This document shows positions 1-64,000 of a DNA stretch of 64,000 nucleotides, piece by piece; position 1 is the first letter of the stretch, and the number at the start of each line of letters is the position of its first letter. A model generated the notes under the pieces. That model saw only the letters and a program-made list of their open reading frames with translations, ran no database searches and was not told where the DNA came from. Both the position numbers and the translations under genes were made by a program. The stretch is from Candidatus Electrothrix rattekaaiensis (lineage in GTDB: Bacteria; Desulfobacterota; Desulfobulbia; Desulfobulbales; Desulfobulbaceae): assembly GCA_032595675.1 (NCBI GenBank), contig JAVQMD010000001.1, positions 1,582,640-1,646,639 on the forward strand, read 5' to 3'.

Positions 1-3000
1 CGCCATATGCTGGCAATCCTGGACTGCTGCTTTGCCGGGGCTTTCCGCTGGTCCGGCACCCGCGATTTTCAACCGTTGCCAAAGGTTCTTTACCGGGAAC
101 GTTACGAACGTTATATCCGCGATCCGGCCTGGCAGGTGATCACTTCAGCGGCCCATAACCAAAAGGCTCTGGATACCCTTTCCGGCTATGTGGTGGGACA
201 ACATGGTATTGTCCAAAAGGAGGAACAGCAGCATTCCCCCTTTGCCCGGACCCTGTTCGAGGCCCTGCACGGTGCCGCCGATTCCATACCCAAAGGAGGG
301 GACGGTGTTATCACCGCTATGGAGTTGGCTGTTTACCTGCAATACCATGTCGGGGCGAACACCGAGCAGCTGGCGGATCATCAGCAGACCGCGCAACTCT
401 GGCCCCTCAAAAAACACGAACAGGGGGAGTTCATCTTTCTGGTGCCGGGCCAGAATGAGGAACTCGACCTGCCGGACGCCCCTGATCTGACCGAAGATAA
501 TAATCCCTATAAGGGCTTGAAGTCCTATGAACAGGATGATAGCGAACTCTTTTTCGGGCGCACCGAGCTAATCGAAGAGCTACAACAGCAGGTTGAGGAT
601 CGACCGTTTACTGTGGTGCTGGGGGCCTCCGGTACGGGCAAGTCCAGTCTGGTCAAAGCCGGACTGCTGCCTGCGCTGGAAAAGAAGGCGAAAGCGGAAA
701 AAAACGATACCTCTCAACCGTCTTCCTGGTTCATTCCAAAGGAGATAATGCGTCCCGGAGCCGACCCGCTGCCGACATTGCATTCTCTGCTGATCAGGGA
801 ACTGCCCGGTGTCAGTGCAGTACGAGAAAAAGAGATCTCGCTCACCTGGCTTGTCGGGAAATGGGCCGGGAAAAATCCGGGGCAGAAACTGCTGCTGGTC
901 ATTGATCAGTTTGAAGAACTCATCACCCTGTGCCGCCAGGAAGAAAAGCGGAATGCCTTTATTCGGGAACTGAAACAGGCTCTGAAGAAGCACCAGGAAG
1001 TGCTGCGCATTGTCCTCACCCTGCGTTCCGATTTTGAATCCCAGATTTCCCAGCTCGACTTCTGGGAGGGCGATTGGGAAAAGGCACATCGATTCATAGT
1101 GCGTCCCATGACCCAAAATGAATTGCGGGAGGTCATTGAAGAGCCTGCTTCGGCCAAAGTGCTCTATTTTGAACCCCGCACCTTAATTGATACCTTGATC
1201 AACGAGGTGCTTCAGACTCCGGGCGCCCTGCCCCTGCTGTCCTTCACCCTGTACGAACTCTATCTCAGCTACGCCAAAAATCCTGACGGAAGCCGTGCCT
1301 TGACCGAGAAGAATTACAAAAAAATCGGCGGAGTCATCGGCTCCCTGCGCCGCCGTATTAATGAGGAATACGAAAAGTTCAAAGATTCTCCCAAATATCA
1401 AGAGACCATGCGACGGATCCTCCTGCGTATGGTTGCGTTCGAGGGCGGCGAGCTAACCCGAAGGCAGGTGCCGATATGGGAATTTGACTATCCTGATGCG
1501 AAAGAAAATGAGCGGGTGGAAGAGATCCGTAAAACACTTCTTGAGGCCAGACTCCTTGTTGGAAATGATAACGAAGACAGCGACGATAAAGCTGAACCCT
1601 ATGTGGAAGCAGCCCATGACGAACTGATTGTCGCCTGGGAAAAATTGTTCGAGTGGCGGGACAAAGAGGGTGAAAAGATGCTGCTGCACAGGCAGCTGAC
1701 GCGGGCGGCGGCGGATTGGAGGCGTGGTGAGAATGAAAAAGAGCGGAAAGCATTGCTTTGGGATAACAGTCCGAGGTTGTTGCGGGTGCAGGAGTTTCTT
1801 GAGCAGGAAAGTTTCGACGACACGGAGGGCAGCTCAAAGGTTGAGACGAAGCAGCGGAGTTTCCGTTTATTGAGGCAATTCTGCAGAAATTTGTGCCCTT
1901 CATTTGCACCTCTTGATCAGCATGTCTGGTTGAACCAATTTGAGACGGATTTTGTTCGACGGAGTATTGAGAGAAAGCGGAATTGGACACGGGGTGTTAC
2001 GGCATTCATATTAGCTGTGATTGTGGCGTTGGCAACTGCTGGAATAATTACCTGGATACAAAGAGAGAAGGCCGTCTCGGCATTATTAAAAGCCAATTAC
2101 AATCTTGCCAAGGCGTTTGAGGAAAAAGCCCTACCTGCTCTGGAAACGGCTAAAGCAAAAAAAGATGTCAGCGCGTATAAGAAAGCCGTACTTTTTGCCT
2201 CGGCAGCCCTGGAGCTGGAGATTGAAGCAGATAGATCCGCCTTGAAGGACAACTCTATAAATATACTCTTTGATTCAGAAGTATTTTCCTCTGCACTGGT
2301 GGAACAGTGGATTTCTCCATCTCCAGATAATCATACTTCTTCTGTCCTCAGTGTGTCGTTTAATCCCGACGGCACACGACTGGCTTCCGCTTCCGGTGAC
2401 AAAACAATCCGGTTGTGGGATGCCTCAACAGGAAAACTGATTAATCTGCTTGAAGGACATACTGATTCTGTCCTCAGTGTGTCCTTCAATCCCGACGGCA
2501 CACAACTGGCTTCCGCTTCCGGTGATAAAACAATCCGGCTGTGGGATGCCGCAACAGGAAAACAAATCAATCTGCTCGAAGAGCATACTGATTCTGTCAA
2601 CAGCGTGACATTCAACTACGACGGCACACGACTGGCTTCCGCTTCCGATGACAAAACAGTACGGCTGTGGAATGCCGCAACAGGAAAACAGATCAATCTA
2701 CTCGAAGAGCATACTGATTCTGTCAACAGCGTGGCATTCAACCACGACGGCACACGACTGGCTTCCGCTTCCGATGACAAAACAGTACGGCTGTGGGATA
2801 CCGTAACAGGAATACAGACCAACCTGCTTGAAGGACATACTGATTCTGTTAACAGCGTGGCATTCAGTCCCGACGGCACACGGCTGGCCTCCGCTTCTGG
2901 GAGTTTATTTTCCTCGGACAAAACAGTACGGCTGTGGGATACTGCAACAGGAATACAGCTTAGCTTACTTGAAGGGCATACTTCTACTATCCTCAATGTG

Positions 3001-4359
3001 TCGTTCAATCGAGACGGTACACGACTAGCTTCCGCCTCCCACGATAAAACAGTGCGCTTATGGGATGCTGAAAGAGGAAGACAGCTCAATCTATTCAAGG
3101 GACATACTTATTATGTCAACAGCGTGGCATTCAACCACGACGGCACACGACTGGCTTTTGCTTCTTCAGACAAAACAGTCCGACTGTGGGATGCCGCAAC
3201 AGGAGGACAGATCAACCTACTTGAGGGGCATGCTTCGGATCCTACCACATTAGATGAAAAGTTCGATCATTATGCATCTGACCTGTTGAGTGCATTAGAG
3301 AGTTCTGGAACTCTTCTGGATACAGAGGACTCTTTTTCTACCAATTCGCGCCCCTCCCTTACTTATGTGCATACTTATTATGTCAACAGCGTGGCATTCA
3401 GTCCCGACGGCACACGATTGGCTTCCGCAGCTAATGATCGAACAACACGACTGTGGAATGCCGCAACAGGAAGAGTGCTCAATGTACTTGAAGGACATAC
3501 TTATTATGTTAACAGCGTAGCATTCAACCACGACGGCACACGACTGGCTTCCGCTTCCGATGACAAAACAATCCGGCTGTGGGATGCCGCAGGAAAACAG
3601 ATCAATCTGCTCGAAGGGCATACTGATTCTGTCAGCAGCGTAGCATTCAACCACGACGGCACACGACTGGCTTCCGCTTCCAATGACAACACAATCCGAC
3701 TGTGGGATGCCGCAGGAAAACAGATCAATCTGCTCGAAGGGCATACTGATTCTGTCAACAGCGTGGCATTCAACCACGACGGCACACGACTGGTCTCCGC
3801 TTCCGATGACAAAACAGTGCGGCTGTGGGATGCCGCAACAGGAATACAGAGCAACCTGCTCGAAGGACATACTGATTATGTCAACAGCGTAGCATTCAAC
3901 TACGATGGCACACTACTGGCTTCCGCTTCCGACGACAAAACAGTCCGGCTGTGGGATACTGCAACAGGAAAAGTACTCAACGTATTTCAAGGGCATACGG
4001 AGTTTGTCAACAGCGTGGTATTCAATCCCGATAGCACACAACTAGTTTCCGCTTCCAATGACAACACAATCCGACTGTGGGGGCTTAGGTCATATATGCA
4101 TTTTTGGCAGGGCACTCAAACGACCTCTCTCTACCGGAATTTTATTGAAGCTGTGAAATTCCTATGGCAGCTTGACGTACAAGGCATGGAAATTGTGCAT
4201 AAGGAACGCATCCTAACGGATATGGAACGATTAGACGCACTGCTTGCTCCTCCAGCACCCGGCAAAAACAAATTCGATCAGATACTGGAATGGGCAGAAC
4301 AGCAAGAAAGAAACAAGACAAATTCTATCTCGAAATACACATTGCCGCTCATGCCCTGA
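1..4359 (+). CDS. Caspase-like / nSTAND NTPase / transmembrane / WD40 protein (5' end outside window)
   Basis: The reading frame is open from the first base (R-H-M-L-A-I-L-D-C-C) and matches codons 145 onward of the intact paralogue at 8257, so the N-terminus with the catalytic His lies upstream of the window. Counting from the Met at nt 7: the caspase Cys motif DCCFAG is at residues 6-11. The nSTAND linker NPYKGLKSYEQDDSELFFGR leads into Walker A GASGTGKSS near 207 and a Walker B-like LLLVIDQFEEL near 300. A single membrane helix lies near 660-682, preceded by RRSIERKRNW. About 13 WD40 repeats run from about 776 to 1358, followed by a tail shared with the paralogue. The WD40 array is broken by about 45 unrelated residues (nt 3235-3370). 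The architecture suggests a signal-gated protease. Target and trigger are unknown. Family assignment is firm; a defence or cell-death role is inferred. Confidence 0.9.
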   Translation, partial: RHMLAILDCCFAGAFRWSGTRDFQPLPKVLYRERYERYIRDPAWQVITSAAHNQKALDTLSGYVVGQHGIVQKEEQQHSPFARTLFEALHGAADSIPKGGDGVITAMELAVYLQYHVGANTEQLADHQQTAQLWPLKKHEQGEFIFLVPGQNEELDLPDAPDLTEDNNPYKGLKSYEQDDSELFFGRTELIEELQQQVEDRPFTVVLGASGTGKSSLVKAGLLPALEKKAKAEKNDTSQPSSWFIPKEIMRPGADPLPTLHSLLIRELPGVSAVREKEISLTWLVGKWAGKNPGQKLLLVIDQFEELITLCRQEEKRNAFIRELKQALKKHQEVLRIVLTLRSDFESQISQLDFWEGDWEKAHRFIVRPMTQNELREVIEEPASAKVLYFEPRTLIDTLINEVLQTPGALPLLSFTLYELYLSYAKNPDGSRALTEKNYKKIGGVIGSLRRRINEEYEKFKDSPKYQETMRRILLRMVAFEGGELTRRQVPIWEFDYPDAKENERVEEIRKTLLEARLLVGNDNEDSDDKAEPYVEAAHDELIVAWEKLFEWRDKEGEKMLLHRQLTRAAADWRRGENEKERKALLWDNSPRLLRVQEFLEQESFDDTEGSSKVETKQRSFRLLRQFCRNLCPSFAPLDQHVWLNQFETDFVRRSIERKRNWTRGVTAFILAVIVALATAGIITWIQREKAVSALLKANYNLAKAFEEKALPALETAKAKKDVSAYKKAVLFASAALELEIEADRSALKDNSINILFDSEVFSSALVEQWISPSPDNHTSSVLSVSFNPDGTRLASASGDKTIRLWDASTGKLINLLEGHTDSVLSVSFNPDGTQLASASGDKTIRLWDAATGKQINLLEEHTDSVNSVTFNYDGTRLASASDDKTVRLWNAATGKQINLLEEHTDSVNSVAFNHDGTRLASASDDKTVRLWDTVTGIQTNLLEGHTDSVNSVAFSPDGTRLASASGSLFSSDKTVRLWDTATGIQLSLLEGHTSTILNVSFNRDGTRLASASHDKTVRLWDAERGRQLNLFKGHTYYVNSVAFNHDGTRLAFASSDKTVRLWDAATGGQINLLEGHASDPTTLDEKFDHYASDLLSALESSGTLLDTEDSFSTNSRPSLTYVHTYYVNSVAFSPDGTRLASAANDRTTRLWNAATGRVLNVLEGHTYYVNSVAFNHDGTRLASASDDKTIRLWDAAGKQINLLEGHTDSVSSVAFNHDGTRLASASNDNTIRLWDAAGKQINLLEGHTDSVNSVAFNHDGTRLVSASDDKTVRLWDAATGIQSNLLEGHTDYVNSVAFNYDGTLLASASDDKTVRLWDTATGKVLNVFQGHTEFVNSVVFNPDSTQLVSASNDNTIRLWGLRSYMHFWQGTQTTSLYRNFIEAVKFLWQLDVQGMEIVHKERILTDMERLDALLAPPAPGKNKFDQILEWAEQQERNKTNSISKYTLPLMP

Positions 4360-4386
4360 ATTTTCACGATCCACTCAAGAAAATGA

Positions 4387-4409
4387 GAGAGGGCAGAACG
4401 TGCCCTCTC
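4387..4409 (-). terminator. Hairpin between convergent genes, probable terminator
   Basis: A perfect 9-bp stem (GAGAGGGCA / TGCCCTCTC) with a 5-nt loop lies between the two convergent genes ending at 4359 and 4432. On the minus strand it is followed by a T-rich stretch (TCATTTTCTT), so it most likely ends the caspase-hydrolase transcript. The plus side lacks a U-run. Confidence 0.45.
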
Positions 4410-4431
4410 CCTACCTATCAATCCAGCTTTC

Positions 4432-7400
4432 TCACCACTCCACCTCCCCCAAAGCCCGCAACCCGGCCTCAGAAACAAAATAATTCATATGGTGGCAATC
4501 CACCACCTCCTTCACCGGCACAGGCTGTCGCACATCCGGCACTCCCTGAATACTGTCTAAGGCAACCGCGATATCATGCCCGGCATCATCATACATAGCC
4601 TCAAACAACCTTCCTTTACCCACCTTACCTATCAACTTCGCCATCAGCCCGTCATTTTGAGTATCATAGCGGCGGACATCCCCGGCCAGGACGGTATAAG
4701 GAATCCCCGGATCATCCCCGGCATTCAGCTTCTGAATAAACTCGGAACCCGGATTCATCTGCTCCAAAGTTGGCGTGACCTTCTTCGAGCGTCCGAGCAC
4801 GGTCAATAATCCTGCGCCGAACGGCGCAAAAGGAACAAAAAAGTTCATGGCCCAGGTTGTTAGCACACCGGTCAGATTGCGTGCCGAGCCAATTTTGCCA
4901 AATGGTGAACCGACATTGGGTGTGCCGCACATCACCAGATGATCGGCTATCTTATTGCCAGCCTCCTTCTCGATAAAGCAACGGGAAACCAACCCTCCCA
5001 TAGAATGGGCGAGCAGGGTCAGCCGCTTATCGTCCTGATCGTGCAGACCGACATCATGCAATTGCATCTTCAATTTTAGAGCCGTTTGCTCAATCTTAGT
5101 GCTCAGATTCTCATAATCATAGGTCAGCACTAAGTCGAATTTCTTATCAAGAGATGTTCCGCCCACATCTTTGGCCTGCATCAATCCCTGGGCAATACCT
5201 TCGGTATCGCCGATGATACCGTGGATCAACAGGAGAATATTATTCGCAGCCGCAACCTTGTCGGCAACGCCCTCCTGATGCCGAACAACAGAACCATCTT
5301 TACGAAATTCAACCCAACGGAGCAGATTTACATTATCCTTCTTCAGATAGGTCTTGAAAAAGTAGAGTTTCAGGGCCTTGCCAAGACTGCGGCGATGATC
5401 TGGGATGCCCTCCGGGATATGGTCAATATGGATCAGGGTTTTCCCTTCAGCATCCTTTTCCGGTTCCCCGGCCAGCAGGATATGTTCACCGTCAAAAGTC
5501 AGGGGCAGGATGTACTCTTCCTCAGCCAGTCCGAAATCCAGCTCAATTTCCAGCGGATCATTTTTAAGCTCTTCATCCCCCTTAATATTGTTCAATTCCA
5601 GGATACTTTCCGCCCCGCCCCGCGTCTTGGAATCCCTTGAAAAACTGAGTAGCTCTAATCCCTGCCGCTCAAGGGCGCGGTAAAAATCCGAATCTCCTCC
5701 TGCACTCCGGCTGCCGGGCTGCACTCCGGTAAGGCTGACATCAGCGGTTAACGAGGAATGTCCCTTGATCGTGATTTTCTGCGGTCTGATATTCTCCCCT
5801 GGACTGGGACCGGCAGATCGGGTCGTCCTGGTCGGCGGGGTTTCCGGCGGGGCAGTACGCCTGCCATCACGCATTACGTCGCGACCAGCAGCTGCTTGAA
5901 CAGGTTGCCCGGTCGATACGGGTATTTTTTGATCAACAACAATAAAATCTTCCGCGCTCACCTGAGCAAGCTGTCGTACCAGAGTGACGCGGATGGTCTT
6001 GGTGAACCATTCATTTTTATATTTCTTCTGTTTCTTGCCTTGTGTGAGACCTCGCCCTCCCCCTTTCTGGATATGGCCTATCTTTATGCCGTCCTGTTCC
6101 AGAAGAAAATCGTCAATCCGCTCGGTGCTGACAACCAATTTGAAAGCATGGGCAGCTTGATCACCTTCTTCCTCTTCCAGACTTAATGTGAGTTCAGGCT
6201 CGCCATCTATGAGCAATTCAAACAGCTCATCGGTCGGTTCAATCCGTTCGTTGTAAAGAACCTGGACACCAAAGTCATCGGAAAAATAGGCTAAGGCAAA
6301 GTGGAGGGGCTGCTTTGTTCGGTTATCTGCCCGCAGCTTAAAGGTCATTTCTCGCCATTCATCTTCCTCCTTGACGATATCAAAGGTGATCTCATCTTCA
6401 GCAAAAGGAGCTTCCGTACCGTTCTCAAGGCACTCCACTAACTCGAATTGAATAGCGTCCCTATCCATCCGGGTAGAGTTGTTCTGCAAGGCAATCGCCC
6501 GATCCCAGGTGGCAATCCGCTGTACAATCGAAAAAAGGTACTCAGCAGCAACAAAGGTATATCCCTCTGCACCCTGAAGTAAGCGGCCATCAACCCCCTC
6601 AAGAAGCAGCAACTGATCATTCTCCGCCACAAGCGTATACGCACACTCCACCGCAAAATCTGTGCTCAAAGCAAAGCCAAAGGCTCGATTATCCACAGAG
6701 GCAAAACAATCAAGCACTATCTTGACACCCTGTTCTTCTCCGCTCAGGCCGACCTGCAAGGGCGGCACCGGCAAAGAAGTAATCCGAGCCTGGAGCTGTT
6801 CTTCCTGATCAACGTCAAGATCCAATACATCTACCACACTCTCCTGTGGACCGACCTGAACGGCTTCAGCATGCCCAATTACTTCCTCTCCCCGATACAA
6901 AGCAAATTCGACAGCCTTGTCCGAGTCACTGGGCAGGCCATGCAGGGCTCCACACTGGGCCTTCCATGCATCTTCATCTTCTTTGAAATACACATGATAA
7001 CTTCGGCTACCCGCAGAAGCAGCTTTATCAAGAAAACCGCTATAGGCATTAAAACGCTGGTAGGTCTCAAACTGCGGGGTCTGATTATCCGCATGGCGGC
7101 GGACCACCGTGCGAACCCGCATAAACAGGTCAGCATAGGTGATATCAGGGCCGGATTCCGCCAAGGCCTCCAGCAGAGTTTGGGTAAAGACGCCTTGGTG
7201 ATTCTGCCCTTCCCAAGCCTTTTGCACCCGTTCACAGGCTGCCAGCAGGATATGCTGACTGGCAGGAAGAACCAAGGACTCTCCCTGTTGCAGCAGCTTG
7301 CTGTAATAGCCGTCCAGATAGCTGTCCAAAGCCCGTTCATCATGGATTTCATGGGTAACCCGAGGCCGGGCCTGGAGGAAGTCTTCTGCGCTCCGGGTGG

Positions 7401-7845
7401 CAGAACCGGAATGGCAGCAGTCCAGAAACACGGCAATATGCGGATCATTGCGGGCCACCTCTGCAAGCAACACAGCCAGCTCTTTATCTGCCAGATCAAA
7501 ACCACCGCCCTCACGGCTGTCATAGCAGACTAAGCCCTCATCCCAGCCGTCAGGATAAAATCGTTTAAACTCTTTTGCGGCCCGGCAACGAGCACCGTGC
7601 CCGGAATAATGAAAGAACACCACATCATCTGCACCGGCTTTCCCCAGATGAGAACGAAACAATTTGATGATATTCTCTCGGGTGGCGTCGCTGTCAGTCA
7701 ACGTTTCCAGACAGAGACTCTCCTTTGCGAACATATCAGTAAGACAGCTGGTTATGGCCTCAACATCGTTAAGGCAGCCCCGCAATTTACCAACTGTCGG
7801 CGAATAGTCGTCGATTCCGACCGATAAAGCATAAATTTTTCCCAT
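4432..7845 (-). CDS. Caspase-like protease fused to C-terminal alpha/beta-hydrolase (lipase/esterase)
   Basis: This is a 1137-residue protein. Residues 1 to about 250 form a peptidase C14 (metacaspase-like) domain with catalytic His in YSGHG (H83) and Cys in LDCCHSGS (C144). The middle (about 250-870) is acidic, is not recognised, and contains a Pro/Thr/Arg linker near 690. From about 875 there is an alpha/beta-hydrolase of the PGAP1/triacylglycerol-lipase type: oxyanion segment LLLIHGIIGD, nucleophile elbow LLAHSMGGLVSR (Ser about 945), then CGTPNVGSPFG, a candidate acid in TQNDGLMAK, and a His in DCHHMNYF near the end. Start: ATG with strong Shine-Dalgarno GGAGGA. It is flanked by two caspase-STAND paralogues. 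A plausible model is a lipolytic effector restrained or released by caspase cleavage. That is inference; the two catalytic domains are clear. Confidence 0.88.
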   Translation of the reverse strand: MGKIYALSVGIDDYSPTVGKLRGCLNDVEAITSCLTDMFAKESLCLETLTDSDATRENIIKLFRSHLGKAGADDVVFFHYSGHGARCRAAKEFKRFYPDGWDEGLVCYDSREGGGFDLADKELAVLLAEVARNDPHIAVFLDCCHSGSATRSAEDFLQARPRVTHEIHDERALDSYLDGYYSKLLQQGESLVLPASQHILLAACERVQKAWEGQNHQGVFTQTLLEALAESGPDITYADLFMRVRTVVRRHADNQTPQFETYQRFNAYSGFLDKAASAGSRSYHVYFKEDEDAWKAQCGALHGLPSDSDKAVEFALYRGEEVIGHAEAVQVGPQESVVDVLDLDVDQEEQLQARITSLPVPPLQVGLSGEEQGVKIVLDCFASVDNRAFGFALSTDFAVECAYTLVAENDQLLLLEGVDGRLLQGAEGYTFVAAEYLFSIVQRIATWDRAIALQNNSTRMDRDAIQFELVECLENGTEAPFAEDEITFDIVKEEDEWREMTFKLRADNRTKQPLHFALAYFSDDFGVQVLYNERIEPTDELFELLIDGEPELTLSLEEEEGDQAAHAFKLVVSTERIDDFLLEQDGIKIGHIQKGGGRGLTQGKKQKKYKNEWFTKTIRVTLVRQLAQVSAEDFIVVDQKIPVSTGQPVQAAAGRDVMRDGRRTAPPETPPTRTTRSAGPSPGENIRPQKITIKGHSSLTADVSLTGVQPGSRSAGGDSDFYRALERQGLELLSFSRDSKTRGGAESILELNNIKGDEELKNDPLEIELDFGLAEEEYILPLTFDGEHILLAGEPEKDAEGKTLIHIDHIPEGIPDHRRSLGKALKLYFFKTYLKKDNVNLLRWVEFRKDGSVVRHQEGVADKVAAANNILLLIHGIIGDTEGIAQGLMQAKDVGGTSLDKKFDLVLTYDYENLSTKIEQTALKLKMQLHDVGLHDQDDKRLTLLAHSMGGLVSRCFIEKEAGNKIADHLVMCGTPNVGSPFGKIGSARNLTGVLTTWAMNFFVPFAPFGAGLLTVLGRSKKVTPTLEQMNPGSEFIQKLNAGDDPGIPYTVLAGDVRRYDTQNDGLMAKLIGKVGKGRLFEAMYDDAGHDIAVALDSIQGVPDVRQPVPVKEVVDCHHMNYFVSEAGLRALGEVEW

Positions 7846-7955
7846 AACAGCCTTCCTCCTTTCAATTATTTCAGCGTACAGCCCTTACCCAAATGGACAG
7901 AAAAGGCTAACAACTCACCTTCCCAAAAGCGTCATTTTCCTTTGTCCAGGCAATG

Positions 7956-8180
7956 TTATTTATGATTGTACTGGTTGTTTACCTGTTTAGTCCAGCCATT
8001 TTCTACGAACAACGAAAGCCCTTGCAAATTCCGTTGCAGGACACGACCAAATTCATACAATAAAAAAATCTGGAGCATGACAATGCTGGAAAGGAAGCTC
8101 AATTTTCCTTTGACAAACGAGAAAAATTCATAAAAAATAATCCCATGCAAGATAGATGAAATACACGGGATACGCCCCAC
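7956..8180 (-). CDS. Possible small hydrophobic protein (74 aa)
   Basis: A GTG start is preceded by a strong Shine-Dalgarno (GAAAGGAGGT, about 10 nt upstream). It lies in the otherwise empty 410-bp gap upstream of the caspase-hydrolase gene, on the same strand. The predicted product has one hydrophobic stretch in its middle (around LSFLSSIVMLQIFLLYEF). No family is recognised. It may be a real small membrane protein of the caspase island or a chance frame; the ribosome-binding site is the only positive evidence. Confidence 0.3.
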   Translation of the reverse strand: MGRIPCISSILHGIIFYEFFSFVKGKLSFLSSIVMLQIFLLYEFGRVLQRNLQGLSLFVENGWTKQVNNQYNHK

Positions 8181-8256
8181 AATACGTTACACCTCCTTTC
8201 AACACAACAGGCCGATATCCTACCTGAGGAAATCGCCCTCAACCAGAGTAGCTCTC

Positions 8257-11200
8257 ATGACAGAATCATCGACTCGTGGATTACGGACAGGAAAGGATAA
8301 AACGATCAGGACAGATCCAGCTGAGTTTCGCAAAAATCACGCGGTCATCATCGGCATAGACCAATACAGCAACGGTATTTCTCCGCTGGCCACGGCAGGT
8401 AATGATGCCCGTAGGTTGGCGCAGATACTGGACGAGCAGTATGACTACAGCATCACCCTGCTGGTCGAAGAAGTCACCCGTTCACGCCTGCAATCCCTCT
8501 TTCAGGAGGAACTTCCCGAACAGGTTGACCCAAACGACCGTCTGCTGATCTATTTTGCCGGGCACGGGGTCGCCTTGGACGGCGAAAACGGCCCTGAAGG
8601 ATACCTGATTCCTCAGGATGCTACCCTGGATGAAGACAGCTTTTGGCCTATGACCGAGCTCCATAAGGCCCTGGACGATCTGCCCTGCCGGCATATGCTG
8701 GCTATCCTGGACTGCTGTTTTGCCGGAGCCTTCCGCTGGTCCAGCACTCGTGACCTCCAGCCTCTGCCCTCTGTTATTTACCGGGAACGCTATGAACGCT
8801 TTCTCCGCGATCCGGCCTGGCAGGTGATTACCTCGGCGGCCTATAACCAGAAGGCTCTGGACACCCTGTCCGGCTATGTGGTGGGAACGCACGGCGTCGC
8901 GCAGGATGAGGAACAGCCGCACTCGCCCTTTGCTCTGTCCCTGTTCGAGGCCCTGCACGGAGCCGCTGATTCTACACCCAAAGACGGCGACGGCATCATC
9001 ACCGCCACAGAACTCTATCTTTATCTCCGGGATCAGGTTGAGGTGAATGCTGAACAACTCATTGATCATCGGCAGACACCCGGACTCTGGCCCCTCAACA
9101 AACACCGGCAGGGTGAATTTATTTTTCTGCTGCCGGATTATGAGCTTGATCTGCCGCCTGCTCCTGATCTGACTGAGGAGAACAATCCCTATAAGGGCCT
9201 GTCCGCCTATGAAAAAAACGACAGCGAACTCTTTTTCGGGCGTACTGATTTGATCAAAGAACTGCAACAGCAGGTCGAAGAGCAACCCTTCACTGTGGTG
9301 CTGGGGGCCTCTGGGACGGGTAAGTCCAGTCTGGTCAAGGCGGGACTGCTGCCAGCCTTGAATAAGGAAGAGACCAACGAATCAGCACAAGAAGATAATT
9401 TTTCTCAAACCTCTTCCTGGTTCATTCTTGAAAAAGAGGTGGAACGTAACGGTAAGAAAAAGAAGAGAATCATGCGCCCCGGTACAAACCCGGCAGCAGC
9501 TCTGCGCAGCCTGCTCATCAATGATCTGCCCGGTGTACGACCAGAACGAAAGGAAGGAGCGACTCCTGCCGGAATGATCGGGCAATGGCGCAAAAAACAT
9601 CCTGGGAAAAAACTCCTGCTGATCATTGATCAATTTGAAGAAATTATCACCCTGTGCCAAGAGGAAGAGGTAAGAGAGGATTTCATCGACGAGCTGATGC
9701 AGACTCTGGAAGAACATAGTGAGGTGCTCCGTGTTGTGCTCACCCTGCGTTCCGATTTTGAAGCCCAGATTTCTCAGAACTATCTCAAGGACTGGTGGCA
9801 GGAGGATAACCGTTTTGTGGTACCGCCCATGACCCAGAATGAACTACGCGAGGTCATTGAGCAACCTGCCTCAGTCATGGTGCTCTATTTCGAACCCCGC
9901 GAGCTGGTTGATCGGCTAATCAACGAGGTTATCCAGACTCCCGGTGCCCTGCCTCTGCTCTCCTTCACCCTCAGTGAACTGTATCGTCGTTATATTGAAC
10001 GACAGAAGGATGTTGAGCAGCAGGACGGCAACCGTGCCCTGACTGAAGTTGATTACGAGGCCATCGGCGGAGTCATTGGCTCTTTGCGTCGTCGTATTGA
10101 CAACGAATATGAAAAATTACCTGATGCGGCCCATAAGGAAGCCATGAAACGCATCATGCTGCGTATGGTTGCCTTTGAAGGAGGGGAGCTGACCCGGAGG
10201 CGGGTGCCGATCTGGGAGTTTGACTATCCTGATGCGGCGGAAAACGAGCGAGTGAAAGTAATTCTCGACCGACTCCTTCAGGTGCGCCTGATTGTCGGCG
10301 GGAAAAACGAAGATTCCAAAGGGGGAACCGAATCCTATGTTGAACCGGCCCATGATGCCTTAGTTGTCGCCTGGGACAAGCTGCTCAAATGGCGGGCCGA
10401 AGAGGCGGAGTCTATGCTATTGCAGAGACAGCTGACACGGGCGGCAGCGGATTGGGAAGGGAGTTCAGGGGAAAAAGAGGTAAAAGGGCTGCTTTGGGAT
10501 AACAATCCAAGGTTATTGAGAACGCAGGAGATTCTCAGAGAGAAACGTTCCGGCACAACAAAGGTTGCAAAAAGAAGTGGTTTATTTCGAGGGCTGAAGC
10601 AGTTCTGGCGGGTTCTTTTTCCTTCATACAAGGATCTTGATCAGTACATCTGGTTAAATCAGGTTGAAACGGGCTTTGTTCGGCGGAGTATTGAGAGGAA
10701 GCAGAATTGGACGTGGGGTGTGACTGTATTTATATTGGCTGTTGTTGTTTCGTTGGCAAGTGCCGGGGGTATTGCGTGGCAGCAGAAAGGGAAAGCTGAA
10801 TCAGAACTTGCCAAAGCAAACTATAACCTTGCCAAGGCGTTTGAGAACGAGGCGTTAGGAGCCTTAGAGAAGGTAGATAAAGATGGTCACAAGGCATATA
10901 AACAGGCAGTTCTCTTTACCTCGGCTGCCTTGGAACAACAGATAAAAGAAGGAAAGTCAGCTTTAAAATACAGTTCAAAAGGAAGACTCTTTGCTCCCAA
11001 AATATTTCATGGCGCCTTGACAGAACTATGGATTTCTCCATCTTTAAAACTGCATGACGATGGAGTAAGCAGCGTGACCTTCAGTCCAAACGGGGAAAAA
11101 ATCGCTTCAGCTTCCTACGACAAAACTATACGACTATGGGATATTGAGACCGGCACTGAACTGGCAGTATTCAAGGGACATGAAGAAGCTATCAACAGCG

Positions 11201-13701
11201 TGGCCTTCAGCCCAGACGGAAAAAAACTGGCATCAGCTTCCAACGACAAAACTGTGCGGCAGTGGGATATTGAGACCGGCACTGAACTGGCAGTGTTCAA
11301 GGGACATGGAAAAGCTGTCAACAGCGTGGCCTTCAGTCCAGACGGAAAAAAACTGGCATCAGCTTCCAACGACAAAACTGTGCGGCAGTGGGATATTGAG
11401 ACCGGCACTGAACTGACAGTGTTCAAGGGACATGAAAAAGCTGTCAACAGCGTGGCCTTCAGTCCAGACGGAAAAAAACTGGCATCAGCTTCCAACGACA
11501 AAACTGTGCGGCAGTGGGATATTGAGACCGGCACTGAACTGGCAGTGTTCAAGGGACATAAAGAAGCTGTCTACAGCATGGGCTTCAGTCCAAACGGAAA
11601 AAAACTGGCATCAGCTTCCGGGGATAACACCCTGCGGCTATGGGATATTCAGACCGAAAAAGAACTCACTCTATTTAAAGGAGATGTCAACTTTGCCAAC
11701 TATAGTGACAAAAAAATTGCATTCAGTCCAGACGGCGGAGCACTAGCTGTTTCCAACGATAAGACATTGCGGGTATGGGATATTCAGACCAATACTGAAC
11801 TGGCAGTATTCAAAGGACATGAAGAAGTTGTCAATAGCATGGTCTTCAGTCCAGATGGGAAGAAACTGGTATCAGCTTCCGACGACAAAACTGTGCGGCT
11901 ATGGGATATTCAGACAGGCACTGAACTGGCAGTATTCAAGGGACATGAAGATGCTGTCAACAGCGTGGCCTTCAGTCCAGACGGAAAAAAATTGGTATCA
12001 GCTTCCGACGACAAAACTGTGCGGCAGTGGGATATTGAGACCGGCACTAAATTGGCAGTATTTAAGGGACATGAAGAAGCTGTCTACAGCATGGCATTCA
12101 GCCCCGATGGAAAAAAACTCGTTTCAGTTTCCGATGATATGGTGCAGCTATGTGATATTCAGACAGGAAAAGAATTCATTCAATTCAAGGGGCATGAGTC
12201 TTATGTCACCAGCGTGGCCTTCAGTCCAGACGAAAAAAAAATCGCTTTAGCTTCATATTATAAGACCGTGCAGCTATGGGATATTCAGACAGGCACTGAA
12301 CTGGCAGTATTCAAGGGACATGAAGAAGCTGTCTACAGCGTGGCCTTCAGTCCAGATGGGAAGAAACTGGTATCAGCTTCCGACGACAAAACTGTGCGGC
12401 TATGGGATATTCAGACAGGCACTGAACTGGCAGTATTCAAGGGACATGAAGATGCTGTCTATAGCGTGGCATTCAGTCCAAACGGCAGAACAGTGGCGTC
12501 AGTTTCACAAAATTCTACCGTGCGGCTGTGGAATATTCCGACAGGCCCCGAGCTGGCAGTATTCAAAGGACATGGGGACAATGTTCAAAGCGTGGCATTA
12601 AGTCCAGACGGCAGAGTACTACTATTGGATTTTAGAGATAACACCGTGTGGCTTTGGAATAGGACCGGCAGTAACGAGGCAATATTTAATGGATATAAGC
12701 ACTCTCTAATCAACGTGATATTCACTCAAGACGGCAGAGCGTTAGCATCAACTGAAAGTGGAGATTCTACCCTGCGGCTATGGGATATTCATACAGGAAA
12801 AGAACTCATTCAATTCAAGGGACACGAGTCTTATGTTAACGAAGTGGTATTAAGCCCAGATGGCAAAACACTGGCAGTAAATTTAAAGGATGAGCAGACC
12901 ATGTGGCTATGGGATTTTCAAACAGGAAAAAGACGAGCTATATTTAAAGGTAAGGAGTATGGAAAGACTGTGGGAAGGGTAATATTCTGTCCCGACGGCA
13001 GAGCTTTGACATCAACTTCAAGTGAAGATGATTATACCCTGCGGCTATGGGATATTCATACAGGAAAAGAACTCATTCAATTCAAGGGACATGAGTCTTA
13101 TGTTAACGAGGTCGCATTAAGCCCAGACGGCAAAACACTGGCGTCAGCATCATCTGATTATACCCTGCGGCTATGGGATATTCAGACAGGAAAGCAATTA
13201 GCAATATTCGAAGGGCATGAAGAATCTGTCGGAAGCGTAGTATTCTGCCTCGACGGCAAAACACTGGCATCAGCTTCATTTGATAATACTGTGCGACTAT
13301 GGGATATTCAGACAGGAAAGGAACTGGCAATATTCGAAGGAGATGAAGAACCTGTCCAAAGCCTGATATTAAGCCCCGACGGCAAAACACTGGCGTCAGT
13401 TTCACAGGATTCTACTGTGCGGCTGTGGGATCTCAGGCCTTATATACTTTTCTGGCAGGATAACCATTCCACTCCTCTATACCGCAGCTTTATCCAAGGC
13501 GTTAAATTTCTCTGGCACGTCAAGCTGGACGGGCTTGAGTTTGTGCCAGATTACACCCGCACTTTGATTGCCCAGGACGGATATAACTTTGTCTATGATC
13601 CAAAATTCCGCCCTCTACTCAATCCCCCGCCCCCCGGCCAGAGCAAATTCGACCAAGTACTGGAATGGGCACAACAACAGGAAAAGGAGAAAAACAAGTG
13701 A
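8257..13701 (+). CDS. Caspase-like / nSTAND NTPase / transmembrane / WD40 protein, intact
   Basis: The protein has 1814 residues. Caspase domain about 25-230, with catalytic His in YFAGHG (H103) and Cys in LDCCFAG (C154). An nSTAND1-type NTPase follows: NPYKGLSAYEKNDSELFFGR, then Walker A GASGTGKSS at about 350-358 and Walker B-like LLLIIDQFEEI near 455. One membrane helix lies at about 818-840 after RRSIERKQNW; positive residues on its N-side suggest that protease and NTPase are cytosolic and the WD40 part is outside. About 19 WD40 repeats (about 931-1724) follow, then an 85-residue tail conserved with the protein at 1-4359 (FWQD, LYRSFI, VKFLWH, PPPGQSKFDQVLEWAQQQ). No clear Shine-Dalgarno precedes the ATG, so the exact start is unsure. 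Known STAND proteins are ligand-triggered switches; the ligand here is unknown. Confidence 0.92.
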   Translation: MTESSTRGLRTGKDKTIRTDPAEFRKNHAVIIGIDQYSNGISPLATAGNDARRLAQILDEQYDYSITLLVEEVTRSRLQSLFQEELPEQVDPNDRLLIYFAGHGVALDGENGPEGYLIPQDATLDEDSFWPMTELHKALDDLPCRHMLAILDCCFAGAFRWSSTRDLQPLPSVIYRERYERFLRDPAWQVITSAAYNQKALDTLSGYVVGTHGVAQDEEQPHSPFALSLFEALHGAADSTPKDGDGIITATELYLYLRDQVEVNAEQLIDHRQTPGLWPLNKHRQGEFIFLLPDYELDLPPAPDLTEENNPYKGLSAYEKNDSELFFGRTDLIKELQQQVEEQPFTVVLGASGTGKSSLVKAGLLPALNKEETNESAQEDNFSQTSSWFILEKEVERNGKKKKRIMRPGTNPAAALRSLLINDLPGVRPERKEGATPAGMIGQWRKKHPGKKLLLIIDQFEEIITLCQEEEVREDFIDELMQTLEEHSEVLRVVLTLRSDFEAQISQNYLKDWWQEDNRFVVPPMTQNELREVIEQPASVMVLYFEPRELVDRLINEVIQTPGALPLLSFTLSELYRRYIERQKDVEQQDGNRALTEVDYEAIGGVIGSLRRRIDNEYEKLPDAAHKEAMKRIMLRMVAFEGGELTRRRVPIWEFDYPDAAENERVKVILDRLLQVRLIVGGKNEDSKGGTESYVEPAHDALVVAWDKLLKWRAEEAESMLLQRQLTRAAADWEGSSGEKEVKGLLWDNNPRLLRTQEILREKRSGTTKVAKRSGLFRGLKQFWRVLFPSYKDLDQYIWLNQVETGFVRRSIERKQNWTWGVTVFILAVVVSLASAGGIAWQQKGKAESELAKANYNLAKAFENEALGALEKVDKDGHKAYKQAVLFTSAALEQQIKEGKSALKYSSKGRLFAPKIFHGALTELWISPSLKLHDDGVSSVTFSPNGEKIASASYDKTIRLWDIETGTELAVFKGHEEAINSVAFSPDGKKLASASNDKTVRQWDIETGTELAVFKGHGKAVNSVAFSPDGKKLASASNDKTVRQWDIETGTELTVFKGHEKAVNSVAFSPDGKKLASASNDKTVRQWDIETGTELAVFKGHKEAVYSMGFSPNGKKLASASGDNTLRLWDIQTEKELTLFKGDVNFANYSDKKIAFSPDGGALAVSNDKTLRVWDIQTNTELAVFKGHEEVVNSMVFSPDGKKLVSASDDKTVRLWDIQTGTELAVFKGHEDAVNSVAFSPDGKKLVSASDDKTVRQWDIETGTKLAVFKGHEEAVYSMAFSPDGKKLVSVSDDMVQLCDIQTGKEFIQFKGHESYVTSVAFSPDEKKIALASYYKTVQLWDIQTGTELAVFKGHEEAVYSVAFSPDGKKLVSASDDKTVRLWDIQTGTELAVFKGHEDAVYSVAFSPNGRTVASVSQNSTVRLWNIPTGPELAVFKGHGDNVQSVALSPDGRVLLLDFRDNTVWLWNRTGSNEAIFNGYKHSLINVIFTQDGRALASTESGDSTLRLWDIHTGKELIQFKGHESYVNEVVLSPDGKTLAVNLKDEQTMWLWDFQTGKRRAIFKGKEYGKTVGRVIFCPDGRALTSTSSEDDYTLRLWDIHTGKELIQFKGHESYVNEVALSPDGKTLASASSDYTLRLWDIQTGKQLAIFEGHEESVGSVVFCLDGKTLASASFDNTVRLWDIQTGKELAIFEGDEEPVQSLILSPDGKTLASVSQDSTVRLWDLRPYILFWQDNHSTPLYRSFIQGVKFLWHVKLDGLEFVPDYTRTLIAQDGYNFVYDPKFRPLLNPPPPGQSKFDQVLEWAQQQEKEKNK

Positions 13702-13837
13702 GCCCCCATTGTTCGGCACACTCACACATCCCTCTGTGGTCGCATCAGCAATAAGGGTGCCAATAATCAAAAAGAGGGGCGGCACAACTGTCGGGAGTAT
13801 AAGCACAAATCCCCAAACCGGAGCGACCCCGCGCTGC

Positions 13838-14257
13838 TCAACAAAGCAGTTTGTCTTCCTGCTCCAGCAACAGCTTAAAGAGGTGGCAGAATTCTTCCCA
13901 GGTCAGACTCTGGTTGATGCCGGGGCAAGACTCGCGAATGGTGCGGAAATTATTTTTATCGCTCAGGATGCTGGGGTGCAGCGGCCATTGACCGCACCGC
14001 CAAGGCCGTCCCACGTGTACGGTGCAACCGGTGTCCTCTGTGTAGAAAATACAGTGGTGATCCACAATTTTCATCTGTACCACCTTACCGGTTACCCGCC
14101 AGTATTTTTCTTTGATTTCCTGCCGGTTCATGCCCAATTCTGCGATCATCCGTTCCTGATCATCCTTATCCAGAGAGACCGTGGTTTCGCCTTGGCAGCA
14201 AGATCCGCAACGAGCGCAGGTAAAGATGTCAGAGAGCGTGACTTTTTCCTTTTTCAT
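13838..14257 (-). CDS. YkgJ-family cysteine-cluster protein
   Basis: This 139-residue protein has the N-terminal cluster FTCARCGSCCQG (C-x2-C-G-x-C-C) and later cysteines in HHCIFY, GCTVH, WRCGQWPLHP and ESCPG. This pattern defines the YkgJ / CxxCxxCC family of putative metal- or Fe-S-binding proteins (PF03692), whose biochemical role is largely unknown. The length is usual for the family. It converges on the WD40 gene ending at 13701 and is separated from serC upstream by a terminator-like hairpin, so it appears monocistronic. The start ATG has only a weak ribosome-binding site. Confidence 0.85.
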   Translation of the reverse strand: MKKEKVTLSDIFTCARCGSCCQGETTVSLDKDDQERMIAELGMNRQEIKEKYWRVTGKVVQMKIVDHHCIFYTEDTGCTVHVGRPWRCGQWPLHPSILSDKNNFRTIRESCPGINQSLTWEEFCHLFKLLLEQEDKLLC

Positions 14258-14388
14258 AATAGTTTTAAATGGTTATACCGGAATATCAGGAAAGGCTTTT
14301 GTTCAAGAATGGTAAAAAATGACGACAGGAGGCAGGCTAACAAGGCGTATTCATATGCTGTTATCTTTGTCTCATGTCTGAACGAAAA

Positions 14389-14419
14389 CCCAGCATACTG
14401 CATTGAACAGTATGCTGGG
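14389..14419 (-). terminator. Rho-independent terminator downstream of serC
   Basis: A perfect 12-bp inverted repeat (CCCAGCATACTG / CAGTATGCTGGG) has a 7-nt loop. Read on the minus strand it is followed by TTTTCGTT, so it is placed to end the serC transcript about 160 bp after its stop codon. Between the hairpin and serC there is only short repeated sequence (a duplicated AACTACCAT-like motif), with no gene. Confidence 0.6.
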
Positions 14420-14578
14420 AGCTACTTGTTGGAACTAATTCGGGTGTGGCTCTTTTAAAACAACTACCATTGATTTTATTAGAAAAACTACCATGGTACC
14501 CGTAACTAACTAACTGACTTTTCGTGACCGTCGAAGCAAAAGATCCACACCCAACTAATTCTCGGCAAGGCAGGGTGA

Positions 14579-15661
14579 TTAACTTTTTTTCGCTGCAAAC
14601 TCCGCCATAAAAGCGACAAGCTTTTCAACCCCTTCCTTGGGAAAGGCATTATAGATAGAGGCTCGACAACCACCAATGGAGCGATGTCCTTTCAGGCCGT
14701 CCAAACCCATGGCAGCGGCCTCGGCAATAAACTCGGCTTCCAGTTCCGGGGTGGGCAGGTTAAAGGTGACATTCATCAGGGAACGGGATGCCTTTTCCGC
14801 ATGGCCCCGATAAAAATCATTCCCGTCAATAGCCTCATACAGCAAAGCCGCCTTTTCTTCATTAAGCTTTTGGATAGCCGCAACCCCGCCCTGCCCTTTC
14901 AGCCAAGTCAATACCCGTCCCACACAGTAAATGGCAAAGGTCGGCGGAGTATTGAACATGGACCCCTTATCTGCATGGGTCTTATAACGGAGCATGGTGG
15001 GTACGTTGTCCGGCGTGCTGTCCAGCAGGTCTTCCCGGATAATGACCAAGGTTACCCCGGCAGGCCCCATGTTCTTCTGAGCACCAGCAAAGATGATACC
15101 GAAGCGGGAGATGTCCAGCTGGCGGGAAAAAATATCCGAAGACATATCACAGATCAGCATGTTGCCCTTCTCTGGAAACTGAGCAAACTGGGTACCGTAA
15201 ATGGTATTATTAGAACAGAGGTAGAGGTATTCGGAACACCGATCCACTGAGTATTCATCCTCATCAGGAACCCGGTTGAAGTTGCTTTCTTCGCTGGAAT
15301 AAGCTACATCAATACCCCCGAAGAGCTTGGCTTCCTTGATGGCCTTCTTCGTCCAGGTACCGGTGTTCAGGTAGGTCGCTTTTTTGCCCACACCAAGCAA
15401 ATTCATCGGGATCATAAAAAACTGCGAGGATGCCCCGCCCTGGAGAAAGAGCACCTTGTAATTTTCCGGCACCTCAAGCAGCTCTCGGACCAAGGCTTCG
15501 GTTTCATCGGCAACAGCCATGAATTCCTTGGAACGATGGCTCATTTCAATCAGACCAATGCCTTTGTCCTTGAAATTGACAATGTCCTTTGCTGCTTCTT
15601 CAAGAACTGAATACGGCAGAGTGGCTGGTCCGGCACTGAAATTATAAATTCTCTCTGGCAT
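14579..15661 (-). CDS. serC: Phosphoserine aminotransferase
   Basis: SerC is a PLP-dependent class V aminotransferase that converts 3-phosphohydroxypyruvate plus glutamate to 3-phosphoserine in serine biosynthesis and also serves the PLP pathway. The 360-residue protein has the family hallmarks: N-terminal YNFSAGPATLPYSVLEEA, LFLQGGASSQFFMIPMNL for phosphate and cofactor binding, the PLP-lysine segment GAQKNMGPAGVT, and HRSIGGCRASIYNA near the C-terminus. Length matches bacterial SerC (about 360). The ATG follows AAGGAG by about 11 nt. It lies downstream of trmL on the same strand, separated by a GC-rich hairpin. Confidence 0.97.
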   Translation of the reverse strand: MPERIYNFSAGPATLPYSVLEEAAKDIVNFKDKGIGLIEMSHRSKEFMAVADETEALVRELLEVPENYKVLFLQGGASSQFFMIPMNLLGVGKKATYLNTGTWTKKAIKEAKLFGGIDVAYSSEESNFNRVPDEDEYSVDRCSEYLYLCSNNTIYGTQFAQFPEKGNMLICDMSSDIFSRQLDISRFGIIFAGAQKNMGPAGVTLVIIREDLLDSTPDNVPTMLRYKTHADKGSMFNTPPTFAIYCVGRVLTWLKGQGGVAAIQKLNEEKAALLYEAIDGNDFYRGHAEKASRSLMNVTFNLPTPELEAEFIAEAAAMGLDGLKGHRSIGGCRASIYNAFPKEGVEKLVAFMAEFAAKKS

Positions 15662-15738
15662 TGTGTGTAGTGCTCCTTTTTATATGAAAGTACCGGCGAC
15701 TCCTTGGAGTTGCCCGACCGACTTTCATGTTTTATTAT

Positions 15739-15757
15739 CTCGGCCCGGAGGGCCGAG
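15739..15757. terminator. GC-rich hairpin between trmL and serC
   Basis: A perfect 8-bp stem (CTCGGCCC / GGGCCGAG) with a 3-nt GGA loop lies 9 bp from the trmL stop codon. On the plus strand it is followed by CTGGTTTTTT, on the minus strand by ATAATAAAA. It may attenuate or end the trmL message, but its best T-run faces the strand without an upstream gene. Confidence 0.4.
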
Positions 15758-15765
15758 CTGGTTTT

Positions 15766-16260
15766 TTATATAAAGGGTTCAATAGATTGCACCTGACGCA
15801 GGGCCTCATAAAGAACAATCCCGGCACTCATGGCCAGATTGAGGCTGCGGATATGCGGATTTGACATGGGAATGGTATAACAGCGGTCAGGGTAGAGCGC
15901 AAGGGTTTCTTCAGGCAGGCCCTTTGTCTCTCGACCAAAGATCAGGCAGTCACCAGGACTGAATGCAGCTTGGTAATAAGGGCGTTCTGTTTTGGTGGTC
16001 AAGAAAAAGAGCTTGCGCTCATCCTGCTGAGCAAAAAATTCATCAAAATTCTGCCAATGCCGGATATTGACGTGGGGCCAATAATCAAGACCTGCCCGCT
16101 TCAAATGCTTATCATCGGTGCTGAAGCCCAAAGGGTGGACCAAGTCCAGTATCGAATCCGTTGCCCCGCAGAGACGGGCAATTGACCCGGTATTCGGGGG
16201 GATTTCCGGTTCGACCAATACGACATGAAGGGGGGCGACATGAAGAGAGGGTGATTGCAT
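15766..16260 (-). CDS. trmL: tRNA (cytidine/uridine-34 2'-O)-methyltransferase, SPOUT family
   Basis: TrmL methylates the ribose of the wobble nucleotide in tRNA-Leu isoacceptors using AdoMet bound in a trefoil knot. The three SPOUT signatures are present: LVEPEIPPNTGSIARLC, IFGRETKGLPEE, and IPMSNPHIRSLNLAMSAGIV. The frame can be extended upstream to 16362. The ATG at 16260 gives a 164-residue protein close to the usual 155-160, and family similarity begins about 11 residues later, so this start is preferred. Neither candidate has a strong Shine-Dalgarno. Its neighbour on the same strand is serC. Confidence 0.9.
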   Translation of the reverse strand: MQSPSLHVAPLHVVLVEPEIPPNTGSIARLCGATDSILDLVHPLGFSTDDKHLKRAGLDYWPHVNIRHWQNFDEFFAQQDERKLFFLTTKTERPYYQAAFSPGDCLIFGRETKGLPEETLALYPDRCYTIPMSNPHIRSLNLAMSAGIVLYEALRQVQSIEPFI

Positions 16261-16526
16261 AGAGCAGGCTTGTTGCTTCTTTCTTTGATCTGCGTTGACA
16301 ACTTTGACAACTGGTTCCGTTCCGTTCGAAACCGATATACCGCAAACAGGCGGGAAAGGCAAATCATTATACGAAGTCGGAATGGATAAGATGGGTGATC
16401 AGGCGGGAAAAGCCATAAAGGGGCTACCTGTTCACTGGCCGCCCCTTACTACTGTACATACTCTACGAAAATTTTATTCTGGAAATTTCCGCATAAAACT
16501 TCACTATCCCTTATCGCCGGGACGAA

Positions 16527-17066
16527 TCAGTCACATTTAAGAGAAAGCCCTTTTGTATCAATAACTTCTACCTCGGAGGCTCTTTTTCTTTCTGATACTT
16601 TTCTGCTTCTCTCAAGCGTATGCGATGCGGCATTACAGTCATAGGTACCGGGAGTCAGCTGAAAGGAACCTTCCCACCCGATATGGTGACCGCCATTCAT
16701 GACCCAGGAGAAATTTGAAATTTTTTCGGCACCGTTGATGTCAACCGGGATATCCTGACCAAGTGTGTAAATATTCACCACCGGTTTCCTCTTCCCATCT
16801 TGCATGCTGTCTTTCTGTAAGACAAGAACAAAAACCGTGTTGGTTATACTGTCATAACGCAGGTAAACACTCGGCAATACTTCTCCTGCATTGTATCCAG
16901 AACGCATGGGTATGGAAGAATCTTTGTCCAAATCCCACTCATCATACTGACCATCAACAACGGGTGTTTGCGTCCCGGCCTGCGCCGCAAGAGGAAAAAC
17001 GATAAAGAAGAATACCGCCAATCCTGCCATGCGTCTGCTGAGTAAAGAATATCGTGCTCCTTTCAT
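16527..17066 (-). CDS. Secreted protein of unknown function under GEMM-like riboswitch control
   Basis: This 179-residue protein has a clear Sec signal peptide (basic MKGARYSLLSRRMAG, hydrophobic LAVFFFIVFPLA, cleavage after AQA). The mature part starts TQTPVVDGQYDEWDLDKD, which resembles the opening strand of CBM9-like/DOMON-type beta-sandwich proteins; this resemblance is suggestive only. Two cysteines (C in YDCNAAS and C-terminal LKCD) could form a disulfide. The ATG follows a strong AGGAGGT. The 17097-17236 RNA element ends 30 nt before the start codon, so expression is probably tied to a cyclic dinucleotide, which would fit a surface or matrix protein. Confidence 0.75.
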   Translation of the reverse strand: MKGARYSLLSRRMAGLAVFFFIVFPLAAQAGTQTPVVDGQYDEWDLDKDSSIPMRSGYNAGEVLPSVYLRYDSITNTVFVLVLQKDSMQDGKRKPVVNIYTLGQDIPVDINGAEKISNFSWVMNGGHHIGWEGSFQLTPGTYDCNAASHTLERSRKVSERKRASEVEVIDTKGLSLKCD

Positions 17067-17096
17067 TACACCACCTCCTGGTATTGGAAACTAAAA

Positions 17097-17236
17097 GCAG
17101 GTAACCCGGCTGTCTCTCCTATCAGAGACCCGTGGCTTTCCGACGCCGCCTCACGACGGCTGTGGCTTTATCAACTTTCCGACACAGGATTTGGTATTCC
17201 TGCAATCCTGCTCCGCACAGAAAGTCAGGCACCCGC
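17097..17236 (-). ncRNA. GEMM-like (cyclic dinucleotide) riboswitch, variant form
   Basis: Read on the minus strand: a closing stem GCGGGT (17231-17236) pairs with ACCTGC (17097-17102). An extra 5' hairpin starts with ACTTTC and ends with GAAAGT. Then come TGATAAAGCCACA, a hairpin GCCGTC-GTGA-GGCGGC with a GNRA tetraloop, GTCGGAAAGCCACGGG, a third hairpin, and CAGCCGGGTTACC. The GNRA hairpin, the AAAGCCACGG strand and the GCCGGGTTACC end match the GEMM (c-di-GMP-I) consensus as I know it. The extra 5' hairpin and the second AAAGCCAC copy are not part of that consensus. The same layout recurs at 62292. It lies just upstream of the Shine-Dalgarno of the secreted protein gene, suiting control of translation. 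Confidence 0.72.
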
Positions 17237-17776
17237 TGTAAAAGCATAGAGGTACTTAATAGTAAGTTTAAAAATATTAGATTATTTTGTCAACTTTTTT
17301 AATTAAACGAGGCTTATACAGAAAGGAGAAAAGAGGATAGCTCTACTTCATTTCACAGGAGGGAATAAGTTTATAAAGCAAAAAATACATCTAAACTACA
17401 AATGCTTAATGAAAAAAATGAATACATCCGGCCAAGAAACCAATATCACTTTGTGGTAAAAATATTTTTTTCCAACATGTTAAGCTGTTCACCACTTCCT
17501 TCAGCTTTTGCGGCCCCTTTCTCCGTCTATAATTTCCGTTTTTTTTGTTCAAGAGACATTTTTTTATTGCCAAGTTTTCAAAAAAGCAGTATTTAACCGC
17601 GCCCTTTTTTCCCAGAACATGAACCTTTGCAAAAAGAGCTTAAAATTAAAGAGATAAGCTCAAAGGTGACCCCGAAGAAAAAAATATGCGCTTGACCGTA
17701 CTCTACTGCTTTCGATTTCACATCGGGTGACTTGCGAGCAGGCTTTGCACAACTCTTTTTAAGGAGACTGTATGCC
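17237..17776. other. AT-rich intergenic region without a supported gene
   Basis: About 540 bp between the riboswitch (minus strand) and the SET-domain gene (plus strand). The sequence is AT-rich around 17262-17600 and should hold divergent promoters. No convincing coding frame was found; short frames here lack ribosome-binding sites and sensible composition. An AAGGAG for the SET gene lies at its right end. Confidence 0.5.
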
Positions 17777-18274
17777 ATGATTTATCCAAAAGAATTTGGG
17801 ATCAATCCCCTGTATCCGCAAGCTGCCGACTTTGAACGCATCTACAAAGATGAGCTTTCAGGTTCAGGTATCATCACCAAGAGATATTTTGCTCAGGGTG
17901 ATTTGCTGGCAATGGTAACAGGAGAAGAGGTGTCGGAAATTTTCCAGCATACTCTTCAGATTGCGCCGGATCGCCATCTGTATGACCCTTATTTTTCAGG
18001 ATACTTTCTTCATTCCTGTTCACCGAATATTTCACTTGATATGGAAAGACGGACAGTAACCGCTCTTTGCGATATCGAGCCGGGCAGCTATCTCTATATG
18101 GATTATGCTGAAACGGAAGATGTTCTCTTTAAACAGTTTCCCTGCTCCTGCGGCAGCCCGAACTGCCGTTTATGGATCACAGGTCGAAAGGAAGGCGACA
18201 GCGTTGCACACGCTATCGCCCAAGGAAACCCTGCCGGACTCATGACCGCAGTTCATTGCGCAGGCGAGGGCTGA
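17777..18274 (+). CDS. SET-domain protein (putative lysine methyltransferase)
   Basis: This 165-residue protein starts at an ATG about 10 nt after AAGGAG. It is built almost entirely of a SET domain. The N-part has SGSGIITKRYFAQGDLL, then the AdoMet-binding core HSCSPNISLDMERRTVTAL, DIEPGSYLYMDYAETE with the catalytic-type Tyr, and a post-SET-like Cys cluster PCSCGSPNCRLWITG that would bind Zn with the upstream Cys. SET enzymes methylate lysine side chains in proteins; bacterial targets are mostly unknown. The stop overlaps the start of the PLP decarboxylase gene by one base (TGATG), so the two are translationally coupled and probably share a substrate or pathway. Confidence 0.85.
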   Translation: MIYPKEFGINPLYPQAADFERIYKDELSGSGIITKRYFAQGDLLAMVTGEEVSEIFQHTLQIAPDRHLYDPYFSGYFLHSCSPNISLDMERRTVTALCDIEPGSYLYMDYAETEDVLFKQFPCSCGSPNCRLWITGRKEGDSVAHAIAQGNPAGLMTAVHCAGEG

Positions 18275-19488
18275 TGAACAGCAGGCAGTACACTACTTGG
18301 TGGCAGAGACAGGATCTCTGCTACCGGGACGGACAACTCTTTTTTGCGGATCGGGCAGTCAGGCAGCTGGCTGCCCAGTTCGGTTCACGGTCCTTTGTCT
18401 ACTCCTTTGCCCGAGTGCAAGAAAACCTGAACCGACTTCGACAGGCCCTGGATGAGGCAAAGCTGGCAGGCGGCTTTTCGGTCTTGTATGCCATGAAGGC
18501 CAATCGCTTTGTCCCGCTGCTGACCCGACTTGAGGAAACAGGTCTCTGCGGTATTGATGCCTGTTCCCCGAGCGAGGTCGAATTGGCAGTCAGTTGCGGA
18601 TTCAGGCCCTCTGACATTTCCTTTACTGCGGGCAACCTGTCCCGCGCTGATTATGAACAGCTCGCCCCTTATGATGGGCTGTTTATGGATTGCGATTCCC
18701 TGCATGCGATCCGAACCTGGGCAAAGTATAAGCCCGGTGCAAAGATCGGTCTACGGATCAATCCGGCTGCCGGGGTAAACCGCGAGGCCAACAGCACCCT
18801 GCAATATGCGGGCAACAAGGTCACCAAGTTCGGGATCTATCAGGAGCAGTTCGACGAGGCCCTGGCAACAGCTGCGGACTGCGGACTGACGATCAGTAAG
18901 ATCCATTTTCACACGGGCTGCGGCTATCTCACGCCCCAGCTTGAGCAGCTGGAGGCGGTCATAGAACGTTGTATGTGCTTTATAAAACGCTGTGACAAGC
19001 TGGAAAAGGTGAATATGGGCGGAGGACTCGGTGTTCCCCATAATGCCTTTGATCAACCCCTTGATTTGTATCAATGGGCCAAGGTGCTGAAAAAACATTT
19101 CAGCGGCACCGGCCTTCATCTGGAGGTGGAACCGGGAGAATACCTGCTCAAGGATGCGGGCCTGCTGCTGCTGGAGAAAACCATGATTGAGAAAAAGAAA
19201 GACACCCTCTTTCTCGGGGTTGATGGGGGATTTAACTTGGCACCGGAACCGGCCTATTATCAACTCCCCCTGCAACCGGTTCCTCTGGAGCTGGGTAACG
19301 GGCAGTTCATGCCGATGCGGGTGGTCGGCAATATCAACGAGGCTATTGATGTGTGGTATGACGAGTCCTGGATGCCCGACATGGCCGGACAGGAGTATCT
19401 GGCCCTGATCAATGCGGGTGCCTATTCGTCCTCAATGGCTTCAAATCATTGTATGCGCGGTCAGTTTAAGGAGTTTTTGCTGACCTGA
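18274..19488 (+). CDS. PLP-dependent decarboxylase, diaminopimelate/ornithine decarboxylase fold type III
   Basis: This 404-residue protein is related to LysA and SpeC-type alanine-racemase-fold decarboxylases. The PLP lysine is in VLYAMKANRF; other family features are KFGIY, HFHTGCGY, NMGGGLGVP, the phosphate/active-site segment LEVEPGEYLLKDAG, and LINAGAYSSSMASNHCMRG near the C-terminus. The LysA motif CESGD is replaced by VVGNINEAIDVWYDES, so it is probably not a canonical diaminopimelate decarboxylase; the true substrate cannot be read from sequence. The start is set by the TGATG overlap with the SET gene; a longer frame upstream runs inside that gene and is not used. Confidence 0.85.
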   Translation: MNSRQYTTWWQRQDLCYRDGQLFFADRAVRQLAAQFGSRSFVYSFARVQENLNRLRQALDEAKLAGGFSVLYAMKANRFVPLLTRLEETGLCGIDACSPSEVELAVSCGFRPSDISFTAGNLSRADYEQLAPYDGLFMDCDSLHAIRTWAKYKPGAKIGLRINPAAGVNREANSTLQYAGNKVTKFGIYQEQFDEALATAADCGLTISKIHFHTGCGYLTPQLEQLEAVIERCMCFIKRCDKLEKVNMGGGLGVPHNAFDQPLDLYQWAKVLKKHFSGTGLHLEVEPGEYLLKDAGLLLLEKTMIEKKKDTLFLGVDGGFNLAPEPAYYQLPLQPVPLELGNGQFMPMRVVGNINEAIDVWYDESWMPDMAGQEYLALINAGAYSSSMASNHCMRGQFKEFLLT

Positions 19489-19522
19489 TTTCGTCTTTTT
19501 CCCCGGCAGGTCACTCCGTCCC

Positions 19523-19545
19523 GGAGACAGCTTTCTGCTGTCTCC
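19523..19545 (+). terminator. Hairpin after the SET/decarboxylase operon
   Basis: A 9-bp perfect stem (GGAGACAGC / GCTGTCTCC) with loop TTTCT lies 35 bp after the decarboxylase stop and is followed by a pyrimidine tract (CCCCTCTTCC). The U content is low, so efficiency is uncertain. Confidence 0.45.
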
Positions 19546-19613
19546 CCCCTCTTCCTTGGAATTCCGATTGCATTTTTCCCCTTGCTAAGGTTTTATAGCC
19601 AGTTGGGTTTCTC

Positions 19614-19702
19614 TTGAACACAGGAGATCGCCTCTTGTGTTCTCATCTGCCCTTTGCACAACATTACACTGTGATTTCCTTTTTCACTGCTCCCGATTTT
19701 TT
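19614..19702 (+). repeat. Copy A of 87-bp direct repeat with internal hairpin, upstream of ATPase gene
   Basis: This segment and 21357-21443 share TTGAACACAGGAG, TTGTGTTCTCATC, CCCTTTG and CTGCTCCCGATTTTT in the same order and spacing, roughly three quarters identical. The left part is an inverted repeat (GAACACA...TGTGTTC) whose inner bases differ between copies yet still pair partly. The two copies bracket the ATPase/TOPRIM-like gene pair. Confidence 0.7.
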
Positions 19703-19727
19703 ATCTGTTCAGCAAGGAGACCGTTAT

Positions 19728-20837
19728 ATGCTGCAAACACTTTACGTACATAACTTCAGGTGCTTAGAAAACTTCACCCTGGATACGAAGGAACTCTCCT
19801 CTTTTCTTTTAATAGGAAAAAACGGTTCCGGAAAATCAACGATTTCCCGTGTGCTTGAAGTGTTCCAGTCCATCGGGAGAGGAATCAACAGAATTCGGGA
19901 TATTGTCTCGGAAAATGATTTCTCTCGTGGACGTTCCAACGTTCCAATCAGATTCGTCCTGGAAATTCTGCTTGAAGATACGCTGTACCAATATGAACTT
20001 GCCTTGGAACTGCCGGAAAATTTCAAAGAGCTTAGGATTGCCGAGGAGCGGCTGTCTGTTGCAGGCAAACCAATCTATTCCCGAAAGCAGGCCGAAGTGC
20101 TCATTCATACCCCCCACAAAGAAGTAAGCTTCTTCGTGGATTGGCATCTTGTCGCCCTGCCGATCATTCAGGAACAATCAGCGTCTGATCCGCTGCATAT
20201 TTTCAAGACGTGGCTTTCGCGCATGATCATCCTGGCACCGGTGCCGAGTATTATTACCGGTGAGTCAAGCGGTGAAACATTATTTCCAATACGAAACGGT
20301 TCAAATTTCGGCGAATGGATTTCCGGATTATTCAGCCGTTATCCTGCCGCCTATATGCATGTTGACAAATATCTCCGAAAACTCATGCCTGATATGCAGG
20401 ATTTCCAGAATGAACATATCGGCAAAGACGCAAAGAACATGATCGTTCGTTTCAATGAAAACAACACGGCAACATTATGTATTGACTTTAAAAATCTATC
20501 TGACGGCGAAAAATGTTTTTTTCTTTGCGCCGCGTTATTGGCCGCTAACAAGTTCTATAGCCCGCTGTTCTGCTTTTGGGATGAACCGGACAGTTATCTT
20601 TCTCTTGCTGAAGTAGGACATTTCATTACTGAACTGAGACGGACCTTTGAAGGAGGAACAAGCCAGATACTCATGACGTCGCATAACCCGGAGGCTATAC
20701 GAAAATTCTCAAGCGAAAATACTTTTTTTCTGGACAGAAAAAGCCATCTTGAACCGACACTGATCAAAAGGCTTTCCGACCTCCGGTTGGATGGGGATCT
20801 CATTGACACCCTGATCTGCGGAGATCTCGAACTATGA
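19728..20837 (+). CDS. AAA/ABC-type ATPase (AAA_21/OLD-like), candidate defence component
   Basis: This 369-residue ATPase starts at an ATG 9 nt after AAGGAG. It begins MLQTLYVHNFRCLENFTLD, the typical start of SMC/OLD-like ATPases. Features are Walker A IGKNGSGKST at about 29-38, an ABC-type signature NLSDGEKCFFLCAALLAANK, Walker B LFCFWDEPDSYLS, and an H-loop-like QILMTSHNPEAIRKFS. It is small for an OLD protein and lacks its own nuclease domain. The 160-residue protein encoded next, overlapping by 4 bp, carries TOPRIM-like acidic motifs. ATPase plus TOPRIM-like nuclease pairs are known in anti-phage systems (OLD, Gabija, PARIS). A defence role here is inference. Confidence 0.85.
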   Translation: MLQTLYVHNFRCLENFTLDTKELSSFLLIGKNGSGKSTISRVLEVFQSIGRGINRIRDIVSENDFSRGRSNVPIRFVLEILLEDTLYQYELALELPENFKELRIAEERLSVAGKPIYSRKQAEVLIHTPHKEVSFFVDWHLVALPIIQEQSASDPLHIFKTWLSRMIILAPVPSIITGESSGETLFPIRNGSNFGEWISGLFSRYPAAYMHVDKYLRKLMPDMQDFQNEHIGKDAKNMIVRFNENNTATLCIDFKNLSDGEKCFFLCAALLAANKFYSPLFCFWDEPDSYLSLAEVGHFITELRRTFEGGTSQILMTSHNPEAIRKFSSENTFFLDRKSHLEPTLIKRLSDLRLDGDLIDTLICGDLEL

Positions 20838-21316
20838 GCGTCAACAAATATCTGCCGCATCTTCTTATCCTGCCTGAAGATGATGCCAACCGTGAACTTG
20901 CAAACGGATTTGTCCTTAACCATGCCGTTAATTCACGCGCTGTTCAGATACTGCCACCTGCCGGAGGATGGAAAAAAGTTTTACATAAATTTCAGGCTAA
21001 TTATCTTGACGGGATGCGAAAAAAATACCGGGAAAGGCACCTTGTCCTTCTGATTGATTTTGACCAGGATAAGAAGAGGATGCATCGTGTACAAGAGAAG
21101 ATTCCGCAGGATGTTGCTGATCGAGTTTTTGTTCTCGGAACATGGTCGGAACCGGAAGCTCTCAGGACAAAAACAGGGAAAACATTTGAGAAGATAGGAA
21201 GTGAGCTTGCGAAAGACTGCCCTGACATCAGGAATGAATTATGGTCGGATGAACTGCTTCAGCATAATGAATTGGAAGAAGTTATTTCATCTGTCGGTTC
21301 CTTCCTGTTTGAATAA
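20834..21316 (+). CDS. Small TOPRIM-like protein paired with the AAA ATPase
   Basis: This 160-residue protein starts with ATGA overlapping the ATPase stop, which suggests translational coupling. The N-terminal segment LLILPEDDANRELANGF places a Glu after a hydrophobic strand, and HLVLLIDFDQDKKRM gives a D-x-D after a second strand. These are the two conserved acidic positions of TOPRIM nucleases. No full family match is recognised and the protein is much shorter than the OLD or AriB nuclease subunits. The C-terminal half (WSEPEALRTKTG, DELLQHNELEEV) is unfamiliar. Assignment as TOPRIM-like is moderate; partnership with the ATPase is strong from context. Confidence 0.65.
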   Translation: MSVNKYLPHLLILPEDDANRELANGFVLNHAVNSRAVQILPPAGGWKKVLHKFQANYLDGMRKKYRERHLVLLIDFDQDKKRMHRVQEKIPQDVADRVFVLGTWSEPEALRTKTGKTFEKIGSELAKDCPDIRNELWSDELLQHNELEEVISSVGSFLFE

Positions 21317-21356
21317 AGAAATGTCGTGATTACGAAAAGAAAACAAAGTTTCGTTT

Positions 21357-21443
21357 TGAACACAGGAGGTCTCCTTTTGTGTTCTCATCGACCCTTTGAA
21401 GAAAAACAAGCCGTCATTCTCTTTCTCGCTGCTCCCGATTTTT
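21357..21443 (+). repeat. Copy B of 87-bp direct repeat with internal hairpin
   Basis: Second copy of the repeat at 19614-19702. Its hairpin is GAACACA-GGAG-GT-CTCC-TTT-TGTGTTC, so the inner stem is present here with different bases from copy A. It starts 40 bp after the stop of the TOPRIM-like gene, and its right half forms the first unit of the tandem repeat field that follows. Confidence 0.7.
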
Positions 21444-21800
21444 CAACACGACTGGCGTGAGGACAAAATCAGGCTGTCATGTTTTAAAATCAAGCGTTCC
21501 GTTTAAAGAAATGAGACGTGCGAGGAGAAAAAGAAGAGGTGCTTTTTAAAAAAGTGTCACTCGTTTTTAAAGATGGTGCTGTCCTCTTTCTGCTCACGCC
21601 TCTCCATTCTTAAAAATGATAAGCGCGAGGAGAAAATGGAGCTGTCCTTTTTTAAAACCGAGCCTTCCTCTTTAAAAGAGGAGTCGTCCTTTTTCTTCTC
21701 GCAGCTCTTGATTCTTAAAATGGAGACGTGCGAAGAGAGAAAGGAGCTGATGTTTATTATCACTGAATACTCAATTTCAGAAAAGGGGTATACGAAGAAG
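21412..21800. repeat. Degenerate tandem repeats of about 100 bp between the TOPRIM-like gene and fic
   Basis: Three full units and one partial unit are visible. Each contains a pyrimidine run ending in CTCxC, then CTCxxGATTCTTAAAA or a close variant, a GxGCGAGGAGAxAA motif, GGAGCTG, and a T6A3 stretch. Starts of the pyrimidine part lie near 21412, 21584 and 21687; the partial unit without that part begins near 21509. Short frames on both strands are products of the repeats and are not called as genes. The right half of the 87-bp repeat (CTGCTCCCGATTTTT) is an extra copy of the unit start. Confidence 0.65.
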
Positions 21801-21866
21801 GAACTGAGCTGACCGATGGATAAAATAGCTGCTCCTGATTTCAAAAAAATATATTAGCTGATAATC

Positions 21867-22628
21867 ATGAAAGTTACGGAAAGAAAATATCTTGCCGCCT
21901 ATTCACGCATCATAGGAAGTCAGATTAAAGACCTGCTCACCCGATTTGACTTTTCAGAAGAAAACGGGCAATTCGAGTACCTGACCAAAGCTTCCGCTGT
22001 CTATTCCTCAAACATAGAAGGCAACAGCGTTGATTTGAATTCGTACATGAATTATGAGCTGAGCCAGACAAACTCCAAGCCGGGAAAAGAGATTGAAGAG
22101 ATAGAAAACCTCATTGCAGCCTACGGCTTTGCTCAACAAAATGCCTTAACAGAGGCGACTCTGCTCCATTGCCACAAGATATTTTCTGAAACATTTCTGA
22201 TAAAGAGTAAGAGAGGAGTGTACAGAGTTGAGCCTGTGGGCGTGTTTGGCAAAACAGGTATGGCCTACTTGGCCGTAGAACCTGAATTTATCGGGAAGGA
22301 AATGGAGACCTTCTTCAGCGGTATTGCTGAACTCATCGCCACGTCATTGACGACGGAAGAAATCTTTTATTTTGCCGCCCTGCTCCATTTGCGCTTTGCC
22401 CATATTCATCCCTTTAGAGACGGCAACGGAAGAGCGGCACGGCTGCTGGAAAAATGGTTCCTCGCGGAAAAGCTCGGACAGCAATTCTGGAAGATACCGT
22501 CTGAGCAGTATTATAAAGAGCATCAGCCAGAATACTATGCAGTAATACATCTGGGCATCAACTTTTACGAACTTGATTATGGCAGGTGCCTTGATTTCTT
22601 GGTGATGCTGCCAGAATGTTTACTCTAA
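21867..22628 (+). CDS. Fic-domain protein (AMP transferase), class II with N-terminal inhibitory motif
   Basis: This 253-residue protein has the Fic motif HPFRDGNGRAARLL, where the His is the catalytic base and DGNGR binds the nucleotide phosphates. Upstream lies SSNIEGNSV, matching the S/T-x3-E-G/N inhibitory helix that blocks the ATP site in class II Fic proteins. Other family segments are KRGVYR and VFGKTGMAYL. Fic enzymes usually transfer AMP to a Ser, Thr or Tyr of a target protein; the target is unknown. There is no separate antitoxin gene, as expected for class II. It follows the tandem repeat field and has a weak ribosome-binding site. Confidence 0.9.
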   Translation: MKVTERKYLAAYSRIIGSQIKDLLTRFDFSEENGQFEYLTKASAVYSSNIEGNSVDLNSYMNYELSQTNSKPGKEIEEIENLIAAYGFAQQNALTEATLLHCHKIFSETFLIKSKRGVYRVEPVGVFGKTGMAYLAVEPEFIGKEMETFFSGIAELIATSLTTEEIFYFAALLHLRFAHIHPFRDGNGRAARLLEKWFLAEKLGQQFWKIPSEQYYKEHQPEYYAVIHLGINFYELDYGRCLDFLVMLPECLL

Positions 22629-22695
22629 TCGGCAGTACAATCCGCTGGCCCGCACTGTAGCGAACCCTCCGATCTCCATAAGGAACACACCCGTA

Positions 22696-23571
22696 ATGCA
22701 CTACCAAGGCAATATCATCCGTCCTCCCAGCGAGGCCAACGCTATTATTCTTCAAATCACGGTGGGCTGCTCGCATAACCGTTGCACCTTCTGCGGGGCC
22801 TATCGTGCTCCTGAACAACAGTTCCATATAAAGGACGACCGCACCATTGATGAGGACATAGCCTTTGCGGCCCAGTATTGTCGTCGGCAAAAGACCGTCT
22901 TCCTTGCGGATGGAGATGCCTTAGTCATCCCGCAAAAAAAGCTGCTCCATCTCTGTCAAAAAATACGCTCAGAACTCCCTTGGGTACGTCGTATCAGCCT
23001 TTATGCCAATTGCCGGAATATTCTCAAACGCTCTGTACAAGAACTGGTGGAGCTGAAACAGGCCGGTGTGGGCCGTATTTACATGGGTCTGGAGACCGGC
23101 TGTGAACAGGTATTGGAGGAAATCAGAAAAGGAGCAACTGCCTGTGAGATGATCAAGGCAGGCCAGAGAGTACGGGAAGCCGGGATTTTTCTTTCTGTCA
23201 CTTGCCTGCTGGGTATAGGGGGAACCCAATATTCCCGGCAACATGCCGAAGACACCGCAGCAGTCTTGAACAAAATGCAACCAAACCAGGTTGCTGTGCT
23301 TACCCTGATGCTGTTAGAAAATACAGAATTAGGGCAAGCAGCCGCCGCAGGTTCTTTTTATCTCCCGGATCAAGTCGGATTATTCCAGGAACTCCGCACC
23401 CTGCTTGCAGGCTTAGGAAGTTTCCGCTGCCAATTCCAAGCTAATCATGCCTCCAATTATTTCGCCCTGGACGGACGCCTGCCCAAGGACCATGAAGCCT
23501 TTCTTGCCATCATTGACCAAGCTCTCTCAGGAGCTGTTGCGTTAAAACCAGAAGGGTTACGCGCTCTGTAG
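22696..23571 (+). CDS. Radical SAM protein of unknown substrate
   Basis: This 291-residue protein has an iron-sulfur motif TVGCSHNRCTFCGAYR (C-x4-C-x2-C spacing, as in the Elp3/HemN/MiaB-like radical SAM branch). Downstream strands include FLADGDALV and IYMGLETGCEQVLEEI, the usual core of the partial TIM barrel. Proteins of this size and motif set are annotated only as radical SAM family members; no substrate can be read. AAGGA precedes the start. It lies about 70 bp after fic and 50 bp before rlmN, and could be cotranscribed with rlmN. Confidence 0.85.
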   Translation: MHYQGNIIRPPSEANAIILQITVGCSHNRCTFCGAYRAPEQQFHIKDDRTIDEDIAFAAQYCRRQKTVFLADGDALVIPQKKLLHLCQKIRSELPWVRRISLYANCRNILKRSVQELVELKQAGVGRIYMGLETGCEQVLEEIRKGATACEMIKAGQRVREAGIFLSVTCLLGIGGTQYSRQHAEDTAAVLNKMQPNQVAVLTLMLLENTELGQAAAAGSFYLPDQVGLFQELRTLLAGLGSFRCQFQANHASNYFALDGRLPKDHEAFLAIIDQALSGAVALKPEGLRAL

Positions 23572-23621
23572 CATTACCTAGCATTTTAACAACCCAGTTA
23601 TCTTAGACTGAAATAAATATT

Positions 23622-24701
23622 ATGACATCTGAACAAACCAAGACCGATTTAAAAAACTTAACCCAAGATGAACTGGTCGAGTATGTGGAATCCCTGGGGC
23701 AACCCGGCTTTCGCGGTCGCCAGATCCTGGCCTGGATCTATAAACCCGGCATTACTGACTTTGAGGAGATGACCGATCTGGCCAAAACGTTTCGCGCCGT
23801 GTTGGCTGATCATGCTTGGATGAGCAGGTTTGTTGATCCAATCACAGAAATTTCCCAGGACGGGGCTGTTAAATTCGGTTTTCGGCTAGATGACGGTTTG
23901 ATGATTGAATCGGTTCTGATTCCCGAAGAGGATCGTAATACCCTTTGCGTTTCCTCGCAGGCTGGCTGCGCTATGGGCTGCCGTTTCTGTGTGACCGGCA
24001 GTATGGGCTTTCAGCGCAACCTGACCCGTGCGGAAATTGTCAATCAGGTCTGTGCGGTGGGGGACTGGATGCGGGAACATGAGGAGCACTGCCCGAAACA
24101 GGAGTTGACCAATATCGTGTTCATGGGCATGGGCGAGCCTTTAGCGAATATGAACAACCTGCTCGCAAGCCTCTCCCTGCTCACGGAGCAACGAGGGCTG
24201 GATTTTGCCGCCCGAAGGATCACGGTCTCCACCTGCGGACTCGTGCCGCAGATGCTGGAGCTGGGCAGACAAAGCAGCGTCAATCTGGCGGTCTCCCTCC
24301 ATGCGGCGGATAACGCCACCAGAAGCTGCCTCATGCCGGTTAATGACCGCTGGCCCATTGAGGAACTGTTAACAGCCTGCAAGGAATATCCGGGCAAAAA
24401 ACGGCAGCGGATCATGTTTGAATACACCCTGTTTGCAGGAATCAATGATTCTGATGAGGATGCGCACAGGCTCGCCGGTTTACTCAGGGAGGTCCCCTGT
24501 AAGATTAACCTGCTCTCTGTGAACAAGGGGGAAGGTGATGAATTTATCAGCCCGTCCAGTGACCGTATTCTGAGCTTTCAGGAGATACTGCGGCAGGAAA
24601 ACTACACTGTCTTTATTCGTCAGAGCAGAGGAGCGGATATATCAGCGGCCTGCGGCCAATTGGCAGGTAAGGTCGCAAACAAAGTGGGGGGTATTTGTTG
24701 A
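23622..24701 (+). CDS. rlmN: Dual-specificity 23S rRNA A2503 / tRNA A37 C2-methyltransferase
   Basis: RlmN is a radical SAM enzyme methylating C2 of adenosine 2503 in 23S rRNA and A37 in some tRNAs. The 359-residue protein begins with the accessory domain containing GQPGFRGRQILAWIYKPG. The radical SAM motif is CAMGCRFCVTG, followed by GMGEPLANMNN, the ribose-binding VSLHAADNATRS, and the C-terminal active-site Cys in ADISAACGQLAGK that forms the methyl-transfer disulfide together with the cysteine after the cluster motif. Length is typical (350-390). It ends 21 bp from the convergent gene at 24723. Confidence 0.97.
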   Translation: MTSEQTKTDLKNLTQDELVEYVESLGQPGFRGRQILAWIYKPGITDFEEMTDLAKTFRAVLADHAWMSRFVDPITEISQDGAVKFGFRLDDGLMIESVLIPEEDRNTLCVSSQAGCAMGCRFCVTGSMGFQRNLTRAEIVNQVCAVGDWMREHEEHCPKQELTNIVFMGMGEPLANMNNLLASLSLLTEQRGLDFAARRITVSTCGLVPQMLELGRQSSVNLAVSLHAADNATRSCLMPVNDRWPIEELLTACKEYPGKKRQRIMFEYTLFAGINDSDEDAHRLAGLLREVPCKINLLSVNKGEGDEFISPSSDRILSFQEILRQENYTVFIRQSRGADISAACGQLAGKVANKVGGIC

Positions 24702-24722
24702 GAAATTCCCTACTCAGGCCGA

Positions 24723-25766
24723 TTACCGCTTCAGCTCAAGACCCTGTTCCTGAAAAACTTCTTGGTGCCCCATATCCTTGAGCCCTTTGCGAAATTTTTT
24801 ATGCAGTTTATTATCCTCAATAACCATCCAAGCGCAATCAATAATACCTTCTGCGGCATCTTTCTCTGAAATTTCTTGGGCAATAGTGACAGTACCATCA
24901 TCCTCAATTTCACAAAGACGCTTGTAAGGGTCAAGCTGTGGATATATCCCTGAAAAATCAATAAATTTCAATTTCAAATCAATAAGAGGTTCAGCCTTGG
25001 CCTTTTTACTGGTCACTGTTCGCGCAAACAGTGCTATAAATTCATTTAATGCCTTGTTAAGCTCAGAAGGTGCTTGCTTCAATGGCATTACATCATTGCC
25101 CTTGTCTGGGAGCCCATCCAGTGGCTTATCCTCTTCCCCGGCGTCCTGCTCTACTTCCCTGACTGCTGGAGAAAGCGGATCACCGGTAAAGTAGCCGATA
25201 CTGTAGGTTCCGCCATTTTTCTGGAGCATCCCCAAAAGGGTATTATAATCTGCATCAGAAGGGCTTAATCCCCCGGTTCCCCAGTAATAAGAGCCACCGC
25301 GCCGTTGCCCTTCATGAAAGAAAAGCACTGCGCAATCCTCTTTTCCGTCCACATTAACTTCGATGAACCCTGAAAATTCTTTTTGACTGAGGCGAAAAGT
25401 AAGATCAGGGAGACTCACCTTACCTGAAGTAAGGGTATTCTGTGCGCGTCTGAACGCTGGCATCTGGCCCCAGAAAAAAATTGAGCTCGAATCAAGATAA
25501 TAGATCGTCACCTGAAAACTTTTTTTCTGCAAGGACATGAGAACGTGGTCAAGCTGATCCGACACACGGGCGTGTTCCCCGCTATTCTGGGTCACTGCCC
25601 GGACAATATCATACTCATCAAAATAAACTAACAGCTCTTGGTCCCCAGAGTTGCAGTACAGACAACCTGATCCTATCTCACCTTGAAGATGCTGGACAGT
25701 CTTTTCAATATCAAGGTAATAGCTATTCAGACCTGTTAAAAAAGGTTTTTCTCTCGGTAACAGCAT
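24723..25766 (-). CDS. Unknown protein, last gene of sensor/binding-protein operon
   Basis: This 347-residue protein is not recognised. It has no signal peptide or membrane segment and is acidic. The N-terminal half holds two similar mixed alpha/beta stretches (CLYCNSGDQELLVYFDEYDI and FSGFIEVNVDGKEDCAVLFF) reminiscent of DUF4388-type regulatory domains, which also read 'GxIxL...G..AVLxFxxGxIV'. A Glu/Asp-rich linker follows, then a helical C-terminal third. It is the third gene in a co-directional set with a HAMP sensor and a PhnD-like binding protein, suggesting a cytosolic partner in the same signalling pathway. That role is inference. Confidence 0.6.
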   Translation of the reverse strand: MLLPREKPFLTGLNSYYLDIEKTVQHLQGEIGSGCLYCNSGDQELLVYFDEYDIVRAVTQNSGEHARVSDQLDHVLMSLQKKSFQVTIYYLDSSSIFFWGQMPAFRRAQNTLTSGKVSLPDLTFRLSQKEFSGFIEVNVDGKEDCAVLFFHEGQRRGGSYYWGTGGLSPSDADYNTLLGMLQKNGGTYSIGYFTGDPLSPAVREVEQDAGEEDKPLDGLPDKGNDVMPLKQAPSELNKALNEFIALFARTVTSKKAKAEPLIDLKLKFIDFSGIYPQLDPYKRLCEIEDDGTVTIAQEISEKDAAEGIIDCAWMVIEDNKLHKKFRKGLKDMGHQEVFQEQGLELKR

Positions 25767-25846
25767 TTGTCAGCCTTATTTTGTCAGCCTTGATGGTATC
25801 TTAATCTTTTCATGCGTGATAACAACGAACTCTCTTTACTCAATAG

Positions 25847-26668
25847 TTACTCAATAATATCACGGATAATATCATAATCAGCATCTGACGCCGATTTAAA
25901 AGCGGAGACCCTCATGGCCTTAAGTGCCGGATCCCCCGGAAGCAAACCGAGGAGAGCCTTTTGGAGGTCATCTTTCTGTATCTGGGGCATCTTACGACTT
26001 ATAGAGACAACCCAGTTCGGAAGTGGAGCAGTCTTGGCCACAGAAGTAATAGAGCCCGGAGTAATATATTGATCCGCCTTATGCAGGGCATATTCACTGA
26101 TAAAACCGGCGTCAACGTCACCAATACTCACAGAAATAATAACATTTTCTTCACTATGATTGGCAGCTTCAGTCAGCTGGCAATCCCGTTCAACATCAAT
26201 ATCTTTTTCTTTTAGAGTTAATTTTTGCGATAAAAATCCTCCTGCCGACTCTCGACTGACGATCATGATTTTTTTTCCCTTGAGATCCTCAATGCCTGAA
26301 ATACCTGACTCGGGCCGACTGATAATAATCCCCCTGGAAAGGGTATCGTGTTGTGCTGTCACCGCACTGGCTATCGCTTCATGTACATTGGATATGTTCA
26401 CATAAATAGAGGGATTTTCATAGCCTATAACTATGTTGCCGTGTAATACTTCTGCCGTATATTGATCAACGTTCTTTGCGATTAGTAGCCTAATATCATT
26501 TCCTGTTTCTTCGCTGAGTCGAGCTGCAAGAGGGTGCAGCATCGCTGTCATTTGCTCAGCAGAAAAAAGTGGTGGCATCGAGAGGAGATAGTTTTCTGCT
26601 GAAGCCGAAGAACAAAGGCAGCAAAGCAGACCAAATAGACCAAACAGAAAAAGAGCTCTTTTTTTCAT
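25847..26668 (-). CDS. PhnD-like periplasmic substrate-binding protein
   Basis: This 273-residue protein has a signal peptide (MKKRALFLFGLFGLLCC, cleavage near SSASA). The fold markers are those of the phosphate/phosphonate (PhnD/SsuA/TauA-like) binding proteins: LAARLSEETGNDIRLLIAKN, IVIGYENPSIYVN, GIEDLKGKKIMIVSRESAGGF, and VDAGFISEYAL. A Cys pair in the signal sequence could allow lipidation but no clean lipobox is present. No ABC permease or ATPase gene accompanies it. It lies 26 bp after the HAMP membrane protein, so it more likely presents a ligand to that sensor than feeds a transporter (inference). Confidence 0.8.
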   Translation of the reverse strand: MKKRALFLFGLFGLLCCLCSSASAENYLLSMPPLFSAEQMTAMLHPLAARLSEETGNDIRLLIAKNVDQYTAEVLHGNIVIGYENPSIYVNISNVHEAIASAVTAQHDTLSRGIIISRPESGISGIEDLKGKKIMIVSRESAGGFLSQKLTLKEKDIDVERDCQLTEAANHSEENVIISVSIGDVDAGFISEYALHKADQYITPGSITSVAKTAPLPNWVVSISRKMPQIQKDDLQKALLGLLPGDPALKAMRVSAFKSASDADYDIIRDIIE

Positions 26669-26694
26669 ACAGTGTAAGGTGGGGTGGGTGTCGT

Positions 26695-27774
26695 TTATCG
26701 GCTCAGCCGCTCCATAGCGACTTTGATAGAATGGCGCATGCGCTCAAGGGCTGCTCCCAGTTCTCTGATTTCCCGTGGTCCTGCCGCCATAATGGCAAGA
26801 TCCAATTCCCCCAGGCTAATCCTGTTGGCAACGTTGGTCAGAGATCGCATGGGCTCGGTAATTAATTTATCCAGAAGGACAAAAAGGACATAGGCAGTCA
26901 GGATAAACAACAACAGCAGGACCAGCGTCAAAGGTGAAAAAAGCATTTTGAAAAAATGTTTATCAAGCTCATCAATATATAACCCTATATGTAATTCACC
27001 GCCACTGTCCGGGAGAGTTGTTACCTGATCGTAGATTGGAATGCCCCCGATTTTAATTTTGAGCCCTGCCCCTTCTTCGTTGGGAGGAAGCGCATTTTTG
27101 ATCAGAATATCAGATTGAAACCCCTTTTCTTTGACTTTCTGCGCAAAATAATTTTCAAACGGATTCAGATTGCTGAAAAATCCAGCAACAACAATACCTT
27201 TTTCATTACGTACAGCTGCATAGGCGACTCCAGAAAGCTTACTCGCCCGTTTTACCTCGCGGTTCACGGTTAAATAGTCTTTTTTTGATAGAGGTCCTCG
27301 AATTGTCCCTTTTAATGATTCCGTAAGGGCACGACTGCGCAATTCGAGTTGGTGCTGAAGAATGTCAGGAATAGTATTGAGATAGAAGTGAATAAAGAGA
27401 GTACTGATGATCAGAAGACCAATCAGCATTATTGCTAAGAGATAAAGAAAAAAAGGGGTCCCTTTACCGGTTGCAGCAGCCGAGTGTCTCAGAGCTGCCC
27501 GAATCGCAGGTGAAGGTTCAGCAACAGGCTTATTGATTGTTTCTTGTTCCTGCTCTTTCTTTTTTATTTCTCTCCCATCGTGATGAACACTCCCTTGTTG
27601 GGCAAATAAGTCCGAAGAGCTCAGGTTTTCTGAACTGTTTTTTGGGGTGCTTTGTGGCTTCTCTACGATAATAATATGACCGCAAGCGCGACAATTAAAC
27701 TTTACCTTAGGAGCTTTAATCCGTTGTTCATCAATGGAGTATTTTTTTGCACAATCTTCACAGATAACCAGCAT
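26695..27774 (-). CDS. Membrane sensor with N-terminal zinc ribbon and C-terminal HAMP domain
   Basis: The ATG at 27774 follows AAGGAG by about 11 nt and gives a 359-residue protein. Residues 1-38 are an MJ0042-type zinc ribbon (CEDCAKKY...FNCRACGH). A polar linker leads to a membrane helix (LYLLAIMLIGLLIISTLF), an extracytoplasmic sensor region of about 150 residues, a second helix (LTLVLLLLFILTAYVLFVLL), and a HAMP domain ending in a coiled coil (LGAALERMRHSIKVAMERLSR). No kinase, cyclase or methyl-accepting output domain follows. It is the first gene of an operon with the PhnD-like protein and the unknown 347-residue protein. Confidence 0.82.
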   Translation of the reverse strand: MLVICEDCAKKYSIDEQRIKAPKVKFNCRACGHIIIVEKPQSTPKNSSENLSSSDLFAQQGSVHHDGREIKKKEQEQETINKPVAEPSPAIRAALRHSAAATGKGTPFFLYLLAIMLIGLLIISTLFIHFYLNTIPDILQHQLELRSRALTESLKGTIRGPLSKKDYLTVNREVKRASKLSGVAYAAVRNEKGIVVAGFFSNLNPFENYFAQKVKEKGFQSDILIKNALPPNEEGAGLKIKIGGIPIYDQVTTLPDSGGELHIGLYIDELDKHFFKMLFSPLTLVLLLLFILTAYVLFVLLDKLITEPMRSLTNVANRISLGELDLAIMAAGPREIRELGAALERMRHSIKVAMERLSR

Positions 27775-28070
27775 TAAGATAATTCTCCTTTCCTGTCGCC
27801 TCGCCTGCACAAGGGCCTAAAAGAATAACGACAGGGCAGTGGGATATTTCAATCCCCGGATATTGGTGACAGATGCCGACTCTGCTGCTGTTTTCCTTTT
27901 ACGAAGTCCTTGCAGCTGACCTCTCCTTACTCTTTGCTGTTAGCGAGTACAATATGTTCTAAAACCTGATAACAACCTGTATGATGCGTTGAACTGCGCA
28001 GAAAAATCGTATAAAAAAATCACTGTAAACTATTTTCCTGGAAAAAGAAAGCAAGGGACGTTCTTCCCTG

Positions 28071-28673
28071 TTAAACAACCTCCTCACAGACCACTGATCT
28101 TGGTAAGGTTTCAATATTTATTTTTTTTGCTTCCTCCACTCCGCTTCGAAATGCGGCAGAATTTACTTCTTTGGTACCCGCAGGAATTCTGGAGAGCAAG
28201 GCTTTCTCCAAAAAAGCAAGATCAATCTGCCCAGACAACAGGCCCACTGCGCCGAGGGCAACCATATTCGCCGTCATTTCCTGACCAATCTCCTCACGAG
28301 CTATCTGGGTAAAAGGGATTGCCACAACCCGACTGGTGGGCGAGTGTTCAACCAGTCCTTTATCAATCACCAGAATTCCATCACTGTTCAAATTAAAAAA
28401 ATAGGCATCACAGGCTACCTGATTCATAGCTAGTAAGAGATCAAGCCCCAAGGCTTTGGGGTAATCAATGGGTGTGTTGCTAATCACCACCTCGGCCTTA
28501 GATTTTCCACCTCTGGCCTCAGGTCCGTAACTCTGGGTCTGACAGACATGCTTACCATTATGTACGCCGACTGCCTCGGCAAAAATTACTGCTAGAGTAA
28601 TAATTCCCTGACCGCCTGCACCGCTGAAACATATTTCATAACGCTGCGGATCGTTCTTCTGCTGCATAGTCAT
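28071..28673 (-). CDS. korC: 2-oxoacid:ferredoxin oxidoreductase gamma subunit
   Basis: This 200-residue protein has the gamma-domain signature SGAGGQGIITLAVIFAEAV, followed by QTQSYGPEARGGKSKAEVVIS and the later GLLSGQIDLAFLEKAL. It is the gamma subunit of the KGOR/KorABCD type, which oxidatively decarboxylates 2-oxoglutarate (or a similar oxoacid) to the acyl-CoA with reduction of ferredoxin, and can run in reverse for CO2 fixation. It is the last gene of the korDABC set; its start overlaps the korB stop by 4 bp. Assignment to 2-oxoglutarate rather than another oxoacid rests on operon layout. Confidence 0.88.
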   Translation of the reverse strand: MTMQQKNDPQRYEICFSGAGGQGIITLAVIFAEAVGVHNGKHVCQTQSYGPEARGGKSKAEVVISNTPIDYPKALGLDLLLAMNQVACDAYFFNLNSDGILVIDKGLVEHSPTSRVVAIPFTQIAREEIGQEMTANMVALGAVGLLSGQIDLAFLEKALLSRIPAGTKEVNSAAFRSGVEEAKKINIETLPRSVVCEEVV

Positions 28674-29512
28674 TTTCCCTCTCGCTTCGACCTGGCCTGT
28701 TCCCGAATCCTCTTGTATTCATCGGTGGACACAGGCAGGTCACGATCAGCCAGAACACCGATGGTGATTTTGTCCCGGAGTTCATCTTCCTCCATTGTCG
28801 AGCCTTTTTTCACGGTCACAGCCTGTTCTTTGAATGCGTTCAGCATATCAACGGCATTGCCGAGCTTATTGCGCCTGCCGTATTGCACATGGCAATTGGA
28901 GATGATCTCCACCACGGCAAAACCCGGTTTCATCATGGCCTGTTCAATAAGCTGATCCGCCAAGGCAGCGTGGTAGACCGTTGAGCGGGCAACAAAGGAA
29001 GCACCCGCTGTCACAGCCAGTTCTGCAATGGAAAAGGCATGTTCAATATGCCCATACACCGAGGTTGTGGTTGTGGACCCGAAAGGGGTGGTTGGTGAGT
29101 ATTGCCCTCCGGTCATTCCATAAATTGAGTTATTAATGATAATGGCGGTCAGATTCAGGTTACGCCGTGCTGCGTGGATCAAATGATTGCCACCGATTGC
29201 CGTGGCATCACCGTCTCCCATGATCGCCACCACATCCAAAGCAGGATTGGCCAGTTTGATGCCAGTAGCAAAGGTCAGAGCCCGACCATGGGTGGTGTGC
29301 AGGGTATTAAAATCAAGATAGGTGGGCATTCGCCCAGAACAGCCGATGCCAGAGGCCAGAACAACTTCATCTTTTTCCAGCTCAAGCCTCGTAATGGCCC
29401 GCAAGAGGGCTCCCATAACAATACCGTTGCCGCATCCCGGACACCAGACATGGGGAAATCGTTTATTATGACGAAAATATGTATGGGTAAGGGCCTGTAT
29501 TGAAGGAGGCAT
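28670..29512 (-). CDS. korB: 2-oxoacid:ferredoxin oxidoreductase beta subunit (TPP-binding)
   Basis: This 280-residue protein carries the cluster-binding and TPP motifs of the beta subunit: HVWCPGCGNGIVMGAL, ASGIGCSGRMP, and the TPP/Mg site GDGDATAIGGNHLIHAARRN with NNSIYGMTGGQYSPTTP. The last motif is typical of KorB/PorB. Length matches KorB (about 280). It lies in the order korD-korA-korB-korC on the minus strand. A 124-bp gap containing a palindromic interspersed repeat separates it from korA; the other junctions overlap. Confidence 0.93.
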   Translation of the reverse strand: MPPSIQALTHTYFRHNKRFPHVWCPGCGNGIVMGALLRAITRLELEKDEVVLASGIGCSGRMPTYLDFNTLHTTHGRALTFATGIKLANPALDVVAIMGDGDATAIGGNHLIHAARRNLNLTAIIINNSIYGMTGGQYSPTTPFGSTTTTSVYGHIEHAFSIAELAVTAGASFVARSTVYHAALADQLIEQAMMKPGFAVVEIISNCHVQYGRRNKLGNAVDMLNAFKEQAVTVKKGSTMEEDELRDKITIGVLADRDLPVSTDEYKRIREQARSKREGK

Positions 29513-29557
29513 AATGACCGTTCAATTGAAGGATTAATTACAGAATTATTACAGAAT

Positions 29558-29628
29558 TTATAGGGGCGAAGCCCTGTATTCGCCTTTTTTATCGGGTAGG
29601 CACAGGGTGACACCTTCCCCTACAAACT
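29558..29628. repeat. GTAGGGGC-type palindromic repeat inside the kor operon
   Basis: An imperfect palindrome runs from ATAGGGGCGAAGCCC to CCTTCCCCTAC. It shares the TAGGGGC / GCCCCTA ends with copies at 31736 and 37606. It occupies most of the korA-korB gap and could fold in the mRNA, changing the ratio of alpha to beta transcripts. Confidence 0.55.
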
Positions 29629-29636
29629 CAACCTGC

Positions 29637-30785
29637 TCACCCGGCACTGAGCTTGACCAAGCGGTTATATATTTCATGAGGAGTTATCAACCTGCCATCG
29701 ACCCTGTTGAGCTTAACAACCGCACATTGTCCCTGGTTCACCCGCTGTACCTCTCGGCTGATTTGACCGAGATTAAGCTCTGGAACCAGCACAGAATGGC
29801 ATTGCTGGAGATAAGGGGTCAGGATCCTACGTGGAAAGGGGAACAGAGTGATCAATTGCAGAAGCCCTGCCTTAATTCCTGCTTTCCGCGCATCTTCCAC
29901 AGCCCGCATAGCGGAACGAGCAACCGAGCCATAGGCGACCACAAAGAGTTCCGCATCATCCATATGAAATTTTCTCGTCAGCTGAATATCAGACAACCCC
30001 TTGGTTATCTTCATGGATAGGCGCAGGTGAAACTTTTCAACCTCCTGCGGGTTCTGCGTGGGGAAACCGTCCTGATCATGGACAAGGCCGGTCACATGGT
30101 GCCGGTAGCCATCACCAAAGGAAGCCATGGGCGGAACGCCACGGGCATCTTCCTGATAGGGCTTATACCAATCCGGAGGCATCGCCGGTGCGATTCTGTC
30201 CACCACCTTGACTTCGCTATTCAGGGGGAGTTCCACGGATTCACGGGTATGGGCGACAACTTCATCAGAGAGAATGATAACAGGAACCCGGTATCTTTCG
30301 GCAAGATTAAAGGCTTTGACGGTAATGGTGAAACAGTCGAGTACGCTTGATACAGCCAGAACAATAACGGGATGATCGCCATGAGTGCCCCAACGCGCCA
30401 TCTGCACATCGCCTTGGGCAGGGCTAGTAGGCAGACCAGTTGAAGGCCCACCTCGCATGACATTAACAATTACACAGGGGACTTCGGCAGCGCAGGCAAA
30501 ACCAAGGTTCTCCTGCATCAGGGAAAAGCCCGGCCCGGAAGTGGCGGTCATACCCTTGACCCCGGCCAGCGAAGCCCCAATCACTGCCCCGATGCTGGCA
30601 ATCTCATCCTCCATCTGGATAAAGGTGCCGTTGACCGCTGGCAGCTGAACCGAGAGCTGTTCCGCAATTTCAGAAGCTGGGGTAATGGGATAACCGGCAA
30701 AAAAACGGCATCGGGCAGCCAAAGCACCCTGAACAATAGCCTCGTTTCCCTGGAGTAGGCAACGTTTTCTTTTCGCCTCAGTCAT
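29637..30785 (-). CDS. korA: 2-oxoacid:ferredoxin oxidoreductase alpha subunit
   Basis: This 382-residue alpha subunit contains the pyrimidine-type domain with GNEAIVQGALAARCRFFAGY, PITPASEIAEQL, IQMEDEIASIGAVIGASLAG, and TATSGPGFSLMQENLGFA, followed by RGGPSTGLPTSPAQGD; all are KorA hallmarks. The C-terminal transketolase-like part has ELFVVAYGSVARSAMRAV and PELNLGQISREVQRV. Length matches KorA (about 380). Its start overlaps the end of korD by 8 bp. Confidence 0.94.
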   Translation of the reverse strand: MTEAKRKRCLLQGNEAIVQGALAARCRFFAGYPITPASEIAEQLSVQLPAVNGTFIQMEDEIASIGAVIGASLAGVKGMTATSGPGFSLMQENLGFACAAEVPCVIVNVMRGGPSTGLPTSPAQGDVQMARWGTHGDHPVIVLAVSSVLDCFTITVKAFNLAERYRVPVIILSDEVVAHTRESVELPLNSEVKVVDRIAPAMPPDWYKPYQEDARGVPPMASFGDGYRHHVTGLVHDQDGFPTQNPQEVEKFHLRLSMKITKGLSDIQLTRKFHMDDAELFVVAYGSVARSAMRAVEDARKAGIKAGLLQLITLFPFPRRILTPYLQQCHSVLVPELNLGQISREVQRVNQGQCAVVKLNRVDGRLITPHEIYNRLVKLSAG

Positions 30786-31041
30786 CGTCCGCCTCCAGCA
30801 GGGTTCCCTGGTGAAATCTGCGCTCAGATACGGTTATAGCAAAATCCGGGCAGTGCATCTCGCAAAAGCGGCAGCCTACACAGCCATCTTTATCAAGGAT
30901 TTCCGGTTTTGCATTCTTGCCAGGCTTGATGATTTTTTGCGGACAAAAGGCCATGCAAATACCGCAGCTTTTGCACCAATCATAATAAAAAGAGACGTCA
31001 AACTGTTTCTTTTTTTGCGTGTTGTTCTTCACCGTGCTCAA
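30778..31041 (-). CDS. korD: Ferredoxin-like delta subunit of 2-oxoacid:ferredoxin oxidoreductase
   Basis: This protein of about 87 residues carries two [4Fe-4S] motifs, CKSCGICMAFCP and CVGCRFCEMHCP, and would pass electrons from the KorAB core to ferredoxin. The start is uncertain: TTG at 31041 and GTG at 31032 are both in frame and neither has a Shine-Dalgarno, because the upstream sequence is a short tandem repeat (GTGCTCAA-like units, 31034-31068). It is the first gene of korDABC. Confidence 0.88.
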   Translation of the reverse strand: MSTVKNNTQKKKQFDVSFYYDWCKSCGICMAFCPQKIIKPGKNAKPEILDKDGCVGCRFCEMHCPDFAITVSERRFHQGTLLEADDD

Positions 31042-31068
31042 GTGCTCAAGTGCTCAATTGCTCAATTA
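31034..31068. repeat. Short tandem repeat at the korD translation start
   Basis: Three to four copies of a 9-10 bp unit (GTGCTCAA/TTGCTCAA) sit directly over the likely korD initiation region and upstream of it. Copy-number change here would alter the leader of the kor operon. Confidence 0.6.
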
Positions 31069-31485
31069 GTCATTCGTGTCAAACTCTGCAGCCCGCAATG
31101 CTTGCCGTGGATTATCACCGATAAATTTATACAGTTTCAGTAACTCTCGCCAGCGAAAAAAAATTATATCTTCATCTTCGTCCAACCAAACCCCACTCAA
31201 GGCAAGTTGCATTTTTTCACTACAGTCTGCTTTCTCCTTTATCTTGTCTATTATTGCATAGCCATGATAAACAAAAAGATTTTCAAGCGGCCCTGCGGCA
31301 ACATAAGCAAGTTCTTTATTATTCTTACAACAATCTATGATAGTAGCCAGCAACTCAAGAGCATTTTTCGGATCGTTGTTAACTAAAGTATCAACATAGA
31401 GAATTGCCTGCCGAGGTGTCTTACGAGATTTCTGAACATCATCATATTCTCTCAAAAACATTTCAGCGAGCTCTTGATCAGTCAT
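31066..31485 (-). CDS. Small acidic protein, possibly DUF6869-like
   Basis: This 139-residue protein is mostly helical, acidic and soluble. The segment ELAYVAAGPLENLFVYHGYAIIDKI resembles the core 'AAGPLEDLL..HG' of the DUF6869 family of unknown function, members of which often stand alone or near toxin/immunity loci. The end WRELLKLYKFIG is also consistent. It lies 25 bp upstream of korD on the same strand but is unlikely to share its function. Family assignment is by memory of the motif only. Confidence 0.6.
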   Translation of the reverse strand: MTDQELAEMFLREYDDVQKSRKTPRQAILYVDTLVNNDPKNALELLATIIDCCKNNKELAYVAAGPLENLFVYHGYAIIDKIKEKADCSEKMQLALSGVWLDEDEDIIFFRWRELLKLYKFIGDNPRQALRAAEFDTND

Positions 31486-31579
31486 ACCTGCAATGTTATT
31501 TCAAAATCATCTTTTAAAGCACTGCCTTTAAGCTGAAATAAACAAAGAACCCCACACCTGTGGAGCTATACATCAGCAG

Positions 31580-31684
31580 TCAGGGCATACAATGGATGCC
31601 CTTTCGTTGCAGCAATTTCGGGATCAGAAGAAAAGCTGCCAGAGCACTTGCCAAGGAGATGGTCAATATGAGCAATTCATTCAT
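31580..31684 (-). pseudogene. Possible remnant: N-terminal membrane segment of a MraY/WecA-like transferase
   Basis: A 34-codon frame starts with ATG after GGGCGG and encodes one membrane helix ending FLLIPKLLQRKGIHCMP, then stops. In polyprenyl-phosphate GlcNAc/MurNAc transferases the first helix ends in a similar 'P..I..A.K.GI.D.P', so this may be the truncated start of such a gene. It could equally be a genuine small membrane protein. The rest of 31486-31816 shows only a palindromic repeat. Confidence 0.25.
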
Positions 31685-31735
31685 TATTCCGCCCTGTCTT
31701 TGCCTTGTATTATGAAACCGTTATGCGTCATTTTT

Positions 31736-31783
31736 ACAGGGTGTCGTAAGGGCACGACGCGCCGTGCCCCTACAATCCTGCGC
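31736..31783. repeat. GTAGGGGC-type palindromic repeat downstream of typA
   Basis: An imperfect hairpin with arms TAAGGGCACGA and TCGTGCCCTTA-like sequence, ending in GCCCCTACAAT. It belongs to the same interspersed group as 29558 and 37606. It lies 35-80 bp beyond the typA stop and may serve as its terminator. Confidence 0.5.
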
Positions 31784-31816
31784 CTGAAAGAGGGATCTTA
31801 TTTTTCAAGGAATCCC

Positions 31817-33616
31817 TTACGCCCGAATCTTGGCGTCCTTCTGTTTTCGCAAGCGAATAATCCGGGGAGTCACCTCCACCAGCTCATCATCATTGATATA
31901 TGATATGCAGTCTTCCAAGCTCATGTCAAGGGGAGGAGTAAGAATAACCGCCTCATCCGAACCCGAGGCCCGCATATTGGTCAGCTTCTTGCCTTTGGCC
32001 GGATTGACCACCAAGTCCGCCGGACGGCAGTTTTCACCGATAATCTGCCCCTTGTACAGATCCTCGCCCGGTTTGATGAACAGGGTAGCGCGATCCTGAA
32101 GATTGAACAGGGCATAGGCCACACTGGTGCAGTTTTCCTTGACTATCATTACTCCGTTCTGGCGATTCTGGATCTCACCGGCATGTGGTCCCCACTCGGC
32201 AAAAACATAATTCATCACCCCCATTCCCCGTGTGTCGGTCATGAATTCAGAACGGTAGCCGAGCAATCCTCGGGTAGGTATCTTGAAAATCATCCGGGAC
32301 ATCCCGTTTTCCACCTGCATGTCGCTGAGCACGCCTTTGAGCTTACCCAGTTTTTCAATAACCACGCCCTGATACTGCTCATCCACATCAACGGTCAGCG
32401 ACTCATAAGGCTCAATGCTCTTGCCGTTTTCTTCCCGCATAATAACATGGGGACGGGTAACTTGAAACTCATAGCCTTCTCGGCGCATCTTTTCGATGAG
32501 GATGGAGAGATGCAGCTCGCCGCGACCGGAGACCCGAAAGCCGACTCCGTCGGTAAGCGGTTCCACATGCAGGGCCACATCCGCCAAGGTTTCCCGATTC
32601 AGACGCTCGTCCAGATGACGGGAGGTAACAAATTTTCCATCCTGACCGGCAAAGGGCGAGTCATTGGGAATGAAATGCATGGAAATGGTCGGCGGATCAA
32701 TCTCAATCAGGGGCAGGGGCTGCGGATTATCAGGATCAGTAAAGGTCACCCCCACAGTGACGTCTTCCATTCCGGCCACCGCAATAATATCACCGGCACA
32801 GGCAGTATCCACCGGAACCTGTGCGTCACCGACAAAGCCGAATATTTTTGAGATCCGTACCGGTTTGATAGAACCATCACGACGGTATACGACAATATTT
32901 TCGTTCAGACGCAGGGTGCCGTTGGCCACACGACCAATCCCCAGCCTGCCCAGATAAGGGGAGTAATCAATGGTGTTGATCTGAAGCTGCAAGGGGGCGT
33001 TACTGTCTCCCGGAGGCGGGGGAACGTGCTTGACAATCATCTCGGAGATCAGCTCCATGCCCTGCCCAGGCACAATGGGGTCATTGGGGTCTTTCACCAT
33101 ATAACCATTTTTGGCGGAACCGTAGACAACCGGAAAATCCAATGTTTCATCAGGTGCTTCCAGGCGGGCCAGCAGGTCAAAAACCTCATCCACGACCCAT
33201 TCACAGCGTGCTCCATCCTTATCAATCTTATTCACCAGCACCAGGATGGGCAGTTTGGCGGCCAAGGCCTTTTTCACAACGAAAAAAGTCTGGGGCATGG
33301 GGCCTTCCTGGGCATCCACCAGCAGCACAACACCGTCGGCCATCCGCATGACGCGCTCCACCTGCCCGCCGAAATCGGCATGTCCGGGTGTATCGATGAT
33401 ATTGATCTTATAATCGCCGTAGGTGTATGAGCCGTTTTTCGAGGCAATGGTGATGCCGCGTTCCCGTTCCAGATCCATAGAGTCCATAAGGCGTTCAGCC
33501 ACCTCTTGGTTGTCACGGAACATACCGCTCTGATGAAACAATTTGTCAACCAATGTGGTCTTGCCGTGGTCGACATGGGCGATAATCGCCACATTTCTGA
33601 TCTTATCCTGATCCAT
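31817..33616 (-). CDS. typA: Ribosome-associated translational GTPase TypA/BipA
   Basis: BipA is an EF-G-like GTPase that helps 50S assembly and stress adaptation. The 599-residue protein has G1 [15 protein letters not shown], the switch segment [13 protein letters not shown]3 [15 protein letters not shown], and G4 NKIDKDGAR, then EF-Tu-like domain II, two EF-G-like domains, and the TypA-specific C-terminal domain ([28 protein letters not shown]). Length is typical (about 600). ATG follows AGGAG by about 7 nt. It is divergent from grpE. Confidence 0.97.
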
Positions 33617-33824
33617 TATAGCTCCTGTGAAAAATAAAAAGGCGCATTGTCGCGCCTGTTCTTTCGGTAAAAAGAGGCTGAATGTACCGCAGGAAAATCA
33701 AAAAGACAAGGAGATTGAAAGGAAAAGCAGAAAAGAAACAAATTTACAGGGGGAAGCTTCAGAGCCAATTTCGTCAATCCGGGAAAAGGTAGCATTTTTT
33801 GAACAACATCATCCCTTCTTTCCC

Positions 33825-33853
33825 TTGACACAAAAAATACCCATACTTATTGT
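33825..33853 (+). promoter_or_regulatory. Candidate promoter for grpE
   Basis: TTGACA (33825-33830) is separated by 17 bp from TATTGT (33848-33853), about 80 bp upstream of the grpE start. The -35 is perfect and the -10 has 4 of 6 consensus bases. A similar pair (TTGACA, then CATTGT) lies upstream of dnaK at 34608-34635, hinting that both use the same sigma factor. No CIRCE element was seen. Confidence 0.45.
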
Positions 33854-33931
33854 TGCATCTGATTTAATCATAAAAAAAATCTTTTGTAATATTGTCCGGT
33901 CAACCGGATGATCATCCAAGGAGAAGTATAC

Positions 33932-34540
33932 GTGACTGAAGAAAATAAAATTGAAGCAGAGATACTCGAAGAGGAACAAGAGGTACAGGATCCCCAGCCC
34001 ACCGAGCAGGCTGAGCTAGAAGCAGCCGAAGAAGTGGCAGGAGAGGGCGAAGAGCAGGTTTCTGTGGAAAGCCTTTCTCAGGAGCTGGAAGAAACCCGTA
34101 CCAATATGTTGCGCATTGCAGCAGATGCTGAGAACTTCAAAAAACGGATGGAGCGTGATAAGGCCAAGCTGCTCAAATACGCCGGTGAAAACATTCTGCG
34201 GGAACTACTGTCCACTGTGGATAATCTCGACCGCGCCTTAGAGCAGGGTGCAGTTGAAGGCGGCGATCCTGCACAGAAACTTGAAGCCTTGCTGGCCGGG
34301 GTGGAGCTGACCAAGAAGGGGCTGAGTACTGTGCTGGAACGCTTTGAGGTCACCCCGCTGGATGCCTTGGAAAAACCTTTTAATCCCGATGAAATGGATG
34401 CGTTGACCATGGAGGCCAGTGAAGAAATACCGGCTAATCATGTTATCACCGAATTTGCCAAGGGCTATACCTTTAAAGATCGCGTCTTACGACATGCGCA
34501 GGTCGTGGTTTCCAGTGGACCAGCAGAGACAGCAGCGTAA
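33932..34540 (+). CDS. grpE: Nucleotide exchange factor of DnaK
   Basis: GrpE releases ADP from DnaK. The product of about 202 residues has an acidic N-terminal tail, a long coiled coil (ETRTNMLRIAADAENFKKRM), the head motif LLSTVDNLDRAL, FEVTPLDALEKPFNPDEMDAL, and the C-terminal GYTFKDRVLRHAQVVVS, all typical. The start is taken as GTG at 33932 because AAGGAG lies about 9 nt upstream; the in-frame ATG at 33908 has that Shine-Dalgarno inside the coding part. It precedes dnaK by 205 bp. Confidence 0.95.
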   Translation: MTEENKIEAEILEEEQEVQDPQPTEQAELEAAEEVAGEGEEQVSVESLSQELEETRTNMLRIAADAENFKKRMERDKAKLLKYAGENILRELLSTVDNLDRALEQGAVEGGDPAQKLEALLAGVELTKKGLSTVLERFEVTPLDALEKPFNPDEMDALTMEASEEIPANHVITEFAKGYTFKDRVLRHAQVVVSSGPAETAA

Positions 34541-34607
34541 CCGTGAAGAGGAATCATCTTTCTTGGTATTTTCTGCTCATAGAACGCAATAAGTCATCAT
34601 TCCATCC

Positions 34608-34636
34608 TTGACAATACCGCTTTAATGCGCATTGTA
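34608..34636 (+). promoter_or_regulatory. Candidate promoter for dnaK
   Basis: TTGACA (34608-34613) is followed after 16 bp by CATTGT (34630-34635). It resembles the element upstream of grpE and lies about 110 bp before the dnaK start. The -10 match is weak. Confidence 0.35.
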
Positions 34637-34745
34637 GGAAATGGAAAAAAGGAATCTACCAAGAAAAGTACTCACAAAAATAGATCCAGAGATAAAGAAC
34701 AGCCCGGAAGCTGTTTTCAGGATAAAGAGAGAAAGGAGAAAAAAC

Positions 34746-36668
34746 ATGAGCAAAATAATAGGAATTGACTTAGGAACCACCAACTCTTGTGTTGCCATTA
34801 TGGATGGTGGTGACCCTAAGGTCATTGAAAATAGCGAAGGAACAAGGACTACCCCCTCTATTGTCGCCTTTTCCGACAGCGGCGAGCGGCTGGTTGGGCA
34901 GGTGGCAAAACGTCAGGCGGTCACCAACCCGACCAAGACATTGTTTGCTATCAAACGACTGATCGGACGTAAATTCAGCGATCCCGAGGTGCAAAAATCC
35001 ATTGAGCTGAGCCCGTTTGAAATTGTGGAAGGCCCGAACGGAGACGCTATGGTTAAAGTGGACGGCAAGTCCTACTCCGCAGCAGAGATTTCCGCCATAA
35101 CCTTGGGCAAGATGAAGAAGACAGCGGAAGAGTATCTTGGTGAGACCGTGACCGAGGCGGTTGTCACTGTGCCTGCCTACTTCAATGACGCCCAGCGTCA
35201 AGCAACCAAGGATGCGGGTAAGATTGCCGGTCTGAACGTACAGCGTATCATCAACGAGCCCACCGCCGCCTCCTTGGCCTATGGTCTGGACAAAAAAGGT
35301 GAGGAGAAAATAGCGGTCTTTGATCTGGGCGGTGGTACCTTTGACGTTTCCATTCTTGAGATCGGCGATGGGGTATTTGAGGTAAAATCCACCAACGGTG
35401 ATACCTTCCTCGGTGGCGAAGACTTTGACATGCGCATCGTTAACTGGCTGGCTGACGAGTTCAAACGGGAAAATGGTGTTGATCTGCGTAGCGACAAGAT
35501 GGCCTTGCAACGTCTGAAAGAAGAGGCAGAAAAGGCGAAAAAGGAACTGTCCTCTTCCATGGAGACAGATATCAACCTGCCCTTTATCACGGCGGATGCC
35601 ACTGGACCCAAGCATCTGAACGTGAAACTGTCCCGGGCAAAACTGGAATCCCTAGTTGCGGATCTCATTGACCGCTGCGAAGGCCCCTGCCTGACCGCGC
35701 TCAAGGATGCTGGCCTGTCCGCCTCTGATATCGACGAGGTCATCTTGGTCGGCGGTATGATCCGGATGCCCAAGGTTCAGGAAAAGGTTAAACAGATCTT
35801 CGGCAAGGATCCCCATAAGGGCGTTAACCCAGACGAAGTTGTTGCCATCGGTGCAGCGATTCAGGGCGGTGTTCTCCGAGGTGATGTCAAAGACGTTCTG
35901 CTGCTGGATGTTACCCCGCTCTCTCTCGGTATTGAGACGCTGGGTGGTGTTATGACCAAGCTGATTGAAAAAAACACCACAGTCCCGACCAAGAAGAGCC
36001 AGATCTTCTCTACAGCGGCGGACAACCAGCCTGCCGTGTCCATTCATGTGCTCCAGGGTGAGCGTGAGATGGCCGATGCTAACAAGACTATTGGTCGTTT
36101 TGAGCTGACTGACATCCCGACTGCACCGCGCGGGGTACCTCAGATTGAGGTTACCTTTGACCTGGATGCCAACGGTATTCTCCATGTTTCGGCCAAGGAC
36201 ATGGGAACGGGCAAAGAGCAGTCCATCCGCATCACCGCCTCTTCCGGCCTGAGCGAGGAAGAGATTGAAAATATGAAAAAGGATGCGGAACTGCACGCGG
36301 AAGAAGACAAGAAACGCAAGGAAATGGTTGAAGCGAAAAACAATGCTGATTCCATAATCCACATGACAGAAAAAACCTTGGGCGAACTCGGCGATAAGGT
36401 GGATGCAGAGACCAAGGGTAATGTGGAACGCGAGATTGAAAACTTGAAAAAGGCCCTGGAAAGCGATGATCTTGATAGCATCAAGTCCGCTACTGAGGCC
36501 CTGACCCAGGCTTCCCATAAACTGGCTGAGCTGATGTATGCCCAGGCTTCGCAGAATCAGGGTGATGCCGCCGGAGCAGCCGGTGCCGCAGGTGCTGATG
36601 CGGGCAAGGCCTCTTCAGGCAATGATGACGATGATGTTGTTGATGCCGACTTTGAAGAAGTGAAGTAA
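34746..36668 (+). CDS. dnaK: Hsp70 chaperone DnaK
   Basis: This 640-residue Hsp70 starts [18 protein letters not shown] after GAAAGGAG; an upstream in-frame extension is discarded because the Shine-Dalgarno and family start lie here. The nucleotide-binding domain holds [32 protein letters not shown] and [11 protein letters not shown]. The substrate-binding domain has [17 protein letters not shown] and [13 protein letters not shown]. The Ala/Gly-rich tail ends in an acidic stretch with DADFEEVK, like the usual C-terminal EEVD-type end of bacterial DnaK. grpE is upstream; no dnaJ follows in the window. Confidence 0.98.
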
Positions 36669-36704
36669 GCTCCACTCGTAAACAAGCGGGACAAGCAAAA
36701 GGAG

Positions 36705-36742
36705 AAAAGGAGGACAGGGGAAACCTGTCCTCCTTTTTTTTT
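36705..36742 (+). terminator. Rho-independent terminator after dnaK
   Basis: A 13-bp stem (AAAGGAGGACAGG / CCTGTCCTCCTTT) with a 5-nt loop is followed by a run of nine T, 37 bp after the dnaK stop. The reverse strand also has a T-rich tail, so it can serve the convergent activase gene ending at 36792. Confidence 0.88.
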
Positions 36743-36791
36743 CCGCAGGAGCATGTCTGATTTCGTTACACCCAATCAGGCCTGCGTAACT

Positions 36792-37556
36792 CTACATTAC
36801 TGCCGATTGCGCGGCAGCCAAGGCTGCACCGAAAGCCCCGGTGATGTCCGGGAACTCGGGAACCAGCACCTGGGTATCATCACCCAAACGTTCCTGAAGC
36901 ATCTGCACCATACAGGAGTTATTGGCCACTCCGCCGGAAAAGGCCACGGTTTCGCCGTAGCCAGTACGGGAAAGCATAGCAACCAGCCGACTGACCACCG
37001 AGCTATGCACAGCCCTCGCAATTCGATCACGGGGAATGCCGCGATTCTTCAGAGAAATCACCTCGGATTCGGCAAAGACCGTACACATGGAGTTGATCTG
37101 CACTTCCTGATCCGCGCCAAGGGCTGCCTGCCCGAAGGCATCCAATGAATAGGCCAGAGAAGCCGCCATGATCTCCAAAAAACGACCGGTTCCGGCAGCG
37201 CATTTATCGTTCATCTGAAAATGGACCACCTTACCCTGGGCATTCAGAGTGATGACCTTGGAATCCTGCCCGCCCACATCAATGATCGTGGTGCAGTCGG
37301 GCAGCTGATGGCGAATACCCAAGGCATGGGCCTTGATCTCGGTGATGACCTGGTCAGCAAAATGCTCTGCCGCGAGATGACGACCATAACCGGTGGCCAC
37401 CACTCTGTCCGCCCGGAAATCGGCAATCATCTTTTCCGCCTGCCGATGGGGTTCAAAGCCAGACTCGATGATCCGATGCTCCAGTAAGCGTTCCCCATCC
37501 CAGACCGCCATTTTCACGGTCCGGGAACCAAGGTCAACACCGATGTACATACTCAT
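36792..37556 (-). CDS. Acyl-CoA dehydratase activase / double-cubane protein reductase (BadF/HgdC family, YjiL-like)
   Basis: This ASKHA-type ATPase of about 254 residues binds one [4Fe-4S] cluster per dimer and uses ATP to drive low-potential electrons into a partner. It starts MYIGVDLGSRTVKMAVWDG and has DVGGQDSKVI, the cluster-binding NDKCAAGTGRFLE and SMCTVFAESEV, and FSGGVANNS. ATG at 37556 or 37550 are both possible starts; the longer frame is not supported. The neighbouring upstream gene encodes a YjiM-like double-cubane-cluster protein, so its partner is probably that protein. A palindromic repeat lies between the two genes. Confidence 0.9.
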   Translation of the reverse strand: MSMYIGVDLGSRTVKMAVWDGERLLEHRIIESGFEPHRQAEKMIADFRADRVVATGYGRHLAAEHFADQVITEIKAHALGIRHQLPDCTTIIDVGGQDSKVITLNAQGKVVHFQMNDKCAAGTGRFLEIMAASLAYSLDAFGQAALGADQEVQINSMCTVFAESEVISLKNRGIPRDRIARAVHSSVVSRLVAMLSRTGYGETVAFSGGVANNSCMVQMLQERLGDDTQVLVPEFPDITGAFGAALAAAQSAVM

Positions 37557-37605
37557 GCTCTCTTTAGAGATGTTCCAAGAAATAAGACCCCGTTTTCGAT
37601 ACAGG

Positions 37606-37672
37606 TTGTAGGGGCAGGCCCCTGTGCCTGCCCGGTAGACAAGGGCGAACACAGGGGTTCGCCCCTACTCAG
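37606..37672. repeat. GTAGGGGC-type palindromic repeat between the activase and double-cubane genes
   Basis: A long imperfect palindrome with outer arms GTAGGGGC and GCCCCTAC and inner arms around CCCTGTGCCTGCCC and GGGCGAACACAGGGG. It is the third copy of the interspersed group. It reaches into the last codons of the double-cubane gene and fills the gap to the activase. Confidence 0.6.
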
Positions 37673-38958
37673 TCGGTCAGCTGTTCCAGAAAAGCCTCGA
37701 TCCGGGTCTGCATCTGGCCCACATCTTCTTGGGAATAATCGGATTCCAGGGAGAGATAGGGAATGCCCTCCTGCTCACAGGCCTCACGGACACGTACCTC
37801 CTCGATATTATAGGTATGGCAGAACTGGAGAGAATAGTTAATGATACCATGCGCCCCAGAATCACGAAACTCTTTGACCACCTGCTCAATGCGCTCATTA
37901 TTCGGGGTGAAGCAGGAGCAATCAATCTCCTTATAACGATCTGTCAACGCAGCCAGCATATTGTCCATGCCCGTGACCGACTCGTCAATAAGATCCTTGA
38001 AATAACGAGTACCGACGCAGGACTCCTCATTAACAATCACCGCCCCTGCCCCTTCCACCAGATTATGAACCTTCCAGTTGGGCAGAGCCATCGGTGAACC
38101 GGCGATCATCACCCGTGCGCTGTTCCGGCCCTGTACGCTCACCTGCTTCTCAACCCGCTGATCCAGCTCATCGCAGAGGGTGTGCAGCTTTTCTGTAAAC
38201 CGAACCGGATCATCATAAAAGGCAATTTGCTCGATGAGCAGGCCGTCCTTGCCGGAAATCGGGCTGGGCGATTGGTGGCGTAGGTTGTTTAATCGCTGCA
38301 AGGCCCGCCGTTTATCATTCATCACCTTGATGGCCGCAGCCAGATCCGCCTCGGTAATTTCCCGGCCCGTGGTCTCTTCCATCTTGGCCTTAAAGGCCCT
38401 GACTTCTTCCTGCCACAGGGCAATGCTCTGGGGATTCTTGCATTGAGGAATCTCCATAACATGGGTGGGAATCAGGCGATCAAGCAGTTCCCAGGTCTTT
38501 TTCTTGGCATCACAGGTGGTCTCGCCGTAAAGAAAATCCGCGACCTGGAAATACGAGCAGATCCGCCCGGCCTTGAAGCCGTAGGCCGACTTGACCATCG
38601 GGCAGATATTGCGCGGCAGGGTCTTTTCCGCATCCGGTATTGATCCCTGCGAACCGCCGCAAAGCCCGATACAGATGCCGCCTGCGGCAAGAACGAGTTC
38701 CTCCGGGATATACACGCAAAAGGTGCCGACCACCGGGTGTCCTTCTGCTTTGGCCGCCATCAGCTCCTTGATCCGACCGCCGTGCAGCTCGGCAATCATG
38801 TTGTCAAAATAGGCCATGCCGTCCGGTCGATTCTGCTGACTGAGAAAGGATTGCGCATAGGCATCGCCCAGCATCTTGCGGGCCTTGTCAAAACGCTCCA
38901 CATCCATATCCAAAGACTGCCACAGTTTGGGATAGGCTTTTACTTCAAAAGTGCTCAT
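37669..38958 (-). CDS. Double-cubane-cluster protein / 2-hydroxyacyl-CoA dehydratase family (YjiM-like)
   Basis: This 429-residue protein starts at MSTFEVKAYPKLW after GGAG; a longer frame upstream is discarded. It belongs to the HgdB/FldBC superfamily. Cysteines lie in GTFCVYIPEELVLAAGGICI, GLCGGSQG, RNICPMVKSAYGFK, ETTCDAKKKTWE, EESCVGTRYF and LQFCHTYN. A single-subunit protein of this size beside a YjiL-type activase matches the double-cubane [8Fe-9S] cluster proteins that reduce small molecules at very low potential, not the two-subunit 2-hydroxyacyl-CoA dehydratases. Physiological substrate is unknown. An A-type Fe-S carrier gene lies 19 bp upstream. Confidence 0.87.
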   Translation of the reverse strand: MSTFEVKAYPKLWQSLDMDVERFDKARKMLGDAYAQSFLSQQNRPDGMAYFDNMIAELHGGRIKELMAAKAEGHPVVGTFCVYIPEELVLAAGGICIGLCGGSQGSIPDAEKTLPRNICPMVKSAYGFKAGRICSYFQVADFLYGETTCDAKKKTWELLDRLIPTHVMEIPQCKNPQSIALWQEEVRAFKAKMEETTGREITEADLAAAIKVMNDKRRALQRLNNLRHQSPSPISGKDGLLIEQIAFYDDPVRFTEKLHTLCDELDQRVEKQVSVQGRNSARVMIAGSPMALPNWKVHNLVEGAGAVIVNEESCVGTRYFKDLIDESVTGMDNMLAALTDRYKEIDCSCFTPNNERIEQVVKEFRDSGAHGIINYSLQFCHTYNIEEVRVREACEQEGIPYLSLESDYSQEDVGQMQTRIEAFLEQLTD

Positions 38959-38977
38959 TATCTTCTCCGTTGCAAAA

Positions 38978-39334
38978 TTAACCGCAAGAACCTGATGAAC
39001 AGGAACAACCGCAGCCGCCTTTTTCATCACCTGCCAGAGAATTTTCACTCTTGATGCTGAAGCCGCCGCCGGAACAGCCGCAACCGCTGCCTGAAGCCTC
39101 TGTGAAATCTACGGTAATGGTACCGCAGGTCTTGGCAAGGGCTTTTTCCACAAGAAAGTTGACCCCGTCCTGCTCAAAGGTCAGATCATTCTCCTTGGCC
39201 TCGTCAATGGCCAGTCCAAGGCCTAGTCCAGAGCATCCTCCGGACATGATAACAATACGGAGTGCAGCCTTAATCTTTTCCTCACGCAGATACTCTTTAA
39301 TGTTTTCAATTGCTGTTTCAGTTACTTCAAGCAT
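38978..39334 (-). CDS. A-type Fe-S carrier (IscA/HesB family) with Cys-rich tail
   Basis: This 118-residue protein has an A-type scaffold: MLEVTETAIENIKEYL at the N-terminus, IVIMSGGCSGLGLGLAIDE with the first conserved Cys, and GSGCGCSGGGFSI with the second and third. An unusual tail (GGCGCSCSSGSCG) adds five further cysteines. AGGAGA precedes the ATG. It is the first gene of an operon with the double-cubane protein and its activase, so it may deliver clusters to them. That link is inference from position. Confidence 0.88.
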   Translation of the reverse strand: MLEVTETAIENIKEYLREEKIKAALRIVIMSGGCSGLGLGLAIDEAKENDLTFEQDGVNFLVEKALAKTCGTITVDFTEASGSGCGCSGGGFSIKSENSLAGDEKGGCGCSCSSGSCG

Positions 39335-39819
39335 GATTATCTCCTGATAAAATTGGTTGGACAGCTACGGCGCGGCAGTGCCGGAGTTACTCGGAAGCCG
39401 TGAAACTTGGGTTACCGGATAATACAATGCACTGCGGCTCCGCAGAAGTACGGCTTCCGTTATGATATGAATCAGACGGTTCTCTATCCGTCTGTCTCAT
39501 TTGTCGGAGAAGAAAAAATCCGGGAAGGAAATCAGGAGAGGAAGAGAACCGCTGATATTTTCTGCCGACCCACCCGGGGCCGGTTACCGTTCGCACGGCC
39601 TCAGATATGTGGAGAGGTAATCATCATACGGTGTTGAAAAACGGGTAAAAAGTCAAGTAAGAGGTAGAAGTTGGCGCAAGAGTGCCATAAATCAGGTGTG
39701 ATTGCAACAGAAAAAGTACGGGGAGCGCATACTCTGGCTGTATATCCCGGACTGTGCGGTGTAATGTGGCTTGAGAAGAAAGCCTTCAACGTTCATCACG
39801 CCTCATGAATTCATCCGGA
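39335..39819. other. Intergenic region without a supported gene
   Basis: About 485 bp upstream of the Fe-S carrier gene. It should contain that gene's promoter. Short frames on both strands lack ribosome-binding sites and family features, and none is called. No clear hairpin or repeat was seen until the 21-bp array begins at 39820. Confidence 0.5.
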
Positions 39820-40029
39820 AACGGGGAAAAATGACAACGCAGCAGGAAGATAACTCAATGGAACAGGAAAAACAGCCCCTGTAAGGGAAGAATACTGCAC
39901 TGCAACGGGTAAAACCTATCCCGCAGCAGGAAGAAATGACAGAGGAGCGGGAGAAAACGACAATGGAGCAGGAAAATATCATATTGTAGCGGGTAAAAAC
40001 GGTTCAGGAGCCGGGAAAAGCCAGTCAGC
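39820..40029. repeat. Ten tandem units of exactly 21 bp
   Basis: Units start at 39820, 39841, 39862, 39883, 39904, 39925, 39946, 39967, 39988 and 40009. Each begins with A-R-C/G-R/S-G-G followed by an A-rich stretch (for example AGCGGGAGAAAACG, AGCAGGAAAATATC, AACGGGTAAAACCT), and the remainder is variable. There are no insertions or deletions between units. A constant 21-bp period equals two turns of B-DNA and also seven codons. A minus-strand frame through it would give seven-residue repeats such as FYPLQYD, but it has only a TTG start and is not called. Confidence 0.85.
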
Positions 40030-40075
40030 ACTGCTCCTGTGCCAGTTTTTACCCTTCCGCTTCCAGCCCCTGCTA

Positions 40076-40711
40076 TCAAAAATGATTCTTCACCAAAGAA
40101 CTCAACGTACTTTTTACTTCATGCCAACTTGTATCCACCAAACTCATCGGCTCAGGATCAGCCTCAGCATCAGCAAAATAGGTTAAACTTTTCATGACAG
40201 TGAAACTGTTTATCTGCGCATATTTCTCTTCAAAAAAAGAAAGAAGCTCTGTCAAAGAGAACAACTTCAGCAAGCTGTGGATATCAAAAAAATCTTTCTT
40301 GCATCCACGATTCGCAATGGCATTCAGTTTCATCGCAGCAATGTCCTGCACCGAAAAAATTCGTATATCGTCAATGCATTGAACAGGCATCAGCAAGGGA
40401 TAATGATGCCTGATAAGATCAACCTTGACTTCCCTCATTTCTGTTTTGAGAAACAACGATAGGGAGTTGACTGCGTGTGAGCAACTTGCAACAGTATCTC
40501 GGAATACCTCTGAATCTCTTAGAGATTCAAACAATGCGTTGCTGTTAAATTGATCCTGCGTAAACAGGTCAAGATCAATTGAAATCCTATGACCGAGATG
40601 CAAGGAAAGGGCAGTTCCACCAGCCAGGGAGAAATGTTGGCATTCCCCGTAAGCCTGAAGATCCCTCAGCAATTTTAAAGTTTCTGGCTCGACAGTGTTG
40701 AAGTGCAGCAT
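40076..40711 (-). CDS. AbiEii/AbiGii-type nucleotidyltransferase (toxin-like)
   Basis: This 211-residue protein has the nucleotidyltransferase motif of AbiEii-like toxins: FSLAGGTALSLHLGHRISIDLDLF, with the G-G-T and D-x-D-x-F metal site. Further family features are EVKVDLIRHHYPLL and FSVQDIAAMKLNAIANRGCKKDFFDIHSLL, the latter being the K-D-x-x-D core. AbiE-type enzymes transfer NTPs to tRNA or other targets and act in abortive infection and toxin-antitoxin modules. The upstream gene overlaps by 37 bp and encodes a DUF6922-like protein, its probable antitoxin. Confidence 0.88.
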   Translation of the reverse strand: MLHFNTVEPETLKLLRDLQAYGECQHFSLAGGTALSLHLGHRISIDLDLFTQDQFNSNALFESLRDSEVFRDTVASCSHAVNSLSLFLKTEMREVKVDLIRHHYPLLMPVQCIDDIRIFSVQDIAAMKLNAIANRGCKKDFFDIHSLLKLFSLTELLSFFEEKYAQINSFTVMKSLTYFADAEADPEPMSLVDTSWHEVKSTLSSLVKNHF

Positions 40712-40974
40712 CTAAACAATGTCCTGTCAATATCATAATAACAACTCAGGAAGCTTAAACTCTTGGCATCAAGTGAGCGAAGACGCACAACCTCCTTCTT
40801 GATTCTTTGATGACCGTACAGTTCTTTCAAGGTATTCCAGTCACTCATATCCCCCCTTGTGACCACTCTTCCGATGATATACCGGGCATGGGTTTCAGGG
40901 TTAAGCGTTGCAATATCCGTATCCCAGAATAATGCAGGCCGAAAAAGGTGCAGCTTTTCACCAGAATCGCTCAT
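40675..40974 (-). CDS. DUF6922-like protein, probable antitoxin of the AbiEii pair
   Basis: This 99-residue protein starts MSDSGEKLHLFRPALFWDTDIATLNPETHARYII. The LFWD-x-D...A.YII.RVVTRGD layout matches DUF6922 proteins, commonly encoded just ahead of AbiEii-like nucleotidyltransferases. It overlaps the nucleotidyltransferase gene by 37 bp, which strongly couples the two. It would neutralise the transferase or control transcription; no DNA-binding motif is obvious. Confidence 0.75.
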   Translation of the reverse strand: MSDSGEKLHLFRPALFWDTDIATLNPETHARYIIGRVVTRGDMSDWNTLKELYGHQRIKKEVVRLRSLDAKSLSFLSCYYDIDRTLFRCCTSTLSSQKL

Positions 40975-40983
40975 AAACCTCTC

Positions 40984-41088
40984 CTATTCCGCCCCCAGCC
41001 CCTGAACCTCCTCCGACGTCAGCCCGGTCATTTCCGCAATTTTCTCAATATCAAGCACACCTGATTGCAGTAGATTGCGTGCAACCGA
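40984..41088 (-). pseudogene. 3' remnant of an Rpn-family nuclease/transposase gene
   Basis: An open stretch of 34 codons ending in TAG encodes ARNLLQSGVLDIEKIAEM followed by TGLTSEEVQGL. This is the usual C-terminal tail of Rpn/PD-(D/E)XK putative transposases (ARxLL..G.....IAE.TGLS.EEV..L). The frame is closed upstream by the stop codon of the cytochrome gene, and no catalytic domain remains. Confidence 0.6.
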
Positions 41089-42855
41089 TTACGGCTCCAC
41101 ATACTCCGGGCAAGGCCGAGCCGGATCATAATTCTGATAAGCAGGATCATCATAGTTTTCATGACAGGGCAGGCAAAGCCCGACCCGCAGGATACGCCGG
41201 AGTTCTTCAGCATTAAAAGGGCGGAGATTTTCCCGTGATCCGTGCTGGAGTTGTTTGCCATCAATGGTAACAAAGGCGTCCAAGGGCACGGTCCGCTTTT
41301 TTTGCAGGCTGTCCACGCCCTGCCCAACCGGATAAAATTCCCATTTCCCATCTTTCTTCACCACCGTACCCTCACCAAGCCCCACGGTCTTGGTTGAGGT
41401 ATGGCAATCCTTACAGGGCCGCCCCTTGGCCTGAGTGGTGTGGGGATTAATGGCCGCCATTGTAAAGCGATTAAAGCCGCCTTCAATATTACCCTCCTTA
41501 TCAATCAGAGTAACAATATCCTGACAACCCGGCGTGACAATCACCACCTTATCACCCCAGACACCGAGCATGGGCTGTTCATAACGGATATAGGAACGCC
41601 CTTCTTCCCACCAGCCCTCGGTTTCCTCAATGGTGAGCTTATCCAGATGGGTGTCCCGGGCATCGCGCTTGGCATGGCAGCCATAGCATTGCGGGACCCA
41701 GGTGGAATGGCAGGATTCACAGCTCATCCGCTTATGACCAGGAAAAGCACAGGCACCATCCTTTGGGGGCCGGAGTGGATAGACCTTGCCGTTATTGCGC
41801 CCAGTCAGGACAAAGCCGTCCTTCTGCTGGCTAATATTAGTGAGCTTCCGGTTCTTGCGGGTCATACCCGGTTTCTCGGAATGGCAACCTTCACAGCTAA
41901 TTTCCAGCTGCTCCTCATAATGGGCATACTGGGTGCCGTCACCCATGATTTCTTCGCGGGTATGACAGTCAATGCAGGACATCCCCTTTGTATGATGCAC
42001 ATCCTCGGCAATTTCCAGATAGAAGCGGCTGCCGGGCAGGCGGTTTGAGGAATGCTCACCCTGTTCATACGGGGTGCCGTAGCCCTCAGCTTCAAATTTG
42101 CCAGTATAGGAAATGCCGATGCGCCCTGAGCGGTTATGGCAGCGGATACAGTTTTGGTCTGGAACTTTTTTTGTGATCAGCGGATGCGGTTTTTTTGTCG
42201 GATTCGCATTGCTCTTTTCTTCAAAGGAGTCCACAGTGGTAGGTGTATCCCCCTCAGCTGGGACATAATGGCAGGCTGAGCAACCGCCGCCTTTTTCATT
42301 AAAGAATTTAGGGTAACCGGGCAGGTCGTTTTTCTGCTTCCAGAGATGGCAGGTGGCGCAGAGTTTGCGGTAATAATCCAGGGCCAACGAGGTCTCGCCG
42401 CTTTCCAGTAGCTCCTCCACCGTGATTTCGGCATCCTGGCTGTCCCGTTCCCCCCAATAATAGAGGAGAGTGGAAAGAATCCCCCGATTGGTGGCCATAA
42501 GGGAGTTTTTCACCTTCTGCACATCAGCAGGATGGCAACCCTTAGTCCCGCAGGTCTGTTCCGCGACCCGCAGGTCTCCGGGGTTAATCACCATGCCCGT
42601 GTGAGCCTTTTCTTTAGCCGTGGCTGCGGCATCGCCGAGATGACAAGGTGAACAACCCACCATATGAGCGGCATGAGCTGGGTCCGGCTTTTCGTCGACA
42701 TGGCAGGACAGGCACATTTCCAGGAAACCGGCTGTGGTGATTGTAATCTCATCAGGTCGTTCCTTGGTCTGCTCCTGATACAGGAGATAGCCGACAACAG
42801 CACCGACACAGAGCAGGGCAAGAAGGGCTGGGATGTATTGCGATGGTTTGGGCAT
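41089..42855 (-). CDS. Membrane-anchored dodecahaem c-type cytochrome
   Basis: This 588-residue protein has an N-terminal hydrophobic helix (YIPALLALLCVGAVVGYLLY) without a good cleavage site, so it is probably anchored in the inner membrane facing the periplasm. There are eleven CxxCH motifs (CLSCH, CSPCH, CATCH, CSACH, CIRCH, CIDCH, CEGCH, CESCH, CYGCH, CKDCH, CLPCH) and one CX4CH (CGTKGCH), giving up to twelve haems. Several free His residues can act as distal ligands. It is likely a periplasmic electron carrier or reductase subunit; no partner genes adjoin it, so donor and acceptor are unknown. The stop codon closes the transposase remnant downstream. Confidence 0.88.
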   Translation of the reverse strand: MPKPSQYIPALLALLCVGAVVGYLLYQEQTKERPDEITITTAGFLEMCLSCHVDEKPDPAHAAHMVGCSPCHLGDAAATAKEKAHTGMVINPGDLRVAEQTCGTKGCHPADVQKVKNSLMATNRGILSTLLYYWGERDSQDAEITVEELLESGETSLALDYYRKLCATCHLWKQKNDLPGYPKFFNEKGGGCSACHYVPAEGDTPTTVDSFEEKSNANPTKKPHPLITKKVPDQNCIRCHNRSGRIGISYTGKFEAEGYGTPYEQGEHSSNRLPGSRFYLEIAEDVHHTKGMSCIDCHTREEIMGDGTQYAHYEEQLEISCEGCHSEKPGMTRKNRKLTNISQQKDGFVLTGRNNGKVYPLRPPKDGACAFPGHKRMSCESCHSTWVPQCYGCHAKRDARDTHLDKLTIEETEGWWEEGRSYIRYEQPMLGVWGDKVVIVTPGCQDIVTLIDKEGNIEGGFNRFTMAAINPHTTQAKGRPCKDCHTSTKTVGLGEGTVVKKDGKWEFYPVGQGVDSLQKKRTVPLDAFVTIDGKQLQHGSRENLRPFNAEELRRILRVGLCLPCHENYDDPAYQNYDPARPCPEYVEP

Positions 42856-43056
42856 GGGTATTGTTTCGGTAAAAACTTTTAGATCGGTACGCTGAGACTA
42901 CTCTAAGACTCATGTGGCTCGTGTGGCTCGTGTAGCAGTTACAACATGCAGTCCCAGAGGAATGCATGTTGAAGCCAGTTGCGCATGGTACTGTATTTAA
43001 GTACCAAGTCAAGTGAAAGGCTGTCTTCAGACATTATTTGGAGAGGACACCTCCAC

Positions 43057-45717
43057 TCAACGCATCAATTTCCTGAGCACATAAGGTAGGATGCCGCCGT
43101 GTTGATAATAGGTCACCTCAATATCAGTATTCAGCTTAGCAAAAGCCATAAATGCAACCGTACTACCATCAGCCTTTTCAGCCCGAACGTGGAGAGCCTT
43201 ACCCGGCGTCATATCACTCAGGCCGCTAAGAACAAATAGCTCTGACCCGTCCAGCCCGAGTCCCTGCCAGCTCTCGCCTTGACTGAACTGAAGGGGCAGC
43301 ACACCCATTCCAACCAAGTTACTTCGGTGAATTCTCTCGTAGGATTCCGCAATAACCGCCTTCACCCCGAGTAGCTGGGTTCCCTTGGCCGCCCAGTCAC
43401 GGGATGAACCGGTGCCATATTCCTTGCCAGCGAAAACCACCAGCGGTGTCCCTTCCCCCTGATATTGCATTGCCGCCTCATAGACAGACATCTCCTTGCC
43501 TTCGGGGAATTTCCGGGTGAAACTCCCTTCTTTTGGAGCGACAAGCTGATTTTTTATCCTGATATTACCGAAGGTCCCTCGCATCATCACCTCGTGATTG
43601 CCGCGCCGTGAACCGTAGGAGTTAAACTCCTCTGCGCTGACACCCTGCGCTACTAAGTATTGGCCAGCAGGATATGTCTCTGGGATGGCTCCTGCGGGAG
43701 AAATATGATCTGTGGTGACGGAATCACCCAACAAAAGCAAGGCCCGTGCCTTGATGGTCTCTTCTCCTGCAATGGTTTCTGCCTGAAAATCTTCGAAATA
43801 CGGTGGGTTCTTAATGTAGTTGGAATCCGCATCCCAAGGAAAGGTGGTTTCTTTTGCAACCGGCATCTCCTGCCAGCGGATATCACCATCAAATATTGTT
43901 GCATAGTTGCGCAGAAAGAGTTCATCGCTAACATGCCGGTTAATAAGAGATTCAATCTCGGTCTCTTCCGGCCAGATATCACGAAGAAAAACCGGTTCTC
44001 CGTTGGTATCCTGACCCAGCGGCTCCTTCTCCATATCCACATCAATCCGACCGCAGAGGGCAAAGGCCACAACCAGCATGGGTGAGGCCAAGAAATTGCC
44101 TTTGATCTTCTGATGAATCCGGGCTTCAAAATTGCGATTGCCGGATAAAATCGAGGCAACAGATAAACTGTTATCCGTGATAGCCTGCTCAATAGTAGGA
44201 TGGAGGGGACCGCTGTTGCCGATACAGGTGGTGCAGCCAAAGGCCGCAATATGAAATCCAAGCCCTTCAAGCGGAGTAAGCAGATCCGCCTTGCGGAGAT
44301 AATCGGCAACCACGGTAGAACCCGGCGCAAAGGAGGTCTTGACATGGGGCAGAATCTTCAGACCTTTTGCAAGGGCGTTCTTGGCCAGCAAGGCCGCACC
44401 GATGAGGACAAAGGGGTTTGAGGTGTTCGTGCAAGAGGTGATGGCGGCAATAACAATACTGCCGTTGCTCAGCGTCATCTCTTGATCATCAATCCGCAGG
44501 GAGACGGTTTTTTGTTCCGGCGGCGTTACAGCGGCTTTCAGCCCGTTCAGGGGGATCCTGTCTTGGGGGCGAGACGGACCCGCCAGGCAGGGCTCAACAG
44601 ATGCTAGATCAAGCTTGATCACCTTGCTGTACTCCGGCGTTTCCTCTTCGTTATAAAAGAGTCCGGTTGCCTTGGCATAGGCCTCCGTGAGACGGGCCTG
44701 TTCTGCCCGGTTGGTCATCTCCAGATATTCGATGGTTTTCTCATCCACCGGAAAGAAGCCCATGGTGGCCCCGTATTCCGGGCTCATATTGGCGATAGTG
44801 GCCCGATCCATGACATTGAGATTTTTGCTGCCTTCGCCAAAGAATTCAACGAATTTCTCCACCACTTTTTGTTCTCGCAGGATCTGGGTAACGGTCAGAG
44901 CCAGATCAGTGGTGGTGACACCGGGCCTGAGTTCTCCTGTCAGATGGACTCCGACAACCTCGGGGATCGACATAAAATAGGGTTGGCCCAGCATTACAGC
45001 TTCCGCCTCGATCCCGCCCACGCCCCAGCCCATGACCCCGGCCCCGTTGATCATGGTGGTGTGCGAATCTGTGCCGACCAAGGTGTCCGGGTAGAGTAGA
45101 GGGGAATTACCGTCCTGATTACCTTCCTGCTCGGCCATAACGACTCGGGCAAGATATTCCAGGTTCACCTGATGGCAGATGCCAGAGTTGGGTGGCACAG
45201 CCTTGAAATTATCAAAATTCTTTTGTGCCCATTTCAGGAAGGCATAGCGTTCACTGTTGCGCTGATATTCCTTGGTCACGTTCTGTTCCAAGACCTGGGC
45301 TGTCCCGTAATGATCCACCTGGACAGAGTGATCAACCACCAAGTCCACCGGAATCAGCGGGTTGATTTTCTTGGGATCCCCTCCCTGCGCTTTAATGGCA
45401 TCCCGCATTGCAGCCAGATCCACCACTGCTGGCACACCGGTGAAATCCTGCATCAGGACACGGGCAGGATGAAAAGGAATCTCCACCGGCTCCATGTACC
45501 AGGGTTTCCAGCTGGAGATCTGCTCTAAGTCTTTTTCCGTCACCGTTGTTCCGTTCATGTTGCGGAGGATATTCTCCACCAAAACCCGAATGGAAAAAGG
45601 CAGGCGAGCCATATTCACGCCCCTGTTGGTCAACAGCTTAATATTATACAAGCTGTATGCTTTGCCGTTTACCTTGATTTCTTGCAAAAATTCCTGGTTA
45701 CTCATATTGATCTTCAT
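43057..45717 (-). CDS. acnA: Aconitate hydratase A
   Basis: This protein of about 886 residues belongs to the AcnA/IRP1 branch. Family segments are GICHQVNLEYLARVV, the [4Fe-4S] cysteines in TSCTNTSNPFVLIGAALLAK and FGCTTCIGNSGPL, EFNSYGSRRGNHEVMMRG, and YGTGSSRDWAAKGTQLLG in the swivel domain. It interconverts citrate and isocitrate in the TCA cycle, supplying 2-oxoglutarate to the KorDABC enzyme encoded nearby. ATG at 45717 follows AAGGA; a longer frame to 45804 lacks support. It is divergent from the TPP riboswitch. Confidence 0.96.
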   Translation of the reverse strand: MKINMSNQEFLQEIKVNGKAYSLYNIKLLTNRGVNMARLPFSIRVLVENILRNMNGTTVTEKDLEQISSWKPWYMEPVEIPFHPARVLMQDFTGVPAVVDLAAMRDAIKAQGGDPKKINPLIPVDLVVDHSVQVDHYGTAQVLEQNVTKEYQRNSERYAFLKWAQKNFDNFKAVPPNSGICHQVNLEYLARVVMAEQEGNQDGNSPLLYPDTLVGTDSHTTMINGAGVMGWGVGGIEAEAVMLGQPYFMSIPEVVGVHLTGELRPGVTTTDLALTVTQILREQKVVEKFVEFFGEGSKNLNVMDRATIANMSPEYGATMGFFPVDEKTIEYLEMTNRAEQARLTEAYAKATGLFYNEEETPEYSKVIKLDLASVEPCLAGPSRPQDRIPLNGLKAAVTPPEQKTVSLRIDDQEMTLSNGSIVIAAITSCTNTSNPFVLIGAALLAKNALAKGLKILPHVKTSFAPGSTVVADYLRKADLLTPLEGLGFHIAAFGCTTCIGNSGPLHPTIEQAITDNSLSVASILSGNRNFEARIHQKIKGNFLASPMLVVAFALCGRIDVDMEKEPLGQDTNGEPVFLRDIWPEETEIESLINRHVSDELFLRNYATIFDGDIRWQEMPVAKETTFPWDADSNYIKNPPYFEDFQAETIAGEETIKARALLLLGDSVTTDHISPAGAIPETYPAGQYLVAQGVSAEEFNSYGSRRGNHEVMMRGTFGNIRIKNQLVAPKEGSFTRKFPEGKEMSVYEAAMQYQGEGTPLVVFAGKEYGTGSSRDWAAKGTQLLGVKAVIAESYERIHRSNLVGMGVLPLQFSQGESWQGLGLDGSELFVLSGLSDMTPGKALHVRAEKADGSTVAFMAFAKLNTDIEVTYYQHGGILPYVLRKLMR

Positions 45718-45991
45718 ATTGATTTTCCTTGCCTGATTGAGTTGATGTGAAGGAAGGGAAGCAGTAACAGCACCCGTCAGGCCCAGGCAGGACGAGGCGG
45801 ACAAATGAGCAACACGATATAATCTTATTATAATCTTCTGTGCGACTCAATAATGTTAGGTGGATATATAAAAAAATCTATAACAGCTTAAACTTAAACT
45901 GTTATTCCTGTCAAGACCTGTTTGTACCCTGGAGAAATTGGAGCGGTTACCTGATTTCATATTGACAACTCGGTAAAAAATCAAGTAGACA

Positions 45992-46092
45992 TTACCCCAC
46001 GTTTCACTGGGGGTGCTTTAAACAAAGCTGAGAGAGGTCAGTGCCTCAACCCTTGGAACCTGACACGGTTAATGCCGTCGTAGGGATAGTGA
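45992..46092 (+). ncRNA. TPP (THI-box) riboswitch
   Basis: The element has CTGGGGGTGC, GCTGAGAGAG, ACCCTTGGAACCTGA, CGGTTAATGCCGTCGTAGGGA in the canonical order of the thiamine pyrophosphate aptamer. It lies 130 bp upstream of thiS and would repress the thiS-thiG-thiH transcript when TPP is abundant. A short frame overlapping it (46041-46238) is an artefact of the RNA. Confidence 0.96.
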
Positions 46093-46222
46093 TGAAAGCT
46101 TTGCAGAAATACCTTCCTTTTTTGCCCCTTCTTTCTTCCTCTCCCGCAGTTAATTCTCCACGGCGTGCCGTAAACTTTTTTGATTATTTATTTTCTCGAA
46201 TCTCGAATTATCTCAAATTTCG

Positions 46223-46420
46223 ATGCATATTATTCTGAACGGCGAACAGACAGCTATCTCCAGCCAAAGCCTGCACGCGATGATTGTAGAAAAAGGGTTT
46301 GATCCTGATACCGTAATCGCGGAAGTCAATTTTCAGCTGATTAAAAAAAACGACTGGGAGCAGACCACCCTTAACGAAGGTGATACGGTCGAGCTGCTCA
46401 GTTTTGTAGGAGGTGGATGA
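46223..46420 (+). CDS. thiS: Sulfur carrier protein ThiS
   Basis: This 65-residue ubiquitin-fold protein ends in SFVGGG with the C-terminal Gly-Gly that is activated and thiocarboxylated to donate sulfur to the thiazole. The start [12 protein letters not shown] and the GDTVELLSF segment are typical. Its stop overlaps thiG (GGATGATG). No strong Shine-Dalgarno precedes it; expression is governed by the upstream TPP riboswitch. Confidence 0.95.
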
Positions 46421-47205
46421 TGTCCACAAAAGAAACAGACGATACCCTATACTTTGGCGATGTTGCTTTTTCCAGTCGCTTACTTACCGGGACCGGCAAG
46501 TTCGCCTCCCGGGATATTATTGCCCCCATGCTGGAGGCCAGTGGCTCTGAGCTGATCACCGTGGCCCTGCGGCGGGTGGACCCCAATGCCAAAGAAAAGG
46601 ATATTTTGCAATATATCCCCAAATCAGTGCGTATCCTGCCCAACACCTCTGGTGCCAGGACTGCTGAGGAGGCAGTCCGCATTGCCCGCATTGCCCGTGA
46701 GGCAGGCTGTGGTGATTTTATCAAGATTGAAGTGATCACGGACATGAAGTACCTGCTGCCGGATAATGCAGGCACGCTCAAGGCCACCGAGATCTTGGCC
46801 AAGGAGGGCTTTATCGTCCTTCCCTATATGATGCCAGACATCACCGTGACCAAGCAGCTCCATGATGCTGGTGCTGCCGCGATCATGCCCTTGGGCTCGC
46901 CCATCGGCACCAACCGTGGCCTGGAGATGAAGGCAATGCTCAAACGGATCATTGAGATCAGTAAGCTGCCCGTAGTGGTGGATGCGGGAATCGGCAGGCC
47001 GTCCCAAGCAGCCGAGGCAATGGAAATGGGCGCGGATGCGGTTCTGGTCAATACCGCTATTGCCACCAGCCATGATCCGGTGATGGCTGGCAAGGCCTTT
47101 GCCCTAGCTGTACAGGCTGGGCGGATGGCCCGCTTGGCCCAGATGGCCGAGGAAAAAGAATATGCTGAAGCCTCCTCTCCTTTGACCGGCTTTCTGAGGC
47201 GATAA
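46417..47205 (+). CDS. thiG: Thiazole synthase ThiG
   Basis: ThiG is a TIM-barrel enzyme that joins deoxyxylulose 5-phosphate, dehydroglycine and the ThiS thiocarboxylate into the thiazole phosphate. The 262-residue protein shows [13 protein letters not shown], the Schiff-base Lys region FIKIEVI, the later [13 protein letters not shown], and the phosphate-binding [18 protein letters not shown] followed by [11 protein letters not shown]. It overlaps thiS by 4 bp and is separated from thiH by 1 bp. Confidence 0.96.
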
Positions 47206-47206
47206 T

Positions 47207-48316
47207 ATGTCCTTTATGAATAAGGTGCTTGAGCTGGAGTCTTTTGATTTTGAGGGGTATTTTCGTTCGGTGAGCCCAGAGGATGTACGCAACTCCTTAC
47301 AGCGGGATGAATTGGACCAACGTGACCTGCTCAATCTCCTCTCCCTGACAGCCCAGGATTTTTTGGAGGAAATGGCGCAAAAAGGCCGGCAGGTTACTCG
47401 CCAGTACTTTGGCAATATCATCAGCCTCTATGCTCCGTTGTATATCTCGGATCATTGCTCCAATCTCTGCACCTATTGCGGCTTTAACGCGGGCGTGGAT
47501 TTCCCCAGAACCAAACTCTCCCTGGAGGAGATTGAACGGGAAGCCGCAGCCATTGCAGCCACCGGGATGCGTCATATTCTCCTCCTTACCGGTGAGGCCC
47601 CGGCTCAGACCCCTCTTTCCTATTTGGAAGAGGCGGTCAAGATCATGAAAAAGTACTTTTCCTCTATTGCCTTGGAAATTTTCCCGATGGATGAGGAGGA
47701 GTATCAGGTGCTGTGCAAGGCCGGGGCGGATTCCCTAACTGTGTATCAGGAGGTCTATGATCGGGATATTTATAAAGAGGTGCATCCACGCGGCAGAAAG
47801 GCGGATTACGAATATCGGCTCATGACCCCGGAGCGCGGGGCGCGGGCTGGCTTCCGGGCCTTGAATATTGGTACACTGTTCGGCCTGGGCGAGCCGCGCA
47901 AAGAGGCCTACATGGCAGCACTTCATGCGCAGTATCTTGAGCGGGAATTCCCGGATGTTGAGGTTTCTCTTTCTTTGCCTCGTATGACCAAGGCCAAGGG
48001 GATTATTGAACCGAAGAATATTTTGTCGGATATTGATTTTGTTCAGTTCATGCTGGCTTGGCGACTCTTTATGCCGAGATTGGGCATCACCATTTCCACC
48101 CGCGAGTCTGCTGAGTTCCGAGATCGACTGATCCATCTCGGCACAACTCGTTTTTCCTCTGGCTCCAAAACCGGGGTCGGGGAGTATGCCTTGAAAGACC
48201 ATGAAGATGCCACGGTTCAGTTTGAGGTGACTGATGATCGCAGTGTGGATGAGGTGGCTGAGATGATCCGGGCGAGTGGGTATCAACCGGTGTTTAAGGA
48301 TTGGGAGTTGGTGTGA
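47207..48316 (+). CDS. thiH: 2-iminoacetate synthase ThiH
   Basis: ThiH is a radical SAM tyrosine lyase that produces dehydroglycine for ThiG. The 369-residue protein has the cluster motif HCSNLCTYCGF (C-x3-C-x2-C), HILLLTGEAP, and SLPRMTKAKG. Length is close to the usual 370-380. The last 40 bp are duplicated at 48978-49017, beyond the PIN/antitoxin pair, so the present 3' end seems to have been supplied together with the inserted module. Confidence 0.95.
   Translation: MSFMNKVLELESFDFEGYFRSVSPEDVRNSLQRDELDQRDLLNLLSLTAQDFLEEMAQKGRQVTRQYFGNIISLYAPLYISDHCSNLCTYCGFNAGVDFPRTKLSLEEIEREAAAIAATGMRHILLLTGEAPAQTPLSYLEEAVKIMKKYFSSIALEIFPMDEEEYQVLCKAGADSLTVYQEVYDRDIYKEVHPRGRKADYEYRLMTPERGARAGFRALNIGTLFGLGEPRKEAYMAALHAQYLEREFPDVEVSLSLPRMTKAKGIIEPKNILSDIDFVQFMLAWRLFMPRLGITISTRESAEFRDRLIHLGTTRFSSGSKTGVGEYALKDHEDATVQFEVTDDRSVDEVAEMIRASGYQPVFKDWELV
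48274..48313 (+). repeat. thiH 3'-end direct repeat, copy 1
   Basis: These 40 bp, encoding SGYQPVFKDWELV, match 48978-49017 at 39 of 40 positions; weaker similarity extends about 20 bp to the left (48251, paired with 48956). The copies bracket the toxin-antitoxin pair. Confidence 0.85.
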
Positions 48317-48318
48317 CA

Positions 48319-48753
48319 ATGAGAATTTACCTGGACAATTGCTGTTTCAACAGGCCGTACGATGATCAGTCCCATCTGAAAATACGCTTAGAGAGCGAAG
48401 CAAAACTCGGTATTCAGGAAAAGATTCGTTCCAGTGAATATGATTTGGTCTGGTCGTATATCCTGGATTATGAAAACAAAAAAAATCCGTTTTTGGAACG
48501 AAAAGAACAGATAGCAAAGTGGCGTAGTTATGCGAAAGAGGATGTGCAGGAGGACGAAACTGTTCTTCTTGTGGCAAAAGAAATCAGAGGGCATGGGATT
48601 AAAAAAATGGATGCACTGCACCTTGCCTGCGCCGTTCGGGCACAAGCTGTTTTCTTTCTAACCACGGATGCCGGAATCCTGAAAAAGGCATTGCTTATTC
48701 AGAATATTATCATCACCGACCCGCTCGGATTCATTAAAGAGGTGCTGCAATGA
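48319..48753 (+). CDS. PIN-domain protein, probable toxin
   Basis: The ATG at 48319 follows the duplicated thiH end by 5 bp and gives a 144-residue protein. It begins MRIYLDNCCFNRPYDDQ with the first PIN Asp; further acidic sites are in IKKMDALHLACAV and FLTTDAGILKKA. This is the VapC-like PIN fold, usually a Mg-dependent ribonuclease. The small gene overlapping its end encodes the probable antitoxin, so gene order is toxin first, the reverse of most VapBC loci. GGGAG upstream lies within the thiH repeat. Confidence 0.85.
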   Translation: MRIYLDNCCFNRPYDDQSHLKIRLESEAKLGIQEKIRSSEYDLVWSYILDYENKKNPFLERKEQIAKWRSYAKEDVQEDETVLLVAKEIRGHGIKKMDALHLACAVRAQAVFFLTTDAGILKKALLIQNIIITDPLGFIKEVLQ

Positions 48754-48944
48754 TCACGGATACAGAAATTAAGACCAAGGGATTTCAAGTTCTTTCAAAA
48801 TACCTAGGGGATGTTGAAGCGGAACGTTTTGTCGCTTTGATCCAGCGTGAACCCTTTGACTACACAAAGTGGCGAGAGGAGCTGGATGAAGAAGGAACTA
48901 TTGAAGAGATCAGCAAAAAAGCAATGGCGTTGCGGAAGAAATGA
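48750..48944 (+). CDS. Small protein, probable antitoxin of the PIN pair
   Basis: This 64-residue helical protein (MITDTEIKTKGFQVLSKYLGDVEAERFVALIQRE... ends KAMALRKK) overlaps the PIN gene by 4 bp (ATGA). It resembles small antitoxin-like partners that accompany toxin-first PIN genes. No DNA-binding motif is evident. Assignment rests on size, overlap and context. Confidence 0.7.
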   Translation: MITDTEIKTKGFQVLSKYLGDVEAERFVALIQREPFDYTKWREELDEEGTIEEISKKAMALRKK

Positions 48945-48977
48945 ACAGTTTTTATGCGATGGCCGAGATATCCGGGA

Positions 48978-49017
48978 GAGTGGGTATCAGCCGGTGTTTA
49001 AGGATTGGGAGTTGGTG
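48978..49017 (+). repeat. thiH 3'-end direct repeat, copy 2 (orphan gene end)
   Basis: This copy encodes SGYQPVFKDWELVA and then a stop, in the frame expected of thiH, but it is no longer attached to a gene. It most likely marks the original thiH terminus, displaced by about 704 bp. Confidence 0.85.
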
Positions 49018-49068
49018 GCATAGCTTCAGAATAATTTTTCAGAACAACGACGAGGGGGAAGAAGGATC

Positions 49069-49812
49069 ATGGCGACTCAGGTTAGAGCAGCAGAAGCACC
49101 TGTATTTGAGGAATCACATTGGGCTGAGAGCGATTTTTCTCAGAATTACCGTGATGCCGCTGATATCTTCCTTCCTTTTCGTCAGCAATGCATAGGCGTC
49201 ATCACCTCCCTGTTCGGTCATTTCATTGCCCGGAATTCACAGGCAACAGTCCTTGATCTTGGCTGTGGTGATGGCGTGGTCGTCCAGAAGTTGTTAGCGT
49301 CATATCAACCAGCTAAGGTGCATCTCCTTGATGGTTCTGAAGAGATGTTAGCCGCAGCGCGAAAACGGCTTGGTGAGCGAAAAAATATTTCTTATACGCA
49401 AGCAAGTTTTCAGAATCTTCTTACCAGTGATCCGTTGCAGGAACGATTTGATTTTATCTATTCTTCCCTCGCAATTCATCATCTGTTATTTGAGCAGAAG
49501 AAAACACTTTATCAGTATATTTACAACCACCTCTCCGATGGGGGGTGTTTTATAAATTACGATGTGGTGCTGTCCCCTTCAGAGCAGCTGGAGGAGTATT
49601 ACCTCTCGGCCTGGACTGAATCAATCAAAACGCATCCCGGTATCGAAGGAAGAGAAACATTGTTAAGTATTCCTCATGAGTACAAAGAGAATACAGATAA
49701 TATCCCTGATACCTTGGAATCTCAGCTTGCTGCATTGAAAGAAGTTGGATTTCAGGATGTTGATTGCTCTTTTAAACATGGGATCTTTGCGGTATTCGGA
49801 GGTCGGAAATAG
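49069..49812 (+). CDS. Class I SAM-dependent methyltransferase
   Basis: This 247-residue protein has AdoMet motif I VLDLGCGDGVVVQKLL, the acidic end of strand 2 in VHLLDGSEEMLAAARKRL, and motif IV FDFIYSSLAIHHL. The rest (FINYDVVLSPSEQLEEYY) is typical of small-molecule methyltransferases of the Methyltransf_11/25 type. AAGAAGGA precedes the ATG. The substrate is unknown. It lies in the accessory patch between the two thiamine blocks and has no evident operon partner. Confidence 0.85.
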   Translation: MATQVRAAEAPVFEESHWAESDFSQNYRDAADIFLPFRQQCIGVITSLFGHFIARNSQATVLDLGCGDGVVVQKLLASYQPAKVHLLDGSEEMLAAARKRLGERKNISYTQASFQNLLTSDPLQERFDFIYSSLAIHHLLFEQKKTLYQYIYNHLSDGGCFINYDVVLSPSEQLEEYYLSAWTESIKTHPGIEGRETLLSIPHEYKENTDNIPDTLESQLAALKEVGFQDVDCSFKHGIFAVFGGRK

Positions 49813-50307
49813 GCTACTAACTTAAGGCGGGACAGCCTGCAAAATCAGGCAATTGCACAGGCCGCCGCAAACCTGTTCATAGCGGGGCTTTTGCCGAATT
49901 CGGAGACCTCAGAACCCGAACTTTTGTTCCGGCTTAAGCTGATAGCCACTTTGAGCAAGGATGGGGGCAGTGTTTAGCCGAACTGGTTGCATCGCAGATT
50001 AATAAGAACGATTAGAACTACACTGTTGATGATATAGAGAGGTTTACGGAGCATTGGAATGTCTTGCGGATTTGGTTGAGCAGGAGCAATGGGGCTGACT
50101 CGGTGATCTCCCCGCCTGTGATGACTGCCGATGCCGCCTTGCTTGGTGGATGCGCTGGATGTGAGGACGGGGAATAAGAAAGATGGAGTTTTGTTTCTCT
50201 CCATATCAGAATAAGTGGAAACTTGTGAAATATATTACGATCAATAGCAGGGCAATTTTTCACTTATTAACATTGTCAGAAATTTTAAGACCATCACATG
50301 AGGAAAT
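49813..50307. other. Intergenic region without a supported gene
   Basis: About 495 bp. A plus-strand frame at about 50025-50178 (reading ERFTEHWNVLRIWLSR...) has coding-like composition but no start or family match and may be decayed coding sequence. The right part becomes AT-rich before the membrane protein gene. No attC-like 3' core was found here. Confidence 0.4.
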
Positions 50308-50847
50308 ATGAATACAACATCTTTAATAGTTGAGGTCTTAGTTGGTGGTTTTGTCGCCTTGGTATGGGTCTTTCTTATTATCATCAAAGCTTACGGGATT
50401 GATTGTACGGAACTCGATGAGTTTATTGTTAAATACAAGGATTGGTCAAGTGTCATCTTGTTTTCAATTATGGCCATTTCATATCAGTTAGGCTGGTTAA
50501 TGATTCATTTAAGCTACCTTGCGACTCATTCAACAATAATCATACCAATTAGAAAAATAATTTTTGGTGATAAACATGAAGACTATAGAACAATAAAAAA
50601 TAAGGTTTATTGTAATTCAAGTAGTGAACTAATGTCTGGGATAGAAAAAGATCGAAGCGTTATAAGGTTAACAAGGACTGGACTACTTAATTTTATTATC
50701 TTTTCTGTTGTACTGGTTGTGTATCAGTTGTGGTGGCTATCACTAACCTCTTTAATTATTTCTATAATATGTTTTATGCAGTTAAAGGCTGTGTACTTTT
50801 CACTGTACAAGAAGCTAAATGATAGTCACTCAGAGATTAATGCTTGA
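50308..50847 (+). CDS. Membrane protein of unknown function, possible cassette gene
   Basis: This 179-residue protein has three or four membrane helices (LIVEVLVGGFVALVWVFLII, SVILFSIMAISYQLGWLMI, LLNFIIFSVVLVVYQLWWL, LTSLIISIICFMQL). GAGGAAAT precedes the ATG. The coding sequence is markedly more AT-rich than its neighbours, which suggests transfer. An attC-like site starts 45 bp after its stop, so this may be the cassette upstream of the beta-flower cassette. No family is recognised. Confidence 0.7.
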   Translation: MNTTSLIVEVLVGGFVALVWVFLIIIKAYGIDCTELDEFIVKYKDWSSVILFSIMAISYQLGWLMIHLSYLATHSTIIIPIRKIIFGDKHEDYRTIKNKVYCNSSSELMSGIEKDRSVIRLTRTGLLNFIIFSVVLVVYQLWWLSLTSLIISIICFMQLKAVYFSLYKKLNDSHSEINA

Positions 50848-50891
50848 AATTAACATTTCTAAAAAAGCAAATATACCCGACTGGCATACAC

Positions 50892-50979
50892 GTCTAATTT
50901 TCGGATAGTTATCTATTAATATCTTTCGCTTAACCATTCCGGCGGCTCCGTGGTCAGCCGATGATTTAAAACGTTAGGC
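50892..50979 (+). other. attC-like recombination site 1
   Basis: The site runs from GTCTAAT (50892-50898) to GTTAGGC (50973-50979). The end boxes pair with wobble (GTCTAATTTT against AAAACGTTAGGC), and an internal imperfect hairpin (CGGCGGCT / AGCCGATG) is present. The 3' box matches the GTTRRRY integron core exactly; the 5' box deviates at its last base. Confidence 0.55.
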
Positions 50980-51420
50980 AATAAAGGAGGAAAAAATGGC
51001 AGAGTGGATGTTTGATGACAGAGGAACAGCGAGCCTCATTTTTGATAGCTCCAAAATAAGAAGTAACAGGGGACAAGTAGTTGGTTGGATAAACGGAAGT
51101 AATGTTTACTCTCTAAATGGAAGCCATATTGGTTGGTTTGATGGTGGCGTTATTTATGACAGTGACAATAGCGCTCTTGCTTTCACACGAAGCCGAACCG
51201 GTAGCTTACCAAGTGTTCCCGGGATTGGCGGGACACCAGGTATGCCGGGTTTCGCTGGGACACCAGGAAGGCCTGGTTTCTCAGGTACTCCCGGTAAGCC
51301 AGGGCGCGGGGGTTGGTCACAGCATGACGCAGCGGAATATTTCAGTGCCTAACAATCACATCAAGCTCGCTGACTATCGTTCGCAGGGACACTCGCTACA
51401 CTTGTTCCCCTTATATAGGC
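50973..51420 (+). mobile_element. Putative integron gene cassette carrying a beta-flower protein
   Basis: The unit begins with a GTTAGGC core, has a short leader with AAAGGAGG, one gene whose stop codon TAA lies inside the next 5' core GCCTAAC, and ends before GGCGTTAAG. This compact layout is that of integron cassettes. No integrase gene is in the window. Confidence 0.6.
50996..51352 (+). CDS. 4-fold beta-flower-type protein with collagen-like Gly-Pro tail
   Basis: This 118-residue protein begins MAEWMFDDRGTASLIFDSSK and has short repeated strands (GQVVGWINGSNVYSLNG, SHIGWFDGGVIYDSDN), characteristic of the 4-fold beta-flower fold often found in integron cassettes. The C-terminal part is Gly/Pro-rich with a repeated GTPGxPGF motif (GGTPGMPGFAGTPGRPGFSG), collagen-like but short. 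AAAGGAGG precedes the ATG. The stop codon overlaps the attC-like core. Function is unknown. Naming of the fold is from motif memory and should be treated as likely, not proven. Confidence 0.75.
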   Translation: MAEWMFDDRGTASLIFDSSKIRSNRGQVVGWINGSNVYSLNGSHIGWFDGGVIYDSDNSALAFTRSRTGSLPSVPGIGGTPGMPGFAGTPGRPGFSGTPGKPGRGGWSQHDAAEYFSA

Positions 51421-51427
51421 GTTAAGA
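51347..51427 (+). other. attC-like recombination site 2
   Basis: The site starts with GCCTAAC (51347-51353), followed by AATCACATCAAGCTCGCTG, and ends with TATAGGCGTTAAGA (core GTTAAGA at 51421-51427). An internal imperfect pairing GGGACA / TGTTCCC is visible. The 5' core is perfect; the 3' core departs from GTTRRRY at the last base. It ends 26 bp before SelO. Confidence 0.6.
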
Positions 51428-51453
51428 TAGGAATTAACTTCCGTGCGTTCACC

Positions 51454-52902
51454 ATGATTAATTTCAACAACACGTATTCAAAACTTCCAGAAAGGTTTTT
51501 TAAGCGCAATAAACCTGCCCATTTTCCTGACCCAAAACTGTTGGCCTTTAATACTGAACTTGCCGCTGAATTGGAAATTGCCGGTCCAGTTCCTGGAATA
51601 GAAAACAGGGCTGAAGAAAATGTATACGCAGATGATGACCTCGCTCACGTTTTTTCAGGCCAGAAAATTCTTCCCGGTTCAGAACCCTTATCGCAGGCTT
51701 ACGCTGGCTATCAATTTGGTCAACCCGTTGCACAATTAGGAGACGGGCGGGCGCACTATCTTGGAGAAACCAACGGGTTTGAAGTACAACTCAAAGGTTC
51801 CGGGCGGACAGCGTTCTCCAGAGGTGGAGACGGTCGTTCCTCACTTGGTCCGGTCATCAGAGAATACTTGGTGAGTGAAGCAATGGCGGCACTGGGAGTG
51901 CCGACCACCCGTGCCTTGGCAGCAGTGCGAACAGGTGAGGAGGTAGTTCGCCAATTCGGCCCGGAACCGGGAGGAGTCTTTACCCGGGTTGCCCCCACGC
52001 ATGTGAGGGTCGGCACGTTTCAATATTTTGCTTTTAAAAATGATTTAGAAGCCATAGAAATATTGCTGAAGTATGTTGTGGAGCACTTCTATCCAGAACT
52101 TCAGAATTTACCAGTGGCCGATCAATGTATAGGGGTGTTACAAGCGCTTACGTGCAGGCAGGCAGAACTCATAGCACACTGGAAGTCACTGGGCTTCATT
52201 CATGGAGTGATGAACACTGATAACTTTTCAGTTGTCGGCATTACAATCGACTATGGTCCTTGTGCGTTCATGGATCAATTTTCATACGATAAGGTATTCA
52301 GCTCCATTGATCACAGCCGCAGGTACAGCTACGCAAATCAAACAGCTATAGCCAAGTGGAATCTTTTCCGGCTGGCGGATTGCTTTGTTCCATTGGTTGA
52401 CGATGATGAAGCGCAATCTGTGCAGCTTCTCACTGCGGCTTTGGAAGAAAAACTGGAAATGTTCGAAAAGGCTGAACACAAAGCGATGACAGCAAAATTG
52501 GGATTGCCACCAGGGACTGAGCAGACGGAATTGGTTTACCTTTTTTTAGCGTATTGTGAAAATGAACAATTGGACTTCACCCTAGCTTTCAGAAATCTGC
52601 CAGAGCTCTATTGCAATCAAACAGATTTTTTCCCGCAGACAACAGAGCTTTCTGCCTTCACTGAAAAATGGAAAGCCCATAAGCCGGATGTTGAAAAATT
52701 GCATGCCGTAAATCCGCTGATCATTCCCCGCAATCATCAGGTGGAACGGGTTATTCAGTCATGCTATCAGGGAAATGACGAAGCGTTTCTTCAGATGCTC
52801 GAAGCTGGAAAAAAACCATTTGAGAAAAATGAGGCCTTTGCTGATTTCGCCATGCCCCCTAAGGGAAATGAAATTGTGCGGCATACATACTGTGGGACCT
52901 GA
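51454..52902 (+). CDS. selO: Protein adenylyltransferase SelO (YdiU family)
   Basis: SelO is a pseudokinase that flips ATP and transfers AMP to Ser, Thr or Tyr of target proteins, linked to redox homeostasis. The 482-residue protein has SQAYAGYQFGQPVAQLGDGR, the core VQLKGSGRTAFSRGGDGRSS, IREYLVSEAMAALGVPTTRA, and the metal/catalytic HGVMNTDNFSVVGITIDYGP with its Asp. It ends in HTYCGT, where the penultimate-region Cys replaces the selenocysteine of animal SelO. Length is typical (about 480). The ATG has a weak ribosome-binding site. It directly follows an attC-like site. Confidence 0.94.
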   Translation: MINFNNTYSKLPERFFKRNKPAHFPDPKLLAFNTELAAELEIAGPVPGIENRAEENVYADDDLAHVFSGQKILPGSEPLSQAYAGYQFGQPVAQLGDGRAHYLGETNGFEVQLKGSGRTAFSRGGDGRSSLGPVIREYLVSEAMAALGVPTTRALAAVRTGEEVVRQFGPEPGGVFTRVAPTHVRVGTFQYFAFKNDLEAIEILLKYVVEHFYPELQNLPVADQCIGVLQALTCRQAELIAHWKSLGFIHGVMNTDNFSVVGITIDYGPCAFMDQFSYDKVFSSIDHSRRYSYANQTAIAKWNLFRLADCFVPLVDDDEAQSVQLLTAALEEKLEMFEKAEHKAMTAKLGLPPGTEQTELVYLFLAYCENEQLDFTLAFRNLPELYCNQTDFFPQTTELSAFTEKWKAHKPDVEKLHAVNPLIIPRNHQVERVIQSCYQGNDEAFLQMLEAGKKPFEKNEAFADFAMPPKGNEIVRHTYCGT

Positions 52903-53007
52903 GACTGCTGTGTCACTGGCGAAGAAACTGAGCGGGACTTGCAGTCCGGGACTTGCAGGCGGAGCGAGCATAAAAGCTGATTCAGAGATACCAACAGGAC
53001 ATTTGCA

Positions 53008-53508
53008 ATGACCCCGAACGATATCATCATTCTCCTCAACCTTGAACCTCACCCCACCGAAGGCGGCTATTTTCGCAGAACCTACGAGTCCGACCTGCGC
53101 TGCAACACGAAAAACGGCGAGAGGGTACTGTTGACCTCCATCTACTACATGCTGACTCAGGGCAGTCCTGTCGGATTCCTGCACAGAAACGAATCGGATA
53201 TTATCCATTTTTATCAGCTCGGCGCATCCATAAAATACACCCTTATTTCTCCGGACGGCGTGCTTTCCGAGAAAATCCTCGGTCCGAATATCGTTCACGG
53301 CGAGAGCCTGCAATTGCTGGTGCCGGGCGGTTGGTGGAAGGCATCGCGGATATGCGAAGGCGATTACGCTTTAATCAGCGAGGCCGTTTCACCGGGCTTT
53401 GAATATGCGGATAATGAAATCGCCACTGAGGAGCTGGTTCAGGAACTTTTCCCGGATATCAAACCGCAGCTGAACGAATCCATCAAACCAAAGAGGCAGA
53501 AGCATTGA
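53008..53508 (+). CDS. Cupin protein of the DUF985 family
   Basis: This 166-residue protein has DUF985 cupin motifs: LLNLEPHPTEGGYFRRTYES, FLHRNESDIIHFYQLG (metal-type His residues), and LVPGGWWKASR. Members have a double-stranded beta-helix fold, and their function is not established. AGGA precedes the ATG. Its stop overlaps the TTG start of the next gene by 4 bp. Confidence 0.9.
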   Translation: MTPNDIIILLNLEPHPTEGGYFRRTYESDLRCNTKNGERVLLTSIYYMLTQGSPVGFLHRNESDIIHFYQLGASIKYTLISPDGVLSEKILGPNIVHGESLQLLVPGGWWKASRICEGDYALISEAVSPGFEYADNEIATEELVQELFPDIKPQLNESIKPKRQKH

Positions 53509-53828
53509 TAAAGATCTATATATCTCATAATCTTACTGAGACCTATCTTGTGAAAGGCCTACTGGAATCGCAAGAAATTGCCTGCAAACTGACAAACGAA
53601 AATTTATCCTCCTTACGAGGCGAGCTGCCCATGACAGCTGAGACAGCGCCAACTCTCTGGATACTGGATAAAGCGAAGTTTGATACAGCAAGAGCGATAA
53701 TCGCTGAATATGAAGAGGCAAACAGGAGAAAGAGTACCGATGCCGCCAACTGGGTATGCAAAGTTTGCGGCGAAAAGTCTGAAGAGCAGTTTACAGAATG
53801 CTGGAATTGCCTGACCTCTCGAACGTAA
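53505..53828 (+). CDS. Small DUF2007-like protein with C-terminal zinc ribbon
   Basis: This 107-residue protein uses a TTG start overlapping the cupin stop (TTGA). The N-terminal part IKIYISHNLTETYLVKGLLESQEIACKLTNE matches the DUF2007 'putative signal-transducing' fold (short alpha/beta domain). The C-terminus holds a zinc ribbon, VCKVCGEK...TECWNCL. It probably interacts with another protein or senses metal; function unknown. The upstream coupling suggests joint expression with the cupin. Confidence 0.8.
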   Translation: MIKIYISHNLTETYLVKGLLESQEIACKLTNENLSSLRGELPMTAETAPTLWILDKAKFDTARAIIAEYEEANRRKSTDAANWVCKVCGEKSEEQFTECWNCLTSRT

Positions 53829-53872
53829 CCAGGAATATTAATAATGCTATCAGTCACGATGAGATAACAGCC

Positions 53873-54919
53873 ATGAATCAAAACAGATTGCTTGATGCAA
53901 ATATTAACCGTTCTGCCGAAGGACTTCGGGTTTTAGAGGATATTGCCCGCTTCAGCCTTGATAATCAAAAGCTTTCTTCAGCTATCCGCAGCCTGCGCCA
54001 CCGGGTACGGGACCTGTTCAAAGGCCGGGAACACAGCTTGCTGTCTGCAAGAAACTCCGCCGCCGATGTGGGACAGATGACCTCGCAGCAGGACACCAAA
54101 TCGGATCAGCGGAACGGACTCAGGGACACTGTGCTGTCCAACTTCAAACGGGTACAGGAAGCCAGCAGGACCATAGAGGAAATTCTCAAGACCAAGGGCG
54201 AGTACAGTGCAGGAAAAATCGTGGAGGAGCTGCGTTTTTCCGTGTACGAGCTTGAGGCGGAGTTGATGTCGCTTTTCAGTCGTCAACTGCCTGAGGGTAT
54301 TTACGGGATCCTGGGTGAAAAATTTTCTCTAGGCCGGAGCAATGTGGAGGTGGCTCGCCAAATGGTGGAGGCCGGGGTATCCGTGCTCCAGTACCGGGAA
54401 AAAGTGAAGTATAAGAGTATCCGGGCGATTTATGAGGAATGCCGTGCCATCCGCAAAATTACCCGCGATGCGGGTGTGCCCTTTATCATCAACGACTATG
54501 CTGATATCGCCCTGATGGTCGAAGCGGACGGAATTCATCAGGGCCAGGATGATCTGCCGGTCAAGGCCCTGCGCGAGATTGCCCCGGAGATGCTGATCGG
54601 CTGTTCTACCCATTCCCCGGAGCAGGCCCGGCAGGCCATTGAGGACGGAGCAGACTACCTCGGCGTCGGACCGATCTTCACCACTCAGACCAAGGAAGAT
54701 GTCTGTGATGCTGTGGGGCTGGAGTATCTGGAGTATGTGGTCAAACACCATAATATCCCCTTTGTGGCTATCGGCGGAATTAAACGAGAGAACCTGCCCC
54801 AGGTGTTACAACGCGGGGCAAAAACCGTTTGCTTGGTTACCGAGATTATCGGAGCTGAAGATATCGGGCAACGGATCAAAGAAATTCAGGAAATTTTTAA
54901 CTCAGGAGAAAAGAAATGA
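53873..54919 (+). CDS. thiE: Thiamine-phosphate synthase with N-terminal helical extension
   Basis: This 348-residue protein starts at MNQNRLLDANINRSAEGLRV. The first about 135 residues (RVLEDIARFSLDN, LRHRVRDLF, ILKTKGEYSAGKIVEELRF) are the helical 'ThiP synthase-associated' domain seen in many delta- and epsilonproteobacterial ThiE proteins. The C-terminal 200 residues are the ThiE barrel: QYREKV, FIINDYADIALMVEADGIHQ, IGCSTHSPEQARQAIEDGAD, YLGVGPIFTTQTKED and VAIGGIKREN. It couples HMP-PP and thiazole phosphate to thiamine phosphate. A longer upstream frame is not used. It overlaps thiC by 4 bp. Confidence 0.92.
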   Translation: MNQNRLLDANINRSAEGLRVLEDIARFSLDNQKLSSAIRSLRHRVRDLFKGREHSLLSARNSAADVGQMTSQQDTKSDQRNGLRDTVLSNFKRVQEASRTIEEILKTKGEYSAGKIVEELRFSVYELEAELMSLFSRQLPEGIYGILGEKFSLGRSNVEVARQMVEAGVSVLQYREKVKYKSIRAIYEECRAIRKITRDAGVPFIINDYADIALMVEADGIHQGQDDLPVKALREIAPEMLIGCSTHSPEQARQAIEDGADYLGVGPIFTTQTKEDVCDAVGLEYLEYVVKHHNIPFVAIGGIKRENLPQVLQRGAKTVCLVTEIIGAEDIGQRIKEIQEIFNSGEKK

Positions 54920-56196
54920 GAGAGTATACCACCCAGATGGATGCGGCCTGCAAAGGCATTCTTACCCCACAGATGGAGGAAGTGCTACAAAACGAGTCTA
55001 TTTCCAAGCAGGATCTTATGGAGAAAATGGCTCAAGGCCGTATTGTCATCCCGGCCAATCGCAACCATACAAATCTGCGGGCTGGCGGAGTCGGTGAGGG
55101 GCTGACGACCAAGATCAATGCTAATCTGGGCGTGTCCAAAGATGTCTGCTCATTTGACGGCGAGATGAACAAGGCCGAGCTTTCCTTGAAATTCAAGGCT
55201 GATGCAATCATGGACCTCAGTGTTTCCGGTGATACTGAGGGCTTCAGGAAACGGCTGGTGGCGGAAGTTCCGGTAATGATCGGGACGGTTCCCATATACG
55301 ACACCCTGACCAGGACCGGCAAGCCCACTGAGGAGCTCACCTTGGATGATTGGTTCAGGACTGTGGAAATTCATGCTGAAAACGGCATTGATTTTATCAC
55401 CATTCATGCTGGCCTGACCAAGAAATGCGTACAGAGCATCACAACCAATCCTCGTCTCTGCGGAATTGTCAGCCGGGGCGGTGCTATCCTCTTTGAGTGG
55501 ATCAAAAAGACCGGGAAGGAAAATCCCTTTTACGAGCATTTTGATCGCCTGCTGGATATCTGCGAAAAACACGATGTCTGCATCAGCCTTGGCGACGGCC
55601 TGCGACCCGGCGCAATCAAAGATTCCACAGATGCACCCCAGATTGAAGAGCTGATTACCCTGGGCGAGCTGACCAAGCGAGCTTGGGAACGCAAGGTGCA
55701 GGTAATGATTGAGGGCCCCGGCCATGTACCGTTGCACGAGGTCGAGATGAATATGCAGCTCCAGAAAAAACTCTGCCATAATGCACCATTTTATGTGCTC
55801 GGACCGCTGGTTACCGATATCGCACCGGGTTATGACCACATCACTGCTGCCATCGGCGGGGCCTTGGCTGCTATGCACGGGGCTGATTTTCTTTGCTATG
55901 TCACCCCGGCAGAGCATCTGCGCCTGCCCTCTGCTGATGATGTGAAGGAAGGGATTATCGCCTCCAAGATTGCAGCCCATGCAGGCGATCTGGCCAAAGG
56001 CATTCCTGGAGCCATTGATCGCGATCATGCCATGAGCACGGCACGAGGTAACCTGGATTGGGAAGGCCAGTTTAAACTGGCCCTTGACCCGGAAAAGGCA
56101 CGGGCCTATCGGGATTCCTCTAAGCCCAAGGATGGGGATGTCTGCACTATGTGCGGTGATTTTTGCGCCGTGAAGCGGGTGGAAGGGTTACTATAG
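54916..56196 (+). CDS. thiC: Phosphomethylpyrimidine synthase ThiC
   Basis: ThiC is a non-canonical radical SAM enzyme converting aminoimidazole ribotide to HMP phosphate. The 426-residue protein is the short form without the N-terminal extension of enterobacterial ThiC. It has IPANRNHTNLRAGGVGEG, IEGPGHVPLHEVEMNM, APGYDHITAAIGGALAAMHG, and the C-terminal cluster motif CTMCGDFCAVK (C-x2-C-x4-C). AGGAG precedes the ATG. It ends the thiE-thiC unit; a GC-rich inverted repeat (CGACTGCCG / CGGCAGTCG) follows at 56228-56267. Confidence 0.97.
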   Translation: MREYTTQMDAACKGILTPQMEEVLQNESISKQDLMEKMAQGRIVIPANRNHTNLRAGGVGEGLTTKINANLGVSKDVCSFDGEMNKAELSLKFKADAIMDLSVSGDTEGFRKRLVAEVPVMIGTVPIYDTLTRTGKPTEELTLDDWFRTVEIHAENGIDFITIHAGLTKKCVQSITTNPRLCGIVSRGGAILFEWIKKTGKENPFYEHFDRLLDICEKHDVCISLGDGLRPGAIKDSTDAPQIEELITLGELTKRAWERKVQVMIEGPGHVPLHEVEMNMQLQKKLCHNAPFYVLGPLVTDIAPGYDHITAAIGGALAAMHGADFLCYVTPAEHLRLPSADDVKEGIIASKIAAHAGDLAKGIPGAIDRDHAMSTARGNLDWEGQFKLALDPEKARAYRDSSKPKDGDVCTMCGDFCAVKRVEGLL

Positions 56197-56227
56197 TGTT
56201 ACTATAGTTTTTGTAGTTTTCTTGAAA

Positions 56228-56267
56228 TCGACTGCCGGAGCGGACAATCCGTGTTCGGCAGTCGGTC
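56228..56267. terminator. Inverted repeat downstream of thiC
   Basis: A 9-bp perfect stem CGACTGCCG / CGGCAGTCG with a 22-nt loop lies 32 bp after the thiC stop. No T-run follows, so rho-independent termination is doubtful. The rest of 56268-56535 holds no supported gene. Confidence 0.35.
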
Positions 56268-56535
56268 TATGAAGTCGTACTTTTCTCAACTCGCAGTTTT
56301 CCATCTGCCTGCCCCCTGCCCTGCTGATTGCGGTCAATCCGTATCTTTCTTCAGCAATTTTCTCAAAAATACCTTTGGACATCCGTTCAAATTTATTATA
56401 CAATTTTTTAAAAACTGGCTTCTCTCGCGTTTTTTCCCAACCTGGGACAGAAACCTTACAGGTTCATTTATTATGGGACACACTAATCCCTATAAATAAG
56501 AGCAGGGGCATAATTAGAAACAAGGTAAGTTGAAT

Positions 56536-57840
56536 ATGAGCAGCGATGAGCCTCGCCCTCAAAAAATCAGGGTCGGGCAGCGTATAAAACTCGAACGATG
56601 TCAATCTTGGGATGAGAGCTTTCATATCTTTGATGAAGAGTCCGCTTTTGCCATAGAAATGGCTTTGGCCACAGGACGGCCTCTCTTGGTGCGTGGAGAG
56701 CCTGGTAGCGGTAAGAGTCAGTTAGCTCAAGCTGCTGCGCAGGAGCTGGATCGTTATTTTATCGCTGAAAGCATCACTTCCGCCTCCGAGGGGCGGGATC
56801 TCCTCTGGAAATATGATCCGGTGGCACGCCTCAGTGAGGCCCAGACCCAGGCTACAGAATCAGCCATGAGGCAACAGCGAAGAATTATCCGCCGGGAAGG
56901 GCGAGAAATGCAAAATTTTGCTCATGAGGCCACTTCCACCCAGCAGTCCAATTCGCTGAGAAAAAAGAAAATAGCCCGTCATAGAAAAAAGAAATCGTCC
57001 CGACAAAAAAACAAGGATATTTACCAGCTCAGCCGAAGTACCGTTCCTAAAACAATTGATCGTGTTGAAATTCCTGAAATAAAAAACAAAGATTACGGCC
57101 TGCGTCCGGGAAATTTTATCAGCCCCGGTGTTCTGTGGTGGGTTTTTGACTGCGTATCTGCATATAGACAGTACAAGACATGTCGCTACCCCTTTTACAA
57201 ACCGGGATTTCTTTACGAGGAAGCCGAGGAATTTGAGACTGCGGAACGCGGTTTTGTCCTACTGATTGATGAAATTGACAAGGCTGACCCTTCCCTGCCT
57301 AATACCCTCCTTGAAGTATTGGGAAATGGTGGTTTTCATGTACCGATGCTTGACGAGTCTGTCGGTATGGGGTCCGCACTCAAGAAGCCGCTGGTCATTA
57401 TCACAACCAACGAGGAAGAAGAACTGCCAGCCGCCTTTGTTCGGCGCTGCCTAGTTCTCAATCTCCATTTTGATAACAAGGAATATCTCCGCACTTGGTG
57501 GCAACAGCAGATGGAAAACGCATCGTTGCCTTCCACCGCTGAGGAATTTTCTCAGGAAAAGACCCTTATCCTTTGGTTGATAAAACGGGCGGAAATACAT
57601 TTCCAAGGGGTCTTTTCAGATAGAGTGAAGATAAAGGCCGCCCAGTTGCTCATCAAAGATCGTCGGGCAGCCCAACGCTTTGGCGGGATAAAACCAGGGC
57701 AAGCTGAATTCCTTGATCTCCTCAAAGCCTTGCGAGATATGCCCGTACCAAAGTGTTCTGGAGAAGCTTTAGAACAATATCAACTGGCCCTCTTGAAAAA
57801 AATCAGTCGCTATGCACTGGCAAAATCTGCCGGTGAATAA
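56536..57840 (+). CDS. MoxR-like AAA+ ATPase
   Basis: ATG at 56536 (TTG at 56530 is an alternative) gives about 434 residues. The AAA_5/MoxR core shows Walker A RGEPGSGKSQLA near residue 58, a Walker B region FVLLIDEIDKADPSLPNTLL, sensor 1 VIITTNEEEELP, and the arginine-finger-like AFVRRCL. Between Walker A and B lies an unusual Lys/Arg-rich insertion (RKKKIARHRKKKSSRQKNKD). MoxR ATPases act as chaperones activating partner proteins. Here the partner is probably encoded by the FGE-fold genes, the first starting 18 bp downstream. Confidence 0.88.
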   Translation: MSSDEPRPQKIRVGQRIKLERCQSWDESFHIFDEESAFAIEMALATGRPLLVRGEPGSGKSQLAQAAAQELDRYFIAESITSASEGRDLLWKYDPVARLSEAQTQATESAMRQQRRIIRREGREMQNFAHEATSTQQSNSLRKKKIARHRKKKSSRQKNKDIYQLSRSTVPKTIDRVEIPEIKNKDYGLRPGNFISPGVLWWVFDCVSAYRQYKTCRYPFYKPGFLYEEAEEFETAERGFVLLIDEIDKADPSLPNTLLEVLGNGGFHVPMLDESVGMGSALKKPLVIITTNEEEELPAAFVRRCLVLNLHFDNKEYLRTWWQQQMENASLPSTAEEFSQEKTLILWLIKRAEIHFQGVFSDRVKIKAAQLLIKDRRAAQRFGGIKPGQAEFLDLLKALRDMPVPKCSGEALEQYQLALLKKISRYALAKSAGE

Positions 57841-57858
57841 TTTTCGACAGATTACCCC

Positions 57859-60372
57859 ATGAAGAGATTGAAAACACAAGTCAGCAGGGCTGATCTTCTC
57901 CGACTGCTTGCAGTTTCGCGAAGAGCTTCTCCTGAAGCCGCAGCAAAGCTGGCCGGTTATCTCCCTGAACAAGGGATACCAAAGGCTGAACAAAAAAAGA
58001 TTACTCGATCAAGCATAGCGTCTCATGCCCGGTCCCAGCGGGAGCAGGCATCTGCTTTGAGTTTGGCTGATGCAAAAGAAATCAGCCGGGATCTGCCGCT
58101 GGAAGCCTTCTGGTATCTCTCGGAAAGAAAGCCGCTCAAAAAAACTTTCCATCGTTTTTTGGACCCGCAAGAATTGGGATCCTCAGCAGGGGAAAGCAAT
58201 ATCCTGCCCAGTGTGCTGCACAAAGTCAGCCCCCTGAGCACCGAAGAGCTTTCTGTACCGGAATTCATTCCCTGCCCAAGCAAAGCAGGTGAATTGAGCG
58301 ATTCAAACAATTCCCAGCCTGATTATCAAGAAGACCAGGAAGATCAGACCGCTCTTTTTCCCTGCGCTACATCTCCGAAACAAGAACAAGGGCAGAGGCG
58401 ACCTGTCTTAGAATCCGACATGAAATACCTGGTTGACTCATGTTCCGAGTTGGCTTCTTTCTCCCAAAAGGGGATCAAGCAAAGAAGGAAAGCAGTCACC
58501 CTCAAAAAGGCTGAAGAGAAAAAAAACCTCCGATCTCATCTCCGTCTCCGTCGTCTGCTTGGCCTCCTTTCAATAGCCACGTATGTTGAGCCCGTCCTTT
58601 TGCAGGAGGTTGTCCGCCTCATCCCCTCTTCCTCCCCTGATATCACAACAGAAGCAGCACTTCACTCTCACCCGGATATAGAGCGGGACAACAGAATGCA
58701 CCTTGCACTTAGGCCTGAAAAAAAAAAGGTATATCATCATATTTTTTCGCAAGAAGGATCGCCACTCCAGGCTGAAATGCTGGGACTGTTGCGCCAACGC
58801 GATGCAACAAGAGCACCGCTTCTTTTTGCTTTAGAATTGCTTCCTGTTCTGCCTCTTCTTTATTCTGCTCACATGCAGAAGCAGATCGCAGTGTGGCTGG
58901 AAGCATTCATGTTGCGGTTTATCCGCACTTGGTTTGAGCATAAGGAGGATACTTATCTTATCAGACAGGCCGGGCAGCTGCTTAATTTCGTGGAGATGCT
59001 GCCGAAAGAACTGAGAAAGCAGTTCACAGCCCGTTCCTTTCTCTACGGTATCGTGCATCAAAACACCCTACGGGCCGGTGCCGCAATCCCTTGGGAATAC
59101 GATACGGAAGCGGTTATCCGAACAGTGCGCAAGAAAATATCACCGGCCAGTTACCAGATGCTGCAACAGGGTGAACAGCTCTTTCTTTATCCGGCAGCCG
59201 AGGTATCTTCATCCTGGTTACCGGGTAGTCCGCTTATAGAGCTTGAACTTTCTGTAGATTGCCTCCTACTCCATAAGGAAGGGCATACTGCCACCTTGCC
59301 TGTGCGGTCAGGAGAATCGGTGCATGACTGTAAAAATCAGGAGGAAACATTTTTTGTGCAGACACCGACAGAACAGCTCGTTATCAAAAATTGTTTTCGT
59401 CCTTCCTGGGCGCAGACCATAGGCCGCAATAAAAAGGGGCTTTTTGTCGATGCCTCTTGGCTCGGCAAAACATATCGGTTGACCTGGAAAAATAGCGCGG
59501 CAGGCAAGGGGCCGGGAAAATGGCTCGGCAACAGAAAGCTGCAAACCGACCAATACGGCCTTTTTGTTGATCTTGCGATCAAGGATCAGGTGGTTCAGCG
59601 ATTTCGCCGGATCATCCCGGGCTGGTTTATGATGGGATCACCCGAGGAAGAACCGGAACGGGAAAGCTGGGGCAAGGAATCATTGCATGAGGTTATTCTG
59701 ACTAAGGGCTTCTGGGTTGCTGACACCGCAGTAACCCAAGGACTTTGGCAGATAGTTATTGGCGATAATCCCAGTCGTTTCAAAGATCCGATCCGACCAG
59801 TTGAGCAGGTAAGCTATCAGGACACCCTTCTTTTCCTGCAACGCCTGAATGAGCTGATTCCGGGAATCCGGGCCCGTCTGCTCACAGAGGCGGAGTGGGA
59901 ATACTGCTGCCGAGCCAGCAGCACGACACCTTTTTCCTTTGGTGACCGCATCACCCCGAATCAGGTGAATTATAACGGCCAATATCCTTATTGCTCCGCA
60001 AGAACAGGAAGGAACAGGAAACACTCTGTTGCCGTCAAATATTTCCCCTGCAATGCCTGGGGATTATACGAAATGCACGGCAATGTCTGGGAATGGTGTC
60101 AGGATTACTGGCAGGAAGATCTTTTTTCCGAAGAACCCCAGATTAATCCGCAAGGGCCGGAAAACGGAGAATTCCAGGTAGTCCGCGGCGGTTCTTGGTT
60201 TCTGGGTGGTCGCGGGGTGCGTTCAGCTGTTCGAGGCAAATTTGCTCCTCATTTCCGCAACAGCCGCATCGGCTTTCGCATTGCTCTGGCCCCGGAAGAG
60301 GAAGCAAAGACTATGCCGGAACCTACTGTACAAAAAGACAATATCGGTCAAAAACAAAGGCAGGGAGAGTAA
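57859..60372 (+). CDS. Large protein with C-terminal FGE/sulfatase-modifying-factor domain
   Basis: The protein has 837 residues. The N-terminal 550 are basic and partly helical with no recognised catalytic motif (for example RRLLGLLSIATYVEP, LLFALELLPVLPLLYSAHMQ), similar in style to SAV_2336-type accessory regions of MoxR-linked systems. From about 590 there is a complete FGE-sulfatase domain: GWFMMGSPEEEPERESWGKE, VTQGLWQIVIGDNPSRF, LLTEAEWEYCCRASS, NAWGLYEMHGNVWEWCQDYW, VVRGGSW, and RIGFRIAL. The Cys pair used by true formylglycine-generating enzymes is not evident, so it may be a binding or target-recognition version. It is cotranscribed with the MoxR gene and the next FGE protein. Confidence 0.85.
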   Translation: MKRLKTQVSRADLLRLLAVSRRASPEAAAKLAGYLPEQGIPKAEQKKITRSSIASHARSQREQASALSLADAKEISRDLPLEAFWYLSERKPLKKTFHRFLDPQELGSSAGESNILPSVLHKVSPLSTEELSVPEFIPCPSKAGELSDSNNSQPDYQEDQEDQTALFPCATSPKQEQGQRRPVLESDMKYLVDSCSELASFSQKGIKQRRKAVTLKKAEEKKNLRSHLRLRRLLGLLSIATYVEPVLLQEVVRLIPSSSPDITTEAALHSHPDIERDNRMHLALRPEKKKVYHHIFSQEGSPLQAEMLGLLRQRDATRAPLLFALELLPVLPLLYSAHMQKQIAVWLEAFMLRFIRTWFEHKEDTYLIRQAGQLLNFVEMLPKELRKQFTARSFLYGIVHQNTLRAGAAIPWEYDTEAVIRTVRKKISPASYQMLQQGEQLFLYPAAEVSSSWLPGSPLIELELSVDCLLLHKEGHTATLPVRSGESVHDCKNQEETFFVQTPTEQLVIKNCFRPSWAQTIGRNKKGLFVDASWLGKTYRLTWKNSAAGKGPGKWLGNRKLQTDQYGLFVDLAIKDQVVQRFRRIIPGWFMMGSPEEEPERESWGKESLHEVILTKGFWVADTAVTQGLWQIVIGDNPSRFKDPIRPVEQVSYQDTLLFLQRLNELIPGIRARLLTEAEWEYCCRASSTTPFSFGDRITPNQVNYNGQYPYCSARTGRNRKHSVAVKYFPCNAWGLYEMHGNVWEWCQDYWQEDLFSEEPQINPQGPENGEFQVVRGGSWFLGGRGVRSAVRGKFAPHFRNSRIGFRIALAPEEEAKTMPEPTVQKDNIGQKQRQGE

Positions 60373-60376
60373 AGAG

Positions 60377-61216
60377 ATGTTATACCGGAATCATCTTTCC
60401 CCGCCCCAATTTCCTGCGCCCTGGGCTGTGGATTGGGGAGAAGACAAGTACGGTCTGTGGATGAGTCTTGCCCTGAAGCAAATTCGACAGACCTTCCGTT
60501 GGATCAAACCGGGAACCTTTTTCATGGGTGCGGCAAAGGAGGAAAAAGGACAACGTCCTTGGCTGGGCAGGGAAACACAACACAGGGTTACTCTGTCCAA
60601 GGGGTTTTGGCTGGCAGAAACCGCAGTTACCCAGGAAATGTGGCATGCCGTGATGGGTGCTTCTCCAAGCGGCTTCGTAGGTGACCGGCATCCGGTTGAA
60701 CGAATAAGCTGGCACCATGCCCAAACCTTTATTCAGCGTCTTCATCGACGCATCTCAGGTCTTCATACCCGACTGCCCTCCGAGGCGGAGTGGGAATATG
60801 CCTGTCGGGCCGGAACGAGTACCCCCTTTTCTTTTGGCTCTGATATTTCTCCAGAACTGGTCAACTATAACGGAAAATATCCCTACCATCCTGCCGAAAA
60901 AGAAAAATTGTATCGCAAAAGAACTGTTGCTGTAAAAAGTCTCCCTTGTAATAACTGGGGATTATACGAAATGCACGGAAATGTCTGGGAATGGTGTCAG
61001 GATTATTGGCAGCCCGACTTGGCGTCACAGGAATCACAACCTCCACTTGATCCGCAAGGGCCTAAGAAAGGTCGATACCGCTCTGTGCGCGGAGGATCTT
61101 GGGCATGTGATGCCTGCTTTGTTCGCTCAGCCTGCCGCGATCGTTACCCGCCGGACTATTGCTTTGGAAGTCTCGGGCTGAGGCTGGCGATAGACAGCTC
61201 GTACAACAGCTCGTAA
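60377..61216 (+). CDS. FGE-domain protein, paralogue of the preceding C-terminal domain
   Basis: ATG at 60377 lies 5 bp after the previous stop with GGGAGAG upstream; a longer frame reading into the previous gene is discarded. The 279-residue protein is one FGE-sulfatase domain: KPGTFFMGAAKEEKGQRPW, VTQEMWHAVMGASPSGF, LPSEAEWEYACRAGTSTPFS, NNWGLYEMHGNVWEWCQDYW, SVRGGSW, LGLRLAI. It shares most of the core with the preceding protein, but the stretch between RGGSW and GLRL differs strongly (ACDACF versus FLGGRG, DYCFGS versus HFRNSR). This is the C-type-lectin-like variable face in related proteins. Confidence 0.88.
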   Translation: MLYRNHLSPPQFPAPWAVDWGEDKYGLWMSLALKQIRQTFRWIKPGTFFMGAAKEEKGQRPWLGRETQHRVTLSKGFWLAETAVTQEMWHAVMGASPSGFVGDRHPVERISWHHAQTFIQRLHRRISGLHTRLPSEAEWEYACRAGTSTPFSFGSDISPELVNYNGKYPYHPAEKEKLYRKRTVAVKSLPCNNWGLYEMHGNVWEWCQDYWQPDLASQESQPPLDPQGPKKGRYRSVRGGSWACDACFVRSACRDRYPPDYCFGSLGLRLAIDSSYNSS

Positions 61217-61217
61217 C

Positions 61218-61625
61218 TTATGCGGCAGTTTCATAACAGCCATAATACGATGTTTTATACTTACTCTGATACATACCGCTTCTGCCGCATGATGCGCAGC
61301 GAATATTTTTCGGCTTATTTTGGATATTCGCACTGAACAGGGTATGAAGAACAAGCGATTTTGAATAGGCTGCATCGACTAATGAGGTGAAAACAAAATC
61401 GTACATAGTGATTTTTTTTTGACATGCGCATCTGCAAGCGTCGGATTCAAAAAAATATGCGTTGTTGCTCAATGTTCCCGAAGGCACATCAAGCAATCGT
61501 TCTATAGCCTCAATATCGTTTTTCTTTACCCTGGAAATGCGTGATTCCTGCCCGTTATCAATAAATCGCAATTCCCCGAATCCATCCGGTGTCATCGACT
61601 TAATCAGATAATAATAGCTCATCAT
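61218..61625 (-). CDS. Unknown Cys-containing protein
   Basis: This 135-residue protein (start at 61625 or 61622 after AAGGA) is not recognised. It has Cys pairs DACRCAC and IRCASCGRSGMYQSKYKTSYYGC that could bind one metal ion, and a first half (MSYYYLIKSMTPDGFGELRFIDNG) with mixed alpha/beta character. It converges on the FGE gene with only 1 bp between stops. No operon partner is evident. Confidence 0.6.
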   Translation of the reverse strand: MMSYYYLIKSMTPDGFGELRFIDNGQESRISRVKKNDIEAIERLLDVPSGTLSNNAYFFESDACRCACQKKITMYDFVFTSLVDAAYSKSLVLHTLFSANIQNKPKNIRCASCGRSGMYQSKYKTSYYGCYETAA

Positions 61626-62291
61626 ACTGCCTATTCCTTCTTTTTGACGATTTTCGGATTCCGTTTTCCGTCCTTCTTCAGTCTCAGTCTCAGTTTACTG
61701 ACGAACTTCAAACTTTTTTATTTACTTTTGCTTACAATACAGCAAGGAATATGCCGAGAAAGAACCCCCATGCTTCCTTGAAGTAATATCGACTTGTTTT
61801 TTCATAATAAATCACGACCCTTCTTTCTGAGGAACCGGCTCTTCACCTCTTACTCTTTTGAACTTAATAGATTATTTTTTACCTAGACCGCTCCTGCTGT
61901 CGGGTATTTTTGACCCGATTTACGCAAGAATTTTTTGAGTACAGAACAGGTGCGCGTTACGCATTTTCTACCTGTATATTTTTTATACACACAGCGGGAT
62001 ATTACTGAGTAAAAGACGCAAGAAAAGAGAAAAACCTTTGGTTGACAAAAAAAATACAAGGCTGATCAGCACCTCTTCTCTCCCGAAAAAACTCCAGACA
62101 AAAGACCTTAAAACAAAAATATAACTAAATTCAACAACACAGTGCAGGATGCCTGACAGGTATGCACCGCGCCCTTTGCCCTGCCACATTGTGTCGGGTA
62201 AAAAATACCCGTTTCGGCAACGAAAAACGTTGACAGACAGCTGAGGGGAACGTATCCTTAGATATATAACATAAGGCGTGCTTATTAATGA
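61626..62291. other. Intergenic region without a supported gene
   Basis: About 665 bp. AT-rich with short poly-T and poly-A tracts and a hairpin-like TCGGGTATTTTTGACCCGA near 61900. A minus-strand frame through 61983-62414 is only the complement of the RNA element and is not called. It should contain the promoter for the 62292 riboswitch transcript. Confidence 0.45.
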
Positions 62292-62402
62292 GCAGGTTCC
62301 TTGCTTTCTGAATGAATCAGGAAGCTGATAAAGCCACAACCGTCGCGAGGCGGTGTCGGAAAGCCACGGATCTCCCACAAAGGAGACCGCCGGGTTACCT
62401 GC
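62292..62402 (+). ncRNA. GEMM-like (cyclic dinucleotide) riboswitch, variant form, second copy
   Basis: A closing stem GCAGGT (62292-62297) pairs with ACCTGC (62397-62402). An extra 5' hairpin GCTTTCTG / CAGGAAGC (8 bp) is followed by TGATAAAGCCACA, the GNRA hairpin ACCGTC-GCGA-GGCGGT, GTCGGAAAGCCACGG, a hairpin TCTCC / GGAGA, and GCCGGGTTACC. Element order matches the copy at 17097. Stems differ in sequence but keep pairing (ACCGTC/GGCGGT here, GCCGTC/GGCGGC there; GCAGGT/ACCTGC here, GCGGGT/ACCTGC there), which supports the folded structure. AGGAGG of a small frame lies 15 nt downstream. Confidence 0.72.
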
Positions 62403-62429
62403 CTTTCTCTTCATATCAGGAGGTATGTT

Positions 62430-62654
62430 ATGCGAACTACGGAAATAATATCCTACGTAGGTTCAACTATCCTGACAGGATATATTCCTGTCATATTCCC
62501 CTTCCCATTTTTTGTACAGGCAAGAAGCCGAACCGTCTGTTACGCAAAATCCTCTGATCCAGCAAGACAATGGTTAGCTGGAGAAGCGGCACCTGTTAAC
62601 TCGCAACTTCGAGCGCGGTACCATTTGCATCCCAAATTTCTTCGAGTTCCATAA
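62430..62654 (+). CDS. Small protein downstream of the second GEMM-like riboswitch, possibly decayed
   Basis: This 74-residue frame starts at an ATG seven nt after AGGAGG. It begins MRTTEIISYVGSTILTGYIPV and has one hydrophobic stretch; the second half (ARQWLAGEAAPVNSQLRARY) looks unlike a folded protein. Translation initiation signals are excellent and the riboswitch position implies a regulated gene, but the product may be a truncated remnant. The next good gene begins at 62720. Confidence 0.45.
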   Translation: MRTTEIISYVGSTILTGYIPVIFPFPFFVQARSRTVCYAKSSDPARQWLAGEAAPVNSQLRARYHLHPKFLRVP

Positions 62655-62719
62655 ACAGTTGTACTGTTATGGTGACCTACAGTTTTTTACTCGTATGAAA
62701 AAATATTCGGGGGCAGATC

Positions 62720-63433
62720 ATGAAAACGGAAAAAGTATATTCAATTAACTTTGATTTTAGGAAGAGAGAGCAGAAAAGAATCCTTGAATACATGCAGCAG
62801 AGAGGGTATAAACTGCTGGGATTTAAAGGTGCTGAAAGTGACGGGCAGGTTGCCGGAATCCCTGTTTGGTTTTCTGTTCCATACATCAGGATGGCCGGTG
62901 AGGTGAAAAATATCTACCAATCCCTGTATAAAGTGTATTATGTGGAATCTTCAACCCCGTCAGACAAGTCAATCCGGATGACAGCTCTGTCCGAGGTAGT
63001 GGAACTCGGCTCCAAAGTGACTCTTCAGAAAGACGGAAGCTTTTCAGTGGAACCGGGTGGGCCGGAAAATGCTATACTTTTTGTTAATAACAGGGCTGCC
63101 AGCAGTGAGCCAATTACTGCCGGACTTGCATCTCTTGTTAACGGAAAATATGCACCGTTTTGCGCCTTCAAGGTTGCTCCACAGAAGCCCTTACGAATGG
63201 AGCCCAACGATAAAGTCTGCTTATTTGCAATTCCTACAGTCGAAAGAGCCGGGTCAGTTGCAGCTCAGGTTCTTGCTGAAGGAGCTCTGTTCAAGCTTGA
63301 TGCGCCTTCTAACCGTTTATGCCTAGAGATGAAGCAGGAAGGGGGCGGATTCAGCCCGGTATGCTGGGATATGCCGATAACAGAAGTGCATTCAGGAGAA
63401 CCGCTGACCCAGCTGATGGATTCGCATCATTAA
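62720..63433 (+). CDS. Unknown soluble protein
   Basis: This 237-residue protein begins MKTEKVYSINFDFRKREQKR without signal peptide or membrane helix. The region YKVYYVESSTPSDKSIRMTALSEVVELG and the following strands suggest a beta-rich fold. No family is recognised. It ends 55 bp before a strong terminator, and could lie in the same transcript as the GEMM-like leader at 62292, 318 bp upstream. A role in cyclic-dinucleotide-controlled physiology is possible but unproven. Confidence 0.7.
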   Translation: MKTEKVYSINFDFRKREQKRILEYMQQRGYKLLGFKGAESDGQVAGIPVWFSVPYIRMAGEVKNIYQSLYKVYYVESSTPSDKSIRMTALSEVVELGSKVTLQKDGSFSVEPGGPENAILFVNNRAASSEPITAGLASLVNGKYAPFCAFKVAPQKPLRMEPNDKVCLFAIPTVERAGSVAAQVLAEGALFKLDAPSNRLCLEMKQEGGGFSPVCWDMPITEVHSGEPLTQLMDSHH

Positions 63434-63487
63434 CAGATAAAGGAAAAACAGCGTCAGTCTCAATACATCTGCAAGCAACACAGCCAG

Positions 63488-63530
63488 TCGGGCTTTTCCT
63501 GATTTTGGAAAGCCCGATATGCTTTTTTTT
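63488..63530 (+). terminator. Rho-independent terminator
   Basis: A 9-bp stem (TCGGGCTTT / AAAGCCCGA) with a 12-nt loop is followed by TATGC and a run of eight T. It terminates the transcript of the unknown protein gene ending at 63433. Confidence 0.8.
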
Positions 63531-63675
63531 ATCGCTTTTCTATCCTTTTTTATTCTTTTTTACTCTTTTTTACTCTATTGCCCTTGCAAAACAGAGCGTT
63601 TTTTGCCAAATATGCTCTTCATAGAAAAATCAGAAAAAACTTCATCGCCTCATAGCCATCATTTTCAGAATATTA

Positions 63676-63993
63676 ATGGAAGAAAATTACTGCCTTGTTA
63701 TCACCACCTATGCAGACGAGGAAAACGGGAAAAAGATCATTGATGCTCTGCTCACCGAACGTTTAGCTGCCTGCGTCCAAGTTATGCCGATCCAAAGTTA
63801 TTACCATTGGCAGGGGAAAATAACCACCGATGATGAAAAACTCCTCCTGATCAAAACGAAATCTTCTCTCTATACCAAGGTAGAGAAAGCCATTATCACC
63901 CTTCATGATTATGAACTGCCCGAGGTGATTCAATTACCGATCTCAGCAGGATTTTCCGGGTACCTGAATTGGCTTGAAAAAGAGTGCTGTTAA
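63676..63993 (+). CDS. cutA: CutA1 divalent-cation tolerance protein
   Basis: This 105-residue protein forms the trimeric ferredoxin-like CutA fold. Motifs are LVITTYADEENGKKIIDALL, LAACVQVMPIQSYYHWQGKI, EKLLLIKTKSSLYTKVEKAI, and YELPEVIQLPISAGFSGYLNWL, all typical. CutA is linked to copper and other divalent-metal tolerance, though its biochemical role is debated. Length matches the family. The ribosome-binding site is weak. The stop is complete 7 bp before the window end. Confidence 0.95.
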   Translation: MEENYCLVITTYADEENGKKIIDALLTERLAACVQVMPIQSYYHWQGKITTDDEKLLLIKTKSSLYTKVEKAIITLHDYELPEVIQLPISAGFSGYLNWLEKECC

Positions 63994-64000
63994 ACCTTCA

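Follow-up and report, generated by a model that had tools for sequence, protein, structure and literature searches.

Background

Regulatory parts of riboswitches are usually sought downstream of the aptamer, and the expression platform of Vc2, the translational GEMM-I riboswitch of Vibrio cholerae, is long and lies downstream. According to the available part of PMC9262584, Vc2 is a translational OFF switch, tight binding depends critically on P1, and the P1 of the related pilM switch forms only when ligand is present. The accessible portion of PMC10907184 describes strand-exchange riboswitches as having a switching sequence, mostly in the first helix, that is common to the aptamer and the expression platform, and the available text of PMC6456294 gives 17 GEMM-I riboswitches for G. 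sulfurreducens.

We analysed a stretch of 64,000 nucleotides of Candidatus Electrothrix rattekaaiensis (the window), which carries two copies of a GEMM-I element with a hairpin in front of the aptamer. The elements belong to the same aptamer family as the cGAMP-type GEMM-Ib riboswitches of Geobacter, likewise have extracellular targets, and have a similar copy number (17 in the available text of PMC6456294, 21 in this genome). As in the strand-exchange riboswitches of PMC10907184 (accessible portion), a switching sequence is common to aptamer and platform; however, those have a downstream platform, whereas here the P1 5' strand is the shared one and the strand predicted to act on the Shine-Dalgarno (SD) sequence precedes the aptamer. 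The upstream position of the predicted anti-SD also distinguishes the elements from Vc2.

In the open-access papers covered by our searches, we found no paper on riboswitches of cable bacteria or on Electrothrix together with c-di-GMP, none that combines a riboswitch, an anti-SD and a position upstream of the aptamer, and, in the texts as far as available, no recognised upstream expression platform; the available parts of PMC12452182 and PMC11487190 contain nothing on upstream platforms. The kind of element is a known one, a GEMM-I riboswitch acting by strand exchange; the arrangement appears to be new. With a conserved platform that lies upstream, half of a switch can escape standard annotation, and the roughly one hundred natural variants supply covariation data with which strand exchange on the P1 5' strand can be tested. 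Cable bacteria are hard to grow; the elements give a concrete handle on their c-di-GMP signalling, the candidate targets being secreted, RHS-like, PilJ-like, CAP and hemerythrin proteins.

Two c-di-GMP-I aptamers in the window

A cmscan of the window assigned the aptamer of copy 1 (17096-17175, minus strand) to RF03167 (c-di-GMP-I-GGC) with 59.6 bits against a gathering threshold of 59, and reported that of copy 2 (62323-62402, plus strand) under RF01051 instead, with 55.4 bits against a threshold of 35. Copy 1 reached 61.4 bits with RF01051 (threshold 35) in a covariance-model search, which together with the score of copy 2 bears out the GEMM class given in a preliminary description of this DNA; in a permissive scan its preferred model was RF03168 (c-di-GMP-I-UAU), at 65.0 bits and hence below the gathering threshold of 65.9. 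RF01051, RF03167 and RF03168 are members of one clan. P1b, P2 and P3 are present by the model alignments, and the GNRA hairpin described earlier is found in P2 of both copies, with the loop read from the sequence as GUGA in copy 1 and GCGA in copy 2. The element is an ordinary c-di-GMP-I (GEMM-I) aptamer, predicted from its sequence to bind c-di-GMP. It has the aptamer core, GNRA loop, ligand-contact positions and P1a position of the three Rfam models, and differs in that P1b is CC/GG rather than GC/GC (as it is also in non-cable copies) and that the P1a 5' strand doubles as an arm of the upstream hairpin. The features of the two copies are as follows.

17228..17237, minus strand: copy 1 outer-helix 5' strand, AGCGGGTGCC, whose AGCGGGU can pair with ACCUGCU (17096-17102)
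17218..17225, minus strand: copy 1 hairpin 5' arm, ACUUUCUG, the predicted anti-Shine-Dalgarno from arm/leader complementarity
17182..17217, minus strand: copy 1 insert of 36 nt inside the hairpin, which can itself fold and has a second SD-complementary stretch, UCCUG
17175..17181, minus strand: copy 1 hairpin 3' arm, CGGAAAG, with its GAAAG part common to P1a
17172..17179, minus strand: copy 1 canonical P1a 5' strand, GAAAGUUG, overlapping the hairpin 3' arm
17096..17175, minus strand: copy 1 c-di-GMP-I aptamer match, with P1b, P2 with its GUGA loop, and P3
17093..17100, minus strand: copy 1 canonical P1a 3' strand, CUGCUUUU
17073..17080, minus strand: copy 1 Shine-Dalgarno region, CAGGAGGU, complementary to ACUUUCUG
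16527..17066, minus strand: copy 1 downstream gene, 179 aa, with a signal-peptide-like N-terminus and without Pfam match
62290..62296, plus strand: copy 2 outer-helix 5' strand, GAGCAGG
62303..62311, plus strand: copy 2 hairpin 5' arm, GCUUUCUGA, the predicted anti-Shine-Dalgarno
62317..62325, plus strand: copy 2 hairpin 3' arm, UCAGGAAGC
62320..62327, plus strand: copy 2 canonical P1a 5' strand, GGAAGCUG
62323..62402, plus strand: copy 2 c-di-GMP-I aptamer match, RF01051, 55.4 bits
62399..62406, plus strand: copy 2 canonical P1a 3' strand, CUGCCUUU
62415..62424, plus strand: copy 2 Shine-Dalgarno region, AUCAGGAGGU, complementary to the 5' arm
62430..62654, plus strand: copy 2 leader ORF, 74 aa, starting at the putatively switched ribosome site
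62720..63433, plus strand: gene after the copy 2 leader ORF, 237 aa, without Pfam match

Three further points of the preliminary description concern these two copies. It had seen a duplicated AAAGCCAC; there is no such duplication, because the Rfam models align the first occurrence to the AAAGGCAAACC segment and the second to the AAAGCCACGG segment, two standard parts of the normal aptamer core. It had held that a copy at 62292 keeps every stem; that copy does share the extra hairpin, but the 36-nt hairpin insert of copy 1 is absent from it. The secreted-protein context proposed for copy 1 agrees with the N-terminus of the downstream gene, which reads as a signal peptide.

The insert of copy 1 (17182-17217) contains GCAGGA in the 17204-17209 region and again further on, and its UCCUG could also pair with the ribosome site; similar inserts are present in L056, L066, L084, L095, L099 and L135. 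Elsewhere in the window there is a TPP riboswitch (45999-46104, plus strand; RF00059, 79.5 bits).

Copies used for comparison

The genome from which the window comes (4.48 Mb) has 21 RF01051 matches, all 21 of them above the cut-off, and these are called own copies below. From other genomes we fetched 80 regions, the higher-scoring among the matches listed, of which 64 are from Electrothrix and 16 (L111-L126) from four non-cable genomes. The 93 rows that could be anchored were reduced to 88 by dropping L004, L063, L064, L068 and L089, in which the 5' arm was unusable or absent, or which were odd. This 88-copy set consists of 58 fetched Electrothrix copies, 20 of the 21 own copies and ten from a scan for GAAAGYTGATAAAGCCAC; with L068 retained, 89 copies were available for P1a and the outer helix. 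A 98-copy set added seven more Electronema copies and three others. The core anchor pattern demands A at position 47, and L079 and L155 failed it, L155 being taken back in for the 98-copy test. Genome G007, apparently a sister of G004, was left unfetched, but for one copy, L204, which was added to the 98-copy set. The arms of L077 and L096 were placed by hand; L223 has no CTTTC arm and was left unused, and L219 and L220 are repeats of L143 and L168. The cable-bacteria set leaves out the tandem L091 as well as L111-L126.

A conserved hairpin in front of the aptamer

In the oriented copies, CUUUCYGG, a loop and CYGGAAAG stand immediately 5' of the aptamer UUGAUAAAG. The nine pairs of this hairpin are 90.5% standard in 39 non-redundant copies, compared with 34-59% when the partners are slid by 1-3 columns, and in the same copies 17 cells are changed on both sides, against a shuffle mean of 3.8 and with none of 500 shuffles showing as many; two-sided changes fall on three of the nine pairs, a number matched by 104 of 500 shuffles. 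The arm pairs better with its own local partner than with swapped ones, both in the 88 copies (8.03 versus 7.90, p 0.003) and in 31 non-redundant ones (8.00 versus 7.81, p 0.021). The extra 5' hairpin that had been described for this locus is real, as the 39 non-redundant copies confirm, but it is not peculiar to the two window copies.

As an alternative partner of the 5' arm we considered CGGAAA(G) within the aptamer core and rejected it; since the core columns are (nearly) invariant while the arm covaries with its local partner, the local hairpin is the supported pairing. By reading, the hairpin of several Electronema copies is lengthened by a second stem whose sequence varies while its pairing is kept. 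In many copies the sequence upstream of the arm is able to fold into one more hairpin, with a mean z of -1.8 relative to mononucleotide shuffles.

The 5' arm covaries with the Shine-Dalgarno region

The hairpin 5' arm, CUUUCYGGU, is complementary to the SD region of its own gene and covaries with it. For the 20 own copies that have an arm (L004, which has none, being excluded), the arm/leader energy is -10.69 kcal, compared with -9.21 kcal for permuted pairs (p 0.0003). Of nine arm bases, 8.14 pair on average with the own SD in the 88 copies and 7.81 with swapped SDs (0 of 20000 permutations as good), where the weights that set the SD register resemble the arm complement, a bias common to own and swapped pairs; in 31 non-redundant copies the values are 8.03 and 7.62 (0 of 20000). 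Register-free comparison of a 12-nt arm with its own leader gave -11.35 kcal versus -9.86 kcal for swapped pairs in 98 copies (0 of 20000), -11.10 versus -9.38 kcal in 39 non-redundant copies (0 of 20000), and -11.14 versus -8.92 kcal in 17 copies left by a stricter cut (1 of 20000), while a coding control using the first 30 nt was null throughout, with 18073, 8057 and 10673 permutations out of 20000 doing as well in the three sets, respectively.

At least eight of nine arm bases pair in 81 of the 98 copies, compared with 7.4% for mononucleotide-shuffled leaders, and the best arm site ends 1-8 nt before the start codon, as assigned by script, in 92 of the 98. In the 39-copy alignment the arm/SD helix is 89.0% paired and has two-sided changes at five of nine pairs; taken together with P1a, pairing is 84.3%, which none of 500 shuffles reaches, and the five changed pairs are reached by 16 of 500. 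Compensations outside the SD core are CUUUCCAAU/AUUGGGGGG (L155), CUUUCUGGC/GCCGGAGGG (L102), CUUUCCGAU/AUCGGGAGG (L009) and, by reading, CUUUCUGCC/GGUAGGAGG (L045).

Several comparisons put bounds on this signal. With an SD finder independent of the arm, the effect is smaller (7.19 versus 7.03, 70 of 20000), with register slips in many rows, and for positions 7-9 alone it gives 1733 of 20000 in the full set and 21 of 20000 in the 17-copy set. The arm also shows a small excess of own over swapped pairing with an upstream window (6.71 versus 6.55, p 0.0006); therefore, shared ancestry adds some background to the arm/SD signal. A contingency between arm position 6 and SD position 4 has a value of 1.6e-5 in the 88 copies and of 0.23, not significant, in the 31 non-redundant ones. 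Copy 1 is a weaker case, with seven of nine arm/SD pairs in the fixed register and eight contiguous pairs if shifted by one. Among 25 ribosome sites of other genes in the window, six have at least eight of nine pairs with the better of two consensus arms, compared with 41 of the 98 here, which means that an ordinary SD is a reasonably good match too; all of positions 7-9 are paired in 12% of these 25 sites and in 38% here.

Such generic fit is what one would expect if the hairpin were a mere 5' stabiliser or spacer that resembles an anti-SD because its partner GGAAAG is purine-rich like an SD. Swapped arms and SDs already pair well (mean -9.86 kcal), and the six of 25 ordinary sites that fit a consensus arm at eight of nine positions indicate that much of the complementarity is generic. 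However, own pairs beat swapped ones in all three register-free sets with the coding control null, and compensations occur at arm positions 7-9, outside the SD core; we give this explanation hardly any credence. The hairpin is better explained, judging from its sequence, as a putative expression platform than as a part of the aptamer, as its 5' arm matches the ribosome site and its 3' arm overlaps the P1a 5' strand.

P1a and the outer helix

P1a is formed by the hairpin 3' arm plus UUG (GAAAGUUG) and the conserved CUGCUUUU after the aptamer. In the 89 copies 6.51 of eight pairs are possible in this register, compared with 3.09-5.66 after shifts of 1-3 either way, and G14 can pair with C93 in 87 of the 89, so that P1a adjoins the junction directly. 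The second pair is a U.U mismatch in 83 of the 89, and pairs 3 to 8 are 83-98% standard. The variants GUUG/CAAC (L020, L102) and UCUG/CAGA (L068) look compensatory by eye; no P1a pair has a two-sided change in the 39-copy alignment, and a permutation test of low power gives p 0.044 for all copies and 0.30 for non-redundant ones.

An outer helix involving AGCRGG has a run of at least six pairs in 48 of the 89 copies and is absent in 41. It is probably a real auxiliary element of this subset, because its pairing exceeds permutation (5.89 versus 5.57, p 0.0002). This bears on the proposal, made in the preliminary description, that the closing stem is displaced outward. The AGCRGG helix does exist in both window copies, but with its absence from 41 of the 89 a displaced closing stem is ruled out as a general feature, and P1a pairs best at its canonical position, every shift of register giving fewer pairs, which speaks against a displacement.

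A putative switch by exchange of the P1 5' strand

The aptamer, the hairpin, the arm/SD covariation and the overlap of P1a with the hairpin are all read from sequence comparison, and together they suggest how the element might work. We consider it likely that it is a c-di-GMP-I riboswitch whose expression platform stands in front of the aptamer and which is turned OFF by exchange of the P1 5' strand. Without ligand, the strand transcribed first would fold into the local hairpin (CUUUCYGG / CYGGAAAG) and the ribosome-binding site would be free; the outer helix (AGCRGGU/ACCUGCU), which roughly half of the copies can form, may contribute by keeping the P1a 3' strand engaged. With c-di-GMP bound, P1a would form between GAAAGUUG and CUGCUUUU, depriving the hairpin of its 3' arm. 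The 5' arm, now released, could then pair with the SD before the start codon and extend the P1a stack, whereupon translation would stop. Thus, c-di-GMP probably blocks the ribosome site, so that surface and secreted proteins are no longer made.

Because GAAAG belongs to both, the hairpin and P1a are mutually exclusive; the arm/SD helix encloses P1a without forming a pseudoknot. Strand exchange is characterized by a sequence common to an aptamer helix and the platform and by mutually exclusive helices; here, these are found in the hairpin/P1a overlap and in the arm/SD covariation. When P1a was forced in ViennaRNA folding of the 88 leaders, pairing of the arm with the 3' region rose from 0.27 to 0.81, for which 3.3 kcal had to be paid on average, and mean SD accessibility fell from 0.24 to 0.10, the predicted ligand-free state thus being only modestly open (mean SD unpaired 0.24). 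By this energy model, SD accessibility drops by more than 0.2 in 25 of the 88 leaders, rises in one, and changes by at most 0.2 in 62. Copy 2 behaves as predicted, with arm/SD pairing going from 0.04 to 0.99 and the SD unpaired fraction from 0.13 to 0.00. In copy 1, SD accessibility goes from 0.36 to 0.35 and arm/SD pairing is 0.00 in both states, an exception which is probably due to the competing pairings offered by its 36-nt insert.

The OFF direction and the translational level of control are predictions, the sign being the least certain step; for the direction we rely on the behaviour of P1, pilM and Vc2 in the available part of PMC9262584. With the opposite sign, the ligand-bound form would consist of the outer helix and the hairpin in a four-way junction, c-di-GMP would free the SD and turn translation ON, and without ligand the arm would lie on the SD. 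The outer helix and the hairpin are indeed mutually compatible, the outer helix exceeds permutation, the free fold already pairs the arm with the SD in some leaders (L003, L008, L105), and in several non-cable GEMMs of the order, which by reading resemble ON switches, the aptamer is followed by terminator-like hairpins. But the outer helix is missing in 41 of the 89 copies and would pair the ligand-contacting position 92, G14 can pair with C93 in 87 of the 89 as a canonical P1a expects, and the conserved CUUUU would be left unexplained; an ON switch is accordingly unlikely in our judgement, and the OFF switch by P1 5'-strand exchange is the reading that we retain.

Ligand specificity

The available part of PMC9049102 names G20 and C92 as ligand-contact positions; the mapping of Vc2 position numbers onto the present alignment is our own. 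Under this mapping, both window copies have G at position 20 and C at position 92. Of the 93 anchored rows, 90 have G and three have A at position 20, and 88 have C and five have U at position 92. With their canonical ligand residues, the two window copies are unlikely to recognise a new ligand, and we reject a new ligand class for them. A at position 20 is the change that we take to be linked to cGAMP specificity (GEMM-Ib), and both window copies have G there; only L018 among the 21 own copies has A, in contrast to the GEMM-Ib riboswitches of Geobacter. The binding-pocket change of the cGAMP-type GEMM is described in the available text of PMC9481103, where the position number is not given.

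In the preliminary description the element was regarded as a structural subclass of GEMM in which the hairpin and the displaced stem alter ligand affinity or specificity. The hairpin does abut the ligand-binding junction, and three seemingly orthologous copies elsewhere have A20 (L018, L059, L097). However, both window copies have the canonical contacts G20 and C92, the SD match explains the hairpin far better, and copy 1 scores no better than around the thresholds of the class-specific Rfam models, so that we regard such a subclass as very improbable. An effect of the hairpin on apparent affinity is possible because it competes with P1a.

The A20 trio (L018:1501-1578, L059:201-279 and L097:201-281), assigned by Rfam to RF01051 or, below threshold, to RF03168, comprises candidate cGAMP or dual-ligand switches in cable bacteria. 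U in place of C92 is kept in several genomes, namely, in L011, L057, L106 and L129, which have similar leaders, and in L110 and L222.

The Hypr-diagnostic position, presumably the last D of GHxxGD, was read in eight of the 13 GGDEF matches of the own genome. Of seven matches read together, six have D where Hypr enzymes have Ser according to the available text of PMC6456294. The GGDEF match L231 has GYKAGD, with NADEF. L234 (G000:C1:268769-269236), the seventh of those read together, has an intact GGDEF and GHHAGT, that is, T at the Hypr position, and might be a maker of mixed dinucleotides.

Target genes and leader ORFs

Nine of the 21 own copies (L001, L003, L007, L008, L011, L013, L018, L019 and L020) directly precede a long ORF and 11 precede a short one (28-123 aa), L004 being irregular; for nine of the 11 short ORFs there is an ORF of at least 144 aa within about 700 nt downstream. 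The copies with a short ORF are that at 62430-62654 of the window and L002, L005, L006, L009, L012, L014, L015, L016, L017 and L021. Translation of the leader ORF may control the downstream gene by polarity or coupling. Two related genomes have an open frame (74 and 61 aa) at the position of the copy 2 leader ORF, again followed by a similar gene. Leaders of 123, 44 and 110 aa precede hemerythrin-like genes in three genomes (Pfam was run only on the own one). The leader ORFs show no Rho-like bias of C over G (ratio 1.51 in 11 leader ORFs versus 1.42 in nine direct ORFs, p 0.82), and a crude terminator scan of the 11 leader-ORF regions found six hairpin/T-run sites in four regions, none convincing.

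A Pfam search with 18 target proteins identified fn3 and DUF6531 (L013), RHS repeat (L020), PilJ (L009), DUF4382 (L012), hemerythrin (L014), CAP (L015), NAD-binding (L016) and phosphonate-binding (L021) domains; the remaining ten of the 18, including both copy 2 proteins and the copy 1 gene, had no Pfam match at E 0.01.

Distribution in cable bacteria and relatives

Seven further Electrothrix genomes have 9 to 27 RF01051 matches each, the eight genomes together having 146, and 29 other relatives have 0 to 24. Among 85 Electrothrix copies examined for the hairpin 5' arm, 78 have it, namely, 20 of the 21 own copies and 58 of the 64 fetched ones; it is also present in copies of Ca. Electronema. 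The scan for GAAAGYTGATAAAGCCAC, made with one genome per species over 84,980 species and possibly leaving out records of the window's own genome, returned 47 stretches, of which 30 are in records of Electrothrix, S24.Bin023 or Electronema (L136, L158 and L160 among them classed as GEMM by eye); the other 17 are in unrelated taxa, with no GEMM within 130 nt from the match. The pattern CTTTC-N4..34-GAAAGNTGATAAAG, which is strict in that additional hairpin-bearing Electronema copies escape it, occurs in 11 of 257 genomes of the order, namely, all eight Electrothrix, two of five of another genus (the Electronema records) and one non-GEMM match, and in six of 395 genomes across the phylum, namely, the window's own and five non-GEMM. 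Hence, these pattern searches (257 genomes of the order, 395 of the phylum) and the 84,980-species scan found no hairpin with a GEMM outside Electrothrix and Electronema, and the 16 GEMM copies from four non-cable genomes of the order have, by eye, no upstream hairpin.

We lean towards a single origin of the design in the common ancestor of cable bacteria, with a regulatory strand 5' of the aptamer that works by P1 5'-strand exchange. It would then have multiplied into a regulon-wide c-di-GMP OFF switch, with some copies acting directly on secreted proteins and others on rapidly changing leader ORFs that precede conserved genes.

Some copies depart from the common layout. L091 (G004:C1:4928518-4929263) consists of three tandem GEMM-I aptamers without an upstream hairpin and with terminator-like sequence after the first two, and the spacing of the matches is identical in G007. 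L167/L179, an Electronema copy, is a truncated switch: the hairpin and the initial portion of the aptamer are retained, after which the sequence diverges. L045 and L221 (G016:C86, 16693-17002) are two Electronema copies about 230 nt apart, each with a leader and a start codon.
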